Below, in pieces: positions 1 to 51,070 of a DNA stretch of 51,070 nucleotides. Source of the DNA: a virus; the IMG/VR virus record IMGVR_UViG_3300005096_000013, positions 1 through 51,070 of that record; one strand, written 5' to 3'. Numbering within the stretch: position 1 is the stretch's first letter; the number at the start of each line of letters is the position of its first letter. The translations under genes and the position numbers were made by a program. Under the pieces are notes generated by a model. That model made no database searches. It was not told the DNA's origin and worked only from the letters and a program-made list of their open reading frames with translations.

Positions 1-448
1 ATCGTCAAAACTCCAGATAATTCTCCACATTTTACCGATTTTTAACCCTGATTTTGCTGTCCGGTCTAATCATTATCTCACCGTAATACTTATCCCCACA
101 ACCACCAGCGCCACCATATACCCAGTCGCCGCCCATACAATCCGAACCGGTTCTTACCTTTTTCCGTCCGTACCTCTATTACTCCGGGCCTCCACGCCCC
201 CGCCGCCAACAACGCAGATGATGAAACCCCCCGGAGAAAATCGTGTTGAGTTGGGGAAACACCTCTCTCGTACCACAAAAGCAAGGCCAAAAATCTCAAT
301 CCGGCGCACACCCCCAAAAAAATAAAAAAGTACAGCCCAAAAACTAAACCCCCCAAATTACCCAAACCCCCACTTTAACATACCCTACCAAATTGCTAGG
401 CGAAAAAAACCCCTCTCACGCCCCAAAAATGGACCTCCTTACAGAAAT

Positions 449-550
449 ATCTAGAGAGGTGTACCCCCTACCCCCCCTAGTGTAGCTTGCTAAATTATTA
501 TAAAAGACTATACCAATCCCGGCTCGGCCATACCCATACCCTCTCTAGAT
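449..550. repeat. 11-bp perfect inverted repeat (ATCTAGAGAGG / CCTCTCTAGAT)
   Basis: The arm ATCTAGAGAGG at 449-459 is the exact reverse complement of CCTCTCTAGAT at 540-550. The 80-bp interval contains a C-rich stretch and an AT-rich patch (about 491-515). It could be a paired protein-binding site or a long-range stem in a transcript. Confidence 0.5.
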
Positions 551-600
551 AAAGCTGTAACGACCCCCCTTAAAGTACCCAAAAACGCGGATTCGGCCTG

Positions 601-823
601 TTTGGACCAAATTTTCAACCCCAAAAATCGCCAAAAAAGCGTGCGCCGGATGCAAAAATGACTGTACCAATTTTTAAGTGGCCCGGCTACAACAACTTAC
701 AACCCAAAAAAGAAGCCCGGAGTGAAAAATCTTGGTCAAATTGGTCCAAACCAAGTAATTCTCACTCCGGGCTCCATCCTTTTTCATCTACCGCCTATTT
801 GACGGCTATTTGATTGGACCAAA
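601..823. promoter_or_regulatory. Three near-palindromic TTGGWCCAA sites
   Basis: TTTGGACCAAA at 601-611, ATTGGTCCAAA at 740-750 and ATTGGACCAAA at 813-823 share the core TTGG-W-CCAA, a 9-bp palindrome. Three copies in about 220 bp of non-coding DNA look like operator sites for a dimeric regulator upstream of the leftward AAA+ gene or the divergent region. Function is inferred. Confidence 0.4.
712..775. repeat. Inverted pair of the dispersed 14-bp repeat, with an inner stem
   Basis: GAAGCCCGGAGTGA (712-725, one mismatch) faces TCACTCCGGGCTCC (762-775). Between them CTTGGT (731-736) and ACCAAG (750-755) can also pair. The whole 64-bp unit can therefore extrude as a two-step cruciform or fold as a hairpin; this is the only place where two copies face each other so closely. 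Confidence 0.6.
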
Positions 824-843
824 CCCGACGCCCAGCAATAGAT

Positions 844-889
844 TCACTCCGGGCTCCATCATTATGGCATTGGATTCACTCCGGGCTCC
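844..889 (+). repeat. Two direct copies of the 14-bp repeat
   Basis: Exact copies of TCACTCCGGGCTCC lie at 844-857 and 876-889, start to start 32 bp. The second one supplies the last codons (Ser-Pro-Glu) and the TGA stop of the leftward AAA+ gene. Confidence 0.85.
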
Positions 890-2051
890 TTAATAAGTTC
901 ATGATTTCCCCCGTTCCGTTGTTCAACCAGTATCGATACCCGTTAGAAATGGGACTCAACTCCGATTTGACCATCTTCAGCAACTCTAAATCTTCCATCC
1001 AACGCTGAAAGGCCGAACTTTTAACTCCTAATGCTTCCTGCAACTGCTTCTTCGTCACCTTGCCGCTTGGTCCATTACCCCCTCTGGCTTCCATCTCGTC
1101 CAAGCAGCCCAATATATGGCTTCGTATGGATGGAATCGAGTCCATCCCTACTTTCACAACCATCCGGACTATATCCTCCGTCACCCGGCTTTGTTCACGA
1201 ACCACCGTCAGGCTCTGCGTGAGGAGCACCAACTGTTTTATCAGCCTCGTAGGTATCTCAGGTTGTGGTAGGTACATCACATCTCTTGTGAACCGTTCCC
1301 GGGAGACCGCTCCCCGGCCCGTGCTGATGAACAGGGCCAACTTTTTTAGTACATCCATTACCTTCTCCGGTATCTTGACTTCCCGAATCTCCAGTTCCAA
1401 GAGTTTGTGGGCAGCCGCCCTCAGTTCCTCTTTCAGATTGCTTTCGTGGTTGCATGCCTCATGAGCTTTCGCCATCCTCAGGAGGATTTCCTCTTGGCTG
1501 GGGTCTGGCATCCGGTAATAGAGAAATCTCTCTCCAAGGTCCGATAACAAGAGTCGATGGTTCTCAATGGCTTTGGTCACTGCGGCAATCAGTCCGAACT
1601 TTGAGGTGTAGGAAATGTCTCGGCCACTTCCGAAGCTGGCACTGATTGTTCCGTCATATGCACTGCGGAGTTGGCCAAGCACCTCCCGGACCTCATCACT
1701 ACGTTTGGATAGCATTTGAGTGAAGTCCTTTATTATCAACACTTTACCGTGCAACTTCGGGGCTAGGCTGGGGTCCTCTTTGCCCTGTGCCAACTCCTCT
1801 GCTGACATCTCCTTACCACTGACCAACGCATGGGAGGTGAGGCTGTCTCGAATATAGACTTCCGGGTGGCCGTCCGTGCTTACTGCTATTTCGGTCTTGC
1901 CCGACGATGGGGGTCCTACAAGAAAAACCCATAAGGGGATGCTGTCGTATCTGTTGGCTAAGATGGTGCCGAAGATGAAGTCGATGTATTCCCAGTTGGA
2001 GGATACTAGCCATTTCTTAGCACACTTCTTGTAGTCATCGAGTCGGGTCAT
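876..2051 (-). CDS. AAA+ family P-loop ATPase
   Basis: A 391-residue ATPase, likely acting on DNA in replication or transcription control. A Walker A motif GPPSSGKT is near residues 46-53, a Walker-B-like stretch LIIKDFTQ near 104-111, and an arginine-rich GERFLYYRMPDP segment near residue 180 fits the second half of an AAA+ module. The last 70 residues (KKQLQEALGVKSSAFQRWMEDLE) resemble a winged-helix DNA-binding domain. I chose the ATG at 2051 because GGAG lies eight bases upstream; a GTG at 2063 is possible. The end is unusual: the final Ser-Pro-Glu-stop is encoded by a copy of the dispersed repeat. It is transcribed away from the structural genes, next to the leader. A helicase or helicase loader is plausible but not shown. 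Confidence 0.75.
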   Translation of the reverse strand: MTRLDDYKKCAKKWLVSSNWEYIDFIFGTILANRYDSIPLWVFLVGPPSSGKTEIAVSTDGHPEVYIRDSLTSHALVSGKEMSAEELAQGKEDPSLAPKLHGKVLIIKDFTQMLSKRSDEVREVLGQLRSAYDGTISASFGSGRDISYTSKFGLIAAVTKAIENHRLLLSDLGERFLYYRMPDPSQEEILLRMAKAHEACNHESNLKEELRAAAHKLLELEIREVKIPEKVMDVLKKLALFISTGRGAVSRERFTRDVMYLPQPEIPTRLIKQLVLLTQSLTVVREQSRVTEDIVRMVVKVGMDSIPSIRSHILGCLDEMEARGGNGPSGKVTKKQLQEALGVKSSAFQRWMEDLELLKMVKSELSPISNGYRYWLNNGTGEIMNLLRSPE

Positions 2052-2175
2052 GGGCTGCTCCACAGATTGAGGAAAGCCCGGCAGGGCAGAGAGGGAGAGG
2101 GTACGGTTGTGGAGTTGCCCCCTCTGTAAGTCCCCGCCGGACAGACCTTTAGCTTCTTTGCAGGAGAGGAATAAA

Positions 2176-2189
2176 TCACTCCGGGCTCC
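2176..2189 (+). repeat. 14-bp repeat copy upstream of the late promoter
   Basis: An exact TCACTCCGGGCTCC lies in the divergent gap between the AAA+ gene and the rightward block. It ends ten bases before the predicted -35 element, a position where a bound protein could affect the promoter. Confidence 0.85.
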
Positions 2190-2199
2190 ATTTTATGCT

Positions 2200-2228
2200 T
2201 TGATTGTGTAACCGTACCGTCGTATAGT
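2200..2228 (+). promoter_or_regulatory. Sigma70-like promoter for the rightward late block
   Basis: TTGATT (2200-2205) and TATAGT (2223-2228) are separated by exactly 17 bases in the 273-bp divergent gap, about 95 bases ahead of the first rightward gene. This is the best promoter match upstream of the packaging and structural genes. Confidence 0.55.
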
Positions 2229-2324
2229 GTAGGGAATTTGGGTTCGGCTGTAAAGCATTTTTGTTTTTTTGTTGCGTATTTTCCTCTTGTGTGTTTTAAT
2301 TGTAGTGGGAAATGGAGGTTACAT

Positions 2325-2765
2325 ATGGCTAAACGAGGCCCGGACAGGCTGGAGGAAGCTCTCGCAAAGGGTGCTTCCAAGGATACTTCTATACCTAGAA
2401 TCTTTAGCGCGTTGGGTTCTGAGGCAGAATCCCCCGACCCTCCTATTATAGCACCTACTGTCGGGAAGGGGGCTTTGCCTAAGAGGGCTCATATTGGTGA
2501 TTTAGTCCTTTTGGAATTGCGGGCTGTAGCTACTCTTTTTCGGATGAAACCTTTCCAAGTCAAGAGGTTTCTTCTTTCTCATGATGTCCCCTTGTTGAAG
2601 ATAGGGAAACGGCTCTGGGTCAATGAAAAGACTCTGGAGAAGGCTCTTTCTCTTTTGAGTGATTTAGGGGCTCAAGGTATAGGGGTAGAATACGAAAGGC
2701 AATTGCCTCAGGAGGAGTCCGAAGAAGATAGGAGGTATAAGAAGAAACGGAGGGAGTATTGGTAA
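2325..2765 (+). CDS. Helix-turn-helix protein, possible small terminase or regulator
   Basis: A 146-residue protein that opens the rightward block. The ATG at 2325 follows GGAGG by about eight bases, so the longer frame from 2238 is not used. Residues about 60-110 (LRAVATLFRMKPFQVKRF ... IGKRLWVNEKTLEKAL) look like a MerR/excisionase-type helix-turn-helix that binds DNA. The tail is highly charged (EESEEDRRYKKKRRE). It overlaps the next gene by seven bases. Position ahead of the large terminase suits a small terminase subunit or a late transcription factor; sequence alone does not decide between them. Confidence 0.6.
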   Translation: MAKRGPDRLEEALAKGASKDTSIPRIFSALGSEAESPDPPIIAPTVGKGALPKRAHIGDLVLLELRAVATLFRMKPFQVKRFLLSHDVPLLKIGKRLWVNEKTLEKALSLLSDLGAQGIGVEYERQLPQEESEEDRRYKKKRREYW

Positions 2766-3343
2766 AGAAGCAAATAGAAGATACTCAATTGGTAGAAATG
2801 AAGGAGGATGCTGGGGACCTTCTATCTGAGACTGTGGAGGATGTCTTTGCGGGCAGGCCCTTAACTTCTCGTGAGATAAAAGATGTTAAGGGTCTTTTGT
2901 CTTTTCAGAATCCTTTGGCGATTGGGCGGGCTCTCCGGGACCAGGGTTTCAGTTTGGACTTTTTGTTCCGGGAACTCTTTGTCTTGTATTTGGAGAGTGA
3001 GGAAATAGCTCAGAAGTTGAAGATATTGAAAATGATGGGGAGTTGGGCGAAGGATTCGGCGGCAGATTTGGTACGTCAAATGTTGAGTAGGCAATTGGTA
3101 GCTTCAGGTAGCCGTGATGGGGAAGCTCCTCCGGAGGAAGTGCGTGTGTTGGGTACTGGTGATTTGGGGGTGCCGGGAGTTCTAAATAAATTTATGGGTA
3201 CGGAACCTACGGATGACGTAGATTCCGAGGAAGGAAAGGATTCAGATGGGAAAGAAAATGAAGAAGAAAAGAAAGAAGAAGACGTTGGAGACGCCGAAGT
3301 CAGTCTTACCGGAAGTGTCCATTTCCCCCCCGAACATAATTGA
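2759..3343 (+). CDS. Acidic-tailed packaging-module protein, unknown function
   Basis: A 194-residue protein starting at TTG (2759) behind a GGAGGGAG ribosome binding site inside the end of the previous gene. The first 110 residues are predicted helical (SREIKDVKGLLSFQNPL..., SEEIAQKLKILKMMGSWAKD); the last 45 are a low-complexity acidic/lysine tail (EEGKDSDGKENEEEKKEED). I do not recognise the family. A second small terminase candidate is reasonable from position. Its last 98 bases are shared with the next gene in another frame, across an A-rich stretch, so a programmed frameshift joining the two frames is also possible. Confidence 0.55.
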   Translation: MVKKQIEDTQLVEMKEDAGDLLSETVEDVFAGRPLTSREIKDVKGLLSFQNPLAIGRALRDQGFSLDFLFRELFVLYLESEEIAQKLKILKMMGSWAKDSAADLVRQMLSRQLVASGSRDGEAPPEEVRVLGTGDLGVPGVLNKFMGTEPTDDVDSEEGKDSDGKENEEEKKEEDVGDAEVSLTGSVHFPPEHN

Positions 3344-3884
3344 GTCTGACGGTATTGAATTTGTAGATGAGCCTCTACCTGTAGATGATTGTGCTCCTGT
3401 GGGAGAGATTGAGGGGGATGAGGGTATAGAGCATGTAGATGGGGAGGATTTGATTCAGGAAGAAGCCTTGGTTGATGCTCGGAGAGATGAGTTGGATGCC
3501 TCTGAAGTTTCTGGCAAAGCCTTAAGAACTTTCCAAGTGGAGAGGTATGAGGAGGAATTGGCACAGCAGGATATTCCTAAAAAACTTCTGGGCTACATAC
3601 ACATCACAGCGGCGTATTATGTGTTGGGTAAAGTTTTTGGGGCCTCACGGGCGGTTCCTGTTTATACTCTGTGGAATACAGGTTTGAACAGCGACGAGTT
3701 AGCTGCGGCTATGGTTTCTTTGGCACGTCAGCCAAAGTTTTACGTTAACTGGCTTCCTGCTCTCCGTCGTTTTTACCCCGACGGTATCGAAGTTTCACGT
3801 TCGGCGGTTGCTATTCTCCTTCTTCAGTTGGCATGCTTCGAGATTATGAGGAGCCCCGGTGTCAAAGCAGTTTCAGACAAATAA
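3246..3884 (+). CDS. Unknown protein between small and large terminase genes
   Basis: A 212-residue frame starting at ATG 3246 with AGGAAAGGA about ten bases upstream. It begins with a lysine-rich run (MGKKMKKKRKKK), then an acidic region, then a more ordered C-terminal half (KKLLGYIHITAAYYVLGKV, WLPALRRFYPDGIEVS). It overlaps the previous gene by 98 bases in a +1 frame and the large terminase start by 26 bases. Either it is separately initiated or it is the downstream part of a frameshift product. No family is recognised; its place suggests a role in DNA packaging. Confidence 0.55.
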   Translation: MGKKMKKKRKKKTLETPKSVLPEVSISPPNIIESDGIEFVDEPLPVDDCAPVGEIEGDEGIEHVDGEDLIQEEALVDARRDELDASEVSGKALRTFQVERYEEELAQQDIPKKLLGYIHITAAYYVLGKVFGASRAVPVYTLWNTGLNSDELAAAMVSLARQPKFYVNWLPALRRFYPDGIEVSRSAVAILLLQLACFEIMRSPGVKAVSDK

Positions 3885-5784
3885 TAAATATTTTCCCCTA
3901 CCTGCGGATTATCCACAGTTAACTAAGGAAGGTAAGAGACAAGCTAGGGTGGCGGTTGTCAGTGACTTTCGCACTCCTCAATCAGCGACTTTGGCTTGGT
4001 TCTATTTCCGTAAGTGGTATTTAGCACCTTCTACTTCTTTCCATAAATCTTTTATTGCCAGTCCTCCTTTTCACTACCAGATATGGCATGACTTAGTGGC
4101 TTACGACTACAATGTCTTGGCTGCTCCCCGTGGTTCAGCTAAGAGTACAGTTGTAGGGACCGAGATGCCTTTGATGATTCTTTGTACAAGACCTCATTCA
4201 ACTACAACGCTCTGTTTAGCTACTGATGCAATGGTAAGGGAGCGGTTCGACCTTATCATGGAGCAGATAGCTTCCAACAAATTTATTGAGGCCGACTTTG
4301 GAACTTTGAAGACTGGTAGAAATAAAGGAGTTTGGAGTAATCACTATCTGCGGTTGGCTAATGGAGCGAAACTTAAGGGCTTTGGTGTAGGAGGGAGAAA
4401 GAGAGGGGCTAGGCCGGACCTCTTTATTTTGGATGACCCGGAGTTTGACGCAGCTAGCCCTGAGACTATGGGTAAAATCCGAGGTGAGTTTAGTCAGATG
4501 ATGTTCCAAGTCATTCTTCCTATGCTGGAAGAAGGTTCCAAGTTGTTCTGGATTGGAACTATGATTAACCGCCGGACGCTTATCTATTCGGCTTTCTACG
4601 GAGAGGACCCTCGTTTCAAGTATTGGAACAGGCGTATTCTTGCTGCCGGGGCCCGGAACGGTGATGGATTCACTAAGCTGTTGTGGCCTGAAAAATGGAG
4701 TGAGAAGTTTTTGTTACGGAGGCAGGGGGAGATGGGCTCGGCGGCTTTTTCTGCCGAATACCTTAATGACCCTGTTTCTGAGCAATCTAGATTGTTCTAT
4801 ATTGACCGAACTAAGAACCAATATCTTATCGAAGGTAAGGTTCCCCACTACCCCTTTGACGATACCGAGTCAAAAATTATAGCTTTCAAGTATGGAAAGC
4901 TAAAAGAGGATGGGGGAGAGGTGGTACAAAACGGAGTCCCTCGTAAGTGGGGGTCTATAAGTGTTAACGAGCCTTATGCCCGGTGGCTTAGAAGTCTTTA
5001 CCGTGTCATTCTGGTTGATTATGCAAAATCAGTGACCCCTACTAGTGATTCTAGTGCTGTGATAACTGTAGGTTTTGATGTTGATAACGTTATGTGGGTA
5101 TTGGATGCTTGGGTTGGGAAACAGATAGGCGATGCTCTCATCAATACCATTATGAAGTACGGGTTAAAATGGTTGCCTCATGCAGTGTGCCCTGAAGCTG
5201 TAACGATTCAAAGGCAAATGGCAGAGAATGCAGCGGCGGCTATCTACGGGCAGGCGGGAGCTACGGGCTGGGTACCTAGAGTACTTCCCCCTAAGTACCC
5301 TTCAAATATGCCCAAGGCCGACAGGATTATCTTCGCTCTTGAGCGGCGATTAAGGCGGGGAAACTTGAAGTTGCCTATCAACCCGGAGAACAATGGAGAA
5401 CTCTACGATAATGTCTCCTGTAACTCCCTGCGGATTTTAGAAAATCAGATGCAGGATTTTACCCCCGACTTGGCTCTCCTGCCTCACGACGATGCTATTG
5501 ATTGTCTCTCCATTGCAGGTTTTATCAGTTACCGTCGGGGGGTTCCTTTAGAAGACGATGAGAAAGTAGAGACCGCCAAAGAACTTATCCTAAAGGGTGA
5601 GTTGTATTGGCCGGGGACAGGTCTCCCTCTTATCGACGCAATACCTACTCAACAGCTTACAGAAGAAATACTTGCAATTTTAGAGGAAAGGGTATATAGG
5701 AGACTAAGAATGTCCCAGTTTAATAGAGGAAGGATGCCTACAGCTTTTGACAGGCAACGACATACCCTTATGAGAGGACTCTAG
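3859..5784 (+). CDS. terL: Large terminase subunit (DNA-packaging ATPase/nuclease)
   Basis: A 641-residue motor protein that cuts and pumps phage DNA into the prohead. The ATPase domain shows Walker A APRGSAKST at residues 89-97 and Walker B LFILDDPE at 188-195. The C-terminal RNase H-like nuclease domain is marked by ILVDYAKSVTPTSDSSAV (first catalytic Asp) and LLPHDDAIDCL (later Asp pair). Length is typical or slightly long for a terminase. The start is GTG at 3859 behind AGGAG. It is followed three bases later by a small membrane protein and then the portal, its partner in packaging. No dispersed 14-bp repeat lies in this gene. Confidence 0.95.
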   Translation: MSKQFQTNNKYFPLPADYPQLTKEGKRQARVAVVSDFRTPQSATLAWFYFRKWYLAPSTSFHKSFIASPPFHYQIWHDLVAYDYNVLAAPRGSAKSTVVGTEMPLMILCTRPHSTTTLCLATDAMVRERFDLIMEQIASNKFIEADFGTLKTGRNKGVWSNHYLRLANGAKLKGFGVGGRKRGARPDLFILDDPEFDAASPETMGKIRGEFSQMMFQVILPMLEEGSKLFWIGTMINRRTLIYSAFYGEDPRFKYWNRRILAAGARNGDGFTKLLWPEKWSEKFLLRRQGEMGSAAFSAEYLNDPVSEQSRLFYIDRTKNQYLIEGKVPHYPFDDTESKIIAFKYGKLKEDGGEVVQNGVPRKWGSISVNEPYARWLRSLYRVILVDYAKSVTPTSDSSAVITVGFDVDNVMWVLDAWVGKQIGDALINTIMKYGLKWLPHAVCPEAVTIQRQMAENAAAAIYGQAGATGWVPRVLPPKYPSNMPKADRIIFALERRLRRGNLKLPINPENNGELYDNVSCNSLRILENQMQDFTPDLALLPHDDAIDCLSIAGFISYRRGVPLEDDEKVETAKELILKGELYWPGTGLPLIDAIPTQQLTEEILAILEERVYRRLRMSQFNRGRMPTAFDRQRHTLMRGL

Positions 5785-5786
5785 AG

Positions 5787-6071
5787 ATGGAAAGCATGGT
5801 CATGTATTTGTTTGCTAGTTGGATTTTTACTTCGTTGGTGTTGTGTTTCATCCACTGGAGACTACTTGTCTTGTTTGCACAGATACTACATATTGTATTC
5901 CCTGTCCTTAAACCTGTAAGGAAACCTCCAATTGTGTCTCCTGCGAAGTCTCCTAGCAACATAAAGGATTTGCTGGAAAAAATGCGTCCTGAAGCTATCA
6001 GGCCGATTCATGCAACCCCAAAGAAATCTTCGGAAGCTCCCGAAAAGTTGACTATAAAATATGGTGGTTGA
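5787..6071 (+). CDS. Small membrane protein between terminase and portal
   Basis: A 94-residue protein with a long N-terminal hydrophobic stretch (residues about 5-40, MVMYLFASWIFTSLVLCFIH then LLVLFAQILHIVFPVL) that could form one or two membrane spans, and a basic proline-rich cytoplasmic-looking tail. ATG 5787 follows GAGAGGACT. A holin-like role is conceivable but nothing specific shows it; I do not recognise the family. Confidence 0.55.
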   Translation: MESMVMYLFASWIFTSLVLCFIHWRLLVLFAQILHIVFPVLKPVRKPPIVSPAKSPSNIKDLLEKMRPEAIRPIHATPKKSSEAPEKLTIKYGG

Positions 6072-6089
6072 TTCTAGAAAGGGAAGATT

Positions 6090-8066
6090 ATGGCTGTTGA
6101 GCTTAGATTTCCAAAGAAAGAGGACGACCTCGTCGCGACTGTTTCCCGTATGCTCACGGACGGAGAGATTGCCAGGAAAAGAGAAAAGATTAAATGGATT
6201 CTTACTTCCCTGTATCTCCAAGGTACTCGTAATTATGAGAACGTGAATTGGGCTCAAGGGACTGTAACGGTCAACTATACGGGAATGGCAACGGATGAGT
6301 TGAATTTCCGTTATGAGGGGATTCTGGAGGTTTTTCAGACGGAACTGGGGCGGATGAGTCAGTTAGACATAACTCCAGTAGTCAAGAGTAAAGGACAGGG
6401 GTTGGATGACTTACAACATGCCAGCACTGCCCAGATAGTCCTCAACCACCAGATGAGTTCAGAGAGGGTGGAGGACCTTAAACAGCAGGCAATGCCGGTA
6501 TTTCTGAAGACCGGTACGCTTATACTTGGTGTGTTTGACAGTCCGGTGGCTGGTCCTCACGTGGAGTTGATACCTTCTTGGGAACTTTCTTCTATCCCTG
6601 CCTATCCTGTCATGGCCTCACAGGCTGATGGATATATTCGCACGAGATGGTTAACTGAAGAATGGTTGAAGTCCCGGAATTTCAAGATAAGTTCTGGAGA
6701 CAATCTGGAATTTATAGAACTGCCTATAGGTTTGGAGCCTTCAGAGGGTATGACCGGGGCCGGTACTGAAATGCTCAGTTCCTTGAGGGCCAACCAGAGC
6801 AGCCTCAATAAAAAAGAGACCCAAAAATGGTTCAGATTTACAGAGATATGGGAGAGAGATAGAGATACCAATAAATTATTGAGGTACATTGGGGTTGGGG
6901 GCAAAAAGAGATTGATAGATATAGACTATAGCGGGGAGCCTATCCCTATGCCTATCAATATTGCCCACTATATTGACGTGGGTGGTTTCTACGGGCGTGG
7001 GTTGGTGGACCAGAAGATACCCCTAAATAGTGAAATTGAGTTTATGCTCTCCCAGTTGTTCGCCAACGTGGAGAATTTTGACCAGTTTGGCTACCTCTGT
7101 ATATCTTCTCAAATGGGCCTATCCCGTGAGGAAATAATGGAGGCCCGGAGTACTGACAAGGTTTTGATTTACCAGCCTGAAGTGTATGACAGCAACATGC
7201 AGGCCCCCTTCGTCTTACAGCCTAGCAATTCCGGCAAGGCCCCTGTGGATATTGTGAACATAGGTCTGGGGCTTATGCAGGAAGGTTCTTCCCAATCTGC
7301 CCTGTTCCGAGGAGACGCACCGGGGCGGGTGGATAATGCCAGAGGCTTAAGTTTTCTCTACGAGACAGCCAATATACCTCTTTCCAGTCCAACTGAAGCC
7401 TTCTCCTCCTGCATGATTGAGACCTACAAGTCTCTGTTGTGGTTGACTCGCAGCCTGTGGACAGGGGATGAACTGGTAGGCATGACTATGGACGACGACT
7501 TGCTTGTGGGGGTCAAGTATGATGCCCACACTGGGCGGGTAGCCCTGACTCAATCCGCCATTCCCTTACCTGATGAAGTGGATATAAGTATAGGCTCTAA
7601 AACTCCGGTAAGTCCTTCACAGCAGAGGGCTGATTTGATGGACCATTTAGAGAAAGGGCTCATAACTCCCCGTGAATACAGGGTGAAATCAAGGGAATTA
7701 GGGTTGGGCCTACCATTGGGGAATGAGTATGAATGGCAGAGTTACCGCCGGGCTAAATTAGAAAATGTAGTATTGTACGGGAATGGTAAGGTGCCCGGTG
7801 AGGTCGTTTATAGTGATAACGATTTTCATGAGGTGCATCTTGAAGTACTATTACCTTTCATGGCTAGGCCGGAATATTATCTGGCTTCTCCAGAAGTCAG
7901 GGCAGCTTTTGAGGACCACAAGAAGAAACATGAGCAGGGATTGGGGCAGTATCCTGAAGCAATGCCTTATCCCGAAGAAGCAGCAATGGGCGCCATGCCC
8001 GGAGCCGGGATGTCCCCTATGGTTCCTCAAGGGGCACTATCTCAAGGCATGGCTCCTCAAGGTTAA
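6090..8066 (+). CDS. Portal protein
   Basis: A 658-residue protein that would form the dodecameric DNA gate at one capsid vertex and bind the terminase. The call rests on length (600-720 is usual for podovirus-type portals), position between terminase and scaffold, and the general pattern: an N-terminal helical region followed by mixed wing/stem segments (FYGRGLVDQKIPLNSEIE, GLGLMQEGSSQSALFRGDAPGR) and a Met/Pro/Gly-rich tail. ATG 6090 has GGGAAG upstream. The sequence is divergent, so no catalytic motif can confirm it. Confidence 0.8.
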   Translation: MAVELRFPKKEDDLVATVSRMLTDGEIARKREKIKWILTSLYLQGTRNYENVNWAQGTVTVNYTGMATDELNFRYEGILEVFQTELGRMSQLDITPVVKSKGQGLDDLQHASTAQIVLNHQMSSERVEDLKQQAMPVFLKTGTLILGVFDSPVAGPHVELIPSWELSSIPAYPVMASQADGYIRTRWLTEEWLKSRNFKISSGDNLEFIELPIGLEPSEGMTGAGTEMLSSLRANQSSLNKKETQKWFRFTEIWERDRDTNKLLRYIGVGGKKRLIDIDYSGEPIPMPINIAHYIDVGGFYGRGLVDQKIPLNSEIEFMLSQLFANVENFDQFGYLCISSQMGLSREEIMEARSTDKVLIYQPEVYDSNMQAPFVLQPSNSGKAPVDIVNIGLGLMQEGSSQSALFRGDAPGRVDNARGLSFLYETANIPLSSPTEAFSSCMIETYKSLLWLTRSLWTGDELVGMTMDDDLLVGVKYDAHTGRVALTQSAIPLPDEVDISIGSKTPVSPSQQRADLMDHLEKGLITPREYRVKSRELGLGLPLGNEYEWQSYRRAKLENVVLYGNGKVPGEVVYSDNDFHEVHLEVLLPFMARPEYYLASPEVRAAFEDHKKKHEQGLGQYPEAMPYPEEAAMGAMPGAGMSPMVPQGALSQGMAPQG

Positions 8067-8092
8067 GCAATTTCTTTTAAGGAGACCGAAGA

Positions 8093-8977
8093 ATGGACGG
8101 ACAAATACCAGAAACTACTGGCAATCTAAACCCGGAGGAACCCAACGTAACTCCAGAAGCGGTAAAGATTAAGGTAAATAAAGTTGAGAAAGAATTACCA
8201 CTCCCTGAAGTAGTAAAGTTGGCGGAAAAGGCAGCGGGGGCTGATGAAAAATTCAGAGAGGCGGCGGCTCTCCGGGAGAAGGCCAGCCAAGCTCTCGATA
8301 TTGTGGAGACGGTCAAGAAACTTCAGACCAATTTTGCCCAAGCTACGGAAGAAGAAATCAATAAATATTGTGACTTCTTTCAAATACCCGAAAAGGAGAG
8401 ACTCGAAATGCTTTATGGACCCAAGACCCCTCAAGAGCCTCAGGTTCCCACCACTCCGGGCTCCTCTGAAGTCCCTACTCCTCCTACGCCTGTAACTAAA
8501 GACCAATTGGACCCACAGTTACAGAAGGCGGTGGATGCTGCGATGGAGTTGAAGGTTCAAGAGGAGGAAAGGAAATTTACGAATAACGTAGAAAAAATGC
8601 TTGACTCCTCGGAGGAGATTGGTAAGATAGTTAAAGGATTGAGTAGTGAAGGTAAGAAAGATGTGTTTTCTTCCTTGCACGCTCAAGTTCGGAACGAGGT
8701 TATTGCCCGAATGCAGGCAGGGCAGCAGTATGGCGACTTAATGGTGAAGGAAGCCGTGGAGAATGCGGTCAAACATGTCACGAGTTTAGGTCGTCATCTG
8801 GAGGAGACCCGTAAATCTGAAGGTGTACAGCCTCCGGGATTCGGGGCGGCTCCTAACTCGCTGGGGCTTGCGTTCAAAGGTGATAAACCGCCAGAACGAG
8901 TTGCCGGTAAGGACCCCAATTACACGGAGAATTTCATTCAGAGATTAGCCTACAAGGTTATGCACTCCGGAAAGTAA
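8093..8977 (+). CDS. Scaffolding protein
   Basis: A 294-residue, highly charged, largely helical protein with a proline-rich linker (PKTPQEPQVPTTPGSSEVPTP) in the middle, as in scaffolds that sit between portal and capsid genes and are lost or cleaved during head maturation. ATG 8093 follows AAGGAGACC. A one-mismatch copy of the dispersed repeat (8451-8464) encodes Thr-Pro-Gly-Ser inside the linker, where an insertion would be tolerated. Confidence 0.75.
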   Translation: MDGQIPETTGNLNPEEPNVTPEAVKIKVNKVEKELPLPEVVKLAEKAAGADEKFREAAALREKASQALDIVETVKKLQTNFAQATEEEINKYCDFFQIPEKERLEMLYGPKTPQEPQVPTTPGSSEVPTPPTPVTKDQLDPQLQKAVDAAMELKVQEEERKFTNNVEKMLDSSEEIGKIVKGLSSEGKKDVFSSLHAQVRNEVIARMQAGQQYGDLMVKEAVENAVKHVTSLGRHLEETRKSEGVQPPGFGAAPNSLGLAFKGDKPPERVAGKDPNYTENFIQRLAYKVMHSGK

Positions 8978-9053
8978 TTGCTGGTTCAAAGACTCCTTAC
9001 CCAAGCGATGAGGGATGTAGTTCTAAATCGTTTTAGGGTAATAAGTTACAGTA

Positions 9054-9069
9054 GCACCTGTCTAGGTGC
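9054..9069 (+). other. mRNA hairpin upstream of the capsid gene
   Basis: GCACCT-GTCT-AGGTGC forms a perfect 6-bp stem with a four-base loop, ending 20 bases before the capsid start and ahead of its GGTAGGAG site. There is no T tract, so it is not an intrinsic terminator. A 5' stabiliser or processing site on the capsid message is a reasonable guess. Confidence 0.4.
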
Positions 9070-9089
9070 GTATGGTAGGAGTCTATAAA

Positions 9090-10631
9090 ATGGCAGCTTC
9101 AGATATTCTCGATTCTCTAAGTAATCAAATCCGTGAGGAACTCCCTTCTCTTATGTTGGAGTCCCTTCCCGCCGTGGACCCGGTTTACACCAGTGTTGTC
9201 CGGACCAGCCAACAGGTTGTCCGGGACGAAATTGGTAGGGGTTGGAAGGTGATGCACCGGTTCCGTACTTCCTTGTCTGGGATGTATGAGCCGATGGCCA
9301 CTACTGGTGGTACGCCTTATACCAATACGAACCAGTCCATTTCTTACAACACAACCTTAGGTTTCCCTGATGCGAAAAAGACACCCCACATGGGCAACAT
9401 CATCCGGGAAATCACTCTGAATGCCCACCGGGGTAACTTCGGAGTACCTCTTTTCCTCTTGAAAGCGGAGTCCCTTCAGTCTGTAGCCTTCAACGACCTC
9501 GTAGATGACCTGAAAGGTCTAGCTGAACTTCGGGCTCAGATGGAAGCCTTGAGTTTCTATATGCCCTCGGCGAAATACATCGCACTTCTTGAATCTTCAG
9601 GGGCTACGGCTGTAGAGACTACGAAGATTCGGGTGAGCGTTTCCAGTACTCGAATCCGGTGGTTCAAAGAAGGTATGATGGTGGACATCTATGATGATGC
9701 TTCAGGTACTACCCTTATTAACCAGACCACTGCCGGAGCCATTGTAGTTTTGGTGGACGCTGTGGACCGCTTGAATGGTACTATCACCTTAGCTAACCCT
9801 TCTGGAGTTGATTTGAATACAGGAGGCGGGGGCTCTACTTCAGTCTTGGCTGGTAGTGCTGTTGGTGCCGCCGACCAGTACATCTTCCCGCGAAATGCCA
9901 TAGACGGTTCGACCATCTACAGGATAGGTCATTACGGTTTGGATGACTGGATTAAGTCGTCAGGTACTTTGTTTGGTGACGCCGTAGTCTGGAACAAGAC
10001 TTCCGGGACAACTACGGCAGCCTTCGATTTGGCTACGTATCCCCAGTTCAAATCTTTGGTGACGGCCTATGGTTCAAGTACGCCCCTGACGGAACTCATC
10101 CTCACTCAGAAGCTCGGTGCATTCTTGGACGCTTACGATGGGTCGGTGGATACTATTATCACTACCCGTGGTGTGGTCCAGAAGTACTTGGAACAGGCTT
10201 ACTTGGGTGCTTCTAACGGAAGTCGAATGAACTTCGACAGGACCGGGAAAGCTACTGACTTGGTGGGTGGCTGGACTAAAGCATCCTACGAGTATGAGGG
10301 CCAGACCTATGAACTGAAGATGAGTCCTTACTGCCAGACTGGAACCCTGTACGGTATCAAGATGGGCGATGGGAACATCAAGAGGTTTGTACCTCCGGGT
10401 GCCCAAGGCGTCGGCGGTATCGGCAGTCCTGGTACGGGTATGGGTATGGACGGTGAGATTGAATTCATTGCTCCTATGGGAGGTTCTGGTTCTATCTTCC
10501 GTCTCATCAGCGACACCAGTACGGGCGGTGCCACCAATCAGGTTGAAGCTCCTTTCCAACAGTACAGCCAAGTAGCTCCTGTTGACGTGAGGGGTCTCAA
10601 GTTGAGTAACCTTACCGAGTCTATCGGATAA
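9090..10631 (+). CDS. Major capsid protein (HK97-fold type)
   Basis: A 513-residue protein directly after the scaffold. Features expected of HK97-type capsids are an N-terminal helical arm (ILDSLSNQIREELPSL), a central spine-like region rich in hydrophobic helices (LKGLAELRAQMEALSFY), a glycine-rich insertion (LNTGGGGSTSVLAGS) and a C-terminal domain with IITTRGVVQKYLEQAY. ATG 9090 is chosen because GGTAGGAG lies nine bases upstream; the longer GTG frame from 9066 would place the ribosome site inside the gene. A 14-bp repeat copy follows 11 bases after its stop. Confidence 0.85.
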   Translation: MAASDILDSLSNQIREELPSLMLESLPAVDPVYTSVVRTSQQVVRDEIGRGWKVMHRFRTSLSGMYEPMATTGGTPYTNTNQSISYNTTLGFPDAKKTPHMGNIIREITLNAHRGNFGVPLFLLKAESLQSVAFNDLVDDLKGLAELRAQMEALSFYMPSAKYIALLESSGATAVETTKIRVSVSSTRIRWFKEGMMVDIYDDASGTTLINQTTAGAIVVLVDAVDRLNGTITLANPSGVDLNTGGGGSTSVLAGSAVGAADQYIFPRNAIDGSTIYRIGHYGLDDWIKSSGTLFGDAVVWNKTSGTTTAAFDLATYPQFKSLVTAYGSSTPLTELILTQKLGAFLDAYDGSVDTIITTRGVVQKYLEQAYLGASNGSRMNFDRTGKATDLVGGWTKASYEYEGQTYELKMSPYCQTGTLYGIKMGDGNIKRFVPPGAQGVGGIGSPGTGMGMDGEIEFIAPMGGSGSIFRLISDTSTGGATNQVEAPFQQYSQVAPVDVRGLKLSNLTESIG

Positions 10632-10642
10632 GGAAGTATTTT

Positions 10643-10656
10643 TCACTCCGGGCTCC
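10643..10656 (+). repeat. 14-bp repeat copy after the capsid gene
   Basis: An exact TCACTCCGGGCTCC lies between the capsid stop and the next gene. No hairpin or T tract accompanies it, so it does not look like a terminator. Confidence 0.85.
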
Positions 10657-10705
10657 TCTGGTGGGGTCCGGAGTTACTTTTCAAACTTGGAGTATGGAGC
10701 GGTTC

Positions 10706-11113
10706 ATGTATTCTTACTTCGACCCTCAACGTCATTTATTGGCTACAGGTGAAACGGAATTGGGTCGGTGGTTGGGCAAAGAGTTCCCGGATATTCCGGG
10801 GCTCTTTGTTTATTTTCACCGTAAGACTGGCAAGTGGGTAATCGCCAAGTGGATGTCCTACCCCAAAATGTATTTCGAGGATATTCTGAACTTGGGTCCT
10901 TTCTTGCAGACTGTGAATCGAGATACAATAGGAAAATTGCGAAGTCGCTTGTGTCCGGCTATGACGCCTCATCAAATCAGTGAGGCTATCCGGGACGAGA
11001 GGTATAGAGAGTTAAGAGAGTTGGACGATAAAAGTATTCTGAGGCGGGAGAGGAAGTCTCCCTGTAAATGCAGTATTCTAGTCCCACGTTCTACTCTTTT
11101 CCAAGCGACTTAG
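10706..11113 (+). CDS. Small head-region protein, unknown function
   Basis: A 135-residue soluble protein following the capsid gene. Starts possible in the same frame are GTG 10661, ATG 10694 and ATG 10706; only the last has GGAG at a normal distance (six bases), so I prefer it. Sequence features are aromatic-rich (MYSYFDPQRHLL, FVYFHRKTGKWVIAKWMSYPKMYF) with a charged C-terminal half (IRDERYRELRELDD) and two late cysteines. I do not recognise the family; location suggests a head or connector accessory. Confidence 0.55.
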   Translation: MYSYFDPQRHLLATGETELGRWLGKEFPDIPGLFVYFHRKTGKWVIAKWMSYPKMYFEDILNLGPFLQTVNRDTIGKLRSRLCPAMTPHQISEAIRDERYRELRELDDKSILRRERKSPCKCSILVPRSTLFQAT

Positions 11114-11133
11114 CTCAGCTTTGAGGAGACATC

Positions 11134-11604
11134 ATGTCAGACATTACAAACGGGACGTCATCTTTTGGAGGTCGTTGGGTTTGGCTACAGAAGTTCCTAC
11201 TAACTATCTCCATACCCTTTTTGGTGGGGATGGTTACTTGGGCGCTTCAGATAAATAAGCGGTTAGTCAACTTGGAGGCTTTCGCTTCTTATGGTCCCCG
11301 GTACTCATCGCAGGATGCCCGGAGAGATTTCAAAGTTTATTCTACTTCCATGGCTCAACGTCAGGTTGCTTTGGAAGGTGGGTTGAAATCTTTGGACCGC
11401 AGGGTAGTTCATTTGGAGTCGCAAGATAATCCTCCTAAATGGTTAACTGACCGAGTGGACCGGATGGAGATGAAGTTGGACAGGATAGAAGCTCTTTTAA
11501 CAAGCATGAAGCGTGAAGGGGTAATGTTTAGAATACAGAAAGGAAGTGGTTCATATGCCTTGGAGAGCCAAAGGGAAAGCTATTCAAAAGAAAGTGGGGG
11601 GTAA
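11134..11604 (+). CDS. Membrane-anchored coiled-coil protein
   Basis: A 156-residue protein with one N-terminal transmembrane helix (residues about 17-40, LQKFLLTISIPFLVGMVTWA) followed by a long heptad-like region (LEGGLKSLDRRVVHLES, WLTDRVDRMEMKLDRIEALL). ATG 11134 follows TTGAGGAGACATC. The arrangement (N-in membrane anchor, periplasmic or cytoplasmic coiled coil) recalls phage proteins of the lysis or i-spanin type, and also many hypothetical DUF-type phage membrane proteins. Nothing here fixes the role. Its 3' end overlaps the next small gene. Confidence 0.55.
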   Translation: MSDITNGTSSFGGRWVWLQKFLLTISIPFLVGMVTWALQINKRLVNLEAFASYGPRYSSQDARRDFKVYSTSMAQRQVALEGGLKSLDRRVVHLESQDNPPKWLTDRVDRMEMKLDRIEALLTSMKREGVMFRIQKGSGSYALESQRESYSKESGG

Positions 11605-11701
11605 ATGGAAAACAATAGCTCACGGAAAGACGGCGGCAAGCGCTGCGGCTAGTGTACGTGCCCGGTACGCAAACGCAAAAAAGAAAGGTGGCAGATTATA
11701 A
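11555..11701 (+). CDS. Very small basic protein (48 aa)
   Basis: A 48-residue Lys/Ala-rich protein starting MPWRAKGKAIQKKVGGKW, with AAGGAAG about nine bases before ATG 11555. The pattern of a short basic leader with KGGKW and an alanine-rich helix ending in RARYAN is seen in many phage small proteins of unknown role. It starts inside the preceding gene in another frame and its TAA overlaps the next ATG by one base, which argues for translational coupling and against a chance frame. Confidence 0.6.
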   Translation: MPWRAKGKAIQKKVGGKWKTIAHGKTAASAAASVRARYANAKKKGGRL

Positions 11702-11865
11702 TGTGGTTTGAGTTGTGGAAAAGTAAAGACGGCTGGCGTATTCGATTAAAGGCTCGTAATGGTTGTATTCTATTATCCAGCGAAGCCTATAGCACCAAAC
11801 AGAGTGCATTAAGAACTTTAAAGATGCTTCGCCGTTCAGTAAAATTGGAAATCAGGGAAGTTTAG
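11701..11865 (+). CDS. DUF1508-like (YegP-like) small protein, 54 aa
   Basis: A 54-residue protein, MWFELWKSKDGWRIRLKA..., with the signature of the DUF1508 fold: an aromatic strand, G-W-R-x-R-L-K-A, N-G-x-I-L-x-S-S-E-x-Y, and a final helix with K-Q-S-A. Members are small beta-beta-alpha proteins of unknown role found in bacteria and phages. It overlaps the stop of the preceding 48-residue gene (TAATG), so the two are probably coupled. Confidence 0.65.
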   Translation: MWFELWKSKDGWRIRLKARNGCILLSSEAYSTKQSALRTLKMLRRSVKLEIREV

Positions 11866-11878
11866 AGGTTTTAGATTC

Positions 11879-13336
11879 TTGAGAGCCGACATAAGGAAAG
11901 AACTGTGGATTGTAGATAGTAGTTTTAATGGTCAACTCCAAATCGTTGATGATGCTGGTAAGACTCTATCTACAAAGTATTTTGGGGTAATCCCTCCGAA
12001 TGCTATTGATAATATTCACTACGATTGGGTTAATCAGGAATGGTGGATGAGCGAAATGGGAACCGGCACCAACAATCACATCTACCGTCTGGACCGTGCT
12101 CTAAATTTACTCAATACTTACAATATTGCTACCTCGAATTACGAACTAGAATCAGTATGCTATGACCCATCCGATGATAATCTATGGACTCTCAGCGATA
12201 AGTTAACTTTGGAAACTTTGGAGCATCGTAGCCGTTCAGACCCAACAACAGTTTTAGCGACCATCAATTTAGCTGTTCTGGGTGTCGATGGCCCCCAAGA
12301 TATTGATTATGACACTTCCGATGATACTCTGTGGATTGCGGATAATGACTCTACGGGTAACTACGTAGGTCGGCTCTACCACCTGGATAAAGCTGGAAAT
12401 ATTCTTGAAACAATTCCTATCCCTACTACCTTACATTCAGTCCTCTCCGGAAAAGTAGGTAGGTTACAGACCGTGGCTTACGATTCTCGTGATGATACAC
12501 TTTGGATTTCTGGCAGATTTAACTATATCTACCATGTAACTAAAAGCCTCGTCCTGCTAGAATCTTTTGCTTCCCCTTATTTTGGTACGGGTCCAACGAG
12601 TATTGCCTTGGTACCCTGGGGGACACGAGCTAAGGTCTTAAGTCCTACATTGAGCCTTAGAATGTATGACGATGCAACGAACACCCAAGTTGCTGCCCAG
12701 GCTGGAAGTGATGCAACTTTGGAGGGTACCGGCAATACGGAAGATAAGTCTGGGGTTGGACCTATAAAGAATGCTTTTACTTTTAATGGAACAGACAATT
12801 ATATTTCCATTTCCGAGACACTGACTCGTGCTACTGGGTGGACTGTTTCTTGTTGGGCATCCTTTGCATCTACTATATCTTATGAGGTTTTTATTGGGGA
12901 TGGAGCCACAGGAGATAATTGGATACGCCTTACTGATAATACTCGTGTTGCGGCATCTTTTAACGGATATGGTCAAACAGCTACGCCGGGGTTTTCTGCT
13001 TTAAGCCTGAATACTTGGTACCACTTTGTGTTTATCTTTGCATCTTCTAATAACCGACTTCGTATTTTCCTTGATGGTGTAGAGTATAATCCGATTACGG
13101 GGTACGGAGCTATTCCTGACACGTTGTTTACTACTGTAGGTCGAAAGCAGACGGATTATTTTGGTGGAAAGATGAGTAATCTTCTTTTGTTTAATTATGA
13201 ACTTGACCAAGATGAAATAGATTATCTTTACAATGAAGGAGCAGGGGAGGATGCTTTGGAGGAGTCTATTCCGGAGGTTATTAGGCGACAACCCCTTCAG
13301 GAATTAGTGGGTTCTCCAGTTATAGGAGCTTTTTAG
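11879..13336 (+). CDS. Beta-propeller plus LamG-like virion protein (candidate adhesin)
   Basis: A 485-residue protein. Residues about 1-240 contain propeller-like repeats marked by YDPSDDNLWTLSD, YDTSDDTLWIADN and YDSRDDTLWISG, plus WVNQEWWMSEMGTG. Residues about 250-455 look like a LamG/concanavalin-A lectin sandwich (AFTFNGTDNYISISE, WTVSCWASF, WYHFVFIFASSNNRLRIFLDGVEY). Such domains bind glycans or ligands, so host attachment or capsid decoration is likely. The start is TTG 11879 with AGAGG upstream. Its place just before the connector gene is unusual for a tail fibre and fits a head- or neck-attached fibre. Confidence 0.65.
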   Translation: MRADIRKELWIVDSSFNGQLQIVDDAGKTLSTKYFGVIPPNAIDNIHYDWVNQEWWMSEMGTGTNNHIYRLDRALNLLNTYNIATSNYELESVCYDPSDDNLWTLSDKLTLETLEHRSRSDPTTVLATINLAVLGVDGPQDIDYDTSDDTLWIADNDSTGNYVGRLYHLDKAGNILETIPIPTTLHSVLSGKVGRLQTVAYDSRDDTLWISGRFNYIYHVTKSLVLLESFASPYFGTGPTSIALVPWGTRAKVLSPTLSLRMYDDATNTQVAAQAGSDATLEGTGNTEDKSGVGPIKNAFTFNGTDNYISISETLTRATGWTVSCWASFASTISYEVFIGDGATGDNWIRLTDNTRVAASFNGYGQTATPGFSALSLNTWYHFVFIFASSNNRLRIFLDGVEYNPITGYGAIPDTLFTTVGRKQTDYFGGKMSNLLLFNYELDQDEIDYLYNEGAGEDALEESIPEVIRRQPLQELVGSPVIGAF

Positions 13337-13338
13337 TC

Positions 13339-14907
13339 ATGCTTTATTATGTTTACTTTAGCGATGCAGGTGTACCTAAAACTGGTCTAACTCTTACCTG
13401 GGAATATTTAGTTACAGCTACTAACGGGACTGACAAGAGTGCCAATGCCCCATCTTTTTCCGAAATAGGGGGTGGTTGGTATTCTTTTAATGTATCCTAC
13501 GGGTCTAGTCCTTGGGATGTAACTACAGAGGATTTGATAGGTGTCGTAGACGGGGGAAGCATCTTAGATACAGCAGACCGATACCGTGCAGTGTCTATAA
13601 CTAAAAGAGGTCTCGCGCTTTCCGCTTTAACCAACGGGGTCAGCGATGAGACTCTCACTATAATGGATGATTTTATGGGCATCGGTTATCAATGCACAAT
13701 TACCCTACAGACTACGGGAGGAGATGCCATCTCCGGAGCTACAGTCTGGATGAGTACTTCCGCTACTGGTTCACCACCCTTCACTGCACCTCTGACTACT
13801 AATGCGTCGGGACAAGTGACTTTCTGGTTGACCGGTACTTCAAGTACACCTCAGAATTATTACATCTTCGCAGCGGGGGCGGGCTATAGCTACAGTAACG
13901 ATGAGTACATAACGGTTGCCGGGTCCGCTGCTAACAAGACAGTACAGTACGGTACAGTCGCAAGTAGTTCAAGCGGAGTATCAGGTGTGACCGTAACCGA
14001 CTTCCTTACTCGGACGATTACCGCAGTCCGGGCCTATGCTGATGAGCCCACTACAAACGCCAAGTATTCCGATTCAACAATCTTAGACTACATAGCCACA
14101 ACCTACGCAGAGATAATCCAAAACCTGCAACGGAACAAAACAACTCAGTTGGTATGCTCCTACTCTTTTGATTACTCTGAATCCCAGAGTGTTTACCCGT
14201 TACCCCTGACTGCTGGAACCATCATCAGTGTAGGGACGGAAGAAACCACTTACGAGTCCAAAACCTTCTTCCATAGCGGTAGTTGGCTTAACGAGTATGG
14301 TACGGGAATGACCATACAGGAGCATGAGATACACTTCCAGAAACAGTATCTCAGCGATGGAACTACCGTAGTAGTCAAGTATCTTCCTGATGGGTGTGCT
14401 ACCCTGTTTGGCGGAACCACCAGCACCTTCGATAACACAGCAGGTACTTTGCAGTTTGAAACATTGTCTGTAGGCACCCGTGATACAAGAGAAAATGCCT
14501 ATGTGGGTTCAATCCTGCGAATCTTGCCCAACAGCAGTAACGAGGCTATGCAGGAACGTGTCATTACGGCACAGTCCACAACATCTAAAACCTATGATAC
14601 TTTCACAGTGACCCCGACTTTTTCTCCTGTCCTGACAGGAACGGTAGCTTACGAGATATGTCCGCCCTTCCCGAAGGCTATGGATAATGTGGTAGCTCTT
14701 AAGACGGCCTTGCGTATCGTAGGCATAGAAGGGAACCAGACAAGATACAGAACTCTAATGAATGAGTACAAGGATGCTATGAGGTCGTTGACTCTCCAAG
14801 CAGCCAATAAGAACTTCATGGAAGGTTCCCACCGACACCGGGACGGTTTTACGGCCCTGCGTGGCAGCCGCCCCTACAGGTCTCTACTCCGTAAACGGGG
14901 GTGGTAA
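13339..14907 (+). CDS. Ig-like domain fused to head-tail connector (adaptor)
   Basis: A 522-residue protein. The first ~215 residues are beta-rich with an Ig-like or carboxypeptidase-regulatory-like segment (ITLQTTGGDAISGATVWMST, LTTNASGQVTFWL). The rest resembles a gp4/gp6-type head-tail adaptor: a helical start (YSDSTILDYIATTYAEIIQN), a central beta region, and a C-terminal helical/basic end (ALKTALRIVGIEGNQTRYRT, RSLLRKRGW). Adaptors sit under the portal and seal the filled head. The Ig part would then project outward. The start ATG 13339 is two bases after the previous stop. Fusion is visible as two composition blocks joined by a serine linker (VASSSSGVSGV). Confidence 0.6.
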   Translation: MLYYVYFSDAGVPKTGLTLTWEYLVTATNGTDKSANAPSFSEIGGGWYSFNVSYGSSPWDVTTEDLIGVVDGGSILDTADRYRAVSITKRGLALSALTNGVSDETLTIMDDFMGIGYQCTITLQTTGGDAISGATVWMSTSATGSPPFTAPLTTNASGQVTFWLTGTSSTPQNYYIFAAGAGYSYSNDEYITVAGSAANKTVQYGTVASSSSGVSGVTVTDFLTRTITAVRAYADEPTTNAKYSDSTILDYIATTYAEIIQNLQRNKTTQLVCSYSFDYSESQSVYPLPLTAGTIISVGTEETTYESKTFFHSGSWLNEYGTGMTIQEHEIHFQKQYLSDGTTVVVKYLPDGCATLFGGTTSTFDNTAGTLQFETLSVGTRDTRENAYVGSILRILPNSSNEAMQERVITAQSTTSKTYDTFTVTPTFSPVLTGTVAYEICPPFPKAMDNVVALKTALRIVGIEGNQTRYRTLMNEYKDAMRSLTLQAANKNFMEGSHRHRDGFTALRGSRPYRSLLRKRGW

Positions 14908-14909
14908 GT

Positions 14910-16019
14910 ATGGCTGAAGTCTATCCTCCCAATTCATTGCGGGTCAGGCCCATAAGGGGATTCCACGAACCTTCTTTTCCAGAAACTACTTCTGAAGATA
15001 CCCTGAAGGACTTGGAGGGTTCGTCCAAACCTAAGGCCCCCCAAGTATCCATAGACGAAGGGCAAGGTAAGAGTGATGATAACTCCAACAGGTATGAGGA
15101 AGTCCTGCCCAATACTCCCCGGATACCGAGAGGTTTCGGATTCACTCCGGGCTCCTCCATATTTAGAGGTGAAGTTACTCAGGATGTCCAGACAACAGAT
15201 ACGACAGTAAGAGTTAAACTCCCGGACGGTGGAGGTTCGGTTGTGGACGCCGAATATCTATTCCCGGCTTCAGCAAGTCAGGCAGGGGACATAACCCCTC
15301 TGCCTTTAACAGGTGATGAAGTTACGGTTTTGAGGACCCGTGATGATAAATGGTATCTTATCACTCCGGGCTCCTCCATATCTTCCGTGGGCAGTACTCC
15401 CCTTTATATCGCCGAGATTGATTCGGCAGCTACAGGTGGAGGTTATTACAATTGTCATCTTCAATCTCTAGATTCTACAGATTGGAATACTTCTAACAGC
15501 GACCAATTGGACCCTGTAGGTAACAGCATAGTTGTACTCAATATCGCGGAGATTGGTACTTCAAATCATGGTCTGTCTGCTGGGGACGCTATGCTTTGTT
15601 GGTCTTTTACCGATGATGAAGGAGTTAATCGTTATTTGGGTGAGCAGACAGCTACTTATAGGATACGATTTGGTAAGCCTACTGCGGCTTATTCTTCTGG
15701 GTCAAGTCTCACCCTCGACCCCTGTGATATTGCAGGTAACGATACGGGGGAAGCAAACGTAACTGTAAACATGCTGGTTGGTCCGGGAGATACCCCAATG
15801 ACCAACTCGACTTCGATAGCGGATACAACTATCTGTCCATTTTACCGTGCATCCGATGGTAGTTATTATTTACTGGGTACTCCTATTGAAGTTGTGACGG
15901 ATTATCGAGTCAACACTACGAATAAGACTCTGGAAAAAATGACCCGTAATGTGTGGGTCCTAACGGCAGGCAGCGAAAGTAGTTGGGTTGTAGTACATAC
16001 AGGAGTTGATTGTACCTGA
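14910..16019 (+). CDS. Structural protein of the connector/neck region, unknown
   Basis: A 369-residue protein; ATG 14910 is preferred because GGGGTGG lies just upstream, although an in-frame GTG at 14901 exists. The N-terminal ~90 residues are proline-rich and disordered, the remainder beta-rich (TVRVKLPDGGG, SLTLDPCDIAGNDTGEANVTVNMLVG). Two exact copies of the dispersed repeat (15142 and 15361) each encode Thr-Pro-Gly-Ser-Ser at either side of a beta-rich segment. It overlaps the connector gene stop and the start of the cysteine-rich gene. A virion surface or neck role is likely from position only. Confidence 0.55.
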   Translation: MAEVYPPNSLRVRPIRGFHEPSFPETTSEDTLKDLEGSSKPKAPQVSIDEGQGKSDDNSNRYEEVLPNTPRIPRGFGFTPGSSIFRGEVTQDVQTTDTTVRVKLPDGGGSVVDAEYLFPASASQAGDITPLPLTGDEVTVLRTRDDKWYLITPGSSISSVGSTPLYIAEIDSAATGGGYYNCHLQSLDSTDWNTSNSDQLDPVGNSIVVLNIAEIGTSNHGLSAGDAMLCWSFTDDEGVNRYLGEQTATYRIRFGKPTAAYSSGSSLTLDPCDIAGNDTGEANVTVNMLVGPGDTPMTNSTSIADTTICPFYRASDGSYYLLGTPIEVVTDYRVNTTNKTLEKMTRNVWVLTAGSESSWVVVHTGVDCT

Positions 16020-17011
16020 TGGGTAGTATCCACTTCAAAGACAATAAGATTCTATTTGACCGAGATGGCAATGTTGCTATGGATGTCAATTGCTGCTGCA
16101 TTTGCGACTGCACATGTGAAGATGGTTGTGGTACGCCTACTGCCGAAGCTGATTGTCCTTGGTGTAATTATTGTATTGTTCTTTGTAGTGATACTGAATA
16201 TTGCAGTAAGGATGGATGTGGGTATATCTCTTGGACAGGTTCATGTTCGTGGAGTGGAACATTCACTTCGGGAACCCTGAGCGGCGAATCTATACTGTTT
16301 CACTACAACAGTGCGACTAGCAAGTGGGTTTTAAATATAACTAACTGTATTAGTGGCAAAGAGATTGCTGGGTTTAGTTGTCATAACGGCTACAGCGATG
16401 CTTATATAAGAATCACGCCGGTCACGGATAAAGATGACTGTACATGCGACCACGATTGTGGATGTTATAATTATTCATCTCCAGGCACAATTGCAGTATC
16501 CTTTGCTGGTATAGATAACACATTGGGCTTGAATGAGGCCGGTGATTTGTGTTGTGATAATTGTGATGGGGGTGATTGCGGCTATGCTTGGGTGTATCCT
16601 GATTGTTGTCCTGAGAGCTACTTCAATGGTAGCACCTTTTATTTAACGATTTCAGGCTACTCTGCGTGTGGTGTTACTCAAAATTACAGTAATTGTGGTT
16701 ACCACGATTCCGACCATTACGCCTACCCTATCATATCAATTACCTTTAAAGGTAATGATTGCCAGCAAGGTTATATCTCTTTAAACGCTTACGTGTATGA
16801 ACAGCGTGCAGGAGGAACTTCAATTAACCGCAGCGTCTTTTCTAGTGGAACTATTTACTATGAAGCCTACGAAACAAGAATGTGTACAAATTCAATTACT
16901 CTGAATAACGATAACGACGGGTGCGAAGATACCGGGACTATTTGTGGGGCGTTATTCAGAAAAAATGGTGCTTGGGGTTGTAATGGTACCGCAACGGTGG
17001 AGTTGCAATGA
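16019..17011 (+). CDS. Cysteine-rich virion-region protein (33 Cys in about 330 residues)
   Basis: A 330-residue protein with roughly 10 percent cysteine, beginning with a dense cluster (VNCCCICDCTCEDGC) and continuing with CPWCNYC, DCTCDHDCGC, LCCDNCDGGDC and PDCC. The rest is aromatic and beta-rich with many Asn, Ser and Gly, like extracellular structural proteins. Disulfides or metal clusters would make it very stable. Starts are ambiguous: ATG 16019 overlaps the upstream TGA, while TTG 16010 sits four bases after AGGAG. I do not recognise a family; an exposed fibre or decoration protein is a guess. Confidence 0.6.
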   Translation: MGSIHFKDNKILFDRDGNVAMDVNCCCICDCTCEDGCGTPTAEADCPWCNYCIVLCSDTEYCSKDGCGYISWTGSCSWSGTFTSGTLSGESILFHYNSATSKWVLNITNCISGKEIAGFSCHNGYSDAYIRITPVTDKDDCTCDHDCGCYNYSSPGTIAVSFAGIDNTLGLNEAGDLCCDNCDGGDCGYAWVYPDCCPESYFNGSTFYLTISGYSACGVTQNYSNCGYHDSDHYAYPIISITFKGNDCQQGYISLNAYVYEQRAGGTSINRSVFSSGTIYYEAYETRMCTNSITLNNDNDGCEDTGTICGALFRKNGAWGCNGTATVELQ

Positions 17012-17580
17012 CAAAAAAATGCAAATATAAACAATCAGATGGAAGCTGTTACCTACTAAGTAGTTTGCGGGGCAATCGTTCAATCCCCGACGACAAGTTT
17101 TGTCGGATAGTCTGTAGTCCCGAATACGATACTTGGCGTCTGCGTTGCATGAAGCAGCACTTCGATGTAACGGCAAATAGTATCTCAGAGCTAGAGAAAC
17201 AAATTGAGGAAGGAGTAGTTCAAACAACTGACGGGAAGAAACCAGCTAATCCAAAGTATAAGAGGGGCTGTGGTTCCTGTGGAAAAATAAAAAACATTGT
17301 CAAAGGATTTGGTAAACTTACATGGGAACGTGTATCTAACGGTCGTCCTGACGACGAGACAATACGGCGGGCAGAGATTTGTGCAAAATGCGAACACCGT
17401 ACATTTCTGCCGGTAACGAAATGGGCTATAGGTTCGATACAATCTGGTGACTTACCCGTCAACCATGAACCGGGACAATGGGATGCTTTGTGGTGCAGCA
17501 AATGTAAATGTTGCATCGAGGCTAAGATACGGGTACTCGAAGAAAAGTGCCCAGTAGGAAAGTGGAAGGGTGACGAATGA
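17008..17580 (+). CDS. Zinc-binding cysteine-motif phage protein
   Basis: A 190-residue protein overlapping its neighbours by four bases on both sides (ATGA). The N-terminal half has scattered Cys; the C-terminal half shows CGSCGK, then RAEICAKCEHRT, then WCSKCKCCIEAKIR and CPVGKW. The sequence R-x-x-x-C-x-x-C ... C-x-x-C-x-C-x-x-x-x-K ... C-P-x-x-K-W is one I know from many small phage proteins lying near tail or connector genes; it probably binds zinc. Function in the virion or in assembly is not known. Confidence 0.55.
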   Translation: MTKKCKYKQSDGSCYLLSSLRGNRSIPDDKFCRIVCSPEYDTWRLRCMKQHFDVTANSISELEKQIEEGVVQTTDGKKPANPKYKRGCGSCGKIKNIVKGFGKLTWERVSNGRPDDETIRRAEICAKCEHRTFLPVTKWAIGSIQSGDLPVNHEPGQWDALWCSKCKCCIEAKIRVLEEKCPVGKWKGDE

Positions 17581-19712
17581 GCCAGTACAAAGCGGACATA
17601 GAAATTCAATATGCTATCCCCGGTGTTTATATGGACACCAATTCGGCTCCGGATAATCTACCTGTAGGTGCTTGTTTCCGCATCTCTGGAGTTGATGGTA
17701 GGTTCTCCGGTAGTCTGCATAGGTTCCCCGGAATGAAATCCGTTCTGGACCTTGACCACGGTATAGATTACAATGGAAGTTTCTTGGGAGTTAGTTTTGG
17801 GGCTTATAGGGGTTTTGTACACAGAACAAATCCTTCCTCGCCTTTCTATTTTAATAATACTACTCCTGACTGGGGGACTGCCAACTACAGTACCAATTAT
17901 GCTTCTGTTACCTCTCACGGCGACTTCGCTTATCTCTTTGCAGAAGATACTACAGGGTCTTTATTCCCCAAGGTAGTTTATGATTCGTCAGGTTTACAAG
18001 TTGAGAGTCTTGGACCTGCTTTATTAACTGGAGACCCTGACGCACCTTCTACCGCCTCGGCTGGAGGACACAGTGCGACAGAAGGGTATCTCAACTTTAG
18101 AGGAACTTACCGTGTAGCAGTAAAATATTACCATAGTACTCGACAGGTCTATACCGGACTTAGTCAGATTTTTACCCTTACGGTGGACCCCTCAGCGGTA
18201 ACTGGAGGAGTTTATTCAGGGAATAGCTACAAGTGGATGCTGGATATTTCACAGGCAGGTCTGGATTCTGATTACGACAAAATAGAAATATACCGGACAA
18301 CAAATCTAAATGACCCTATGGACCCTTATAAGGCTGGAATCTTCTTTCTCGAATCTACAGTGACGAGAGGTACGACTGCGGATTATTGGGTAGGGAAGAT
18401 GCCGGACGCCGCTTTGGTCCTTCAAAAACATTACGACCCTTGGATGGACCCGGTTCAACTACCTCCTCTATCAGGCGTTTGTGCTTACTATCAAGGCTCA
18501 ATCTTTGCAGCCCAAAGTCGCTACACCAACAACGGTTTAGGAATTGTATGGACCAATCCGGGCAGGGTCCGCCCCGAAGAGTTTGGTTCCGAATATAGTT
18601 ATCTGGGTTCTCCCAAGGATGGAAGAATACACTCCCTCGTAGTAGTCGGAGACACCTTGTGGGGTTTCAGTGCTTCTATAGCTTACCGTATAATCAAAAA
18701 TGGGGGCAGCGTATCTGTAGAGAGGATGCTCGAAGGCCGAGGTCCTCTCCATCCCGGTGCTTTAGTGTCCGTGGACCGTAGTGTAATCATGGTTACAGGA
18801 GAAGGACTAGTCATATTCTCAGAAGGCGTGGCCAAACTCATCCCTTCCGCTTCTCGTATCCTCAAAGAGGATTGGAAAGATTCTCTAGAATACATAACTA
18901 TGAGTTATGATTCCCGAATGGGTTGTGTGTTTATCCAGAATGGTTACCTTTATGAAACCCTTTGCCTGTGGACTTCCACTATGCAAATATCTCTTTTGGA
19001 AGCAACACCCTTCACCCGGACAACTAGCCTACTTGATTATGGTCAAGATACAGATTCCATCAAAGCATATTTTGTAACTAAAGACGGCAGAATTGTAACT
19101 CCTGACCATGACTTTTCAGGCTATGGAACAATGCAGGGGGGTGTCCCCGACGATAACAACATTACGCCTTCTGACAGTTACAACGCTACTCTTTCATCAG
19201 CCTTAGGCTCTAACCATATAGTCTATGTAACATCAGGGGGTGATGCGGGTTCTTGGGGCGTAACTGATGGAGCTTCCTCGATAACTAACATAACTCTCAA
19301 CACCAATGATGTTTACTCTGTTGACCCCGTAATATTCAAAGTGAGATTGGGACCCGTCAGGACAGGAGACTATCCTATCTTCAGCCGTAAAGTCTTGAAG
19401 TCTATAGGCTTAAAGATGTCTCTACCTAACGACGGTTACTTTACTTCTTTGACTACTGCCCAACGGCAGGAGGTCCGGACAACCTTCACAGTAGGGGCAT
19501 ATAGAGATACAAGTGGAGCCCGGAGTGATTCAGCCCAACGCTTCAGTGATACCATCACGGCTTCGATGAATCCTTCCGATTGCGTAGTGCACGGCTCGTT
19601 GGACGGGACTCTTGTGGAGCCCTACATAGAACAAATATCAGGCGGTTTTAATTTTGAATTGACTGGCGTGAAGGTGGTTGGTACAATGACTGTCAGTGAA
19701 AATATTGCCTGA
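17577..19712 (+). CDS. Tail protein (phage stabilisation or nozzle-like)
   Basis: A 711-residue, mostly beta protein. Position after the adaptor genes, size, and a pattern of short repeated strands with aromatic-glycine turns (LPVGACFRISGVDGRFSGSLHRFPG at the start, then propeller-like FSASIAYRIIKNGG and VDRSVIMVTGEGLVIFSEG) fit podovirus tail stabilisation or nozzle proteins such as P22 gp10-like and T7 gp12-like groups, which plug the portal-adaptor channel. An exact repeat copy at 19515 encodes Gly-Ala-Arg-Ser. ATG 17577 overlaps the preceding TGA. Confidence 0.6.
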   Translation: MSQYKADIEIQYAIPGVYMDTNSAPDNLPVGACFRISGVDGRFSGSLHRFPGMKSVLDLDHGIDYNGSFLGVSFGAYRGFVHRTNPSSPFYFNNTTPDWGTANYSTNYASVTSHGDFAYLFAEDTTGSLFPKVVYDSSGLQVESLGPALLTGDPDAPSTASAGGHSATEGYLNFRGTYRVAVKYYHSTRQVYTGLSQIFTLTVDPSAVTGGVYSGNSYKWMLDISQAGLDSDYDKIEIYRTTNLNDPMDPYKAGIFFLESTVTRGTTADYWVGKMPDAALVLQKHYDPWMDPVQLPPLSGVCAYYQGSIFAAQSRYTNNGLGIVWTNPGRVRPEEFGSEYSYLGSPKDGRIHSLVVVGDTLWGFSASIAYRIIKNGGSVSVERMLEGRGPLHPGALVSVDRSVIMVTGEGLVIFSEGVAKLIPSASRILKEDWKDSLEYITMSYDSRMGCVFIQNGYLYETLCLWTSTMQISLLEATPFTRTTSLLDYGQDTDSIKAYFVTKDGRIVTPDHDFSGYGTMQGGVPDDNNITPSDSYNATLSSALGSNHIVYVTSGGDAGSWGVTDGASSITNITLNTNDVYSVDPVIFKVRLGPVRTGDYPIFSRKVLKSIGLKMSLPNDGYFTSLTTAQRQEVRTTFTVGAYRDTSGARSDSAQRFSDTITASMNPSDCVVHGSLDGTLVEPYIEQISGGFNFELTGVKVVGTMTVSENIA

Positions 19713-19754
19713 CCACCGACACCTTTTCAGCCCTAACCAAGAGAGAGGCTAGAC

Positions 19755-22700
19755 ATGGGTCGTCGAGGCAATACACTATTGGCTCCTGTGAGAGGCTACA
19801 AATCAAGAAGTAGTGGCGGGGGGCGTCCGGCCTATCAACCTCCTGATGTATCGGTCATACCTCCTGAGGTTCTGAAGCAGGTAGCCGAAAAAATCAAGCC
19901 TTATGAGCAAGCCTTAATGAACTACGGGGGGAATGCTCAGGGTTTGTGGCACCAAGTATTGCAAGACCTGTCGAGTACCTATGGAGCCCGGAGTGGTGAT
20001 ACTCCTCTGCGTGGTCCCCGAATTGTCAATCCTTTGGTCAAACCCCGGAAGCAACCGAAAATAGATTTACAAGGGATTGTGAGCAAGTACAAAGGTCAGG
20101 CTCAACAGGCTTTTCATGCGTGGTCCAAAAAGCATACCGCAAGGCGTATGGCGGATTTTGACAAAACTCACCCTGGGGCTACTCCGGAGGAATTGAAGGC
20201 TTATGGTCATAAGCTGGGTGAGGAGATGAATCAGCTTGCGGCCAAGAGTGGCCTTGAATCCATTTACAATCCACAAGACCAAGCGAAGGCTGGGAGACAG
20301 GCAGCGTATAGCCGGGCCCAGCGGGAGCAGGCTGCCAAGACCCTGAAAAGTTTAGGTAAGGATTTTGATGCTAAGTTCTGGGAGCAGGCAGATATTCCGG
20401 GAATGATAGAGAATGGAACCCTGTCAAGGGAGGAGTTAGTTAACAATCTCTCCGGGCTCCAATCCTTGGCTACGTTGGGACGTATAGACTCTACAGCCTT
20501 GCCTAAGAATCTGAACCCCAAAAGTTGGCAAGGCCCCTTAACGGCAGCCGAGAGGGACCGGAACAATAGTACTACTTTCAGTTATGATTCTGAAGGCAAG
20601 TTGATTCCGCCTCTGGATGTCCGGCATGCCTATAACGATTCTTCCCCGGAATTGATAGACGCTCAAAGTAAATATTACGAGCAGGCAGATATTGCCCGGA
20701 AGCAATGGCAGAATCAGTTAAGGCAGCAGAATCCGGGCATGGAAAATACAGACCCTCGACTCTACCCTAAAGGATTGAACCTCACGTTTACCAGGCCGAG
20801 CCTGAATGTTCCAGGCAGGGCGGCAGGTTACAACTTTATAGGGAGCTCGGAGTATCAACCCCCCGCGGCAGAACCGGAACAAAGACAAACACCCATAACG
20901 GCGCTTCCGTCTCCCCCTCAACCGTCGGCCCAACAAACAAATTACGTCCTTCCCCGGATACCTCAAGGGGTTGGGAGGTATAATTTCACTCCGGGCTCCA
21001 ACAATGGTGGGCTGCCAAATTTCGGCTCACGAGGATATGGTGTAGGAGCATCTCAGGGGCCTCCGAGTGGTTTAAGACCTGTAAGTACGGTAGTGCCTCC
21101 TCGTCGAAGCCAGAGGGCTTTACGGGCATCTTACCAAAAACCCGTGAAAATGCTTGCAAAAGGTGGTAAAATAGATAAAGGTCAGGCTGCAATTGTGGGA
21201 GAAGGGGGTTCTCCGGAGATTGTGAGCTACAAAAAGAATGGAGAGGTACAAGTGACTCCTACAAATATGGATTTGAATAATGTCTTTGGGAATCTTGTTA
21301 CTCAGGAAACTCAGATGATTCCGGGAGCCGGGCTCAAGACTGGAACATCTTCAAGATTTGGGGGTCCGGTACATTGGAATAACAATATACCTATGGTACC
21401 TCATACTGTGGAGAAGGGTCCCACCTTGAAACAGTTGGGCCAGTTGACTTGGCAAGATATAGAGAATCAGCAGAAGGCGTTAGATGAGTTGAAACAGAAT
21501 CAGGCGAATGCTCTAGGTATAGACGTGGCCGGACTAGGCAGCATCGGAATGGCACGGAACCGGATGGCTACGAGGTTCGGAGATTTCCCTGAGACCGTGG
21601 CAGGTGACAGAGACTCGTCTTTGGGAGCCTTAGCTAGTGGGATTGCGGAGGCAAGGGGCTTACCGAGCAGGGTGGCTCAGTCAGGCAAAAATGCAATCAG
21701 GGATTTCCAAGGGGCCTCATTCAGGACCGGGAACAATATAAGGAGATTAACTTCTGATACAGAAGCTGCGGGTAGGGCGGCAATAGGAGACATAACTCAA
21801 CGGGCTGATAAAGCGATGGAGGATGCCCGGAGCCGTATGCAGGTAGGTGTTCAAACTCTGAGGGATTTGAGGGAATCTGACTTGAACAGCTATATGGACG
21901 CGACTGTTGCAACGGTCAAAAATGCCCGGATAGCTCTAGACGCTGAATATAGACAGGCTAAGGAGCAATTGATAGCGGCGAAGGGCGGACAAGTCAGCTC
22001 GGCAGAGTTGGCTCAGTTGGATTTAGACTACAACTCCAAGTTGTCTCAATTAGGTGGGCAGATTATGACCCACGTGAACGACCAGATGGCAGCCCTTAGA
22101 AGCTCCTACACCCAAATGGAATCGGTGGCTCAACAGAATTTTGCCTCGTTGGTATCCTCAGTAGATAATGCACAGAATTCGGTAGTGGCTTCACTGGCTG
22201 GGCAAAACCTCGCTGTAAGAGGTCAATTGACTTCGGCGGAAGTAGCGGCCCAAGTGTCCCGTCTAAATATGTTCGGGCAGTTGGAGGGGCAAGTAGCTCA
22301 GAATGTCAGTTATGCTGAAGCGAAACGGGCCGAGCTTGTTGCTGCATCTTCACAAGCTATGACCCAAGTGTATAATAATAGTACAAGGTGGAAGTGGGCA
22401 CAGGAGGAGTTGGAGAATAATAGTGATTTGACTTTGACTCAGTTGGAACTGGCGGGCTACAGAGAAGTGGCTGACGCTATTAGAAATAAAAACGTCAACT
22501 ACGTACCTTTGAGTCCCTATTATGCCCAACTGATGAATATCTACAGTGAACAAAAAATAAGAGATAGGCTGGACCAGCAGTATAATCAGGCGGGAATGGG
22601 AACAGTAATAAGGGCACCTCAGAATCCCTTTGAGCAATCCACTCCGGGCTTCCGTCATCCGCCCAGAGTCCCTCATCAAGCTGCACCGGCTACTGTAGTT

Positions 22701-22823
22701 CCTCAATATGCTCCTAGGGTTCATTACCGGACGGCACTCCCTGCTCTGAGTCCTAATTCTACAGGGCACTCTTTAGATAGTTCCAGCTTCCTTAATGAAG
22801 CACTCATGAAAGGTAGGAAATAA
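19755..22823 (+). CDS. Large coiled-coil ejection or tape-measure-like protein
   Basis: A 1022-residue protein, N-terminally Pro/Gly/Gln-rich and disordered, C-terminally long helical (QLIAAKGGQVSSAELAQLDL, SSYTQMESVAQQNF). A segment GGKIDKGQAAIVGEGGSPEI near residues 470-490 matches the G-x-x-G-Q-x-x-I-V-G-E-x-G-x-E-I motif I know from tail tape-measure proteins. In a short-tailed phage this protein is more likely ejected with the DNA. It carries four repeat copies (19983, 20447, 20986 and a poor one at 22640), mostly in the disordered half. ATG 19755 follows GAGAGGC. Confidence 0.6.
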   Translation: MGRRGNTLLAPVRGYKSRSSGGGRPAYQPPDVSVIPPEVLKQVAEKIKPYEQALMNYGGNAQGLWHQVLQDLSSTYGARSGDTPLRGPRIVNPLVKPRKQPKIDLQGIVSKYKGQAQQAFHAWSKKHTARRMADFDKTHPGATPEELKAYGHKLGEEMNQLAAKSGLESIYNPQDQAKAGRQAAYSRAQREQAAKTLKSLGKDFDAKFWEQADIPGMIENGTLSREELVNNLSGLQSLATLGRIDSTALPKNLNPKSWQGPLTAAERDRNNSTTFSYDSEGKLIPPLDVRHAYNDSSPELIDAQSKYYEQADIARKQWQNQLRQQNPGMENTDPRLYPKGLNLTFTRPSLNVPGRAAGYNFIGSSEYQPPAAEPEQRQTPITALPSPPQPSAQQTNYVLPRIPQGVGRYNFTPGSNNGGLPNFGSRGYGVGASQGPPSGLRPVSTVVPPRRSQRALRASYQKPVKMLAKGGKIDKGQAAIVGEGGSPEIVSYKKNGEVQVTPTNMDLNNVFGNLVTQETQMIPGAGLKTGTSSRFGGPVHWNNNIPMVPHTVEKGPTLKQLGQLTWQDIENQQKALDELKQNQANALGIDVAGLGSIGMARNRMATRFGDFPETVAGDRDSSLGALASGIAEARGLPSRVAQSGKNAIRDFQGASFRTGNNIRRLTSDTEAAGRAAIGDITQRADKAMEDARSRMQVGVQTLRDLRESDLNSYMDATVATVKNARIALDAEYRQAKEQLIAAKGGQVSSAELAQLDLDYNSKLSQLGGQIMTHVNDQMAALRSSYTQMESVAQQNFASLVSSVDNAQNSVVASLAGQNLAVRGQLTSAEVAAQVSRLNMFGQLEGQVAQNVSYAEAKRAELVAASSQAMTQVYNNSTRWKWAQEELENNSDLTLTQLELAGYREVADAIRNKNVNYVPLSPYYAQLMNIYSEQKIRDRLDQQYNQAGMGTVIRAPQNPFEQSTPGFRHPPRVPHQAAPATVVPQYAPRVHYRTALPALSPNSTGHSLDSSSFLNEALMKGRK

Positions 22824-22827
22824 AATC

Positions 22828-24117
22828 ATGGCAGTAGATAACTTAGCCGGTCCTGTGGGGCCTCCCCTTCCCCAAGTTAATCCTTTGTCAGGTGCGGGAG
22901 CTTTGTCGGGCATGGCGTCTCAGCAAATAGGCCAGAATGTAGCTCAGGGTACTCTCAATAATCAGAGAGAGGCAATGGAACTTCAGGCGGCTCATGATAA
23001 GTATATCGCCGACCAGCAGGACTCCCTTGCCCGTTTTGGGATGGGCCTTACAGATACCCTGAATAACCGTATCCTAGATATAGGAGACGACCACTGGTGG
23101 GCCAATATGGACGAGCAGCAAAGGCTTAATGACTATGCAATGTGGGCTAACACTGCACAGTTGGGAATGCAAATCTATGACCATACTACACAGACTGCCA
23201 ATGCTTTCATGGCGATGAACGAAGCGGCGAAATCCAGTGCAGAAGGCATGAAAACTCTACAGAATTTACTGAATGGAGACCGACAAACAGCATCGGCTTG
23301 GCAGCAACATAGAGATAGTGTGGATGCTTCCTTGAAACAAATGAGAGATAATTTGGAAGGTAGCCTTACTGTGGGAGGTCTCGTCCAGACAGCTGGTAGC
23401 TATTTGAACGGGACGATAGGCTGGGACACTTTAATGAAGGACCCACGAAGTGTACCTACAAATGAATTTCTACAGGAGGGAAAGCGAAGCCCCGAACAAC
23501 TAGCTATGATATATAAGCAGTTGGACACCATAGACCAAGTGGTGAAACAAAGAGTGGACCAGTTGTACCCGACTTCTCAAGATAAGGAAAAGCTAAGTAG
23601 GTCTTTCAAACAGATGGTGGAGTACGAAAAGGGAGGGGGGCAGTATGCTCTCCTTTATGATAGAGAAGGGGCAGAATCTTATTCTTCTCCTGACTCTGTG
23701 ATACCTTCTGACCTCTATAAAGCTCTCAAATTACAAAGGCAAGCAGAGAAATGGAAAACAGCCATAAACATGAAGGCGTTATCTAAGGATGAGAATGTGA
23801 AGAAACCTTTTTCCCTGGCAATGGCTATTGTAAATGGGAACCATCCCAACGATTTAATAAGTCAGCGGGTAAAAATTTCCACCAAGCCGGACGGGACGTT
23901 GGACCCGGACCAGTACCAGGCGGTGTTAAAAACACAGGCGAAGGACTATTATCCCGGTGGTCCTTCCGGAAAATATTTGGGATTATCAATGGACGAACTC
24001 GGCCCGGCCTATAAAAAGTATCTGGATTTGAGCTTTGGCGGTGAAGGCATGGGGATGTCCTTGCCCCAATTTATTGATAGTTTCTATGCTGACATGAGAG
24101 AGAATTTTCAAAGATAA
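22828..24117 (+). CDS. Internal virion (ejection-type) protein
   Basis: A 429-residue helical protein starting four bases after the preceding gene. It is rich in Gln, Ala and Met with amphipathic helices (LNNQREAMELQAAHDKYIAD, TQTANAFMAMNEAAKSSAEG) and lacks recognisable catalytic motifs. Size and place between two very large late proteins fit the second of the usual three ejection proteins (compare T7 gp14-16, P22 gp7/16/20), which form a channel across the envelope. The family assignment is inferred from context. Confidence 0.5.
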   Translation: MAVDNLAGPVGPPLPQVNPLSGAGALSGMASQQIGQNVAQGTLNNQREAMELQAAHDKYIADQQDSLARFGMGLTDTLNNRILDIGDDHWWANMDEQQRLNDYAMWANTAQLGMQIYDHTTQTANAFMAMNEAAKSSAEGMKTLQNLLNGDRQTASAWQQHRDSVDASLKQMRDNLEGSLTVGGLVQTAGSYLNGTIGWDTLMKDPRSVPTNEFLQEGKRSPEQLAMIYKQLDTIDQVVKQRVDQLYPTSQDKEKLSRSFKQMVEYEKGGGQYALLYDREGAESYSSPDSVIPSDLYKALKLQRQAEKWKTAINMKALSKDENVKKPFSLAMAIVNGNHPNDLISQRVKISTKPDGTLDPDQYQAVLKTQAKDYYPGGPSGKYLGLSMDELGPAYKKYLDLSFGGEGMGMSLPQFIDSFYADMRENFQR

Positions 24118-24129
24118 GGAGGCCGAATT

Positions 24130-24567
24130 ATGACTTGGTTATGGATGGCATTACTTACTATAGGGGGTTTGGGTTTAGATTATTGGGCGAAGGCAAAAGG
24201 TTCAAGGGAACAAGCTGACGCCTTGGAAGCCTTGCTAAAAGGTAAGCAAGGGGTAGCAGATGCCCACACCAAGGCTCAGAAGATGATGCTGGACTGGTAC
24301 ACCCAACACATTCCTGAATTTCAGAAGCACTACGAGGAAGCCGTAGCGGACCAGAGAGCCTTTCAGCAGAGCATGATGGAAAGGCAGATTCAGGCAGAGA
24401 AACAACAAACTGTACTACAGGGTTTAGTTGGCCAGATAAATAAGGAGCCCGGAGTGGGGCAGGTGGTTACTAACTTACCTCAAGCATCACCCCCTGTTTT
24501 CCAGCCTATCCATACGGGTACGGTGCCTCTCGACCCCATGCTTCCCATTACTTCGCTGGCACAGTAA
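24130..24567 (+). CDS. Small membrane-anchored ejection-region protein
   Basis: A 145-residue protein with an N-terminal hydrophobic helix (MTWLWMALLTIGGLGLDYWA) followed by a long charged helix (EALLKGKQGVADAHTKAQKM, RQIQAEKQQTVLQG) and a proline-rich tail. ATG 24130 has AAGGAGGCC upstream. The architecture fits a small ejection protein that could insert in the host envelope, or a virion-associated holin-like factor. A one-mismatch repeat copy (24444) encodes Glu-Pro-Gly-Val. Confidence 0.5.
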   Translation: MTWLWMALLTIGGLGLDYWAKAKGSREQADALEALLKGKQGVADAHTKAQKMMLDWYTQHIPEFQKHYEEAVADQRAFQQSMMERQIQAEKQQTVLQGLVGQINKEPGVGQVVTNLPQASPPVFQPIHTGTVPLDPMLPITSLAQ

Positions 24568-24578
24568 AGGGCTTGGAA

Positions 24579-24592
24579 TCACTCCGGGCTCC
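24579..24592 (+). repeat. 14-bp repeat copy between ejection genes
   Basis: An exact TCACTCCGGGCTCC fills the short gap before the next gene; it ends two bases before the AAGGAG ribosome binding site of that gene. Confidence 0.85.
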
Positions 24593-24608
24593 ATAAGGAG
24601 TTTTTAAA

Positions 24609-25628
24609 ATGATAAATACGACTGGATTCAAACCTCCCTTCGTACCCTGGGGTAAGAAGCTGCGTACTGCCGTGGAAGTGGGGGTAGGCAGGGCGGGACC
24701 TTCTTTGAAGCTGACCCCTGAAGGTTATAAGGATTTGGGGCTTTTGTTGAAAGACGCCAATATAGGTAAGTTGTCTCCTCAAGCTGTGGTTAGTAGATTT
24801 AACAGCCTCGTGAAGAAGTACAAGCTGCCTGTCTCTAAGGAGCTTCTGGAAACTCAAGGGGACGTGATACAGAAGGCTCTCAAGGCTATCCGTCCTCAAG
24901 ATGTAAAGCTATTGATGGCAGGGCCGGAACCTTCTCCCTTAGCTTTAAGAGGTACTTCTTCCTTAGCTCCGAAAGGTTCTCCGTCTTGGACTTCAAAAGG
25001 TAAAGTTGTAAATATCCCTAACTTGGAGACTCAAGGAGGTCCCTTAGCGGAGAGATTAGGAGGGTCTCTAGTAAAGCGTTCTGAGAGTATATTTTCAGGT
25101 GTTAAAGGGAAAGTTGCCAAGGCGGTGAAGGCTGGAGGAGAAGCGGCGGGGGCATCCGAGGAAGCCCGTGGATTCTGGAAGATGTTGAAGGATTTCTCTA
25201 AAGGGGAGAAGGCTAAGTTTGCCTTAGGTGCTTTGTCGATGGCGATGGTTTATTTTGAGTTGCATAAGGCTATCAACTTGGCGGCACCTCCTGAGGGGGA
25301 AAAGAGATTGAGGGAGTTAGCGGGAAGTATGGCTATGCTACAATCAGGGATGCCTATAAACTTTGCTACGCAGGGTGTAAATCCCGGTACGGTGAACCAA
25401 GTAGCTCAGGGAGAATTCATGGGTAATCTGAATAAGGTTTTGGGGCAGCAACTTGCTGGGCAAATGGCGGCTATGTATAATACGCAATCTCCGGGGAGTA
25501 TAGCTCCTGTCCCAGTCAGTCCTCCTCCCAGTAACTTGGCACCCTCTGAGCAGATGATTGGAGGTGGAGGGGCTATAAGCCCTGATGCAGAACAGCAGGC
25601 TCTACTCGCTCTTTTACAGAAAGGGTAA
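24609..25628 (+). CDS. Late virion protein, probably ejection-associated
   Basis: A 339-residue protein with ATG 24609 eight bases after AAGGAG. The N-terminal part is helical and basic, a hydrophobic stretch lies near residues 195-215 (KFALGALSMAMVYFELHKAI), and the C-terminal part is Gln/Met/Pro-rich (LGQQLAGQMAAMYNTQSPG). It lies between two ejection-type genes and ends four bases before the largest. I do not recognise a family; membership of the ejection group is inferred from neighbours and the membrane-like segment. Confidence 0.5.
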   Translation: MINTTGFKPPFVPWGKKLRTAVEVGVGRAGPSLKLTPEGYKDLGLLLKDANIGKLSPQAVVSRFNSLVKKYKLPVSKELLETQGDVIQKALKAIRPQDVKLLMAGPEPSPLALRGTSSLAPKGSPSWTSKGKVVNIPNLETQGGPLAERLGGSLVKRSESIFSGVKGKVAKAVKAGGEAAGASEEARGFWKMLKDFSKGEKAKFALGALSMAMVYFELHKAINLAAPPEGEKRLRELAGSMAMLQSGMPINFATQGVNPGTVNQVAQGEFMGNLNKVLGQQLAGQMAAMYNTQSPGSIAPVPVSPPPSNLAPSEQMIGGGGAISPDAEQQALLALLQKG

Positions 25629-25632
25629 GTAG

Positions 25633-28600
25633 ATGGCTGACCAAAAAGCTAGTGACCTCTACAGCTTCCCGATGAACAGCTATGACCGGGCAAGGTTGGC
25701 TTTTGCCAACGCTGCCCGTCTGGACTTGGATGGTACGGTAAGAGCTATCTTCCAGCCTACAACTCTGTCTCCCCAGCAACGAAAGTCATTCTCACAAGAA
25801 TACGCAGGAGACCCTCTGATGCAGGCGGTGGTAGATACTGCTACCAATCCCTTAGTCATTATCGGTGTTTTGCTTCATTTGAGATTTCCACTTCTTAAGG
25901 CTCATGAGATTTTCAAAATGAGGCACAGGGCTTCCCAGAGTTCCGGCCTGTCTTGGCTGGGCCGCAATATAAGTAACCTCATGTCGATATTGGATGACCG
26001 TCCTGACCTCTGGAAGATTATTTCAGGGGCTTCTAAACGAAGCAGGGGTTGGGTTCTTAATAATTATGAGCCAATCCAGAAGGCGTTCCAGACTGCCTTC
26101 ACTTCTAAGTTGGGGAGGGGACCTACTGAGGAAGAGCTTCATATCATCAGTCACATGGTGAAGGGGCATATGGAGCCTATGTCGGCGAAAGGTAACCGGC
26201 TATTCAACAATATACTGGGTACGACAGGTGTAAACCTTACAGGTAAGAGCATCCTCAATGCAGAAGCTATCAGGAAAATGCCTAGTTATGGGGCCATGCG
26301 TCATGTAGCTAATGTTGCCGGAGACCAGTTTAACAAGATGTGGGACACACTGGGTTCTGAGGAAGCTCAAGCAGTCCTCAAGGATGTACTGAAGAATCAT
26401 TATATTTATGACCCGGTAATTGGATTGGGCAGGAGTGTAAAGAGGGGGAAGATACAGCTAGGACGTAAACAGTCTAATTACCTACCGGAAATAATCAACT
26501 TGAATCCTAACAGCCTCTCTATGGAGACGCCGGATATTACACAATACTTGAAAGAGGTAGCTGCAAGGACAGGAGGTAAACAGTCAGTTTCCTCTCCGGT
26601 TGCAAAGAACTTACTGACAAGGGGGGTTAATCTTCCTGATATGGAAGAATTAGGAAGACTGGCAGATAAGGGGTTGGTTGACCCTGAAGTGTATAAAGCT
26701 ATGAAGGATTTCAAGGTAACTTATTCCGGTCAATTAGCACCTAAAATGAAGGAGATTTTTGCACATAGTCCTCTCTCTACATTGCAAAGGGACTTGACTA
26801 AGATGTTTGTAGAGGATTATCAGTTGAGTGAGGGAGTGGCGGAAGGGTTAACTTCTAGGGCTGCCTACCTTGCAAAGACAGAGGGTAGAGGCATTGCCTT
26901 ACAGGAGTTATTTGAACGGACTAAGTTAGTAGGCGAAGTCCCAGAATATAGGACTAGATTTGATGATGTATATGCCCGATATGTCCATGCGTCTGCACCC
27001 ACAGTAGGATGGACTCTGCCTCCTGAAGGAAGTCAAGCTAGCTACTTCAAGCAACTAGGCACCGGGATGCAGACTTTGGACCCTTTGCGGAAACAGATAA
27101 TCTCTGAGACCTACTTGCCTGTCCTGACGGGTCGTAAGACTGCACACCAGATTAGAACCCAGGCAATCTATCGAGATACCCGTCTGAGGTACTATGAAGT
27201 ACTACAAACTGATAAGGTTAAAAGACTGATGAGTCATATTCCGGGAGGAGAGAAGGCTCGGCAATATCTTTCAGAAAGTCTTTCACAGGCCAATACACCT
27301 ATAGACCCATACGCCCTCAACAGTAGGTTAGCTTCTTGGCTTTACTACGGGGCTTTGGGTTTTAACCCTAGCCCTGCCGCCAAAAATCTACTTCAGCCGG
27401 TTATTACTACTCTAAACGTCGTAGGGCCTCAATCTATGTCTGAAGGTCTCTCCACTCTGCTGCCTAAATTGCGAAAGATGAGGAGCATCTACAAGCAGAA
27501 GTTGGCGTCCGGGCTTGCAGCCGACATCGCAGATGAAGAAGCAAAGATGGAAGTGTTCCCTCGCTTCATGGCTGAAGACTTATCAATGCCTATGCTCCAA
27601 GATTTAACAGAAGGTTCCATAAATAAGCTCAGTACTGGAGCCCGGAGTATTATCCAGAAGGGCAAACAGGCTTCTATGAAGATGTTCAGTGCGACTGAAA
27701 CTTTGAACAGGCTCTGGACATGGGAGGCTGGGCTGGCCCATGCAAGACGGACTTCACCGGGTATCTTTACCGACCTGAAGACAGGAACCCTCAAAGACGA
27801 AGCCTACGAATTTGCAAGTAAGTTGGTCCATCAGACTCAGTTCCCTGGAGGTATCTTAGGAATACCTTCTGGTCTAGCCAATGTACCTCCACCTCTAAGA
27901 CAATTTATGCAGTTCCCCTTACGTATGGTGGACTATCTGAAATCGAGTTTGAGGTATGGTTCAGGAGTACCGGGGAAGCCCGGAGTGAATCTAGGTACTA
28001 TAGGCAGGACTATGGCCGCTAGCGGTGTAACCTATGAGGCAGCTAAACATCTCCTCAAGACCGACCTGAGCGGAGCCTTATTGTTCGGAGCCTTGCCTGC
28101 TCCCAGTTGGGAGGGTGCTCCATTCTATCCATTCCCGTTAGTCCCCCCAGCGGTGAGCATGGCAGGAAGTGCAGCCCAAGCGGTCTTATCGGGGGATTAC
28201 TCGCATTTAGGACAAGGCTTGGCGGTCGGTATGCCGGGCGGCCTTGCAGCGTATCGTGCTGCAAAGTATCTTTCACCTTACAAAGCAGATTACAGTCAGT
28301 ATTCTAAGACAGGGTTGATTCCCGTATATGACTCACAAGGTAAACTCATCCAGAATTTCACCCCTATCCAGTTGTTCGCTCGGTCAATCGGGATACGTAC
28401 TACCGACCAGACAACTCAGAATCAGTTGGCTGAATACCTTTTGAAACAACGAGATACTATCAGGGAGATTAGACGACAATTCTTAGAGGCTCTTTCACAT
28501 AACGATGTCGAGAAGGCTAGGAAGATACAAGAAGATTTCCGGCATCGCTACCCTGAACTGGGCCCGTTGAGAGTAAAGAAAACAGATTTGAAGGCTGTGA

Positions 28601-28761
28601 GCAACCGGCACCAGATGGATAGGGTGCAGCGTATCCTCTCCGGGCTCCCTGCTGCTTATCAACCGTTAATGAAAGAAGTGGTGGGGATGAGCCAGGCAGA
28701 GCAGACGGTGGGAATGATGGAGAATGGGGGGAGTCTAGGTCTTTTTCTTGGGCCTCGTTAA
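25633..28761 (+). CDS. Largest late protein: ejection-type internal virion protein
   Basis: A 1042-residue protein and the last rightward gene. It is mainly helical with hydrophobic segments (NPLVIIGVLLHLRFPLL near 75-91; SGALLFGALPAP near 820) and no lytic-transglycosylase or peptidase motif that I can see. Size and terminal position resemble the biggest ejection protein of podoviruses. Repeat copies at 27637 (Gly-Ala-Arg-Ser), 27975 (Lys-Pro-Gly-Val) and a weak one at 28635 lie within it, and a degenerate copy CACTCTGGGCTCC directly follows its stop. Confidence 0.55.
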   Translation: MADQKASDLYSFPMNSYDRARLAFANAARLDLDGTVRAIFQPTTLSPQQRKSFSQEYAGDPLMQAVVDTATNPLVIIGVLLHLRFPLLKAHEIFKMRHRASQSSGLSWLGRNISNLMSILDDRPDLWKIISGASKRSRGWVLNNYEPIQKAFQTAFTSKLGRGPTEEELHIISHMVKGHMEPMSAKGNRLFNNILGTTGVNLTGKSILNAEAIRKMPSYGAMRHVANVAGDQFNKMWDTLGSEEAQAVLKDVLKNHYIYDPVIGLGRSVKRGKIQLGRKQSNYLPEIINLNPNSLSMETPDITQYLKEVAARTGGKQSVSSPVAKNLLTRGVNLPDMEELGRLADKGLVDPEVYKAMKDFKVTYSGQLAPKMKEIFAHSPLSTLQRDLTKMFVEDYQLSEGVAEGLTSRAAYLAKTEGRGIALQELFERTKLVGEVPEYRTRFDDVYARYVHASAPTVGWTLPPEGSQASYFKQLGTGMQTLDPLRKQIISETYLPVLTGRKTAHQIRTQAIYRDTRLRYYEVLQTDKVKRLMSHIPGGEKARQYLSESLSQANTPIDPYALNSRLASWLYYGALGFNPSPAAKNLLQPVITTLNVVGPQSMSEGLSTLLPKLRKMRSIYKQKLASGLAADIADEEAKMEVFPRFMAEDLSMPMLQDLTEGSINKLSTGARSIIQKGKQASMKMFSATETLNRLWTWEAGLAHARRTSPGIFTDLKTGTLKDEAYEFASKLVHQTQFPGGILGIPSGLANVPPPLRQFMQFPLRMVDYLKSSLRYGSGVPGKPGVNLGTIGRTMAASGVTYEAAKHLLKTDLSGALLFGALPAPSWEGAPFYPFPLVPPAVSMAGSAAQAVLSGDYSHLGQGLAVGMPGGLAAYRAAKYLSPYKADYSQYSKTGLIPVYDSQGKLIQNFTPIQLFARSIGIRTTDQTTQNQLAEYLLKQRDTIREIRRQFLEALSHNDVEKARKIQEDFRHRYPELGPLRVKKTDLKAVSNRHQMDRVQRILSGLPAAYQPLMKEVVGMSQAEQTVGMMENGGSLGLFLGPR

Positions 28762-28774
28762 CACTCTGGGCTCC
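28761..28774 (+). repeat. Degenerate 14-bp repeat after the last late gene
   Basis: ACACTCTGGGCTCC overlaps the last base of the stop codon and differs at two positions from the consensus. It may be a decayed copy. Confidence 0.5.
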
Positions 28775-28786
28775 TTATAAAATACC

Positions 28787-28813
28787 GGAGGTAGGACACC
28801 GAGCCCTACCCCC
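28787..28813. terminator. Hairpin at the end of the late block
   Basis: GGAGGTAGG (28787-28795) pairs with CCTACCCCC (28805-28813) with a single mismatch across a nine-base loop. On the minus strand it is followed by GGTATTTTATAA, so it looks better as a terminator for leftward RNA; on the plus strand there is no T tract. Confidence 0.5.
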
Positions 28814-28852
28814 GATACGAAAGGAGCAAAAACCTTTTCCATTGCCTAGCAC

Positions 28853-28882
28853 GTTTCAATCCACGTCCTGTAAGAGGACGAC
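28853..28882. CRISPR. Solitary CRISPR-type repeat (candidate RNA anti-CRISPR)
   Basis: Thirty bases begin GTTTCAATCCACG and end CGAC, with CGTCCT and AGGACG forming a 6-bp stem around GTAAG. Read on the minus strand it ends GTGGATTGAAAC, whose ATTGAAAC is the 5' handle of type I-C, I-B and many type III repeats. There is only one unit: no second repeat, spacer array or cas gene occurs in the window. Single repeat units in phages are known to act as RNA-based anti-CRISPRs (Racr) by binding Cas proteins. It lies between convergent transcripts; leftward RNA would carry the functional strand and could stop at the hairpin 28787-28813. Confidence 0.7.
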
Positions 28883-28897
28883 AAAAATCTAAAAGTT

Positions 28898-29071
28898 GAG
28901 TTGACGAGTACTCCAGGAACATCCTGAAGATTGAGAGAAAACTTACGATGCTCTGATGTTTTACATCTAGGAACTGCAGTAATTTTCATTCTGCGGTTTG
29001 GATTCATTCATTTATAAGTCTCCATTTTTAATTTCTAGCATACGCTAAAAGGTAACATCACTCGTCAACTC
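28898..29071. repeat. 12-bp inverted repeat enclosing a structured segment
   Basis: GAGTTGACGAGT (28898-28909) and its complement ACTCGTCAACTC (29060-29071) could close a 150-base loop. Inside are CAGGA-ACA-TCCTG (28914-28926), GATG-TTTTA-CATC (28957-28969), and ACTGCAG with CTGCGGT (one wobble, about 28973-28997). The multi-hairpin layout beside the solitary CRISPR repeat suggests a structured RNA. The right arm also contains TTGACG on the minus strand, a possible -35 element. Confidence 0.45.
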
Positions 29072-29075
29072 TAAA

Positions 29076-29106
29076 AGGATGCTGGGTGGATGAGTCCCAA
29101 CATCCT
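29076..29106 (-). terminator. Hairpin terminator after the leftward early block
   Basis: AGGATG-C-TGGG and CCCA-A-CATCCT form a ten-pair stem with one mismatch, six bases beyond the lipoprotein stop codon. On the minus strand it is followed by TTTTA, a short T tract. It would end leftward early transcription before the solitary repeat, incompletely if read-through occurs. Confidence 0.6.
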
Positions 29107-29111
29107 CGGCT

Positions 29112-29540
29112 CTAGGCTTTGTCCGGCATAATAGGTTTAATCTTGGAACTTGCTGCCGCCTCCCTCTCCGCCTTCCGTAGCTCAGGGGCAATAGCAGTTG
29201 TCCAAACCTCTTTATTCTCGGACTTCACCTTCTCCAAGGCTTTCGCATGAGCCCTAGAACCTTTAGTCAGCCTAGCACTCCTTAAGCTAGCCCAACCTGC
29301 AAGTAACCATGGAACCGCGATAGCAAGTATTTCGTTCCATGGAGGGGGAAGAAAAGCACCCACTGCGGGAGCTATTTTCTCCGTGGCGCCTGCAATAGCG
29401 TCCCCCGTCTGCGTGACCTGCTGACTTAAACCCGTAGTCTCTGTACCTGAAGGGCTGGTATAAGTCTGGCAGCCGTAAAGGAACAGAAGAAGTACAAGGA
29501 TTAAGGAGAAGGTCAACAAATAAGACCGTCTGTTCTTCAT
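29112..29540 (-). CDS. Phage lipoprotein with a second hydrophobic segment
   Basis: A 142-residue protein with a type II signal peptide: basic start (MKNRRS), a leucine-rich core and a lipobox-like LYGC with the lipidated Cys at about residue 24. A second hydrophobic stretch (NEILAIAVPWLLAGWASL) follows near residues 69-86, then a charged helix. Lipid anchoring would place it in the inner or outer membrane. Roles could be superinfection exclusion or lysis (spanin-like); neither is shown. ATG 29540 has AAGGAG upstream. It is the last gene of the leftward block. Confidence 0.6.
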   Translation of the reverse strand: MKNRRSYLLTFSLILVLLLFLYGCQTYTSPSGTETTGLSQQVTQTGDAIAGATEKIAPAVGAFLPPPWNEILAIAVPWLLAGWASLRSARLTKGSRAHAKALEKVKSENKEVWTTAIAPELRKAEREAAASSKIKPIMPDKA

Positions 29541-29596
29541 ATCAATCTCCTTACAAGATACAATGGACTCAACAGACTATACCATTATAGCCCGAT

Positions 29597-29610
29597 GGAG
29601 CCCGGAGTCA
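29597..29610 (-). repeat. 14-bp repeat copy upstream of the lipoprotein gene
   Basis: GGAGCCCGGAGTCA differs at one position from the repeat. It lies across the end of the GroES-like gene and the gap before the lipoprotein gene. Confidence 0.75.
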
Positions 29611-30021
29611 ACCATTTTTTTTGTCAGGAATCCACTTCATCGTACCCAGTACGTCACTCTCTCGTATGAAAAGTAACGTAATCTTCCCAACCACAAGAGG
29701 TTGCCCGGCCATCCGACTCATCAATACGTAATCTCCTTCCTTGTAAAGTTTACATTCGGAGCCGATAGCCACTACTCTACCGTAAGGCATGGGTTCTTGG
29801 AAGGCATTGTCAGGCATAAAGATGCCTCCCTCTGTAACCTTACGTTGTTCAATTACCTGTACCATCAAGTAATAGGGAGAAGGCATAGGCACCGAAAGGT
29901 ATCCGGGTTCCCCTTTGGACTCCACAGGGATACTGTCGGGAGACTCCTTACGTTTAAGGGCAGCCTTCGCCGTCTTAAAATTCAAGGTTGATTTTCTGGA
30001 AGTCACTTTCTTTTTAGCCAT
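29608..30021 (-). CDS. GroES-like co-chaperonin (cpn10)
   Basis: A 137-residue protein whose C-terminal ~95 residues follow the cpn10 pattern: YYLMVQVIEQRKVTEGGIFM, then PYGRVVAIGSECKLYKEGDYV, then ITLLFIRESDVLGTM. In GroES these correspond to the first strand and mobile loop, the G-x-V-x-A-x-G strand and the E-S-D-I-L-A end. Such a protein would cap the host GroEL chamber and help fold the capsid, as T4 gp31 does. A basic 40-residue N-terminal extension (MAKKKVTSRKSTLNFKTAK) is atypical. ATG 30021 with AAAGGA is preferred to GTG 30060. Confidence 0.75.
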   Translation of the reverse strand: MAKKKVTSRKSTLNFKTAKAALKRKESPDSIPVESKGEPGYLSVPMPSPYYLMVQVIEQRKVTEGGIFMPDNAFQEPMPYGRVVAIGSECKLYKEGDYVLMSRMAGQPLVVGKITLLFIRESDVLGTMKWIPDKKNG

Positions 30022-30101
30022 ACGTACATCCTTTCGTAAAGGGTGGGAGCCCCGGCCCACATAGACCGAGACTCCCTATTGGAGATAATTAACTTGCGGG
30101 A

Positions 30102-30572
30102 CTAGAAGGGGTCTTGGCCTTTAACTTCTTCGTCAGCGTCGCCAAGGACTTCCAAGACGAACACATCAGGGATGTCCCGATTCTTGTTGGCACGTATCTT
30201 CACTTGAAGTAACTTGCCTACTACTTGGTCGAGGAGTTTGTCAGCCTTCTGAATGTCGTCAGGACACTCAGCACCTGTAGCCATATGAACCAGCGACTTG
30301 ATGTAACCGAAGTTCCAAGTAGCCGCCGAGGACATATACATGGGGAATTCGGCCCCTTGATACTCACCTTCCTCGATACACCTCAGTTGAAAACGCCATG
30401 AGGCATACTTGCTACCGTCTCTTTTTCTCTCTCTGACAGAGCGAACTATCCGGGTGAGGAGTACCACATAGGTTCCCGGCTCCGGGTAATTATCCGCTAC
30501 ACTCTCCGCTTCCGCAGCAAATACTGAATTTGCTTCCGCCAACACTTGATTAAAAACATCGGTCTGACTCAT
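30102..30572 (-). CDS. DUF669-like single-stranded DNA-binding protein
   Basis: A 156-residue protein with an OB-fold-like core (GTYVVLLTRIVRSVRERKRDG, WRFQLRCIEEGEYQG, LLQVKIRANKNRDIPDVFVLEV) and an acidic tail ending GQDPF. A short acidic tail with terminal Phe is the usual protein-interaction tip of SSB proteins. It lies beside a Sak4-like ATPase and a recombination nuclease, the usual neighbours of phage SSBs of this type. It would coat single-stranded DNA during replication and recombination. ATG 30572 has AAGGAG upstream. Confidence 0.65.
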   Translation of the reverse strand: MSQTDVFNQVLAEANSVFAAEAESVADNYPEPGTYVVLLTRIVRSVRERKRDGSKYASWRFQLRCIEEGEYQGAEFPMYMSSAATWNFGYIKSLVHMATGAECPDDIQKADKLLDQVVGKLLQVKIRANKNRDIPDVFVLEVLGDADEEVKGQDPF

Positions 30573-30625
30573 TTTTATTCTCCTTATTTTTACAGACCTT
30601 AGACGAAAGACTCTCCTGTAGAGTC

Positions 30626-31540
30626 TTAGAATACATTCTCATTCTTTCTCAAATCTTCTACTGATTTGTTATAAGCATCCTCAAATATCTTCCAGCCATT
30701 CAATCTTGGTAACTCCATGTCTGAAGGGATTTCTATCCTTTTCTTTCCCGGACATTGAGAAGAATCTCCGGGAGCCAAGACTCTGTACTTCTTCGTCTTA
30801 TTGATGGATTCCTCCCGGTACATGGTTTTACCCTTAAGAGTATATTTCTTTCTCACCTTCTCTACATAATCTTCCTCCTTTTCCATGATACCCAGTACAT
30901 AGTCGGTCTCTGCGACTATCATCTGGGCAACGGACGGGGCAAGACTGTACCGGTTAACAGTGTACTCCATACCACTAGCTGTTTTCCTTGTCTTTTCTAC
31001 AATGTGAGTTATAACTACCCAGCTATAACCCCAAAGAGTGAGCCTCTGCAATTCCTCTTGGCAGGTATTGCAAAGGATGGACCAACCCTTACCAGAAGCA
31101 CCATACTCCGTAATGGTTTTTAATCCTCGATTCCCTTCACTGTCGTACAGCTTGACCAATTCTTCATCTAGAAAGGGAAGTAGGTGGTCTAAAGGGTCAA
31201 AGGCTATACAATCGTATGTACGATTCGGCAGCTTGGCTTCTTCTTCCAGCTTGGCAATGATACGACGGTAGTGGGCCGGGCTGGTAGGCATAACCCAACT
31301 AGTTCTGGGGGAGGAAACAAATTTAGCCGAACCCTCTAAGCTGATGACTAAGCATCGAGGTCTGCTCATGATGAAGGTTGACTTACCCGCACCGGGAGGA
31401 CCTACAACCATCATCCTCAACTTAGTCGCGGGAGGAGGGTCGAAGCCTGTGGACACTCCCAGATTTTGCCAGCCAAGAGATACTGAAGGGGGCTTCGCCG
31501 GGTCAGTTTTTTGAAATACTTCCTGCTTCTCGGTACTCAT
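30626..31540 (-). CDS. Sak4-like RecA-fold ATPase (phage recombination)
   Basis: A 304-residue ATPase of the phage AAA_24/Sak4 type. Walker A GPPGAGKST is at residues 47-55; a Walker B-like CIAFDPLDHL follows near residue 112; the layout with a short N-terminal extension and a C-terminal beta region (YRVLAPGDSS) fits. Sak4 proteins are RecA-core single-strand annealing or exchange factors that work with an SSB. Both expected partners, the SSB-like protein downstream and a PD-(D/E)XK nuclease upstream, are adjacent. ATG 31540 has AAAGGAG upstream. Confidence 0.75.
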   Translation of the reverse strand: MSTEKQEVFQKTDPAKPPSVSLGWQNLGVSTGFDPPPATKLRMMVVGPPGAGKSTFIMSRPRCLVISLEGSAKFVSSPRTSWVMPTSPAHYRRIIAKLEEEAKLPNRTYDCIAFDPLDHLLPFLDEELVKLYDSEGNRGLKTITEYGASGKGWSILCNTCQEELQRLTLWGYSWVVITHIVEKTRKTASGMEYTVNRYSLAPSVAQMIVAETDYVLGIMEKEEDYVEKVRKKYTLKGKTMYREESINKTKKYRVLAPGDSSQCPGKKRIEIPSDMELPRLNGWKIFEDAYNKSVEDLRKNENVF

Positions 31541-31561
31541 AATTTGCTCCTTTCCGAAACC

Positions 31562-32719
31562 TTATTTACCTTCCGGCCTTACTGTAAATCGCTGGGCCAA
31601 CAACGAGGGCCACAACGCATAATTATACGTACACAAGTCCAAATATGGACAGGTCCGGCCATAGCTATCTGCACAGGAATGATGATTCCTGGGATAGTGT
31701 AAACCCAAACCTTCCTTTGTCAATGTCTCCCTCGTACTTCCAAGGAAGGCCATCCGCTTCAGCTTGTAGAGAAACTCATCCGGCAATATGGAGGAGTTTA
31801 CCCATCGAATGGAATACTGAGTGAAGACTTGCTTCCCTTTCTTTTCCTGCTCTTCATACCATTCAGTACATCTTGCTATATAGGCTCTCCAAGGGCTTTC
31901 ATACAGCCCATCTTTGTTGGAATCCTTCCCATTAGGACAGAACTTGATAGAGGGTTTGGCTATCACGTTCAACTTAAAGCCCGTCAACTTCTTCGGGTCC
32001 AAGCCTTGCGACTCCAACCAGCGGGCGCCCAACAATCTATACAGGAGACAGGCATCACTATAAGCATAGCCAGCTACAACGGCTTCAGGGGTAAAGCTGG
32101 TAGTTTTCCAATCCACAATCCAGAACTCCCCATCTTTAGTCTCCTCTATACGGTCTATTCTGCCTTGCACTAAGACGTACTCAGGATGCTTCGGGTCTAT
32201 AGGAAGTTTGATGTGAGCTTCTACTTCCTGTTCTACTGTAATAACCCTGCTGCCCATAGGCAGAGATACTTTGCGGTTCATAATCTCGGCCATCACGTGA
32301 GCTTTCTCGTAAGCCTGAGAGGTATCCCTCAGAGCCTTATCCAACCGACCGTCCAAGTCTCCTTCCCGCTCTATCTGATAAACAATATTATCTACAGACT
32401 TCTGGTATTCCTGCCCCACTATTACCCATTCACGGTAAGGCAATTCCATGAAACGGTGGAAATAAGTGCCGGTCTCCAGGGCTGGGGAAATAAAGGTCTG
32501 AGTAGGAAACAGTTTCAATCGAGACCTGTAGAGGTAACGTCGGGGACAACTGAAGTAAGCCCCAATATTGCTGGCCCGGACCGGAACAAAGAAGGGTTTG
32601 TACATGTCGTTGAGCCGGGCAAGCACAGTATCATATTTCACTCCGGGCTCCAACGATGCTCTGTCAACAAAGGGAAATGTCTGCTGACCGAGAACATCCC
32701 CCTGAGGAATCGCTTCCAT
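31562..32719 (-). CDS. PD-(D/E)XK nuclease with a probable Fe-S cluster (Cas4/AddB-like)
   Basis: A 385-residue nuclease of the RecB/Cas4 superfamily. Seen are SCPRRYLYRSRL (first cluster Cys) near residue 58, GTYFHRFME (the H of motif I), VQGRIDRIEETKDGEFWIVDWKTTS (D and E-x-K equivalents D, D-W-K), and a C-terminal CADSYGRTCPYLDLC with three Cys. This layout is that of PDDEXK_1 exonucleases that resect DNA ends. It starts the nuclease-Sak4-SSB set. An exact repeat copy at 32638 encodes Glu-Pro-Gly-Val near residue 25. ATG 32719 follows AAAGGAG. Confidence 0.8.
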   Translation of the reverse strand: MEAIPQGDVLGQQTFPFVDRASLEPGVKYDTVLARLNDMYKPFFVPVRASNIGAYFSCPRRYLYRSRLKLFPTQTFISPALETGTYFHRFMELPYREWVIVGQEYQKSVDNIVYQIEREGDLDGRLDKALRDTSQAYEKAHVMAEIMNRKVSLPMGSRVITVEQEVEAHIKLPIDPKHPEYVLVQGRIDRIEETKDGEFWIVDWKTTSFTPEAVVAGYAYSDACLLYRLLGARWLESQGLDPKKLTGFKLNVIAKPSIKFCPNGKDSNKDGLYESPWRAYIARCTEWYEEQEKKGKQVFTQYSIRWVNSSILPDEFLYKLKRMAFLGSTRETLTKEGLGLHYPRNHHSCADSYGRTCPYLDLCTYNYALWPSLLAQRFTVRPEGK

Positions 32720-32753
32720 CTCATTACTCCTTTCCAGAATAATTTATTGGAGG

Positions 32754-33728
32754 TTAAGAACCGCTATCAGTATAACCAAATACAGTAACAGTGAGAGTTG
32801 TTGAAGGGTCTCCAAACAGAGTTATACCTCGGCCACTCCCAATCTTGATGGGATGAGGAAACTCCAAGCAGCCGTCACCTTTACCTGTTAAAGGAATTTC
32901 TTCAAGTGCAGGCAGGGTATCCTTCTCACCTAAGGGGTCATCCGTTTTCCAGTTAGCACTACTGACTAGAGAGGCATTCCCCATGCCTGAAACTACACTC
33001 TCTATCGTAGCTCCTGTACCCTCCCCAAAGTTCCAAGCTGCCGACAAGTTTGTCTCGTCGCCCGAAAAAGCGTAAGGGTCTTGAACCAGTGTAGAAGCAG
33101 TTAATGAGGAGGCGATATAGATACCAAAAGGGCCGAGATATACGAGTATCCCTGTGGAGGCAGTCAAGTCGGTAGTGCCTCCAGTTATCGCACCTACTGA
33201 AGTTAAGGTACCCGATACCGTAGGGCTGTCCGCAACGCCATCGACATAAAGTACAGCGGTATCGTTTGTCCCGTCCCGATTCACAACTCCCATCAAAACA
33301 TGATGCCATGCCGAATTGGACAGTGAAGCAGTTCCGGTGATAGTAGCTGTATCAGTACCATCCCCTATAATTAACTGAATTTTCCCTGAAGATAACTTCA
33401 ATATATATTTATTATCTGCTCCATCATCCTTAGAAAAGAGAGAGGCTACAGAGTCAGAAGTCTTGAAATTAAAATCGAAAAGAAAATCAGAACTATTAGG
33501 CTTCAACGCCGCATTGTCTGCTTGTGTAAAAGTTTCTCCTGAGACTAAACCAAGTGAACCTGAACGGCAAATAGTCATTTTATTACCGGAAGCGGCGGGG
33601 TCAACCAGCAGGCCGGTCAAATAATGGCTTATCCCATGGGAAGCGGGGGCCAAGAAAGTAGCAGGGGATACAGTTAACGTCGCCGAAACAGGCCATCCGA
33701 TACTTGATTGGGGTTTACCGTAAGGCAT
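32754..33728 (-). CDS. LamG/concanavalin-A-like protein in the early block
   Basis: A 324-residue beta-rich protein. The central region follows the LamG pattern: FLFDFNFKTSDSVASLFSK, YILKLSSGKIQLIIGDG, SAWHHVLMGVVNRDG and TAVLYVDGVADSP, then a cohesin-like or decoration-like C-terminal part. These domains bind carbohydrates and usually occur in virion surface proteins. It is therefore odd that it lies between replication genes on the leftward strand. It could be a capsid decoration protein expressed early or late from its own promoter, or a secreted factor. ATG 33728 follows GAAAGGATG. Confidence 0.6.
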   Translation of the reverse strand: MPYGKPQSSIGWPVSATLTVSPATFLAPASHGISHYLTGLLVDPAASGNKMTICRSGSLGLVSGETFTQADNAALKPNSSDFLFDFNFKTSDSVASLFSKDDGADNKYILKLSSGKIQLIIGDGTDTATITGTASLSNSAWHHVLMGVVNRDGTNDTAVLYVDGVADSPTVSGTLTSVGAITGGTTDLTASTGILVYLGPFGIYIASSLTASTLVQDPYAFSGDETNLSAAWNFGEGTGATIESVVSGMGNASLVSSANWKTDDPLGEKDTLPALEEIPLTGKGDGCLEFPHPIKIGSGRGITLFGDPSTTLTVTVFGYTDSGS

Positions 33729-33795
33729 TTTAACATCCTTTCAAATTTAGAAATAAAGGAGGGAGGAGGCCAAGTCTCGCAGGCTTGTAACCTCC

Positions 33796-34326
33796 TCAAT
33801 CACTCCGGGCTCCATACAACGCATACGCTACCATGTAATGTAGCAGAAACAAACCAAGTGCACGTCTTGTTTTTATCCTCTTATTACCAGGCAGGAACAT
33901 GACAGTAAAATCTTGCTGGGCTAAAACTCTGCAAAGGTTCTGGGTCATCAACATTCCCGAACCCGTCACTACATCATCTTCTATGAAGTCTCCCGGTTTA
34001 GCTTCAATAACTAGAACGGGATACCGGCAAGCCTTCTTCAGCCGGACAAAGGCCCTTCCTTGCCTCCGGGAGTCTCTACTAGAAATATTCGAATGAAGCT
34101 CCCGTCGTCCTGATTTACGCTCTATTATAACATCGTTTGGAAATTCTGCAAGTCGATAATCCCCCGACTTCAATGCCTTCTTGACCACCTTCACCTTGAT
34201 GACTCTGGTCCGGTGGGTGAATCTGTCCTTCATCTTGAAAGTTTCGGGGAACAGGAAAGGGTACTTCTCCCTAGAATCCACTTCTACAGTAAGGGTACTA
34301 GGACAAGATTTAGAGAACAGCCTCAT
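33796..34326 (-). CDS. ERCC4/XPF-type nuclease
   Basis: A 176-residue protein with the ERCC4 nuclease core: VDSREKYPFLFP near residue 16 (V-D-x-R-E-K), KSGDYRLAEFP near 53 and DVIIERKSGRRELHSNI near 64 (the E-R-K-x motif with catalytic Glu and Lys). Such nucleases cut branched DNA next to single/double-strand junctions; in phages they may act in recombination or primer removal. Its ribosome binding site lies inside the end of the polymerase gene. The last residues Gly-Ala-Arg-Ser-Asp are encoded by an exact repeat copy (33800-33813). Confidence 0.75.
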   Translation of the reverse strand: MRLFSKSCPSTLTVEVDSREKYPFLFPETFKMKDRFTHRTRVIKVKVVKKALKSGDYRLAEFPNDVIIERKSGRRELHSNISSRDSRRQGRAFVRLKKACRYPVLVIEAKPGDFIEDDVVTGSGMLMTQNLCRVLAQQDFTVMFLPGNKRIKTRRALGLFLLHYMVAYALYGARSD

Positions 34327-34330
34327 GGAA

Positions 34331-36319
34331 TCACTTTTCCTCTATTTCGTATTTTAAGGTGACAACCAATTTCCGGCTACGTTCAAATATATCCATAATG
34401 TAAGGCCGTGGCAATACCTTTTTTAATATTTTTTTTATAAAATCCACTTCCCCACGAGGCGAATCAATCAGAATGGAATCATAGGTCTGAGCACACATAG
34501 GAGCCCGGAGTGATTCCTTCCTCATTTCCATAAGTACTTGAAACTGAGCAGCTTGCGTTATCTGTGCGGCCACCGTCTGGATTGGGAAGTTGCATATTTC
34601 ATTGATGTAAGTCCTTCTAATGGTGGCGGGGCCCCCTGAAAATGTACGGCTCCAGCCAGTTTCTACCTCCAAATACCCCTGTTCTGAAGCCAGATTTATC
34701 AGGCTTTCCTGCCAACTTCGGAACTCGTGGTAGCGGGAATCGAACCGGGACAGGACTTCGTGACAGGCCCAACGGTTCATTTTCTCCTTGACTATCTTCA
34801 GGAGCTCCACGTTCTTCATTTCTCCTGCCATCTTGATGAGGGTCTCCAGATACTTGTTGGCCCCTCCCCTGTACAGCACAAGGAAGTTAAGAGTCTTACC
34901 CATCTGCCTCCATACCTTACGAAATAAAGGGTCATCGTTCGACAGCCGTACCCCGACGGTCTCGCAAATCATCTGCCCACTTACCGAGTGCCGGTCAATC
35001 CCTTGCTGAGTCTCCTCCACCATCAACCTATCCTGACTAAGTAAGGCTGCAATATACAGTTCCAATTGGCTGTAGTCCACGGAGAGTAGCTTACCTTGGG
35101 GCCACCGGCTTTTCATACACTCTCTCACTTCCGGGGGCCAAGTTTGGAAGCCCGGCTTTGTACATGTTATCCTGCCCTGTATAGTGCCATAAGCAGTCGT
35201 CGAACCTTTATGGGCGAAGCTAGGTACAAGGTGCCAACTGGGGTAGCAGCGAGGGACTCGGTGGCTGATTAGACCTTTAGAAGGCTTATGCAATAGGGGG
35301 ACGTAGTAACTATCCAAGAGTTTCTTATGGGCCACGTGGTCGTACATAAGCTGGCAGGCTTTATATTGAGGATGTGAAGCTGGTAGCTTGGACAATAGGA
35401 GTTCCAAGTTGGATTTATTCACACAGACCTCATGTTTCTTCTCGGTAAACTGGACTTCGGGGTCGTCCAATAAACCTCCTTCCATCGCTTCCATCACTAT
35501 TTTCTTTTTGTCACCGGCAGAACCTTTACCTGAAAGGCTGATGGAGTATTCACTCCGGGCTCCTTCTTCTAGCCTCTCTACTTCTTGGGTATGTTCCAAA
35601 TGTTTCCGAAGAAGTTTGTGCAGGTCCATCTGAATACCAGATTCTTTCATTTCTAAACCTATGCGGAGGAGACAATCCCGATGAGCCTTGCAGATACTGG
35701 AGAGTTTGGCACTACCGGGCCAGCGTTCCTTTACCCTAGAGAGAAGCAATCGGTAATGTTTAAGGTTATTGACAGCGTCCTCTACGTTGTATCTCTGTAA
35801 AGTCTTGTTGTGTCCAGATGTCACAAATTTCTGGAGCTCCTTAACACTAAGTTCCCCTTGTTGGTAGTCACCCACTCCAAACAAAGTACTGAGAGTTTTA
35901 AGAGACTTCTCCGGACGCTCCTCAAAGTCCAAGAAGTTGATAATGGCTACATCATCTAGTAAGATACGAGACTGGTTAGGATGGAGCCCGGAGTGATACC
36001 TGATGCTTCCACTTGCCGCCCGAAGGTACGAGAGGTCGAACAGGGTGTTAAAACCTAGCAGCGTGCTGCCATGCAATCTCATGAGACGGAACCATTCCTC
36101 TACTTTTCTGCGGTGGTTTTGTTCTTTCCAGACATAGAGGGCAGCGTCGATACCTCCGGGGGTTTCCCAAGCAAAAGCAACTGTAACTACTTGGCACTCC
36201 GGGCTCCTTTGGTCTAGTATTTTTGATTGGACAGGGTGGAAGAATCTCTGTTGCTGGCCTTTAAGGATGCCATAAGTCTCGATGTCTATACTTACAAGAG
36301 AAGGGAAGGTTGTCTGCAT
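34331..36319 (-). CDS. Family A DNA polymerase with 3'-5' exonuclease
   Basis: A 662-residue replicative polymerase. The exonuclease domain starts with SIDIETYG near residue 10 and continues with GFNTLFDLSYLR and an RYNVEDAVNNLKHY motif. Polymerase motif A is LLSVDYSQLELYIAALLSQD, motif B is RQMGKTLNFLVLYRGGANKY and motif C is QTYDSILIDSP, where Tyr-Asp-Ser replaces the usual His-Asp-Glu. ATG 36319 follows GGAGGAGG and is preferred to ATG 36334. Four repeat copies lie inside: 34500 (SLRAP), 35550 (GARS), 35983 (HSGL) and 36194 (SPE), the densest cluster in any gene. Confidence 0.93.
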   Translation of the reverse strand: MQTTFPSLVSIDIETYGILKGQQQRFFHPVQSKILDQRSPECQVVTVAFAWETPGGIDAALYVWKEQNHRRKVEEWFRLMRLHGSTLLGFNTLFDLSYLRAASGSIRYHSGLHPNQSRILLDDVAIINFLDFEERPEKSLKTLSTLFGVGDYQQGELSVKELQKFVTSGHNKTLQRYNVEDAVNNLKHYRLLLSRVKERWPGSAKLSSICKAHRDCLLRIGLEMKESGIQMDLHKLLRKHLEHTQEVERLEEGARSEYSISLSGKGSAGDKKKIVMEAMEGGLLDDPEVQFTEKKHEVCVNKSNLELLLSKLPASHPQYKACQLMYDHVAHKKLLDSYYVPLLHKPSKGLISHRVPRCYPSWHLVPSFAHKGSTTAYGTIQGRITCTKPGFQTWPPEVRECMKSRWPQGKLLSVDYSQLELYIAALLSQDRLMVEETQQGIDRHSVSGQMICETVGVRLSNDDPLFRKVWRQMGKTLNFLVLYRGGANKYLETLIKMAGEMKNVELLKIVKEKMNRWACHEVLSRFDSRYHEFRSWQESLINLASEQGYLEVETGWSRTFSGGPATIRRTYINEICNFPIQTVAAQITQAAQFQVLMEMRKESLRAPMCAQTYDSILIDSPRGEVDFIKKILKKVLPRPYIMDIFERSRKLVVTLKYEIEEK

Positions 36320-36321
36320 GG

Positions 36322-36528
36322 CTACCTCCTCCATTGGGAATTGAATAGGAAGGTGTGGCTTTCCTGGTACGTCTGAAGTAGCAATTCCAATCCAGCAATC
36401 TTATCCTTGGCAGCTTGCAAATCCTGTTGGAGTTCCTCTTTATCTTGCCGAAGGTTTTCTATTGTTTCAGCCGCCTTGGTAACTTCCTTTTCTAAGTCGT
36501 AAAGTGCAGTCAACATTTTAAGGTCCAT
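36322..36528 (-). CDS. Small coiled-coil protein
   Basis: A 68-residue protein that is a continuous amphipathic helix (LEKEVTKAAETIENLRQDKE, LQQDLQAAKDKIAGLELLL). ATG 36528 lies two to three codons downstream of a GGGATAAAAACATG sequence without strong purine tract. It ends just before the polymerase gene start. A dimeric accessory to replication is conceivable; no family is recognised. Confidence 0.5.
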   Translation of the reverse strand: MDLKMLTALYDLEKEVTKAAETIENLRQDKEELQQDLQAAKDKIAGLELLLQTYQESHTFLFNSQWRR

Positions 36529-36541
36529 GTTTTTATCCCTT

Positions 36542-36916
36542 CTATTTGCTGGAATGTTGACGTATCCAACGTCTCAAGTTGGCAGGGGTGAAGGCTCCTT
36601 GGATGTTAGAATTCCAAGTTAGGGTGGGGTCTAGCAGATTCCATCTCCATAGGAGTCTATTGTGCGATTCTGATATGTAATAAAGGTTATGGGTGCCGGA
36701 GGAGATATTCCAGCCCCGCCCTCTTACTCCACAGATGAACTGTACTGCCGTTCTCCTCACTTTTTGACTGGTAGGTACGGAGGGGTGACACTTGTCAGGG
36801 TAAAGTTCGTGGAGGATTCCGTACCACTGTTGGCTTTCTTCGTCAAAGGCTTCTAGAGCTATGCCAGTATATACTGGTGTTAGTATGGTCAGTAATTGGA
36901 TGGCTTTGCTATTCAT
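36542..36916 (-). CDS. Unknown protein (124 aa)
   Basis: A 124-residue protein with mixed alpha/beta character and several Trp (QQWYGILHELYP, LLWRWNLLDPTLTWNSN). It overlaps the upstream gene by eight bases, and the ATG 36916 follows AGAGGAGAAC. No motif points to a role. It is part of a run of small leftward genes of unknown function. Confidence 0.5.
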   Translation of the reverse strand: MNSKAIQLLTILTPVYTGIALEAFDEESQQWYGILHELYPDKCHPSVPTSQKVRRTAVQFICGVRGRGWNISSGTHNLYYISESHNRLLWRWNLLDPTLTWNSNIQGAFTPANLRRWIRQHSSK

Positions 36917-37445
36917 TGTTCTCCTCTATCTTCCTTATACATTCTTCTCGTGTCTCACCCCAGACAGAAGCATATACTGTATCATTAAGATAAGTTTGAG
37001 AATGCGATGTCCTCCCTAGTTGGAAGACGTGGATTCCTGAATCTTCCTTATGCTTCGGCCACCGTGCAAAATGATAGGCTTGAACACCTTTAACTTGTGG
37101 ATTTGCTACCCTTGCCACCCAAACTTTATGGTCAACTTCAAAATCAGGACGGTAGGGCAAGTCTATAGGTTTCGGCGGGCCGTCGAAAAAGGGACAGTCG
37201 GTGAAAAGAACAGGAATTGTGTTGCTGTCAATCCTCTTACCGTCTATCATAAAACCCATTATGCTTCCGGCCCAATCCTTATACATACAACGAATAGGGT
37301 GAGGGTCATCATATTTCTGTTCGATAACCGTTACCACTTTTATCCATCGGCTCTCCATTAGCCAATATAGCCAGTCTCCAACCTTGACCTTTGATAAGTC
37401 ACTTTTCCTAATGTCAAACTTCAACCGAAATCCGTCATTATTCAT
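36909..37445 (-). CDS. Unknown protein (178 aa)
   Basis: A 178-residue protein rich in Lys, Asp and Trp, mostly beta (DWLYWLMESRWIKVVTVIEQ, KVWVARVANPQVKGVQAYHF). ATG 37445 follows AGGCCACAAATG with a possible AAGGCAGG further up. It overlaps the next leftward gene. I do not recognise the family. Confidence 0.5.
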   Translation of the reverse strand: MNNDGFRLKFDIRKSDLSKVKVGDWLYWLMESRWIKVVTVIEQKYDDPHPIRCMYKDWAGSIMGFMIDGKRIDSNTIPVLFTDCPFFDGPPKPIDLPYRPDFEVDHKVWVARVANPQVKGVQAYHFARWPKHKEDSGIHVFQLGRTSHSQTYLNDTVYASVWGETREECIRKIEENNE

Positions 37446-37460
37446 TTGTGGCCTGCCTTT

Positions 37461-37784
37461 CTATGAAAAATCATAAACAAAAGGTTCGTTGTGAACTAGG
37501 TTCTTATCGTTGATTAAATCTGGCGGTTGCTCTTTAGGGAGTAGCCACCAAAAATAAGAGATTCTATATGGTTCTTTTATTTGTTTAAGTATATCATTCA
37601 ATAGCTCAGCATTAACCTTCCATACTTCGGGAGCGTAAGGTTCCGGAGGAAGCAATTTTATTGTACATCTAAGGCTTATCGGGTCAAATCTTACATGAGC
37701 ATACTCATATATAGGACGACAAGAAGGCTCTTCCGGGTTATATATGAACCACAACTCAACTGTTTTTGGAATATTCAATATCAC
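37461..37784 (-). CDS. Unknown protein (107 aa)
   Basis: A 107-residue protein with a beta-rich start (MILNIPKTVELWFIYNPEEP) and a helical segment (NAELLNDILKQIKEPYRISY). ATG 37784 follows GGGCAAGGTAAGAGTG. No family is recognised. It is immediately downstream (in transcription) of the first tRNA-like element. Confidence 0.5.
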   Translation of the reverse strand: MILNIPKTVELWFIYNPEEPSCRPIYEYAHVRFDPISLRCTIKLLPPEPYAPEVWKVNAELLNDILKQIKEPYRISYFWWLLPKEQPPDLINDKNLVHNEPFVYDFS

Positions 37785-37803
37785 TCTTACCTTGCCCTTT
37801 CAC

Positions 37804-37864
37804 TGGTCCCGGCAGGACTCGAACCTGCAATGCGTTTTTAAAAGTTTGCCTGTCTCTCCGGACT
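37804..37864 (-). tRNA. tRNA-like remnant with an intact T arm
   Basis: On the minus strand GCAGG-TTCGAGT-CCTGC makes a perfect T stem and loop, followed by CGGGACCA like an acceptor 3' strand and CCA. The 5' side AGTCCGG pairs with it at only five of seven positions, and only 29 bases lie between acceptor and T stem, too few for normal D and anticodon arms; the TTTTAA region does not form an anticodon stem. It is either a decayed tRNA or a partial tRNA sequence as at phage attachment sites. No isotype is assigned. Confidence 0.35.
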
Positions 37865-37961
37865 GTCACAAAAAATATTTCGTTCTACAAGTTATTTTTA
37901 ATATTCATGAGTTAAAGGACGAGGTTTTCCCAGACATAGAGACTAAGCGTTGCTTTGGTTG

Positions 37962-38261
37962 TCATTCTGTGTCCTCTTTGTATAATAGCATGCTTATGTG
38001 ACGGATAGTTTCAAAAGATTGCATTGGTGTGTCCTTAAAAATTCCGCCCTCCAATGTCGTTATCAATGCCGGTTTCCCTATCCCTTGGTTAAAGTCAAAT
38101 TTTTTTCTTGATTGGTCTTGGATGTCACGAGCGGTTTTATAATTTTGCCCTCTGTATAACACTTGTTCAAATAACCAAAAAGGAGTTTCGTGGTTTGGTA
38201 CTAGATTCAAAGTAAGTTTAATGCAAACTCTCCATTCACCGTCTTTTTTATCTTGGTTCAT
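37962..38261 (-). CDS. Unknown protein (99 aa)
   Basis: A 99-residue protein beginning MNQDKKDGEWRVCIKLTL; ATG 38261 follows AAGGAACTGAA. Features are short beta strands and a helix (NYKTARDIQDQSRKKF). It lies downstream (in transcription) of two more small genes. No motif gives a role. Confidence 0.5.
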   Translation of the reverse strand: MNQDKKDGEWRVCIKLTLNLVPNHETPFWLFEQVLYRGQNYKTARDIQDQSRKKFDFNQGIGKPALITTLEGGIFKDTPMQSFETIRHISMLLYKEDTE

Positions 38262-38324
38262 TTCAGTTCCTTCCTAAATAACAATCATCGGGGCATTTGT
38301 CTGGAAAATCTATCCCTGCAATTT

Positions 38325-38615
38325 TCATTGTTTCGTTTCCTTCCTAGTTAATTTTTCTATTTCTCTGCCGATTGATACTTCGCTATCATAGATTTTGTTA
38401 AGAAGCTTCTCTATTCTCACCCAAGAAGCTGATATGTTGTTGTATTTAACCTTTATTTTATTTAAAGAGGTTATAAACTTGTCGCGTTCCTCAGTCAATC
38501 TAGCTTGATATTCACTTCCTACTGCCTCTTCTATCCCCTTCCAATCATCGGCAGTGAGATTGTCAGGAGTTTTTATCCATTCCTCTAAGAAGTCAATCAA
38601 TGGTTGGTTGTTCAT
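38325..38615 (-). CDS. Helical small protein (96 aa)
   Basis: A 96-residue, largely helical and charged protein (LIDFLEEWIKTPDNL, ERDKFITSLNKIKVKYNNI, SWVRIEKLLNKIYDSE). ATG 38615 overlaps the stop of the upstream membrane-anchored gene by four bases, so they are coupled. Family not recognised. Confidence 0.5.
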   Translation of the reverse strand: MNNQPLIDFLEEWIKTPDNLTADDWKGIEEAVGSEYQARLTEERDKFITSLNKIKVKYNNISASWVRIEKLLNKIYDSEVSIGREIEKLTRKETKQ

Positions 38616-38911
38616 TTCGTCTCCTTCCTAAAATCATCCAAGTTATAAACTGGCACTCTTACCCACACCGTCGTCAATTCTTTCCCTTCATCATCCGTCA
38701 GCATAATAGTTATCGTCCCGTTTTTCCCGACTGGCACTTTTACCCAGTCGAGTTTCTTGCTTTCCAACTTTCCTTGTGCAATGAACACGTGACTAACTTT
38801 AGGTTGAAGCCAGCGTTGGGAGAGAGTGGGAAGGTTGTCAAACGCAAGGACAAGGACAGTAGATGTCCCAAAAATTATTAGAAGCAAAAATATTTGCGTG
38901 GATAGTTTCAT
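38612..38911 (-). CDS. Small exported or membrane-anchored protein
   Basis: A 99-residue protein with an N-terminal hydrophobic helix (residues 6-24, QIFLLLIIFGTSTVLVLAF) followed by a beta-rich domain (VSHVFIAQGKLESKKLDWVK, GTITIMLTDDEGKELTTVWV). It may be a signal peptide cleaved after VLA or an uncleaved anchor. ATG 38911 overlaps the upstream nucleotidyltransferase-like stop. Phage proteins of this type often act on the envelope, but nothing specific shows it. Confidence 0.5.
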   Translation of the reverse strand: MKLSTQIFLLLIIFGTSTVLVLAFDNLPTLSQRWLQPKVSHVFIAQGKLESKKLDWVKVPVGKNGTITIMLTDDEGKELTTVWVRVPVYNLDDFRKETK

Positions 38912-39585
38912 TGTTCTACATCCTCCGGTTTTATGAGGACGGTCTCAGGGTCTTTTGCACCCAACGTGTCAATTCCACCACTGAAATTCTCTTGATTTAT
39001 CCACTCATTATCAGATAAGTCTCTTATCGCTTCTGCCAAGACCTCTACTGCGTCGCTAGGTGCCTTGAATCCTTGCCTTCCATATTTGTTTATCCTTTTT
39101 ATAGTAGAGAGTAGCCATTTGGGCGTCAAAGTAGCGTGATGTAGTTCCTTCGCTCTGGCATGAATCTCTGCATCTATTGTTAGCCAGAAAGCATCTTTGG
39201 ACATAGCAAACTGGCAAATTGTAAAATCAAAAGTATCCATAAGCTGAAACACATCTCGAACACCTGGACGACATTTAAGATGGTGGAGTAACCTGGAATG
39301 TCTATCCGTATATGTATCACAGAGAGTAGATGAACATTTCTTGCTTTTACTTAAAGAATTCCGTGATATAAATTCACTAAGTGAATTTTCAGAAGTAGTA
39401 AAGAAATCTATATCTATCATAGAATCAAATTTCTTTAATTCTTGACCTAGAAAAAGCCGTCGAGGTATCCCCCCAATTAGATAGATATTATTTGTCAACA
39501 CAATCCCCAACGAATTTATTACCAGACATTCTGGAGTACACGAAAAATTCCCCGCCTGCGTATGCCTATTGTATCTGCATTTCAT
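38908..39585 (-). CDS. Nucleotidyltransferase-like protein
   Basis: A 225-residue protein with a nucleotidyltransferase start: YLIGGIPRRLFLGQ (G-G-x-x-R) and SMIDIDFFTTS (D-x-D) near residues 38-62. Later FDFTICQFAMSKDAFWLTIDA and PKWLLSTIKRINKYGRQGFK match a phage family I recall in this order (a third strand, then a helical K-R-x-x-K-Y-x-x-x-G-F tail). It could transfer a nucleotide to a protein or RNA end, such as a tRNA. Substrate is unknown. ATG 39585 follows GTAGG. Coupled to the tiny membrane protein upstream. Confidence 0.55.
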   Translation of the reverse strand: MKCRYNRHTQAGNFSCTPECLVINSLGIVLTNNIYLIGGIPRRLFLGQELKKFDSMIDIDFFTTSENSLSEFISRNSLSKSKKCSSTLCDTYTDRHSRLLHHLKCRPGVRDVFQLMDTFDFTICQFAMSKDAFWLTIDAEIHARAKELHHATLTPKWLLSTIKRINKYGRQGFKAPSDAVEVLAEAIRDLSDNEWINQENFSGGIDTLGAKDPETVLIKPEDVEQ

Positions 39586-39586
39586 C

Positions 39587-39691
39587 CTACAACCCTTTCC
39601 ACATTATATTTATTAGTGACGTTACAATCACGAACGCAACGAGCATCCAGAAGATGATGCCGGAGATTTGTAGGAATTTATGGAAGTTCAT
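39587..39691 (-). CDS. Tiny single-span membrane protein (34 aa)
   Basis: A 34-residue frame: MNFHKFLQISGIIFWMLVAF, then a hydrophobic run ending NIMWKGL. It is one transmembrane helix with Lys at both ends. ATG 39691 overlaps the upstream TGA as ATGA, and its stop lies one base before the next ATG, so it is in a coupled chain. Small holins, antiholins and regulators have this shape. Confidence 0.5.
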   Translation of the reverse strand: MNFHKFLQISGIIFWMLVAFVIVTSLINIMWKGL

Positions 39692-40209
39692 TTCTTTACC
39701 ATCCTTCCACAAAACACTTTACGTAAATTGAATGCTTGTATAATGTCAGTATCTTCTATCAACTCACCATCAAAGTAGCTCGGCTTATACTTTTTCATCA
39801 AAGGTAAGATATTATTAACATCTGTATCAGGAAACCAAGTTTTACAAATAAAATCAAGGGAGGCAAATAGGTCTAAAAATTGTGTGTTGTTTAATTTATC
39901 ACCTAAGAGGTTTCGGAAGTCACTAAGTTTTTTCTGGCTAGAGGAATCGAATTTCAGGTCCTTCGTCCGATATGCATACTCCGAGCTTTTAGAGTCCAAA
40001 ACTTCATAAGCATCAAAAAATAACTCAGAAGAATCAGGCCCGTAGTATGTCCAGCTAAAATCATACCTTAGTTTCACCCCGGTTCTTTGAAGTAAATAAA
40101 TAAGTCTCTGAGTATGGATATTATCAAGAATAGTTTTGCGTTTCAAGTCAAACTCTCTTGACAGCATCTTCAAAGTATCCTTAACGGTAAAATTTATTTT
40201 GCTACTCAT
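39688..40209 (-). CDS. SocA/DUF4065-like protein
   Basis: A 173-residue protein with IHTQRLIYLLQRTGVKLRYD followed by FSWTYYGPDSSELFFDAYEV. The pattern L-x-K/R-L-x-Y-L-x-Q-x-x-G ... W-x-x-Y-G-P-x-S-x-E-L-x-x-D is typical of the SocA-like/DUF4065 (Panacea-type) families linked to proteolysis adaptors and antitoxins. No toxin partner is obvious beside it. ATG 40209 has GAAAC upstream and overlaps the previous gene by eight bases. The assignment is by motif memory only. Confidence 0.45.
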   Translation of the reverse strand: MSSKINFTVKDTLKMLSREFDLKRKTILDNIHTQRLIYLLQRTGVKLRYDFSWTYYGPDSSELFFDAYEVLDSKSSEYAYRTKDLKFDSSSQKKLSDFRNLLGDKLNNTQFLDLFASLDFICKTWFPDTDVNNILPLMKKYKPSYFDGELIEDTDIIQAFNLRKVFCGRMVKK

Positions 40210-40600
40210 ATTGTTTCCTCTCTGCGTAAGCCTCTAACTCTTCTACAACCTCATCCAAGTTGCACATCTTGACAAGCTGTTGGAACTTCCCTCCTTCATA
40301 AATATACATCCCTTTATACCCTTCCCCCTCATCAATCCACAGCATCAAATACCCGTCTTGCCAGCTATCTGTATACTGAAAATTTATGCCTAGCTCACCA
40401 TAGGGCAGCGGGTTAACCTCGGCAGTATGCAGCATATTTAATGTACGGTCAGGGATTGCACGGATGAAGTTTTCGGCAAGGCGAAATAGCTTTGAGGGGA
40501 CAGGTAACGCTTGGTATCCGTCCCAGTTCTCTTTTGCACACCCTGCTTCCTCCTCCTTGAGTTCTCGAAGTAAGGATGCTTTTAGTTTGTTAGTCATCAT
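40202..40600 (-). CDS. Unknown protein with ENWDGY motif
   Basis: A 132-residue protein; ATG 40600 is preferred since GGAG lies eight bases upstream (a longer frame begins at 40627). It contains AKENWDGYQALPVPSK and LPYGELGINFQY, then ELEAYAERKQYE. The E-N-W-D-G-Y-x-A-x-P segment recurs in small uncharacterised bacterial proteins. Function unknown. Confidence 0.5.
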   Translation of the reverse strand: MMTNKLKASLLRELKEEEAGCAKENWDGYQALPVPSKLFRLAENFIRAIPDRTLNMLHTAEVNPLPYGELGINFQYTDSWQDGYLMLWIDEGEGYKGMYIYEGGKFQQLVKMCNLDEVVEELEAYAERKQYE

Positions 40601-40853
40601 ATTCAAACTCCATTTTAAGAATCTCAATCTTCTGTTGTTCTAAGGGAACTCGGCTCCCCACCTCCAACATGTCTGTATACAACGCATGTCCTATCTCCTC
40701 AAAAGTGAGATACGATGGATTTATCACTGAATACGAACGCGTATAGGGAAACAACTTGACGTCCTCAACACGGATTTCTATGGTAGTCCTCGGAAACCCT
40801 TCCGAGGCGTCAGGCATGCAACAAGTATGACGATAAGTTACTTTACATTTCAT
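40590..40853 (-). CDS. Unknown protein (87 aa)
   Basis: An 87-residue protein (MKCKVTYRHTCCMPDASEGF ...) with a beta-rich start and a helical end (SRVPLEQQKIEILKMEFEYD). ATG 40853 follows GGTAAGAG. It overlaps the next gene by 11 bases. No family recognised. Confidence 0.5.
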   Translation of the reverse strand: MKCKVTYRHTCCMPDASEGFPRTTIEIRVEDVKLFPYTRSYSVINPSYLTFEEIGHALYTDMLEVGSRVPLEQQKIEILKMEFEYDD

Positions 40854-40879
40854 CTCTTACCCTTTCAATAATCTTCTCT

Positions 40880-41203
40880 TTATCTTTTTGTGTTCATATA
40901 TTGATGGAGAAGCAAGCCGATTCTGTTCACGAAATCCTCCCTTCGATGTAATGGTTTTCCCTTTGTTAATTCAGAAAGATGAAAAAGTATTGCATGGGCT
41001 AACTCGTGATAAAAAGTTTGTTCTATAGTTGCCTTACTGTAACCCGCAGGGGGAAGTAGTAATTCAACTTCTTGCGTATCATGGTTAATCCTGCCCACCC
41101 AAGGTGATTCTTTAGCTCTCTTTTTAGAAACTTTGACCAGCTTCACCTTGTAAGTAAAACCGTAGAGCTTAAATGATTTAGGCACTCTAATCCCACATTT
41201 CAT
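40880..41203 (-). CDS. HExxH metallopeptidase-like protein
   Basis: A 107-residue protein with TFYHELAHAILFHL near residue 70, the H-E-x-x-H zinc motif of gluzincin-type peptidases, and a downstream RREDFVNRIGLLLHQYM whose Glu may be the third ligand. ImmA/IrrE-type phage proteins share this size and motif. It might cleave a repressor or host factor, but the substrate is unknown. ATG 41203 with GGAGG at eight bases is preferred to ATG 41218. Confidence 0.6.
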   Translation of the reverse strand: MKCGIRVPKSFKLYGFTYKVKLVKVSKKRAKESPWVGRINHDTQEVELLLPPAGYSKATIEQTFYHELAHAILFHLSELTKGKPLHRREDFVNRIGLLLHQYMNTKR

Positions 41204-41205
41204 GT

Positions 41206-41529
41206 TCAAATCCTCCATAAATCTGTACTTAAGACGAGAAACACTTCACTTATAAGATTCAGTTTTACTTCCCAGAAAGTATGTTCTCCGTTTAGCCAGT
41301 CAACTTCAGGGAAATCACCTTCTTGCCACGCTACAAGAGTACCATAGACGAGTCTATAACCTGTTATGATTCCCTTTAGCGGGCTTCCCGTAGGGTGCTT
41401 TACATAAAAGTCACGCTGACAACTCCCCTTCCTTGGAAAATCTCTAAGAGCGTAGTAAGAGTCAAACTGAACCTCTTCTCCTAACTCAAACCTCCAAGGG
41501 CATTTTGTTTTAATTTTATCCTCTTGCAT
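41206..41529 (-). CDS. Unknown beta-rich protein (107 aa)
   Basis: A 107-residue protein (MQEDKIKTKCPWRFELGEEV ...) with SH3-like strands (FELGEEVQFDS, SPLKGIITGYRLVYGTLVAW). ATG 41529 follows AAGGAG. It ends just before the metallopeptidase-like gene. Family not recognised. Confidence 0.5.
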   Translation of the reverse strand: MQEDKIKTKCPWRFELGEEVQFDSYYALRDFPRKGSCQRDFYVKHPTGSPLKGIITGYRLVYGTLVAWQEGDFPEVDWLNGEHTFWEVKLNLISEVFLVLSTDLWRI

Positions 41530-41559
41530 AATTGTAAACTCCTTCCATTAAAATTATAA

Positions 41560-41665
41560 TCCCGGCCAGCGGAGTCGAACCGCCGTTTCTGTCGCCCGCC
41601 TGTTTTTATTACGTGTGACATCGCACGCTCCAGCCCCAAGCGAACGCCACCAGGCCACTACCGGG
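41560..41665 (-). tRNA. tRNA-like element with extended middle, isotype unclear
   Basis: On the minus strand CCCGG at the 5' end pairs with CCGGG at the 3' end, and GGCGG-TTCGACT-CCGCT makes a T arm with one G-T pair. Class II-like GTGGCC-TGGTGGCG follows the acceptor. A stem CGCTT/GAGCG around GGGGCTG is the best anticodon arm candidate but has no T33, and a second stem (CGTG/CACG) and an A-rich stretch follow. At 106 bases it is longer than a normal tRNA. It may be a decayed or highly divergent tRNA. Confidence 0.45.
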
Positions 41666-41701
41666 ATAAAACCGGGCTGGAAACTGTGGAACTAGATGTT
41701 G

Positions 41702-42388
41702 TCAACTGAAAACCTCTAAAGGATTTAATGCTACTTTATATTTTATTGGAGCTTGACGTGTAGATTCCCATCGACCATCAAGGTAGTCCAACAGTAAAGA
41801 CCAGTGAACTTTAACAGCTTCAACAAGATGAGGCTTCCTACCGGGCAACAATATTGCAGGGTGGTAAGTTGCAAAGAACCTTGGATTGCCGGGTAACTCG
41901 GACAACTTAGCACCTTGTGAAGCAAAACCCTCTTTAAGAATTCGTCCAGTTACAGCCCTACAAGCCACTGCTCCTTGTACGAACAAGATAAGTTCCGAGT
42001 AGTAAGTAGATAACACTTTCATATCCTCAAGGAGATAGGGACGGCAACTCTTAATCTTGGAGTTAGTCGGTGTACTGTTCTGTTCAGGTCTGCACCTGCA
42101 AGCATTCGTAAGATAAACATCCACCTTTTCAGATAACTTCACCGAGTCCAGAAATCTGCAAAGCAACTGACCTGTCGGTCCAACCCACGACTTCCCTGCA
42201 ATATCTTCATGGTAGCCGGGAGCTTCACCTACTACCAGCACGGCCTTCTCATGATGGAGCCCGGAGTGACTCTCAACTTCATGTAACCTAGTAGGGAGCC
42301 CGGAGTGAACACACTGAGTCCACAATCCACACTTCTCGTTCTTGCAGGGATATGACACTCCGAAAATGTATGGCTCTACCTGTCCCAT
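41702..42388 (-). CDS. Uracil-DNA glycosylase, family 4 type
   Basis: A 228-residue enzyme that removes uracil from DNA. Signature pieces: VGEAPGYHEDIAGKSWVGPT near residue 53 (the G-E-x-P-G ... G-P-T-G loop), DVYLTNACRCRPEQN near 90 and FFATYHPAILLPGR near 173. Early cysteines (YPCKNEKCGLWTQC) and CRP/C residues fit the Fe-S cluster of family 4. Two exact repeat copies (42256, 42295) both encode His-Ser-Gly-Leu and flank a short stretch between the first cysteines and the catalytic loop. A role in protecting phage DNA or processing uracil is likely. Confidence 0.85.
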   Translation of the reverse strand: MGQVEPYIFGVSYPCKNEKCGLWTQCVHSGLPTRLHEVESHSGLHHEKAVLVVGEAPGYHEDIAGKSWVGPTGQLLCRFLDSVKLSEKVDVYLTNACRCRPEQNSTPTNSKIKSCRPYLLEDMKVLSTYYSELILFVQGAVACRAVTGRILKEGFASQGAKLSELPGNPRFFATYHPAILLPGRKPHLVEAVKVHWSLLLDYLDGRWESTRQAPIKYKVALNPLEVFS

Positions 42389-42675
42389 AGTTTTTCAACC
42401 CTCTTTAATTCAACTTGGGCTGCCTCGCTGTGTCCTCGACGGTAGTTTATAACGCTCACACCCAATCTGCTCAGCCGATAACCTACTTGGCTAGGCGTAA
42501 GGCCAGTCATAGTTGCGATTGTGAAGATTGAGAAGCCTCGATTGGCAAGGCGCCTCACAGCCTTCACTGTCTCGCTGTTCCAAACCACCTTGCGGTTCTG
42601 GTCTAGACCCCTTACTGCTTTTTTTGGGGGCGGAGGTACAGTGTCGATAAACCACTTTATCTGCTGTTCTGTCAT
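42376..42675 (-). CDS. Helix-turn-helix DNA-binding protein
   Basis: A 99-residue protein with a GcrA/resolvase-like HTH: AVRRLANRGFSIFTIATMTG then LTPSQVGYRLSRLG. It overlaps the glycosylase gene by 13 bases and the zinc-finger gene by four. It may be a transcription factor for this block, for instance one binding the operator palindromes near 48-50 kb, but no link is shown. Confidence 0.55.
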   Translation of the reverse strand: MTEQQIKWFIDTVPPPPKKAVRGLDQNRKVVWNSETVKAVRRLANRGFSIFTIATMTGLTPSQVGYRLSRLGVSVINYRRGHSEAAQVELKRVEKLWDR

Positions 42676-43031
42676 GACTGTTTCACCTCTCTTTCCATTT
42701 CAAGTTGAGTAATGAGTGAAGTAGGTTGGCCCGGCTGCAAAGGTATCTTCATCCAGACGGGTACGTACAGATGTTGGTTAGCCGAGACAAGCACTTGGGG
42801 AGATACACTGGAAGCTACTGACACTCCGGGCTCCTCTTTTACTTTGTGTTTGTCGAAGTCTTTCTTGGCCCTTCTTCTGTTGGCAGGCGTCACAGGCAAC
42901 GAAGTGTACTCGAATTCTTGCTCACTCCTTTGCAGTTTGTGCAGCGAGATTGCATGGTTCCGGTAACCTCCAAGGCTTCCACACACCTGTCCACAAGTCA
43001 AACATTGCACGTGTTCTTCTTTCTTTGCCAT
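42672..43031 (-). CDS. C2H2-type zinc-finger protein
   Basis: A 119-residue protein starting with CLTCGQVCGSLGGYRNH, which with HAISLH gives C-x2-C-x12-H-x4-H, a classic C2H2 spacing. The rest is charged and probably disordered. Such fingers in phages probably bind DNA or RNA. A near-exact repeat copy (42821-42834) encodes Glu-Pro-Gly-Val. ATG 43031 follows AAAGGAG. Confidence 0.6.
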   Translation of the reverse strand: MAKKEEHVQCLTCGQVCGSLGGYRNHAISLHKLQRSEQEFEYTSLPVTPANRRRAKKDFDKHKVKEEPGVSVASSVSPQVLVSANQHLYVPVWMKIPLQPGQPTSLITQLEMEREVKQS

Positions 43032-43072
43032 TGCAAAGCTCCTTTCCCTCTCTTATTGAGAGGACTGTAGGG

Positions 43073-43435
43073 TTAGGCCCTCTTGTATCCGTGTCTGTAG
43101 GGCCGTCGTTTATTGTAAGACATCTTATCTTCGAGGGCTTGGCATAGAGGTATATTCAATTCTTCACACAGGTCGAAGATACGGATAAGGACGTCGGCAA
43201 GTTCACTGGCTATGCCTATCGGCTTACCATCGAGTTCTCTTGCAACCACCTGCATGTCATCACCTTCTCGGTAGGCTTCAAATGCTTCAGAGACTTCTGC
43301 GTGTACGTTGGCCATAAGGTCACCGAAGCTGCGTTCCTTCTCCCACCAACCCTTACTTACAGCTGTAGCGTGGGATTCCGCCATGAGGAGTTCAATTACT
43401 TGTCGTTGTACTGTCCCATCTGGTACTGATTCCAT
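43073..43435 (-). CDS. MazG-like nucleotide pyrophosphohydrolase
   Basis: A 120-residue all-helical protein with MANVHAEVSEAFEAYR (E-x-x-E) and SELADVLIRIFDLCEEL (E-x-x-D) followed by EDKMSYNKRRPYRHG, the order of acidic residues and the basic end expected for the MazG/dUTPase-like fold that hydrolyses (d)NTPs or (p)ppGpp to monophosphates with magnesium. Cyanophage-type MazG proteins and others sit in phage nucleotide metabolism; here it may work with the uracil glycosylase. It overlaps the next leftward gene by 40 bases. Confidence 0.75.
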   Translation of the reverse strand: MESVPDGTVQRQVIELLMAESHATAVSKGWWEKERSFGDLMANVHAEVSEAFEAYREGDDMQVVARELDGKPIGIASELADVLIRIFDLCEELNIPLCQALEDKMSYNKRRPYRHGYKRA

Positions 43436-43884
43436 ATTTTTTTCTCCAATTCGGCCCGGTGTTTGAGGGCTACCCGGTGGGCCTTTTCCCTTGTAGCCAT
43501 AATTTCCAATATATCTTGAAGGTCCCTATCTTCCAACTCTTTGTACCAATAATAGAGTTTCTGAGAGTAGAGTAACAGGCTAGTATAAGACGTAGAGCTT
43601 CGTGACAATTCCCTTATGAAGTAGGGAGGTTGCTTCAGGTCGTAGCAAAATACCACGTATTTCCATATTGGGTAGGATGTGTGGTGCTTGGCGTTCCGGG
43701 CCAGTACGTAGTAGAGCGGCCCCGCCAACTTCCTACACTTGTAGCCTACTACACGAGAGACCTTTGCTGAAATGATAGAAGGTATGGGGTCCAGACGTAG
43801 AGCGGATAGCAGGACCTCGCGGGCTACTGTACGTTTGGGTTTCTTTGAATCTAGTACTCTTATCACTCCGGGCTCCTTAATCAT
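43396..43884 (-). CDS. Unknown protein next to the E1-like gene
   Basis: A 162-residue basic protein with aromatic-rich middle (YPIWKYVVFCYDLKQPPYF) and helical end (MATREKAHRVALKHRAELEK). It starts at ATG 43884 inside the end of the E1-like gene with AGGAG of the repeat itself nearby. An exact repeat copy (43863-43876) encodes Lys-Glu-Pro-Gly-Val at residues 3-7, so the repeat sits at the very start of the gene. Coupling to the E1-like gene makes it a candidate part of the ubiquitin-like cassette. Confidence 0.5.
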   Translation of the reverse strand: MIKEPGVIRVLDSKKPKRTVAREVLLSALRLDPIPSIISAKVSRVVGYKCRKLAGPLYYVLARNAKHHTSYPIWKYVVFCYDLKQPPYFIRELSRSSTSYTSLLLYSQKLYYWYKELEDRDLQDILEIMATREKAHRVALKHRAELEKKIWNQYQMGQYNDK

Positions 43885-44572
43885 AAGTCATTGACAATGC
43901 CAGTATGTTACAGTGAAGAACAGACTGAAGAGGCATGTAACGTAAATGTTGGGAGAAATAAGCAACCAACGTTGCTGCACACATGGAGGCACAGTAGAGA
44001 GTTGTCTTAGCGGTGCACCTGACTTTGGCTGCCTCCTCTTGGGGAAATAAGGATTTCTCATAGGCAGCGATGCTTTCAGAATCACGCTTGTAGCAAGATA
44101 ATATATCGTACTGCTCGGCGGCCAAGCGGGAGTCCAACCACAATACAGCTTCAGGACTACAGTCTTTCGATTTGAAAGCGTGAACAAAAATGCTTCGGCG
44201 GGCTGATATACTATCTACACAGCAGAAAGTGACAGCCTGTAAAGGTTTTGTAACTTCGTAACGAGTAGGTATTGCAGTCACTTCGATTTCCGGATAGATT
44301 CGGGTCATGTCATCTAGGCAGGCTGAGACTTTGAGCTGCCCTAACTGGTCAGGCCGAAAACCTTGAACCCCTAAGTTGGCTTCATCTACGGTGTCGTGGT
44401 CCCATAGGGTTATATGTTTTACACCCATAGCTGCAAGTATTAGAGCTACTTGCCTGCCTACTGCACCTACTCCGATGATTCCAACAGTTGTGTCTTGGAG
44501 CCATTGGTCGGGGAGAATATCCCACTGTCTTGCGTTACGTAATCCGAGAGTTGGTTCTTTAGTTTTTACCAT
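43877..44572 (-). CDS. E1-like ThiF/MoeB-family adenylyltransferase
   Basis: A 231-residue protein that should adenylate the C-terminus of a ubiquitin-like protein. Seen are the nucleotide loop GIIGVGAVGRQVA (G34-x-G-x-x-G39), WDHDTVDEANLGVQGF near 57-72, CCVDSISARRS (D and R of the ThiF core) and a later VRCTAKTTLYC whose Cys186 is a candidate catalytic thiol. The order L-F-P-x-x-E-A ... C-T-A-K/R belongs to bacterial ThiF proteins found beside JAMM and E2 proteins. ATG 44572 follows GAAAGGATT and lies two bases after the JAMM stop. Confidence 0.8.
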   Translation of the reverse strand: MVKTKEPTLGLRNARQWDILPDQWLQDTTVGIIGVGAVGRQVALILAAMGVKHITLWDHDTVDEANLGVQGFRPDQLGQLKVSACLDDMTRIYPEIEVTAIPTRYEVTKPLQAVTFCCVDSISARRSIFVHAFKSKDCSPEAVLWLDSRLAAEQYDILSCYKRDSESIAAYEKSLFPQEEAAKVRCTAKTTLYCASMCAATLVAYFSQHLRYMPLQSVLHCNILALSMTYD

Positions 44573-44574
44573 TG

Positions 44575-45510
44575 TTAATCCTTTCTTGTTTTTGCTTCTT
44601 CCACGCTTGCTACTTCTACAAGTTTACCTCCGACTTCTTCCTTTTCCTCCTCGAAGGACAGGTCAAAATATTCTTCAACTACGTCGAGATAGCACTTAGG
44701 ACACTTCCAATCCATATACTCCAAGGCTTTAAGAGAGATTGTAGCGTTGCAAGCCGGGCATTCCATCGTGCCCGACACTCCGAAGTCCTCTTTCAGAAGG
44801 TCTATGTAAACTTCTCTGGTATCCCAAAGTTCTTCATCATAACCTCCTTGATAACAGCCTTTAGGGTCAAAGGGAGGACATAAGAAGTTTGTAGGTGGAA
44901 GGGTTGTGACTTGCTTCTCGTAAAGCTCTTTCCAGTGCTCTTTATCTTGTTGGGAAACTCCGGGGAAAGGCTGGTCCCAAGCGATTTCGGCATGAAGGTT
45001 GATAAAACCTACCGGACTTTTGGTTGGAGAATATTGGAGTCGAATATAGGCTCCCGTGAGGTTCTGGTCAAGGATACACATTACTGCCCATGACATCTGG
45101 CTGTAAGTACGCATGAAGGTATCCTCGTCCGTACCGCTGGGGTTAGTCCCCATACCCGGATGGGTGTGTATCCAGACTCTTGAACTTCGGTAAGGAGGAA
45201 TGCCTTCAAGGGCGGCTTCAGCTATCAGGTCGTTCACGCTGTCTTGGTTGAGGTCTACGACTGCTCCCCCTACTTGTTGGACCGGCAAGAGGATGTCCTC
45301 TACACAGAGCAGGTCGTCCTCCATAGTTTGGCCAAAGCAACTCACCTCGCAATCCTCCCTCTGGTTTCGGAAGAAGGAAAGTTTTGCCCATGCGTAGGGC
45401 GTGAACCTCAAGGCCGGATTGCTGGGCAGTTTCAGGAATTGGCGGGGTTGCTGAACAGCCGAATACTGTTCCTTCTTTGACTCTTGCTTTTTCCTTTTAC
45501 CTTTCTTCAT
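44575..45510 (-). CDS. JAMM/JAB-family deubiquitinase-like metallopeptidase
   Basis: A 311-residue protein. The zinc site is complete: Glu55 in EVSCFG, then H115-T-H117 with S125 and D128 in HTHPGMGTNPSGTD (H-x-H-x7-S-x2-D). It should cleave isopeptide or C-terminal bonds of a ubiquitin-like protein. A C-terminal zinc ribbon (ECPACNATISL ... KCPKCYLD) is added. ATG 45510 overlaps the E2 stop as ATGA, so the two are coupled; the longer frame from 45573 has a weaker start. The surrounding sequence resembles JAMM proteins from bacterial ubiquitin-like operons. Confidence 0.85.
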   Translation of the reverse strand: MKKGKRKKQESKKEQYSAVQQPRQFLKLPSNPALRFTPYAWAKLSFFRNQREDCEVSCFGQTMEDDLLCVEDILLPVQQVGGAVVDLNQDSVNDLIAEAALEGIPPYRSSRVWIHTHPGMGTNPSGTDEDTFMRTYSQMSWAVMCILDQNLTGAYIRLQYSPTKSPVGFINLHAEIAWDQPFPGVSQQDKEHWKELYEKQVTTLPPTNFLCPPFDPKGCYQGGYDEELWDTREVYIDLLKEDFGVSGTMECPACNATISLKALEYMDWKCPKCYLDVVEEYFDLSFEEEKEEVGGKLVEVASVEEAKTRKD

Positions 45511-46811
45511 GCTTCTTGGCTCCTTTCTTCTAGACAAGTTTCGCATAATCCATCTTCTAAAGCTGTAGGACAAAATAGTTTATCACAGGACTTACAGGGG
45601 ACGAAATGTTCTTCATAACATGTGGCACAAAAGAGTTCCCCACATACATCACAATATTCTTCGCAGTCACCACATACATAGTCCGTACATTCACTGCAAT
45701 TCTTTAAGCACTCAGTGCAGAATTCTTCTTTACAGTCAACACATTCTTCCATACAGTCAGGACATGCTACATGGCCACATTCAGTACATTCTTTGGTACA
45801 GTCTGGACAAAGAGTCTCTCCACAGATATGGCAAGTGGTACGTGTGCAGAGAGTACAGACAGCTCTTCCACAGTGGTCACATGCAGTCATGCAGTCAGGG
45901 CAGGCTGCCTCATCACAGAAAACACACACTTCCAACGCCTCGTCGAGGTAGGTTTCATTACAGCAGGAACAATCCGAAGATGTATAGCCTGCCATTGTTG
46001 CAATAGTTCTATAAGCTCCTTCACGTTCGTATCCGTGCAACACTCCTATCACTATCTGGAGAGCGGGGTAGAACAGCCCTTGAGACATGAGTTGTTGGTA
46101 AGCAGCTAAGTGTTTGCCAAGACATAGGTCTCTCCCATTTGTATGGGGATGAATTTCACCGTCCTCATCCATGAAAGTCTCCTTCATGGATTCTATATCA
46201 CATTGAGAATTACTACGTGAGGTGATAAGAGGGAGGACAATACGGAAAGGCCCGAATGAGAGGCTTAAATCGTCAACTTGAGGCATGTCTTCAAAGAGCT
46301 CGAAAGCCGGTATCTCGACAGTCAAAAGGTTTGCAATAGAGGCTTCCTCGATGCTCAGAATCTCCGAACCATAATTGAGAGAAGGTGTGTTAAACAGTCC
46401 TCCTTTAGAAGTAGGAGGCTCATCCAGTATCCATTGTAGATTCTGGTAGATGTCAGATACCTGTGGCTTTGAATATTTGGAGGATGCTATAATACACCCT
46501 TTGCGGAACTCCAAGAGTTGGCTAGACCGTCGCATAAGTTCTTTGATTATTGTTCTCTGCCTTCGCAAGATAGTTCTGAAAGTTTTGTTGGAAGTGAGGA
46601 AACCCTCTGAAGGGAGTTCAAAGGGTAAAGTTGTAGAGTTTCTAGCCACATAACCCTGGGTATCCAGCCATTGGCTATTGAATTGAGCATCTGCGAAGGT
46701 GCGATGTCGAGAGGCTATCTTCTCAGCAAGTCTCCAGAGAGGTTTAGAGTAACCTCTATTCTTTGGAGGTGAACGTTTGATTTTAGGTTCTTCAATTTCA
46801 ACAGTCATCAT
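45507..46811 (-). CDS. E2-like protein fused to a tandem zinc-knuckle array
   Basis: A 434-residue protein. Around residues 185-262 it follows the E2 pattern: FGPFRIVLPLI (beta sheet), then EIHPHTNGRDLCLG with H221-P-H, Gly and candidate catalytic Cys230, then a helical end. After CSCCNETY near 281, seven to eight C-x2-C-x4/5-C-x2-C units follow (ACPDCMTACDHCG, CHICGETLCPDC, CTECGHVACPDC, CVDCKEEFCTEC, CSECTDYVCGDC and others), up to residue 426, which could bind many zinc ions like cross-brace (RING-type) fingers. ATG 46811 with TAGGAG is preferred to 46853. E2 with E3-like function in one chain is inferred. Confidence 0.7.
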   Translation of the reverse strand: MMTVEIEEPKIKRSPPKNRGYSKPLWRLAEKIASRHRTFADAQFNSQWLDTQGYVARNSTTLPFELPSEGFLTSNKTFRTILRRQRTIIKELMRRSSQLLEFRKGCIIASSKYSKPQVSDIYQNLQWILDEPPTSKGGLFNTPSLNYGSEILSIEEASIANLLTVEIPAFELFEDMPQVDDLSLSFGPFRIVLPLITSRSNSQCDIESMKETFMDEDGEIHPHTNGRDLCLGKHLAAYQQLMSQGLFYPALQIVIGVLHGYEREGAYRTIATMAGYTSSDCSCCNETYLDEALEVCVFCDEAACPDCMTACDHCGRAVCTLCTRTTCHICGETLCPDCTKECTECGHVACPDCMEECVDCKEEFCTECLKNCSECTDYVCGDCEEYCDVCGELFCATCYEEHFVPCKSCDKLFCPTALEDGLCETCLEERSQEA

Positions 46812-46865
46812 TGGATTTGCTCCTAGTAAAGTAGGGAGGGTACCTCGGAGCACCCTCCCATTAAC

Positions 46866-47123
46866 TCAGTTGCCTTCCATCTTAGCCAAGCCAACCGTGA
46901 GAGTATCGCCCTCGTTGACTGTAGCCAAAGACTCTTCGGGATGGATAGTTTCCCAACCGGGGCAACCTGCTCTCCGGATTCTGATAGCGTGCTGGGCAGG
47001 ATTGTAACCTCCCACGTTCCCTAAAACATCATTGAGGATGTCCACTATCAAACTGTCTTCCGCGACAGCAATCCTTTCCATTCCCCCCGTTCCAGTCGTG
47101 TCAATAACCCTTACGTGCACCAT
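46866..47123 (-). CDS. Ubiquitin-like (beta-grasp) protein
   Basis: An 85-residue protein with a beta-grasp pattern: VHVRVIDTTG and MERIAVAEDS (beta hairpin), LIVDILNDVLGNVGG (helix), AIRIRRAG, then ESLATVNEGDTLTVG, a classic Ub/ThiS strand pair. It lies at the head of the E2, JAMM and E1 chain, as Prok_Ub-type proteins do. The C-terminus is Met-Glu-Gly-Asn with no di-glycine; a single Gly before Asn could be exposed by processing. ATG 47123 follows AAAGGAG. It is probably the modifier that the other genes attach and remove. Confidence 0.7.
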   Translation of the reverse strand: MVHVRVIDTTGTGGMERIAVAEDSLIVDILNDVLGNVGGYNPAQHAIRIRRAGCPGWETIHPEESLATVNEGDTLTVGLAKMEGN

Positions 47124-47183
47124 GGTACACTCCTTTCGTCAAAAGAAACAATTAACAATACCAAGAACGAAATACATACTACA

Positions 47184-48029
47184 TTAAAGTTTAGGGCATG
47201 ATACATCACCCCCTTTCGTTTCTTCCGGCCATGTAAATCCTAATGATTCCATAGCATCACGGAAGTCCTTGAGAAGTTGGGGTAGTCGAGCTTTGAGTCT
47301 CTCCTTTAATCCAGGAGCAGTCAGGTCCTCATCGGTAGCGTCGGGCCAGATAGCTGCCCTACGTGCTGCGTCAAGTTCACGTTCCTTACCCTTCGAGAAG
47401 GATATAGGAACCTTCTCCAGATGCCATTTGGAAGAATGTTCCAGCAACTCCTTGTATTCCTCAGCTTCCCTCCGAGTATCAAAGGAGCATTGATACCATT
47501 CTTTCGGCATCAGACAAGAGAACTCATACTTGGGCCTGTAAGGGTAATCAGAATCTTCGTGAGGAACCTCAATAACATCACCAACTTGGACTGGAGGAAT
47601 CTTATCTTGTAGAAAAGTTTCTAAGGATTTTGAAACCTTCAAACTTACAGGGAAGTTATCTACCTGTAGCAAGGTTTGCCAACTGGAGGGTTCACCCTTG
47701 CGGTGTCCCCAACAATCTTTATCTCCTGCAAGATATACCGTATTGGAGATATAGTACATCGGGCCGTCAGTACTGCATAAGTGCCACTTGATATACCTTT
47801 CGAGTTCAGGGATACGCTTGGCAATATCCTCGTGGAGACACCCTCCAGCAATCCATACCCACCTCGCCCTGTGTTCCGGAAAAGTAGATAACTCCCCGGT
47901 CAATGAAAAAGTAGCATGACCATTATGACATTCATCGTCGAAACTTGCTCTCGCTATTAAACGATACTTACGACCATCCTCATCCGCCCACGTCACTTCT
48001 CTAGTAACAGTTTGGGTAGGAATTTCCAT
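47184..48029 (-). CDS. Conserved protein of unknown function beside the Ub-like gene
   Basis: A 281-residue protein. Its middle reads WVWIAGGCLHEDIAKRIPEL, then IKWHLCSTDGPMYYISNTVY, a motif order (G-G-C-x-H-x-x-I-A-K ... I-K-W-H-L-x-S-T-D-G-P-M ... N-T-V-Y) that I recall from uncharacterised bacterial and phage proteins. Cys and His residues suggest metal binding or catalysis. The C-terminal part is helical. It precedes the Ub-like gene by 60 bases. It may belong to the cassette or be an accessory. ATG 48029 follows AAAGGAG. Confidence 0.55.
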   Translation of the reverse strand: MEIPTQTVTREVTWADEDGRKYRLIARASFDDECHNGHATFSLTGELSTFPEHRARWVWIAGGCLHEDIAKRIPELERYIKWHLCSTDGPMYYISNTVYLAGDKDCWGHRKGEPSSWQTLLQVDNFPVSLKVSKSLETFLQDKIPPVQVGDVIEVPHEDSDYPYRPKYEFSCLMPKEWYQCSFDTRREAEEYKELLEHSSKWHLEKVPISFSKGKERELDAARRAAIWPDATDEDLTAPGLKERLKARLPQLLKDFRDAMESLGFTWPEETKGGDVSCPKL

Positions 48030-48044
48030 CTCTGTTGCTCCTTT

Positions 48045-48248
48045 CTATCCAAAGTAATCTGTAGTGAAGTCACCGCCCGGTCCAAACCTACAGAGAGGAG
48101 CCCGGAGTGAATCATTGTTTTTGTCTTCCTGCTTGGAGGGCTTTTCCTTTTTAGTCCCGTGCAAGGCTTCCATGATTTTATCTATGACCTCATCTGTCAA
48201 GATAAAGTCGTCCAGCCAAGCCCAATCATCTTCGTACCATGAGTACAT
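48045..48248 (-). CDS. Small acidic protein under operator control (67 aa)
   Basis: A 67-residue acidic protein (MYSWYEDDWAWLDDFILTDE ...). ATG 48248 follows GGAAGG, and the palindromic operator at 48262-48278 ends just before that site. An exact repeat copy (48097-48110) encodes Ser-Leu-Arg-Ala-Pro. Longer frames from 48470 run through the operator and are less likely. Function unknown. Confidence 0.55.
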   Translation of the reverse strand: MYSWYEDDWAWLDDFILTDEVIDKIMEALHGTKKEKPSKQEDKNNDSLRAPLCRFGPGGDFTTDYFG

Positions 48249-48261
48249 GATGGTTCCTTCC

Positions 48262-48278
48262 TGTCCGATAATCGGACA
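48262..48278. promoter_or_regulatory. Palindromic operator TGTCCGATAATCGGACA (copy 1)
   Basis: A perfect 17-bp palindrome around a central base, between two leftward genes and 14 bases upstream of the 67-residue gene. Five such sites occur, all upstream of leftward genes. Confidence 0.75.
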
Positions 48279-48279
48279 A

Positions 48280-48495
48280 TTAGTTTTGATAGGCTCCAAG
48301 CCCTGCGTCCTCCGCATACTTCTCTGCTTCGTCATAATCCCAGCAGTCAGCGGTAGGGGATATACACCAAGGATGCCCACAGTAAGGGCAAGAGACAAGG
48401 TCCTGGTGAGGAGGGCAAAAGATGGTCTGGCCACAGATAGGGCAGGGGGTGGTACATTCTTGCCCCTCACGGATAAGTAGTTTGGGTCGTTTCAT
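48280..48495 (-). CDS. Small zinc-ribbon protein (71 aa)
   Basis: A 71-residue protein with CPICGQTIFCPP and SCPYCGHPWC, two C-x2-C-G knuckles as in zinc ribbons, and an acidic end. ATG 48495 with GAAAGGACC is preferred to ATG 48510. It could bind RNA polymerase or nucleic acid; the role is unknown. Its stop lies one base after an operator copy. Confidence 0.55.
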   Translation of the reverse strand: MKRPKLLIREGQECTTPCPICGQTIFCPPHQDLVSCPYCGHPWCISPTADCWDYDEAEKYAEDAGLGAYQN

Positions 48496-48506
48496 GGTTG
48501 GTCCTT

Positions 48507-48917
48507 TCAAACTAGATGGATTACTTTTACCATTGTATCTAATTTGACCCCGACGTTCTCGCGATACATGCTAACGAGCTCCTCGTCATCTTTGGGAGTG
48601 GTTTCAAACTTGACAGGCACAATACCGTAGGCTTCAAAGGCTAAAGAAAGAGGGACGGTAGGTTCCAGCCAGATGGCTATCTTTCCCCGAATAAGAGGAG
48701 CCGTGGGGGTTTTATAGACAGGAATTTCAAGGTGAGATTCTCCTAATTCTACATTGAACCAGTCAAAAGCAGAGTAGATAAGAACTCTCCCCAGGTAGCT
48801 TGATGGAGTTTTAGTCTCGATGGCTGGTACAAAAGTTGCCCTCACTAAAACATTGTCCATCAACCAATTTACGGCTTGAGGGTACCGTGCGATTACAACA
48901 TACTGTTTGTTTGGCAT
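48507..48917 (-). CDS. Unknown protein (136 aa) under operator control
   Basis: A 136-residue beta-rich protein (MPNKQYVVIARYPQAVNWLM ... KIAIWLEPTVPLSLAFEAYG). ATG 48917 follows GAAAGGAG, with an operator copy 14 bases upstream (48931-48947). No family recognised. Confidence 0.55.
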   Translation of the reverse strand: MPNKQYVVIARYPQAVNWLMDNVLVRATFVPAIETKTPSSYLGRVLIYSAFDWFNVELGESHLEIPVYKTPTAPLIRGKIAIWLEPTVPLSLAFEAYGIVPVKFETTPKDDEELVSMYRENVGVKLDTMVKVIHLV

Positions 48918-48930
48918 GAATGCTCCTTTC

Positions 48931-48947
48931 TATCCGATTATCGGACA
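48931..48947. promoter_or_regulatory. Palindromic operator (copy 2, one base off)
   Basis: TATCCGATTATCGGACA differs from the palindrome consensus at one position. It lies 14 bases upstream of the 136-residue gene. Confidence 0.65.
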
Positions 48948-48956
48948 AACATGGTT

Positions 48957-48970
48957 GGAGCCCGGAGTGA
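48957..48970 (-). repeat. 14-bp repeat, last copy in the window
   Basis: Exact GGAGCCCGGAGTGA lies directly after the stop of the 121-residue gene and ahead of operator copy 2. No copy is found to the right of it. Confidence 0.85.
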
Positions 48971-48971
48971 C

Positions 48972-49337
48972 TCATTGCTTTGATGCCAAGGCTTGTTGCA
49001 GGGCGACTCCGAGCGGTTGACCTGTGGGCAGGTCGTTTTCCACCTTTACGTGCCCACGCATGAGCCGTACCTCTCGTAGGAAGTGGGAACGCAAGGCTTG
49101 GGCGTCCTCAAGAGAGAGATAGGCTCTGGTCTTGCGTGGTATGGCCTTGCTGGTCTTGCGACCCCACGGTTTGGGGTTGAACAGGGCCACGTCCTTGCAG
49201 AGCATTGAGGAATGCCCTTTGTTGTGGTAGATGTCTGCTGTGGACGGCCCACCAGGTGGGGGCGGGATGGTCCGTACCTTGTGGACACGACCCCTACTCA
49301 TAGGGACGAGACCGTATTTCTTTGTAATGTTTTCCAT
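48972..49337 (-). CDS. First gene of the leftward early block, unknown (121 aa)
   Basis: A 121-residue basic protein (MENITKKYGLVPMSRGRVHK ...) with a proline-rich turn (VRTIPPPPGGPSTADIYHNK) and a helical C-terminal half (LSLEDAQALRSHFLREVRLM). ATG 49337 follows GAAAGGTGG, with an operator copy 20 bases upstream (49357-49373) and a consensus promoter about 190 bases upstream. First-gene position suggests an early takeover or regulatory function. No family recognised. Confidence 0.6.
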   Translation of the reverse strand: MENITKKYGLVPMSRGRVHKVRTIPPPPGGPSTADIYHNKGHSSMLCKDVALFNPKPWGRKTSKAIPRKTRAYLSLEDAQALRSHFLREVRLMRGHVKVENDLPTGQPLGVALQQALASKQ

Positions 49338-49356
49338 GCTTTGCCACCTTTCAAAA

Positions 49357-49373
49357 TGTCCGATAATCGGACA
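49357..49373. promoter_or_regulatory. Palindromic operator TGTCCGATAATCGGACA (copy 3)
   Basis: A perfect palindrome between the DnaA-box cluster and the first leftward gene. Confidence 0.75.
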
Positions 49374-49400
49374 AGTTATCAGTTATCCATTGTTTGGTTT

Positions 49401-49431
49401 TGTGGATAACCTGTGGATAACATGTGGATAA
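49401..49431 (+). other. Origin-like cluster: three DnaA boxes
   Basis: TGTGGATAA occurs at 49401-49409, 49412-49420 and 49423-49431, exactly the complement of the DnaA box TTATCCACA, spaced 11 bases (one helical turn) apart. Near-boxes TTATCCATT lie at about 49383 and 49450. An AT-rich stretch (about 49494-49552) follows. This is a good candidate replication origin, flanked by operator copies 3 and 4. Confidence 0.6.
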
Positions 49432-49476
49432 CTTTTACTCAGCTATCCGTTATCCATTATTCACCGTGGCTCAAAA

Positions 49477-49493
49477 TGTCCGATTATCGGACA
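49477..49493. promoter_or_regulatory. Palindromic operator TGTCCGATTATCGGACA (copy 4)
   Basis: A perfect palindrome framed by GGCTCAAAA (49468-49476) and TTTTGAGCC (49508-49516), a nine-base inverted repeat. It lies downstream of the leftward promoter start region, where a bound repressor would block transcription. Confidence 0.75.
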
Positions 49494-49529
49494 AATAAAA
49501 CTATAACTTTTGAGCCATTTCATACATAT

Positions 49530-49557
49530 ATTATACCACGGATTTTAGATTTGTCAA
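49530..49557 (-). promoter_or_regulatory. Consensus sigma70-like leftward early promoter
   Basis: On the minus strand TTGACA (49557-49552) and TATAAT (49535-49530) are perfect consensus boxes separated by 16 bases. Transcription would start near 49522 and run leftward through operator copies 4 and 3 into the first early genes. The strongest promoter visible in the window. Confidence 0.75.
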
Positions 49558-49615
49558 GTCGACGAATAAGCCTAAATTGTTGCCCTGCAAGAGTTTACGT
49601 TTTTGCTGCTTAACG

Positions 49616-50500
49616 TTAAGCAGTGTGTCTTTTTGAGCCATTTTGGCGCTGTTGGTGCGCTGCGTCAAGCGCTGAAAACGTGGTAGAAATATCTTGAGCG
49701 CTGAATCCGGCCGCACCAAGGGACAAACCAGCAATGCGACGACGAAAATCCACACCAAAGGTGTTTTTGGCCAAACTCTCACGCAGGACCTCTAAGTATT
49801 CGGATTCATCCAACATCGCCAGCAAGTTTCGGACTACCCAAAGCCGGGCGGCGTTGGGAAGCTCGGTAACTTGGTCAAAGAGGGTAACCCGTTGCTTGTC
49901 TAAATCCAACGACACGTCTGGCCCGCGCTTAGCTAGCTCATCGGCTTTGTCCTCGACCGATGGCTTATCCGGACCTTTTTTGTCTGGATTCTCATCCGGA
50001 CCTTTATCGTCGGGTTTTTTTGGGGGGGTTTTGGGTGCCAAGCCGTACCTTTTTAGGACGGTAGAACGGCGCTTTTTACCCTTATCCCAATATCCGGCAG
50101 CCAAGTCGGCGCGTAATTTACGCGCGTTGGCTTTGGAAAGCTTGTTGACCGGCAAAGCGACCAGTTTATCGACCTCACTTTCCGTGATTTTCAGCGCTTT
50201 CTCGGTATCGGGTTGCAATTCCAGGAGTTTCCACGAGCGGGAAAATTTGCGCCTATCAAAATCATCCAAACCTATCTGCCTCTTTGCGTAATCCAGAACT
50301 GCTTTACGCAATAATTCTGGATTGTAGTCACCTTCCCGCGCGCGGTAAACTTCCTTATACGCGCTGACCAGTTTTAGGTAAGCCCGCCCGAGCGCTGTGC
50401 CAGCTGCGCGCCAACCGCACAAAGCAGTTGAGGTAGCCTCGCGCTCGTGAGCCGATAATTCGATGATGATTTTTGCGGTTCTTGCTTTTTTTGTTGCCAT
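49616..50500 (-). CDS. Unknown 294-residue protein between inverted repeats
   Basis: A 294-residue Lys/Leu-rich helical protein with a proline-rich linker in the middle (APKTPPKKPDDKGPDENP). The N-terminal part (ATKKARTAKIIIELSAHERE) and helices such as VDKLVALPVNKLSKANARKL suggest a nucleic-acid-binding protein. Codon use has more GCG/CGC than the rest. ATG 50500 has a weak GAAAGTGAG site. Operator copy 5 lies 24 bases upstream and a promoter about 110 bases upstream, so it may repress itself; it is my best candidate for the regulator binding the operators, or for a replication initiator. No family is recognised. Confidence 0.5.
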   Translation of the reverse strand: MATKKARTAKIIIELSAHEREATSTALCGWRAAGTALGRAYLKLVSAYKEVYRAREGDYNPELLRKAVLDYAKRQIGLDDFDRRKFSRSWKLLELQPDTEKALKITESEVDKLVALPVNKLSKANARKLRADLAAGYWDKGKKRRSTVLKRYGLAPKTPPKKPDDKGPDENPDKKGPDKPSVEDKADELAKRGPDVSLDLDKQRVTLFDQVTELPNAARLWVVRNLLAMLDESEYLEVLRESLAKNTFGVDFRRRIAGLSLGAAGFSAQDISTTFSALDAAHQQRQNGSKRHTA

Positions 50501-50523
50501 TTTTTGCTCACTTTCTGGCCAGT

Positions 50524-50540
50524 TGTCCGATTATCGGACA
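50524..50540. promoter_or_regulatory. Palindromic operator TGTCCGATTATCGGACA (copy 5)
   Basis: A perfect palindrome between the predicted promoter (50612-50638) and the start of the 294-residue gene. Confidence 0.75.
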
Positions 50541-50611
50541 ATTTCAGCCATATTGTGCAAGGCAACAATTTAGGCTTATTCGCTTATTCAATTGTTAAAG
50601 AGCCTACAACC

Positions 50612-50638
50612 ATTATACCACATGTTGCGGTAAGTCAA
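50612..50638 (-). promoter_or_regulatory. Leftward promoter for the 294-residue gene
   Basis: On the minus strand TTGACT (50638-50633) and TATAAT (50617-50612) are separated by 15 bases, a little short. Transcription would pass through one arm of the 22-bp inverted repeat and operator copy 5. Confidence 0.5.
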
Positions 50639-50688
50639 ACGCGCTGCCGGTTGTGGAGCCGGTGGCACAATTCAGCGCGCGGATGGGG

Positions 50689-51070
50689 TTATTCCCACGT
50701 TTTTTCGCGGGGGGTGAATCGGCGCGAATGTTGCCGGGTTGGACCGACAAAATCAACCCGGACCGGGTCTCCAACCCGAATACCGGCAGATTCTACGTCA
50801 TCCAATTCCCGGCCGCGCGGGGGTATTGAAAATATTATGGGGCGGATGGTCCGCGCATAAGGCGCAAGGTTCAAGGGGATATTACCGATAATATCTTTAT
50901 CGGTAATGTCACTTACCCGAGCATCCCTAATTACGGGGATAGATTCGCCCGGTTCCCCATCCGGGCTTATCCAATTGGTGAGGCCGTATAAATCAATACG
51001 GCTAGCTGGCTCATTCCAGATGGCCCGCCCAAAAAACTTGTTGGCCAACCAAACCAAAGTGGCGCGGTGG
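50689..51070 (-). CDS. Partial protein of unknown function, open at the window edge
   Basis: The frame ends with TAA at 50689 and stays open to the last base on the minus strand; the only start inside is a TTG at 51057 without a ribosome site, so the N-terminus is probably outside. The visible part is basic and proline/arginine-rich (NLAPYARTIRPIIFSIPPRG, VRVDFVGPTRQHSRRFTPRE). A perfect 11-bp dyad (50881-50907) lies inside it and encodes DITDKDIIGNI. No family is recognised. Confidence 0.4.
   Translation of the reverse strand, partial: HRATLVWLANKFFGRAIWNEPASRIDLYGLTNWISPDGEPGESIPVIRDARVSDITDKDIIGNIPLNLAPYARTIRPIIFSIPPRGRELDDVESAGIRVGDPVRVDFVGPTRQHSRRFTPREKTWE
50881..50907. repeat. 27-bp perfect dyad inside the last frame
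   Basis: ATTACCGATAA (50881-50891) and TTATCGGTAAT (50897-50907) are exact complements around TATCT. The core CCGATAA/TTATCGG resembles the half-sites of the TGTCCGATWATCGGACA operators. It may be another operator type or a hairpin. Confidence 0.5.

Follow-up and report, generated by a model that had tools for sequence, protein, structure and literature searches.

Bacterial conjugation of ubiquitin-like proteins (Ubls) is known mostly as an anti-phage defence. The locus described here raises the question of whether a phage can carry a working conjugation cascade of its own, and what such a cascade would tag. The window, that is, the whole stretch of DNA analysed, is a linear virus record of 51,070 bases. 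Among its gene products are the large subunit of a terminase (phrog_38, 1e-57) and a DNA polymerase of family A, and it also has PD-(D/E)XK nuclease genes. The terminase is only 20-24% identical to those of known phages, and the phage is previously unseen. The leftward half of the window contains genes for a UDG, a MazG-like and a SprT-like protein together with small genes without assignment; a GroES-like co-chaperonin is encoded at 29608-30060 (phrog_3188, 1.1e-13). Relatives of the DNA polymerase were sought in Planctomycetota and none was found, a result that taken alone is uninformative on the host, and single-sequence patterns run over viral contigs found nothing directly related to the E2, E1 or DNA polymerase of the window.

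The first-pass annotation had described four consecutive leftward genes coupled by overlaps. We confirmed all four ORFs, which run leftward without interruption through 43877-47123 in the order Ubl, E2-like protein, JAMM peptidase and ThiF-type E1, with a Shine-Dalgarno-like sequence present at each gene on direct reading. The coupling holds for one pair only: E2 and JAMM overlap by 4 nt, whereas JAMM and E1 are spaced by 2 nt and Ubl and E2 by 54 nt. The features of the cassette and its upstream region are as follows.

46866..47123, minus strand: predicted Ubl of 85 aa, ThiS-like beta-grasp (Planctomycete Ubl profile)
46869..46883, minus strand: codons of K81-M-E-G84-N85, predicted processing/activation site (family invariance and sequence reading)
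45507..46811, minus strand: E2-like conjugating enzyme of 434 aa (family profile 1.3e-43; core alone 3.9e-16)
46122..46151, minus strand: E2 catalytic motif H221-P-H223 ... C230 (family invariance and UQ_con alignment)
45534..45971, minus strand: Cys-rich, putatively zinc-binding tail of E2 (36 Cys, 17 CxxC)
44575..45510, minus strand: JAMM/JAB peptidase of 311 aa, from the ATG at 45510 (family profile 2.3e-48)
45127..45168, minus strand: JAMM zinc site H115-x-H117-x7-S125-x2-D128 (invariant in 13 family members)
44692..44760, minus strand: C-terminal CxxC...CxxC of JAMM, zinc-ribbon-like (sequence; weak IBR match)
43877..44572, minus strand: E1-like adenylating enzyme of 231 aa, ThiF fold (Pfam ThiF 1.5e-23; family profile 3.7e-64)
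49530..49557, minus strand: consensus sigma-70 promoter TTGACA-16-TATAAT with extended -10 (consensus scan)
48262..50552, no strand: operator-like palindrome T(G/A)TCCGATWATCGGACA in five copies, upstream of the cassette, where the leftward genes start

Comparison with HMM families, suggested by the first-pass annotation as a check, succeeded for the E1 (ThiF, 1.5e-23) and reached only a sub-threshold match of JAMM to Prok-JAB, while the Ubl and the E2-like protein matched no Ubl or E2 family in Pfam, PHROGs or NCBIfam, so that their annotation required relatives. We searched 392 Planctomycetota genomes and found E1 in 17 and E2 in 16 of them; a single genome can hold as many as six E1 copies. 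A Sedimentisphaerales contig (L058), found in the genome scan, shares the window architecture of Ubl, E2, JAMM and E1; its E1 is 39% identical to that of the window, its Ubl ends in KIHGGIG, and its E2 contains HPHVSNETLCEG and a Cys-rich tail. The same four-gene operon is present at 19 loci whose neighbourhoods were read. The Planctomycete operons (L058, L092-L110) agree with the window in which genes they contain and in what order, in having homologues of all four proteins (E1, JAMM, E2 and Ubl), in the catalytic residues, in the Cys-rich E2 tail and in the K-x-E/Q/H-G end of the Ubl. They differ in lying in bacterial genomes, where most loci adjoin integrases and an AAA ATPase gene, the latter often standing in front of the operon (Pfam AAA 1e-28), and in having 7-25 Cys in the E2 tail versus 36 in the window, which also has an extra CxxC pair in JAMM and a one-residue Ubl tail. 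Since homologous four-gene operons exist in Planctomycetota and the scores of the window proteins against the family lie far above shuffled controls, the cassette is well beyond chance. Related Ub operons of Planctomycetes and other bacteria have been mentioned earlier (PMC4197634, PMC7159879). Apart from its E1, JAMM and ThiS-like folds, the family is missing from Pfam, NCBIfam, PHROGs and PADLOC. As judged from sequence, the window cassette is a phage-carried member of this uncatalogued Planctomycete-type Ubl-E2(Zn)-JAMM-E1 cassette.

The window Ubl scores 15.7 bits against the Planctomycete Ubl profile, versus 6.0 for the best of 2000 shuffles, and hhalign aligns it to the family at 83%, up to Gly84. 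One family homologue (L095) matches Pfam ThiS (8.7e-7), and the top four matches of the family in the PDB are SAMP2/MoaD-type beta-grasp proteins, none of them significant. This homology to a ThiS-matching family favours the earlier assignment of the gene product as a beta-grasp Ubl. Near their C-terminus the family proteins carry an invariant K[IVM][EQH]G, after which 1-36 residues remain, with K81 and G84 invariant in 16 Ubl sequences; in the window Ubl, which lacks a GG tail, Asn85 is the sole residue after Gly84. Searching phages with the window Ubl by tblastn returned chance matches to lysins only.

The E2-like protein is comprised of an N-terminal helical region, a UBC-like core and a Cys-rich tail of 154 residues that is absent from the earlier description. 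Because the tail is Cys-rich, we scored the core alone against the family profile, and it remained well separated (3.9e-16) from the next window protein (0.5). The HPHTNGRDLCLG motif reported before is present; it belongs to an HPH-x6-C-x-G pattern, of which HPH, C and G are invariant in 17 family members, and the HPH...C aligns with the HPN...C of Pfam UQ_con E2s. The hhalign match between the family core and UQ_con (83%, score 39.5) is local, covering 52 columns that span HPN/HPH..C.G and YN..S, and its score was not approached by controls: 200 shuffles of the columns reached no more than 21.4 (0/200 as high) and six unrelated families no more than 11.4. The alignment indicates that the core of the window family is homologous to known E2s around HPN..C, as a local match only. 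The family core has no PDB sequence match and no Pfam E2 match, and AlphaFold gave a pLDDT of 32 for the window core from a two-sequence alignment. Motif scans with HPHxNG...C[LI]G produced chance matches only, in wrong frames or on wrong strands, and tblastn of E2 against plasmids found haloarchaeal Cys-rich proteins through the zinc tail only. Comparable Cys-rich tails occur both in the relatives from Planctomycetes and in fusions with UQ_con E2s. The latter were observed at three Planctomycete loci (L119, L121, L122), where Pfam UQ_con E2s are fused to CxxC-rich tails and JAMM proteins lie a few kb off, a second E2-zinc architecture.

The JAMM peptidase has the complete zinc site that had been claimed: HTHPGMGTNPSGTD is present, plus Glu55 (codon at 45346-45348), which is invariant like H115, H117, S125 and D128. 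The JAMM family profile matches archaeal and eukaryotic Rpn11 (1.3e-8). The C-terminal CxxC...CxxC of the window protein, which the first reading did not mention, is absent from the aligned relatives. The ThiF match likewise bears out the proposed ThiF-type E1, in which the catalytic Cys186 lies in CTAKTT and is invariant (column 185 of the family alignment). The E1 tree places the window inside the Planctomycete operon group with 99/98 support, on a long branch (1.86) and apart from the crAss-like group. Additionally, a Calditrichota contig (L060:6959-7144) was found to carry only a C-terminal remnant of a window-type E1, near an integrase-like protein gene.

Two known systems had been named as counterparts. 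PRTRC, or operon type 6d of Iyer 2006, likewise combines Ubl, E2-like, JAB and ThiF proteins; however, the window ThiF protein reaches 48.9 bits against a TIGR03736 cut-off of 144.75, and in the window E2 the HPH precedes the Cys, the opposite of PRTRC-B, where the His follows the Cys (Iyer 2006, PMC1779556; one PRTRC-B sequence, L055, was read for this comparison). We therefore reject the PRTRC type. ParB-related and other PRTRC genes were not recognised among the window genes scanned (part of the ORFs). The likeness to Bil (BilABCD) is valid for the content of Ubl, E2, JAMM and E1 genes, in which the cassette also resembles eukaryotic Ub cascades, but does not extend to the Ubl, the E2 motif or the E1 architecture. 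Bil is characterised by a tandem Ubl, a CEHH motif in BilB and a two-domain E1, BilD (PMC11354881), while the window Ubl is one domain of 85 aa versus the two tandem Ubl domains of BilA, and the window E1 is a single ThiF domain of 231 aa versus the inactive and active adenylation domains of BilD; a Bil assignment was rejected as well. Bacterial and archaeal Ub operons with a RING E3 (Burroughs 2011; Caldiarchaeum) are similar in that a zinc module accompanies the E2, and an archaeal Rpn11 homologue is the closest PDB match of the window JAMM. Their RING E3 is a separate protein, whereas in the window Cys-rich repeats, in which no RING was recognised, are fused to E2.

A parallel arrangement exists in other phages. 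The window E1 matched 71 phage records by tblastn, including Flavobacterium psychrophilum phages (Fipvunavirus), crAss001, other Steigviridae and uncultured relatives, and a further 42 loci came from searching viral contigs with an alignment. The block (loci L001-L010 and L013-L054) sits in the replication region, with the order primase, short protein, HSH..C.G protein, JAMM, E1, unassigned protein and UDG in most, and simple patterns detect all four signatures in 27 of the 31 tabulated loci. This crAss-like/Fipvunavirus cassette (crAss001 gp79-gp76) resembles that of the window in being phage-borne, in gene order, in its homologous E1 (3e-45 to the window) and JAMM, which matches Rpn11 in the PDB (2e-4), and in a conserved Gly after the candidate Ubl. 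It differs in that the short protein, the Ubl candidate, continues for 40-200 residues after the conserved K..SG that closes its N-terminal domain, and in that the candidate E2 has HSH..C and no Cys-rich tail. The window Ubl and E2 have no detectable match among the crAss-like proteins. AlphaFold modelled crAss001 gp78 with a pLDDT of 81 from 30 sequences; because neither a PDB fold match nor a PDB profile match was found for it, we leave it as a candidate E2. We also observed group I introns (Rfam RF00028) near the JAMM gene at L027:3513-3772, L043:4716-5018 and L050:3438-3684; the JAMM gene is split in the intron region in several crAss-like contigs, and that of L030 is also split, without an Rfam match.

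The E1 of this block is labelled thiamine biosynthesis in annotations, and the window E1 itself also matches ThiF/MoeB models. Together with the ThiS match of the Ubl family, these matches would fit a sulfur-carrier pathway, in which the ThiS-like Ubl and ThiF-like E1 deliver sulfur and JAMM merely matures the carrier; JAMM-matured carriers have been proposed (PMC1779556). We consider this very unlikely, given that an E2-like protein with an invariant HPH..C always adjoins, that the annotated genes include no recognised sulfurtransferase or acceptor enzyme, and that the crAss-like thiamine label derives from the ThiF fold and nothing else.

The genomic setting bears on the remaining readings. 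The cassette is embedded in a one-strand leftward run with the UDG and MazG-like genes and is flanked by phage genes on both sides. Its GC content equals, and its codon usage resembles (z -1.4 to 0.8), that of the other leftward genes of the phage; by this measure it does not resemble a newly inserted segment. Two other leftward genes, at 876-2063 and 49616-50500, deviate in codon usage (z about 6) and are possibly recent arrivals. The promoter at 49530..49557 lies upstream of the leftward run and would drive the cassette; the palindrome copies are found at 48262-48290, 48931-48959, 49357-49385, 49477-49505 and 50524-50552. Based on the consensus promoter, the upstream palindromes and the gene content, the cassette is likely expressed early. 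A further repeat, GGAGCCCGGAGTGA, occurs in both orientations, at 42256, 42295, 48097 and 48957 (plus) and at 42822 and 43864 (minus).

That a host stretch was misjoined to the phage contig, or that the cassette is a decaying passenger, would be compatible with a metagenomic contig whose relatives are bacterial, yet the cassette is the only part common to the window and the bacterial loci, its GC and codon usage are those of the phage, phage genes flank it in a single-strand run, and all active sites are intact. We regard this explanation as next to negligible: the cassette is real, intact and phage-borne, and the initial proposal of a phage-borne Ubl/E2/JAMM/E1 set, in a leftward operon of early type, is supported.

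A bacterial anti-phage Ubl system, Bil-like or CBASS-conjugation-like, might instead have been acquired as cargo to exclude superinfecting phages. The Planctomycete relatives are sporadic and multicopy and lie near integrases, recombinases or TniB/TniQ-like genes (the latter named by eye), CBASS E1-E2 models give a weak match to the window E1, and Ubl conjugation protects against phages in other systems (PMC10097602). Weighing against defence cargo, PADLOC has no model for the Ubl or the E2, the codon-matched cassette within the UDG/MazG-like run is no isolated insert, and the analogous crAss-like block is placed among core replication genes; this origin appears unlikely. A decoy role in counter-defence, in which the phage would use these proteins to strip a host Ubl defence or compete with it and would run no conjugation of its own, is highly improbable: JAMM is a deconjugase-type enzyme and bacterial genomes carry close relatives, but a full set with intact E1 and E2 active sites exceeds what a decoy needs.

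The reading we favour is that the phage probably carries a working Planctomycete-type Ubl-conjugation cascade, which would tag targets early in infection. We infer its chemistry from the observed gene set and order, the homology of all four proteins to their Planctomycete counterparts, the conservation of all catalytic residues and the profile alignment of the E2 core with UQ_con E2s. JAMM would trim the Ubl by one residue, Asn85, to leave Gly84 at the C-terminus, which E1 would adenylate, holding the Ubl as a thioester on Cys186. The Ubl would then be handed to Cys230 of E2, where HPH may take the role of HPN in eukaryotic E2s, while the Cys-rich zinc tail may give specificity as a substrate- or E3-like module built into the enzyme. 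Conjugation to target proteins would take place early in infection, and JAMM could remove the tag. Each of these steps is standard for the families named. The targets may be host or phage proteins tagged during infection; our guess, drawn solely from the neighbouring genes and from where the comparable block lies in crAss-like phages, is a target in early DNA metabolism or a host factor acting on it.

A broader proposal takes two cases together, the Planctomycete-type cassette of the window and the primase-Ubl-E2-JAMM-E1-UDG block of crAss-like and Flavobacterium phages. Such cascades could be a recurrent core phage module that arose or was acquired at least twice and tags proteins during replication in every infection, overlooked because its E1 is labelled thiamine biosynthesis. 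We put this forward tentatively, as possible though somewhat doubtful; the wider crAss-like pattern is the more exciting and the less proven part.

In open full texts, which leave most subscription journals outside coverage, we found no paper on a phage-encoded ubiquitin-type E1 or E2. A phage encoding its own E1-E2-JAMM-Ubl set would reverse the picture of Ubl conjugation as a defence, and the cassette, with its four genes, offers a compact setting in which to study which proteins a phage tags and to what end. Since several crAss-like phages grow on cultured Bacteroides, the wider question is directly testable.
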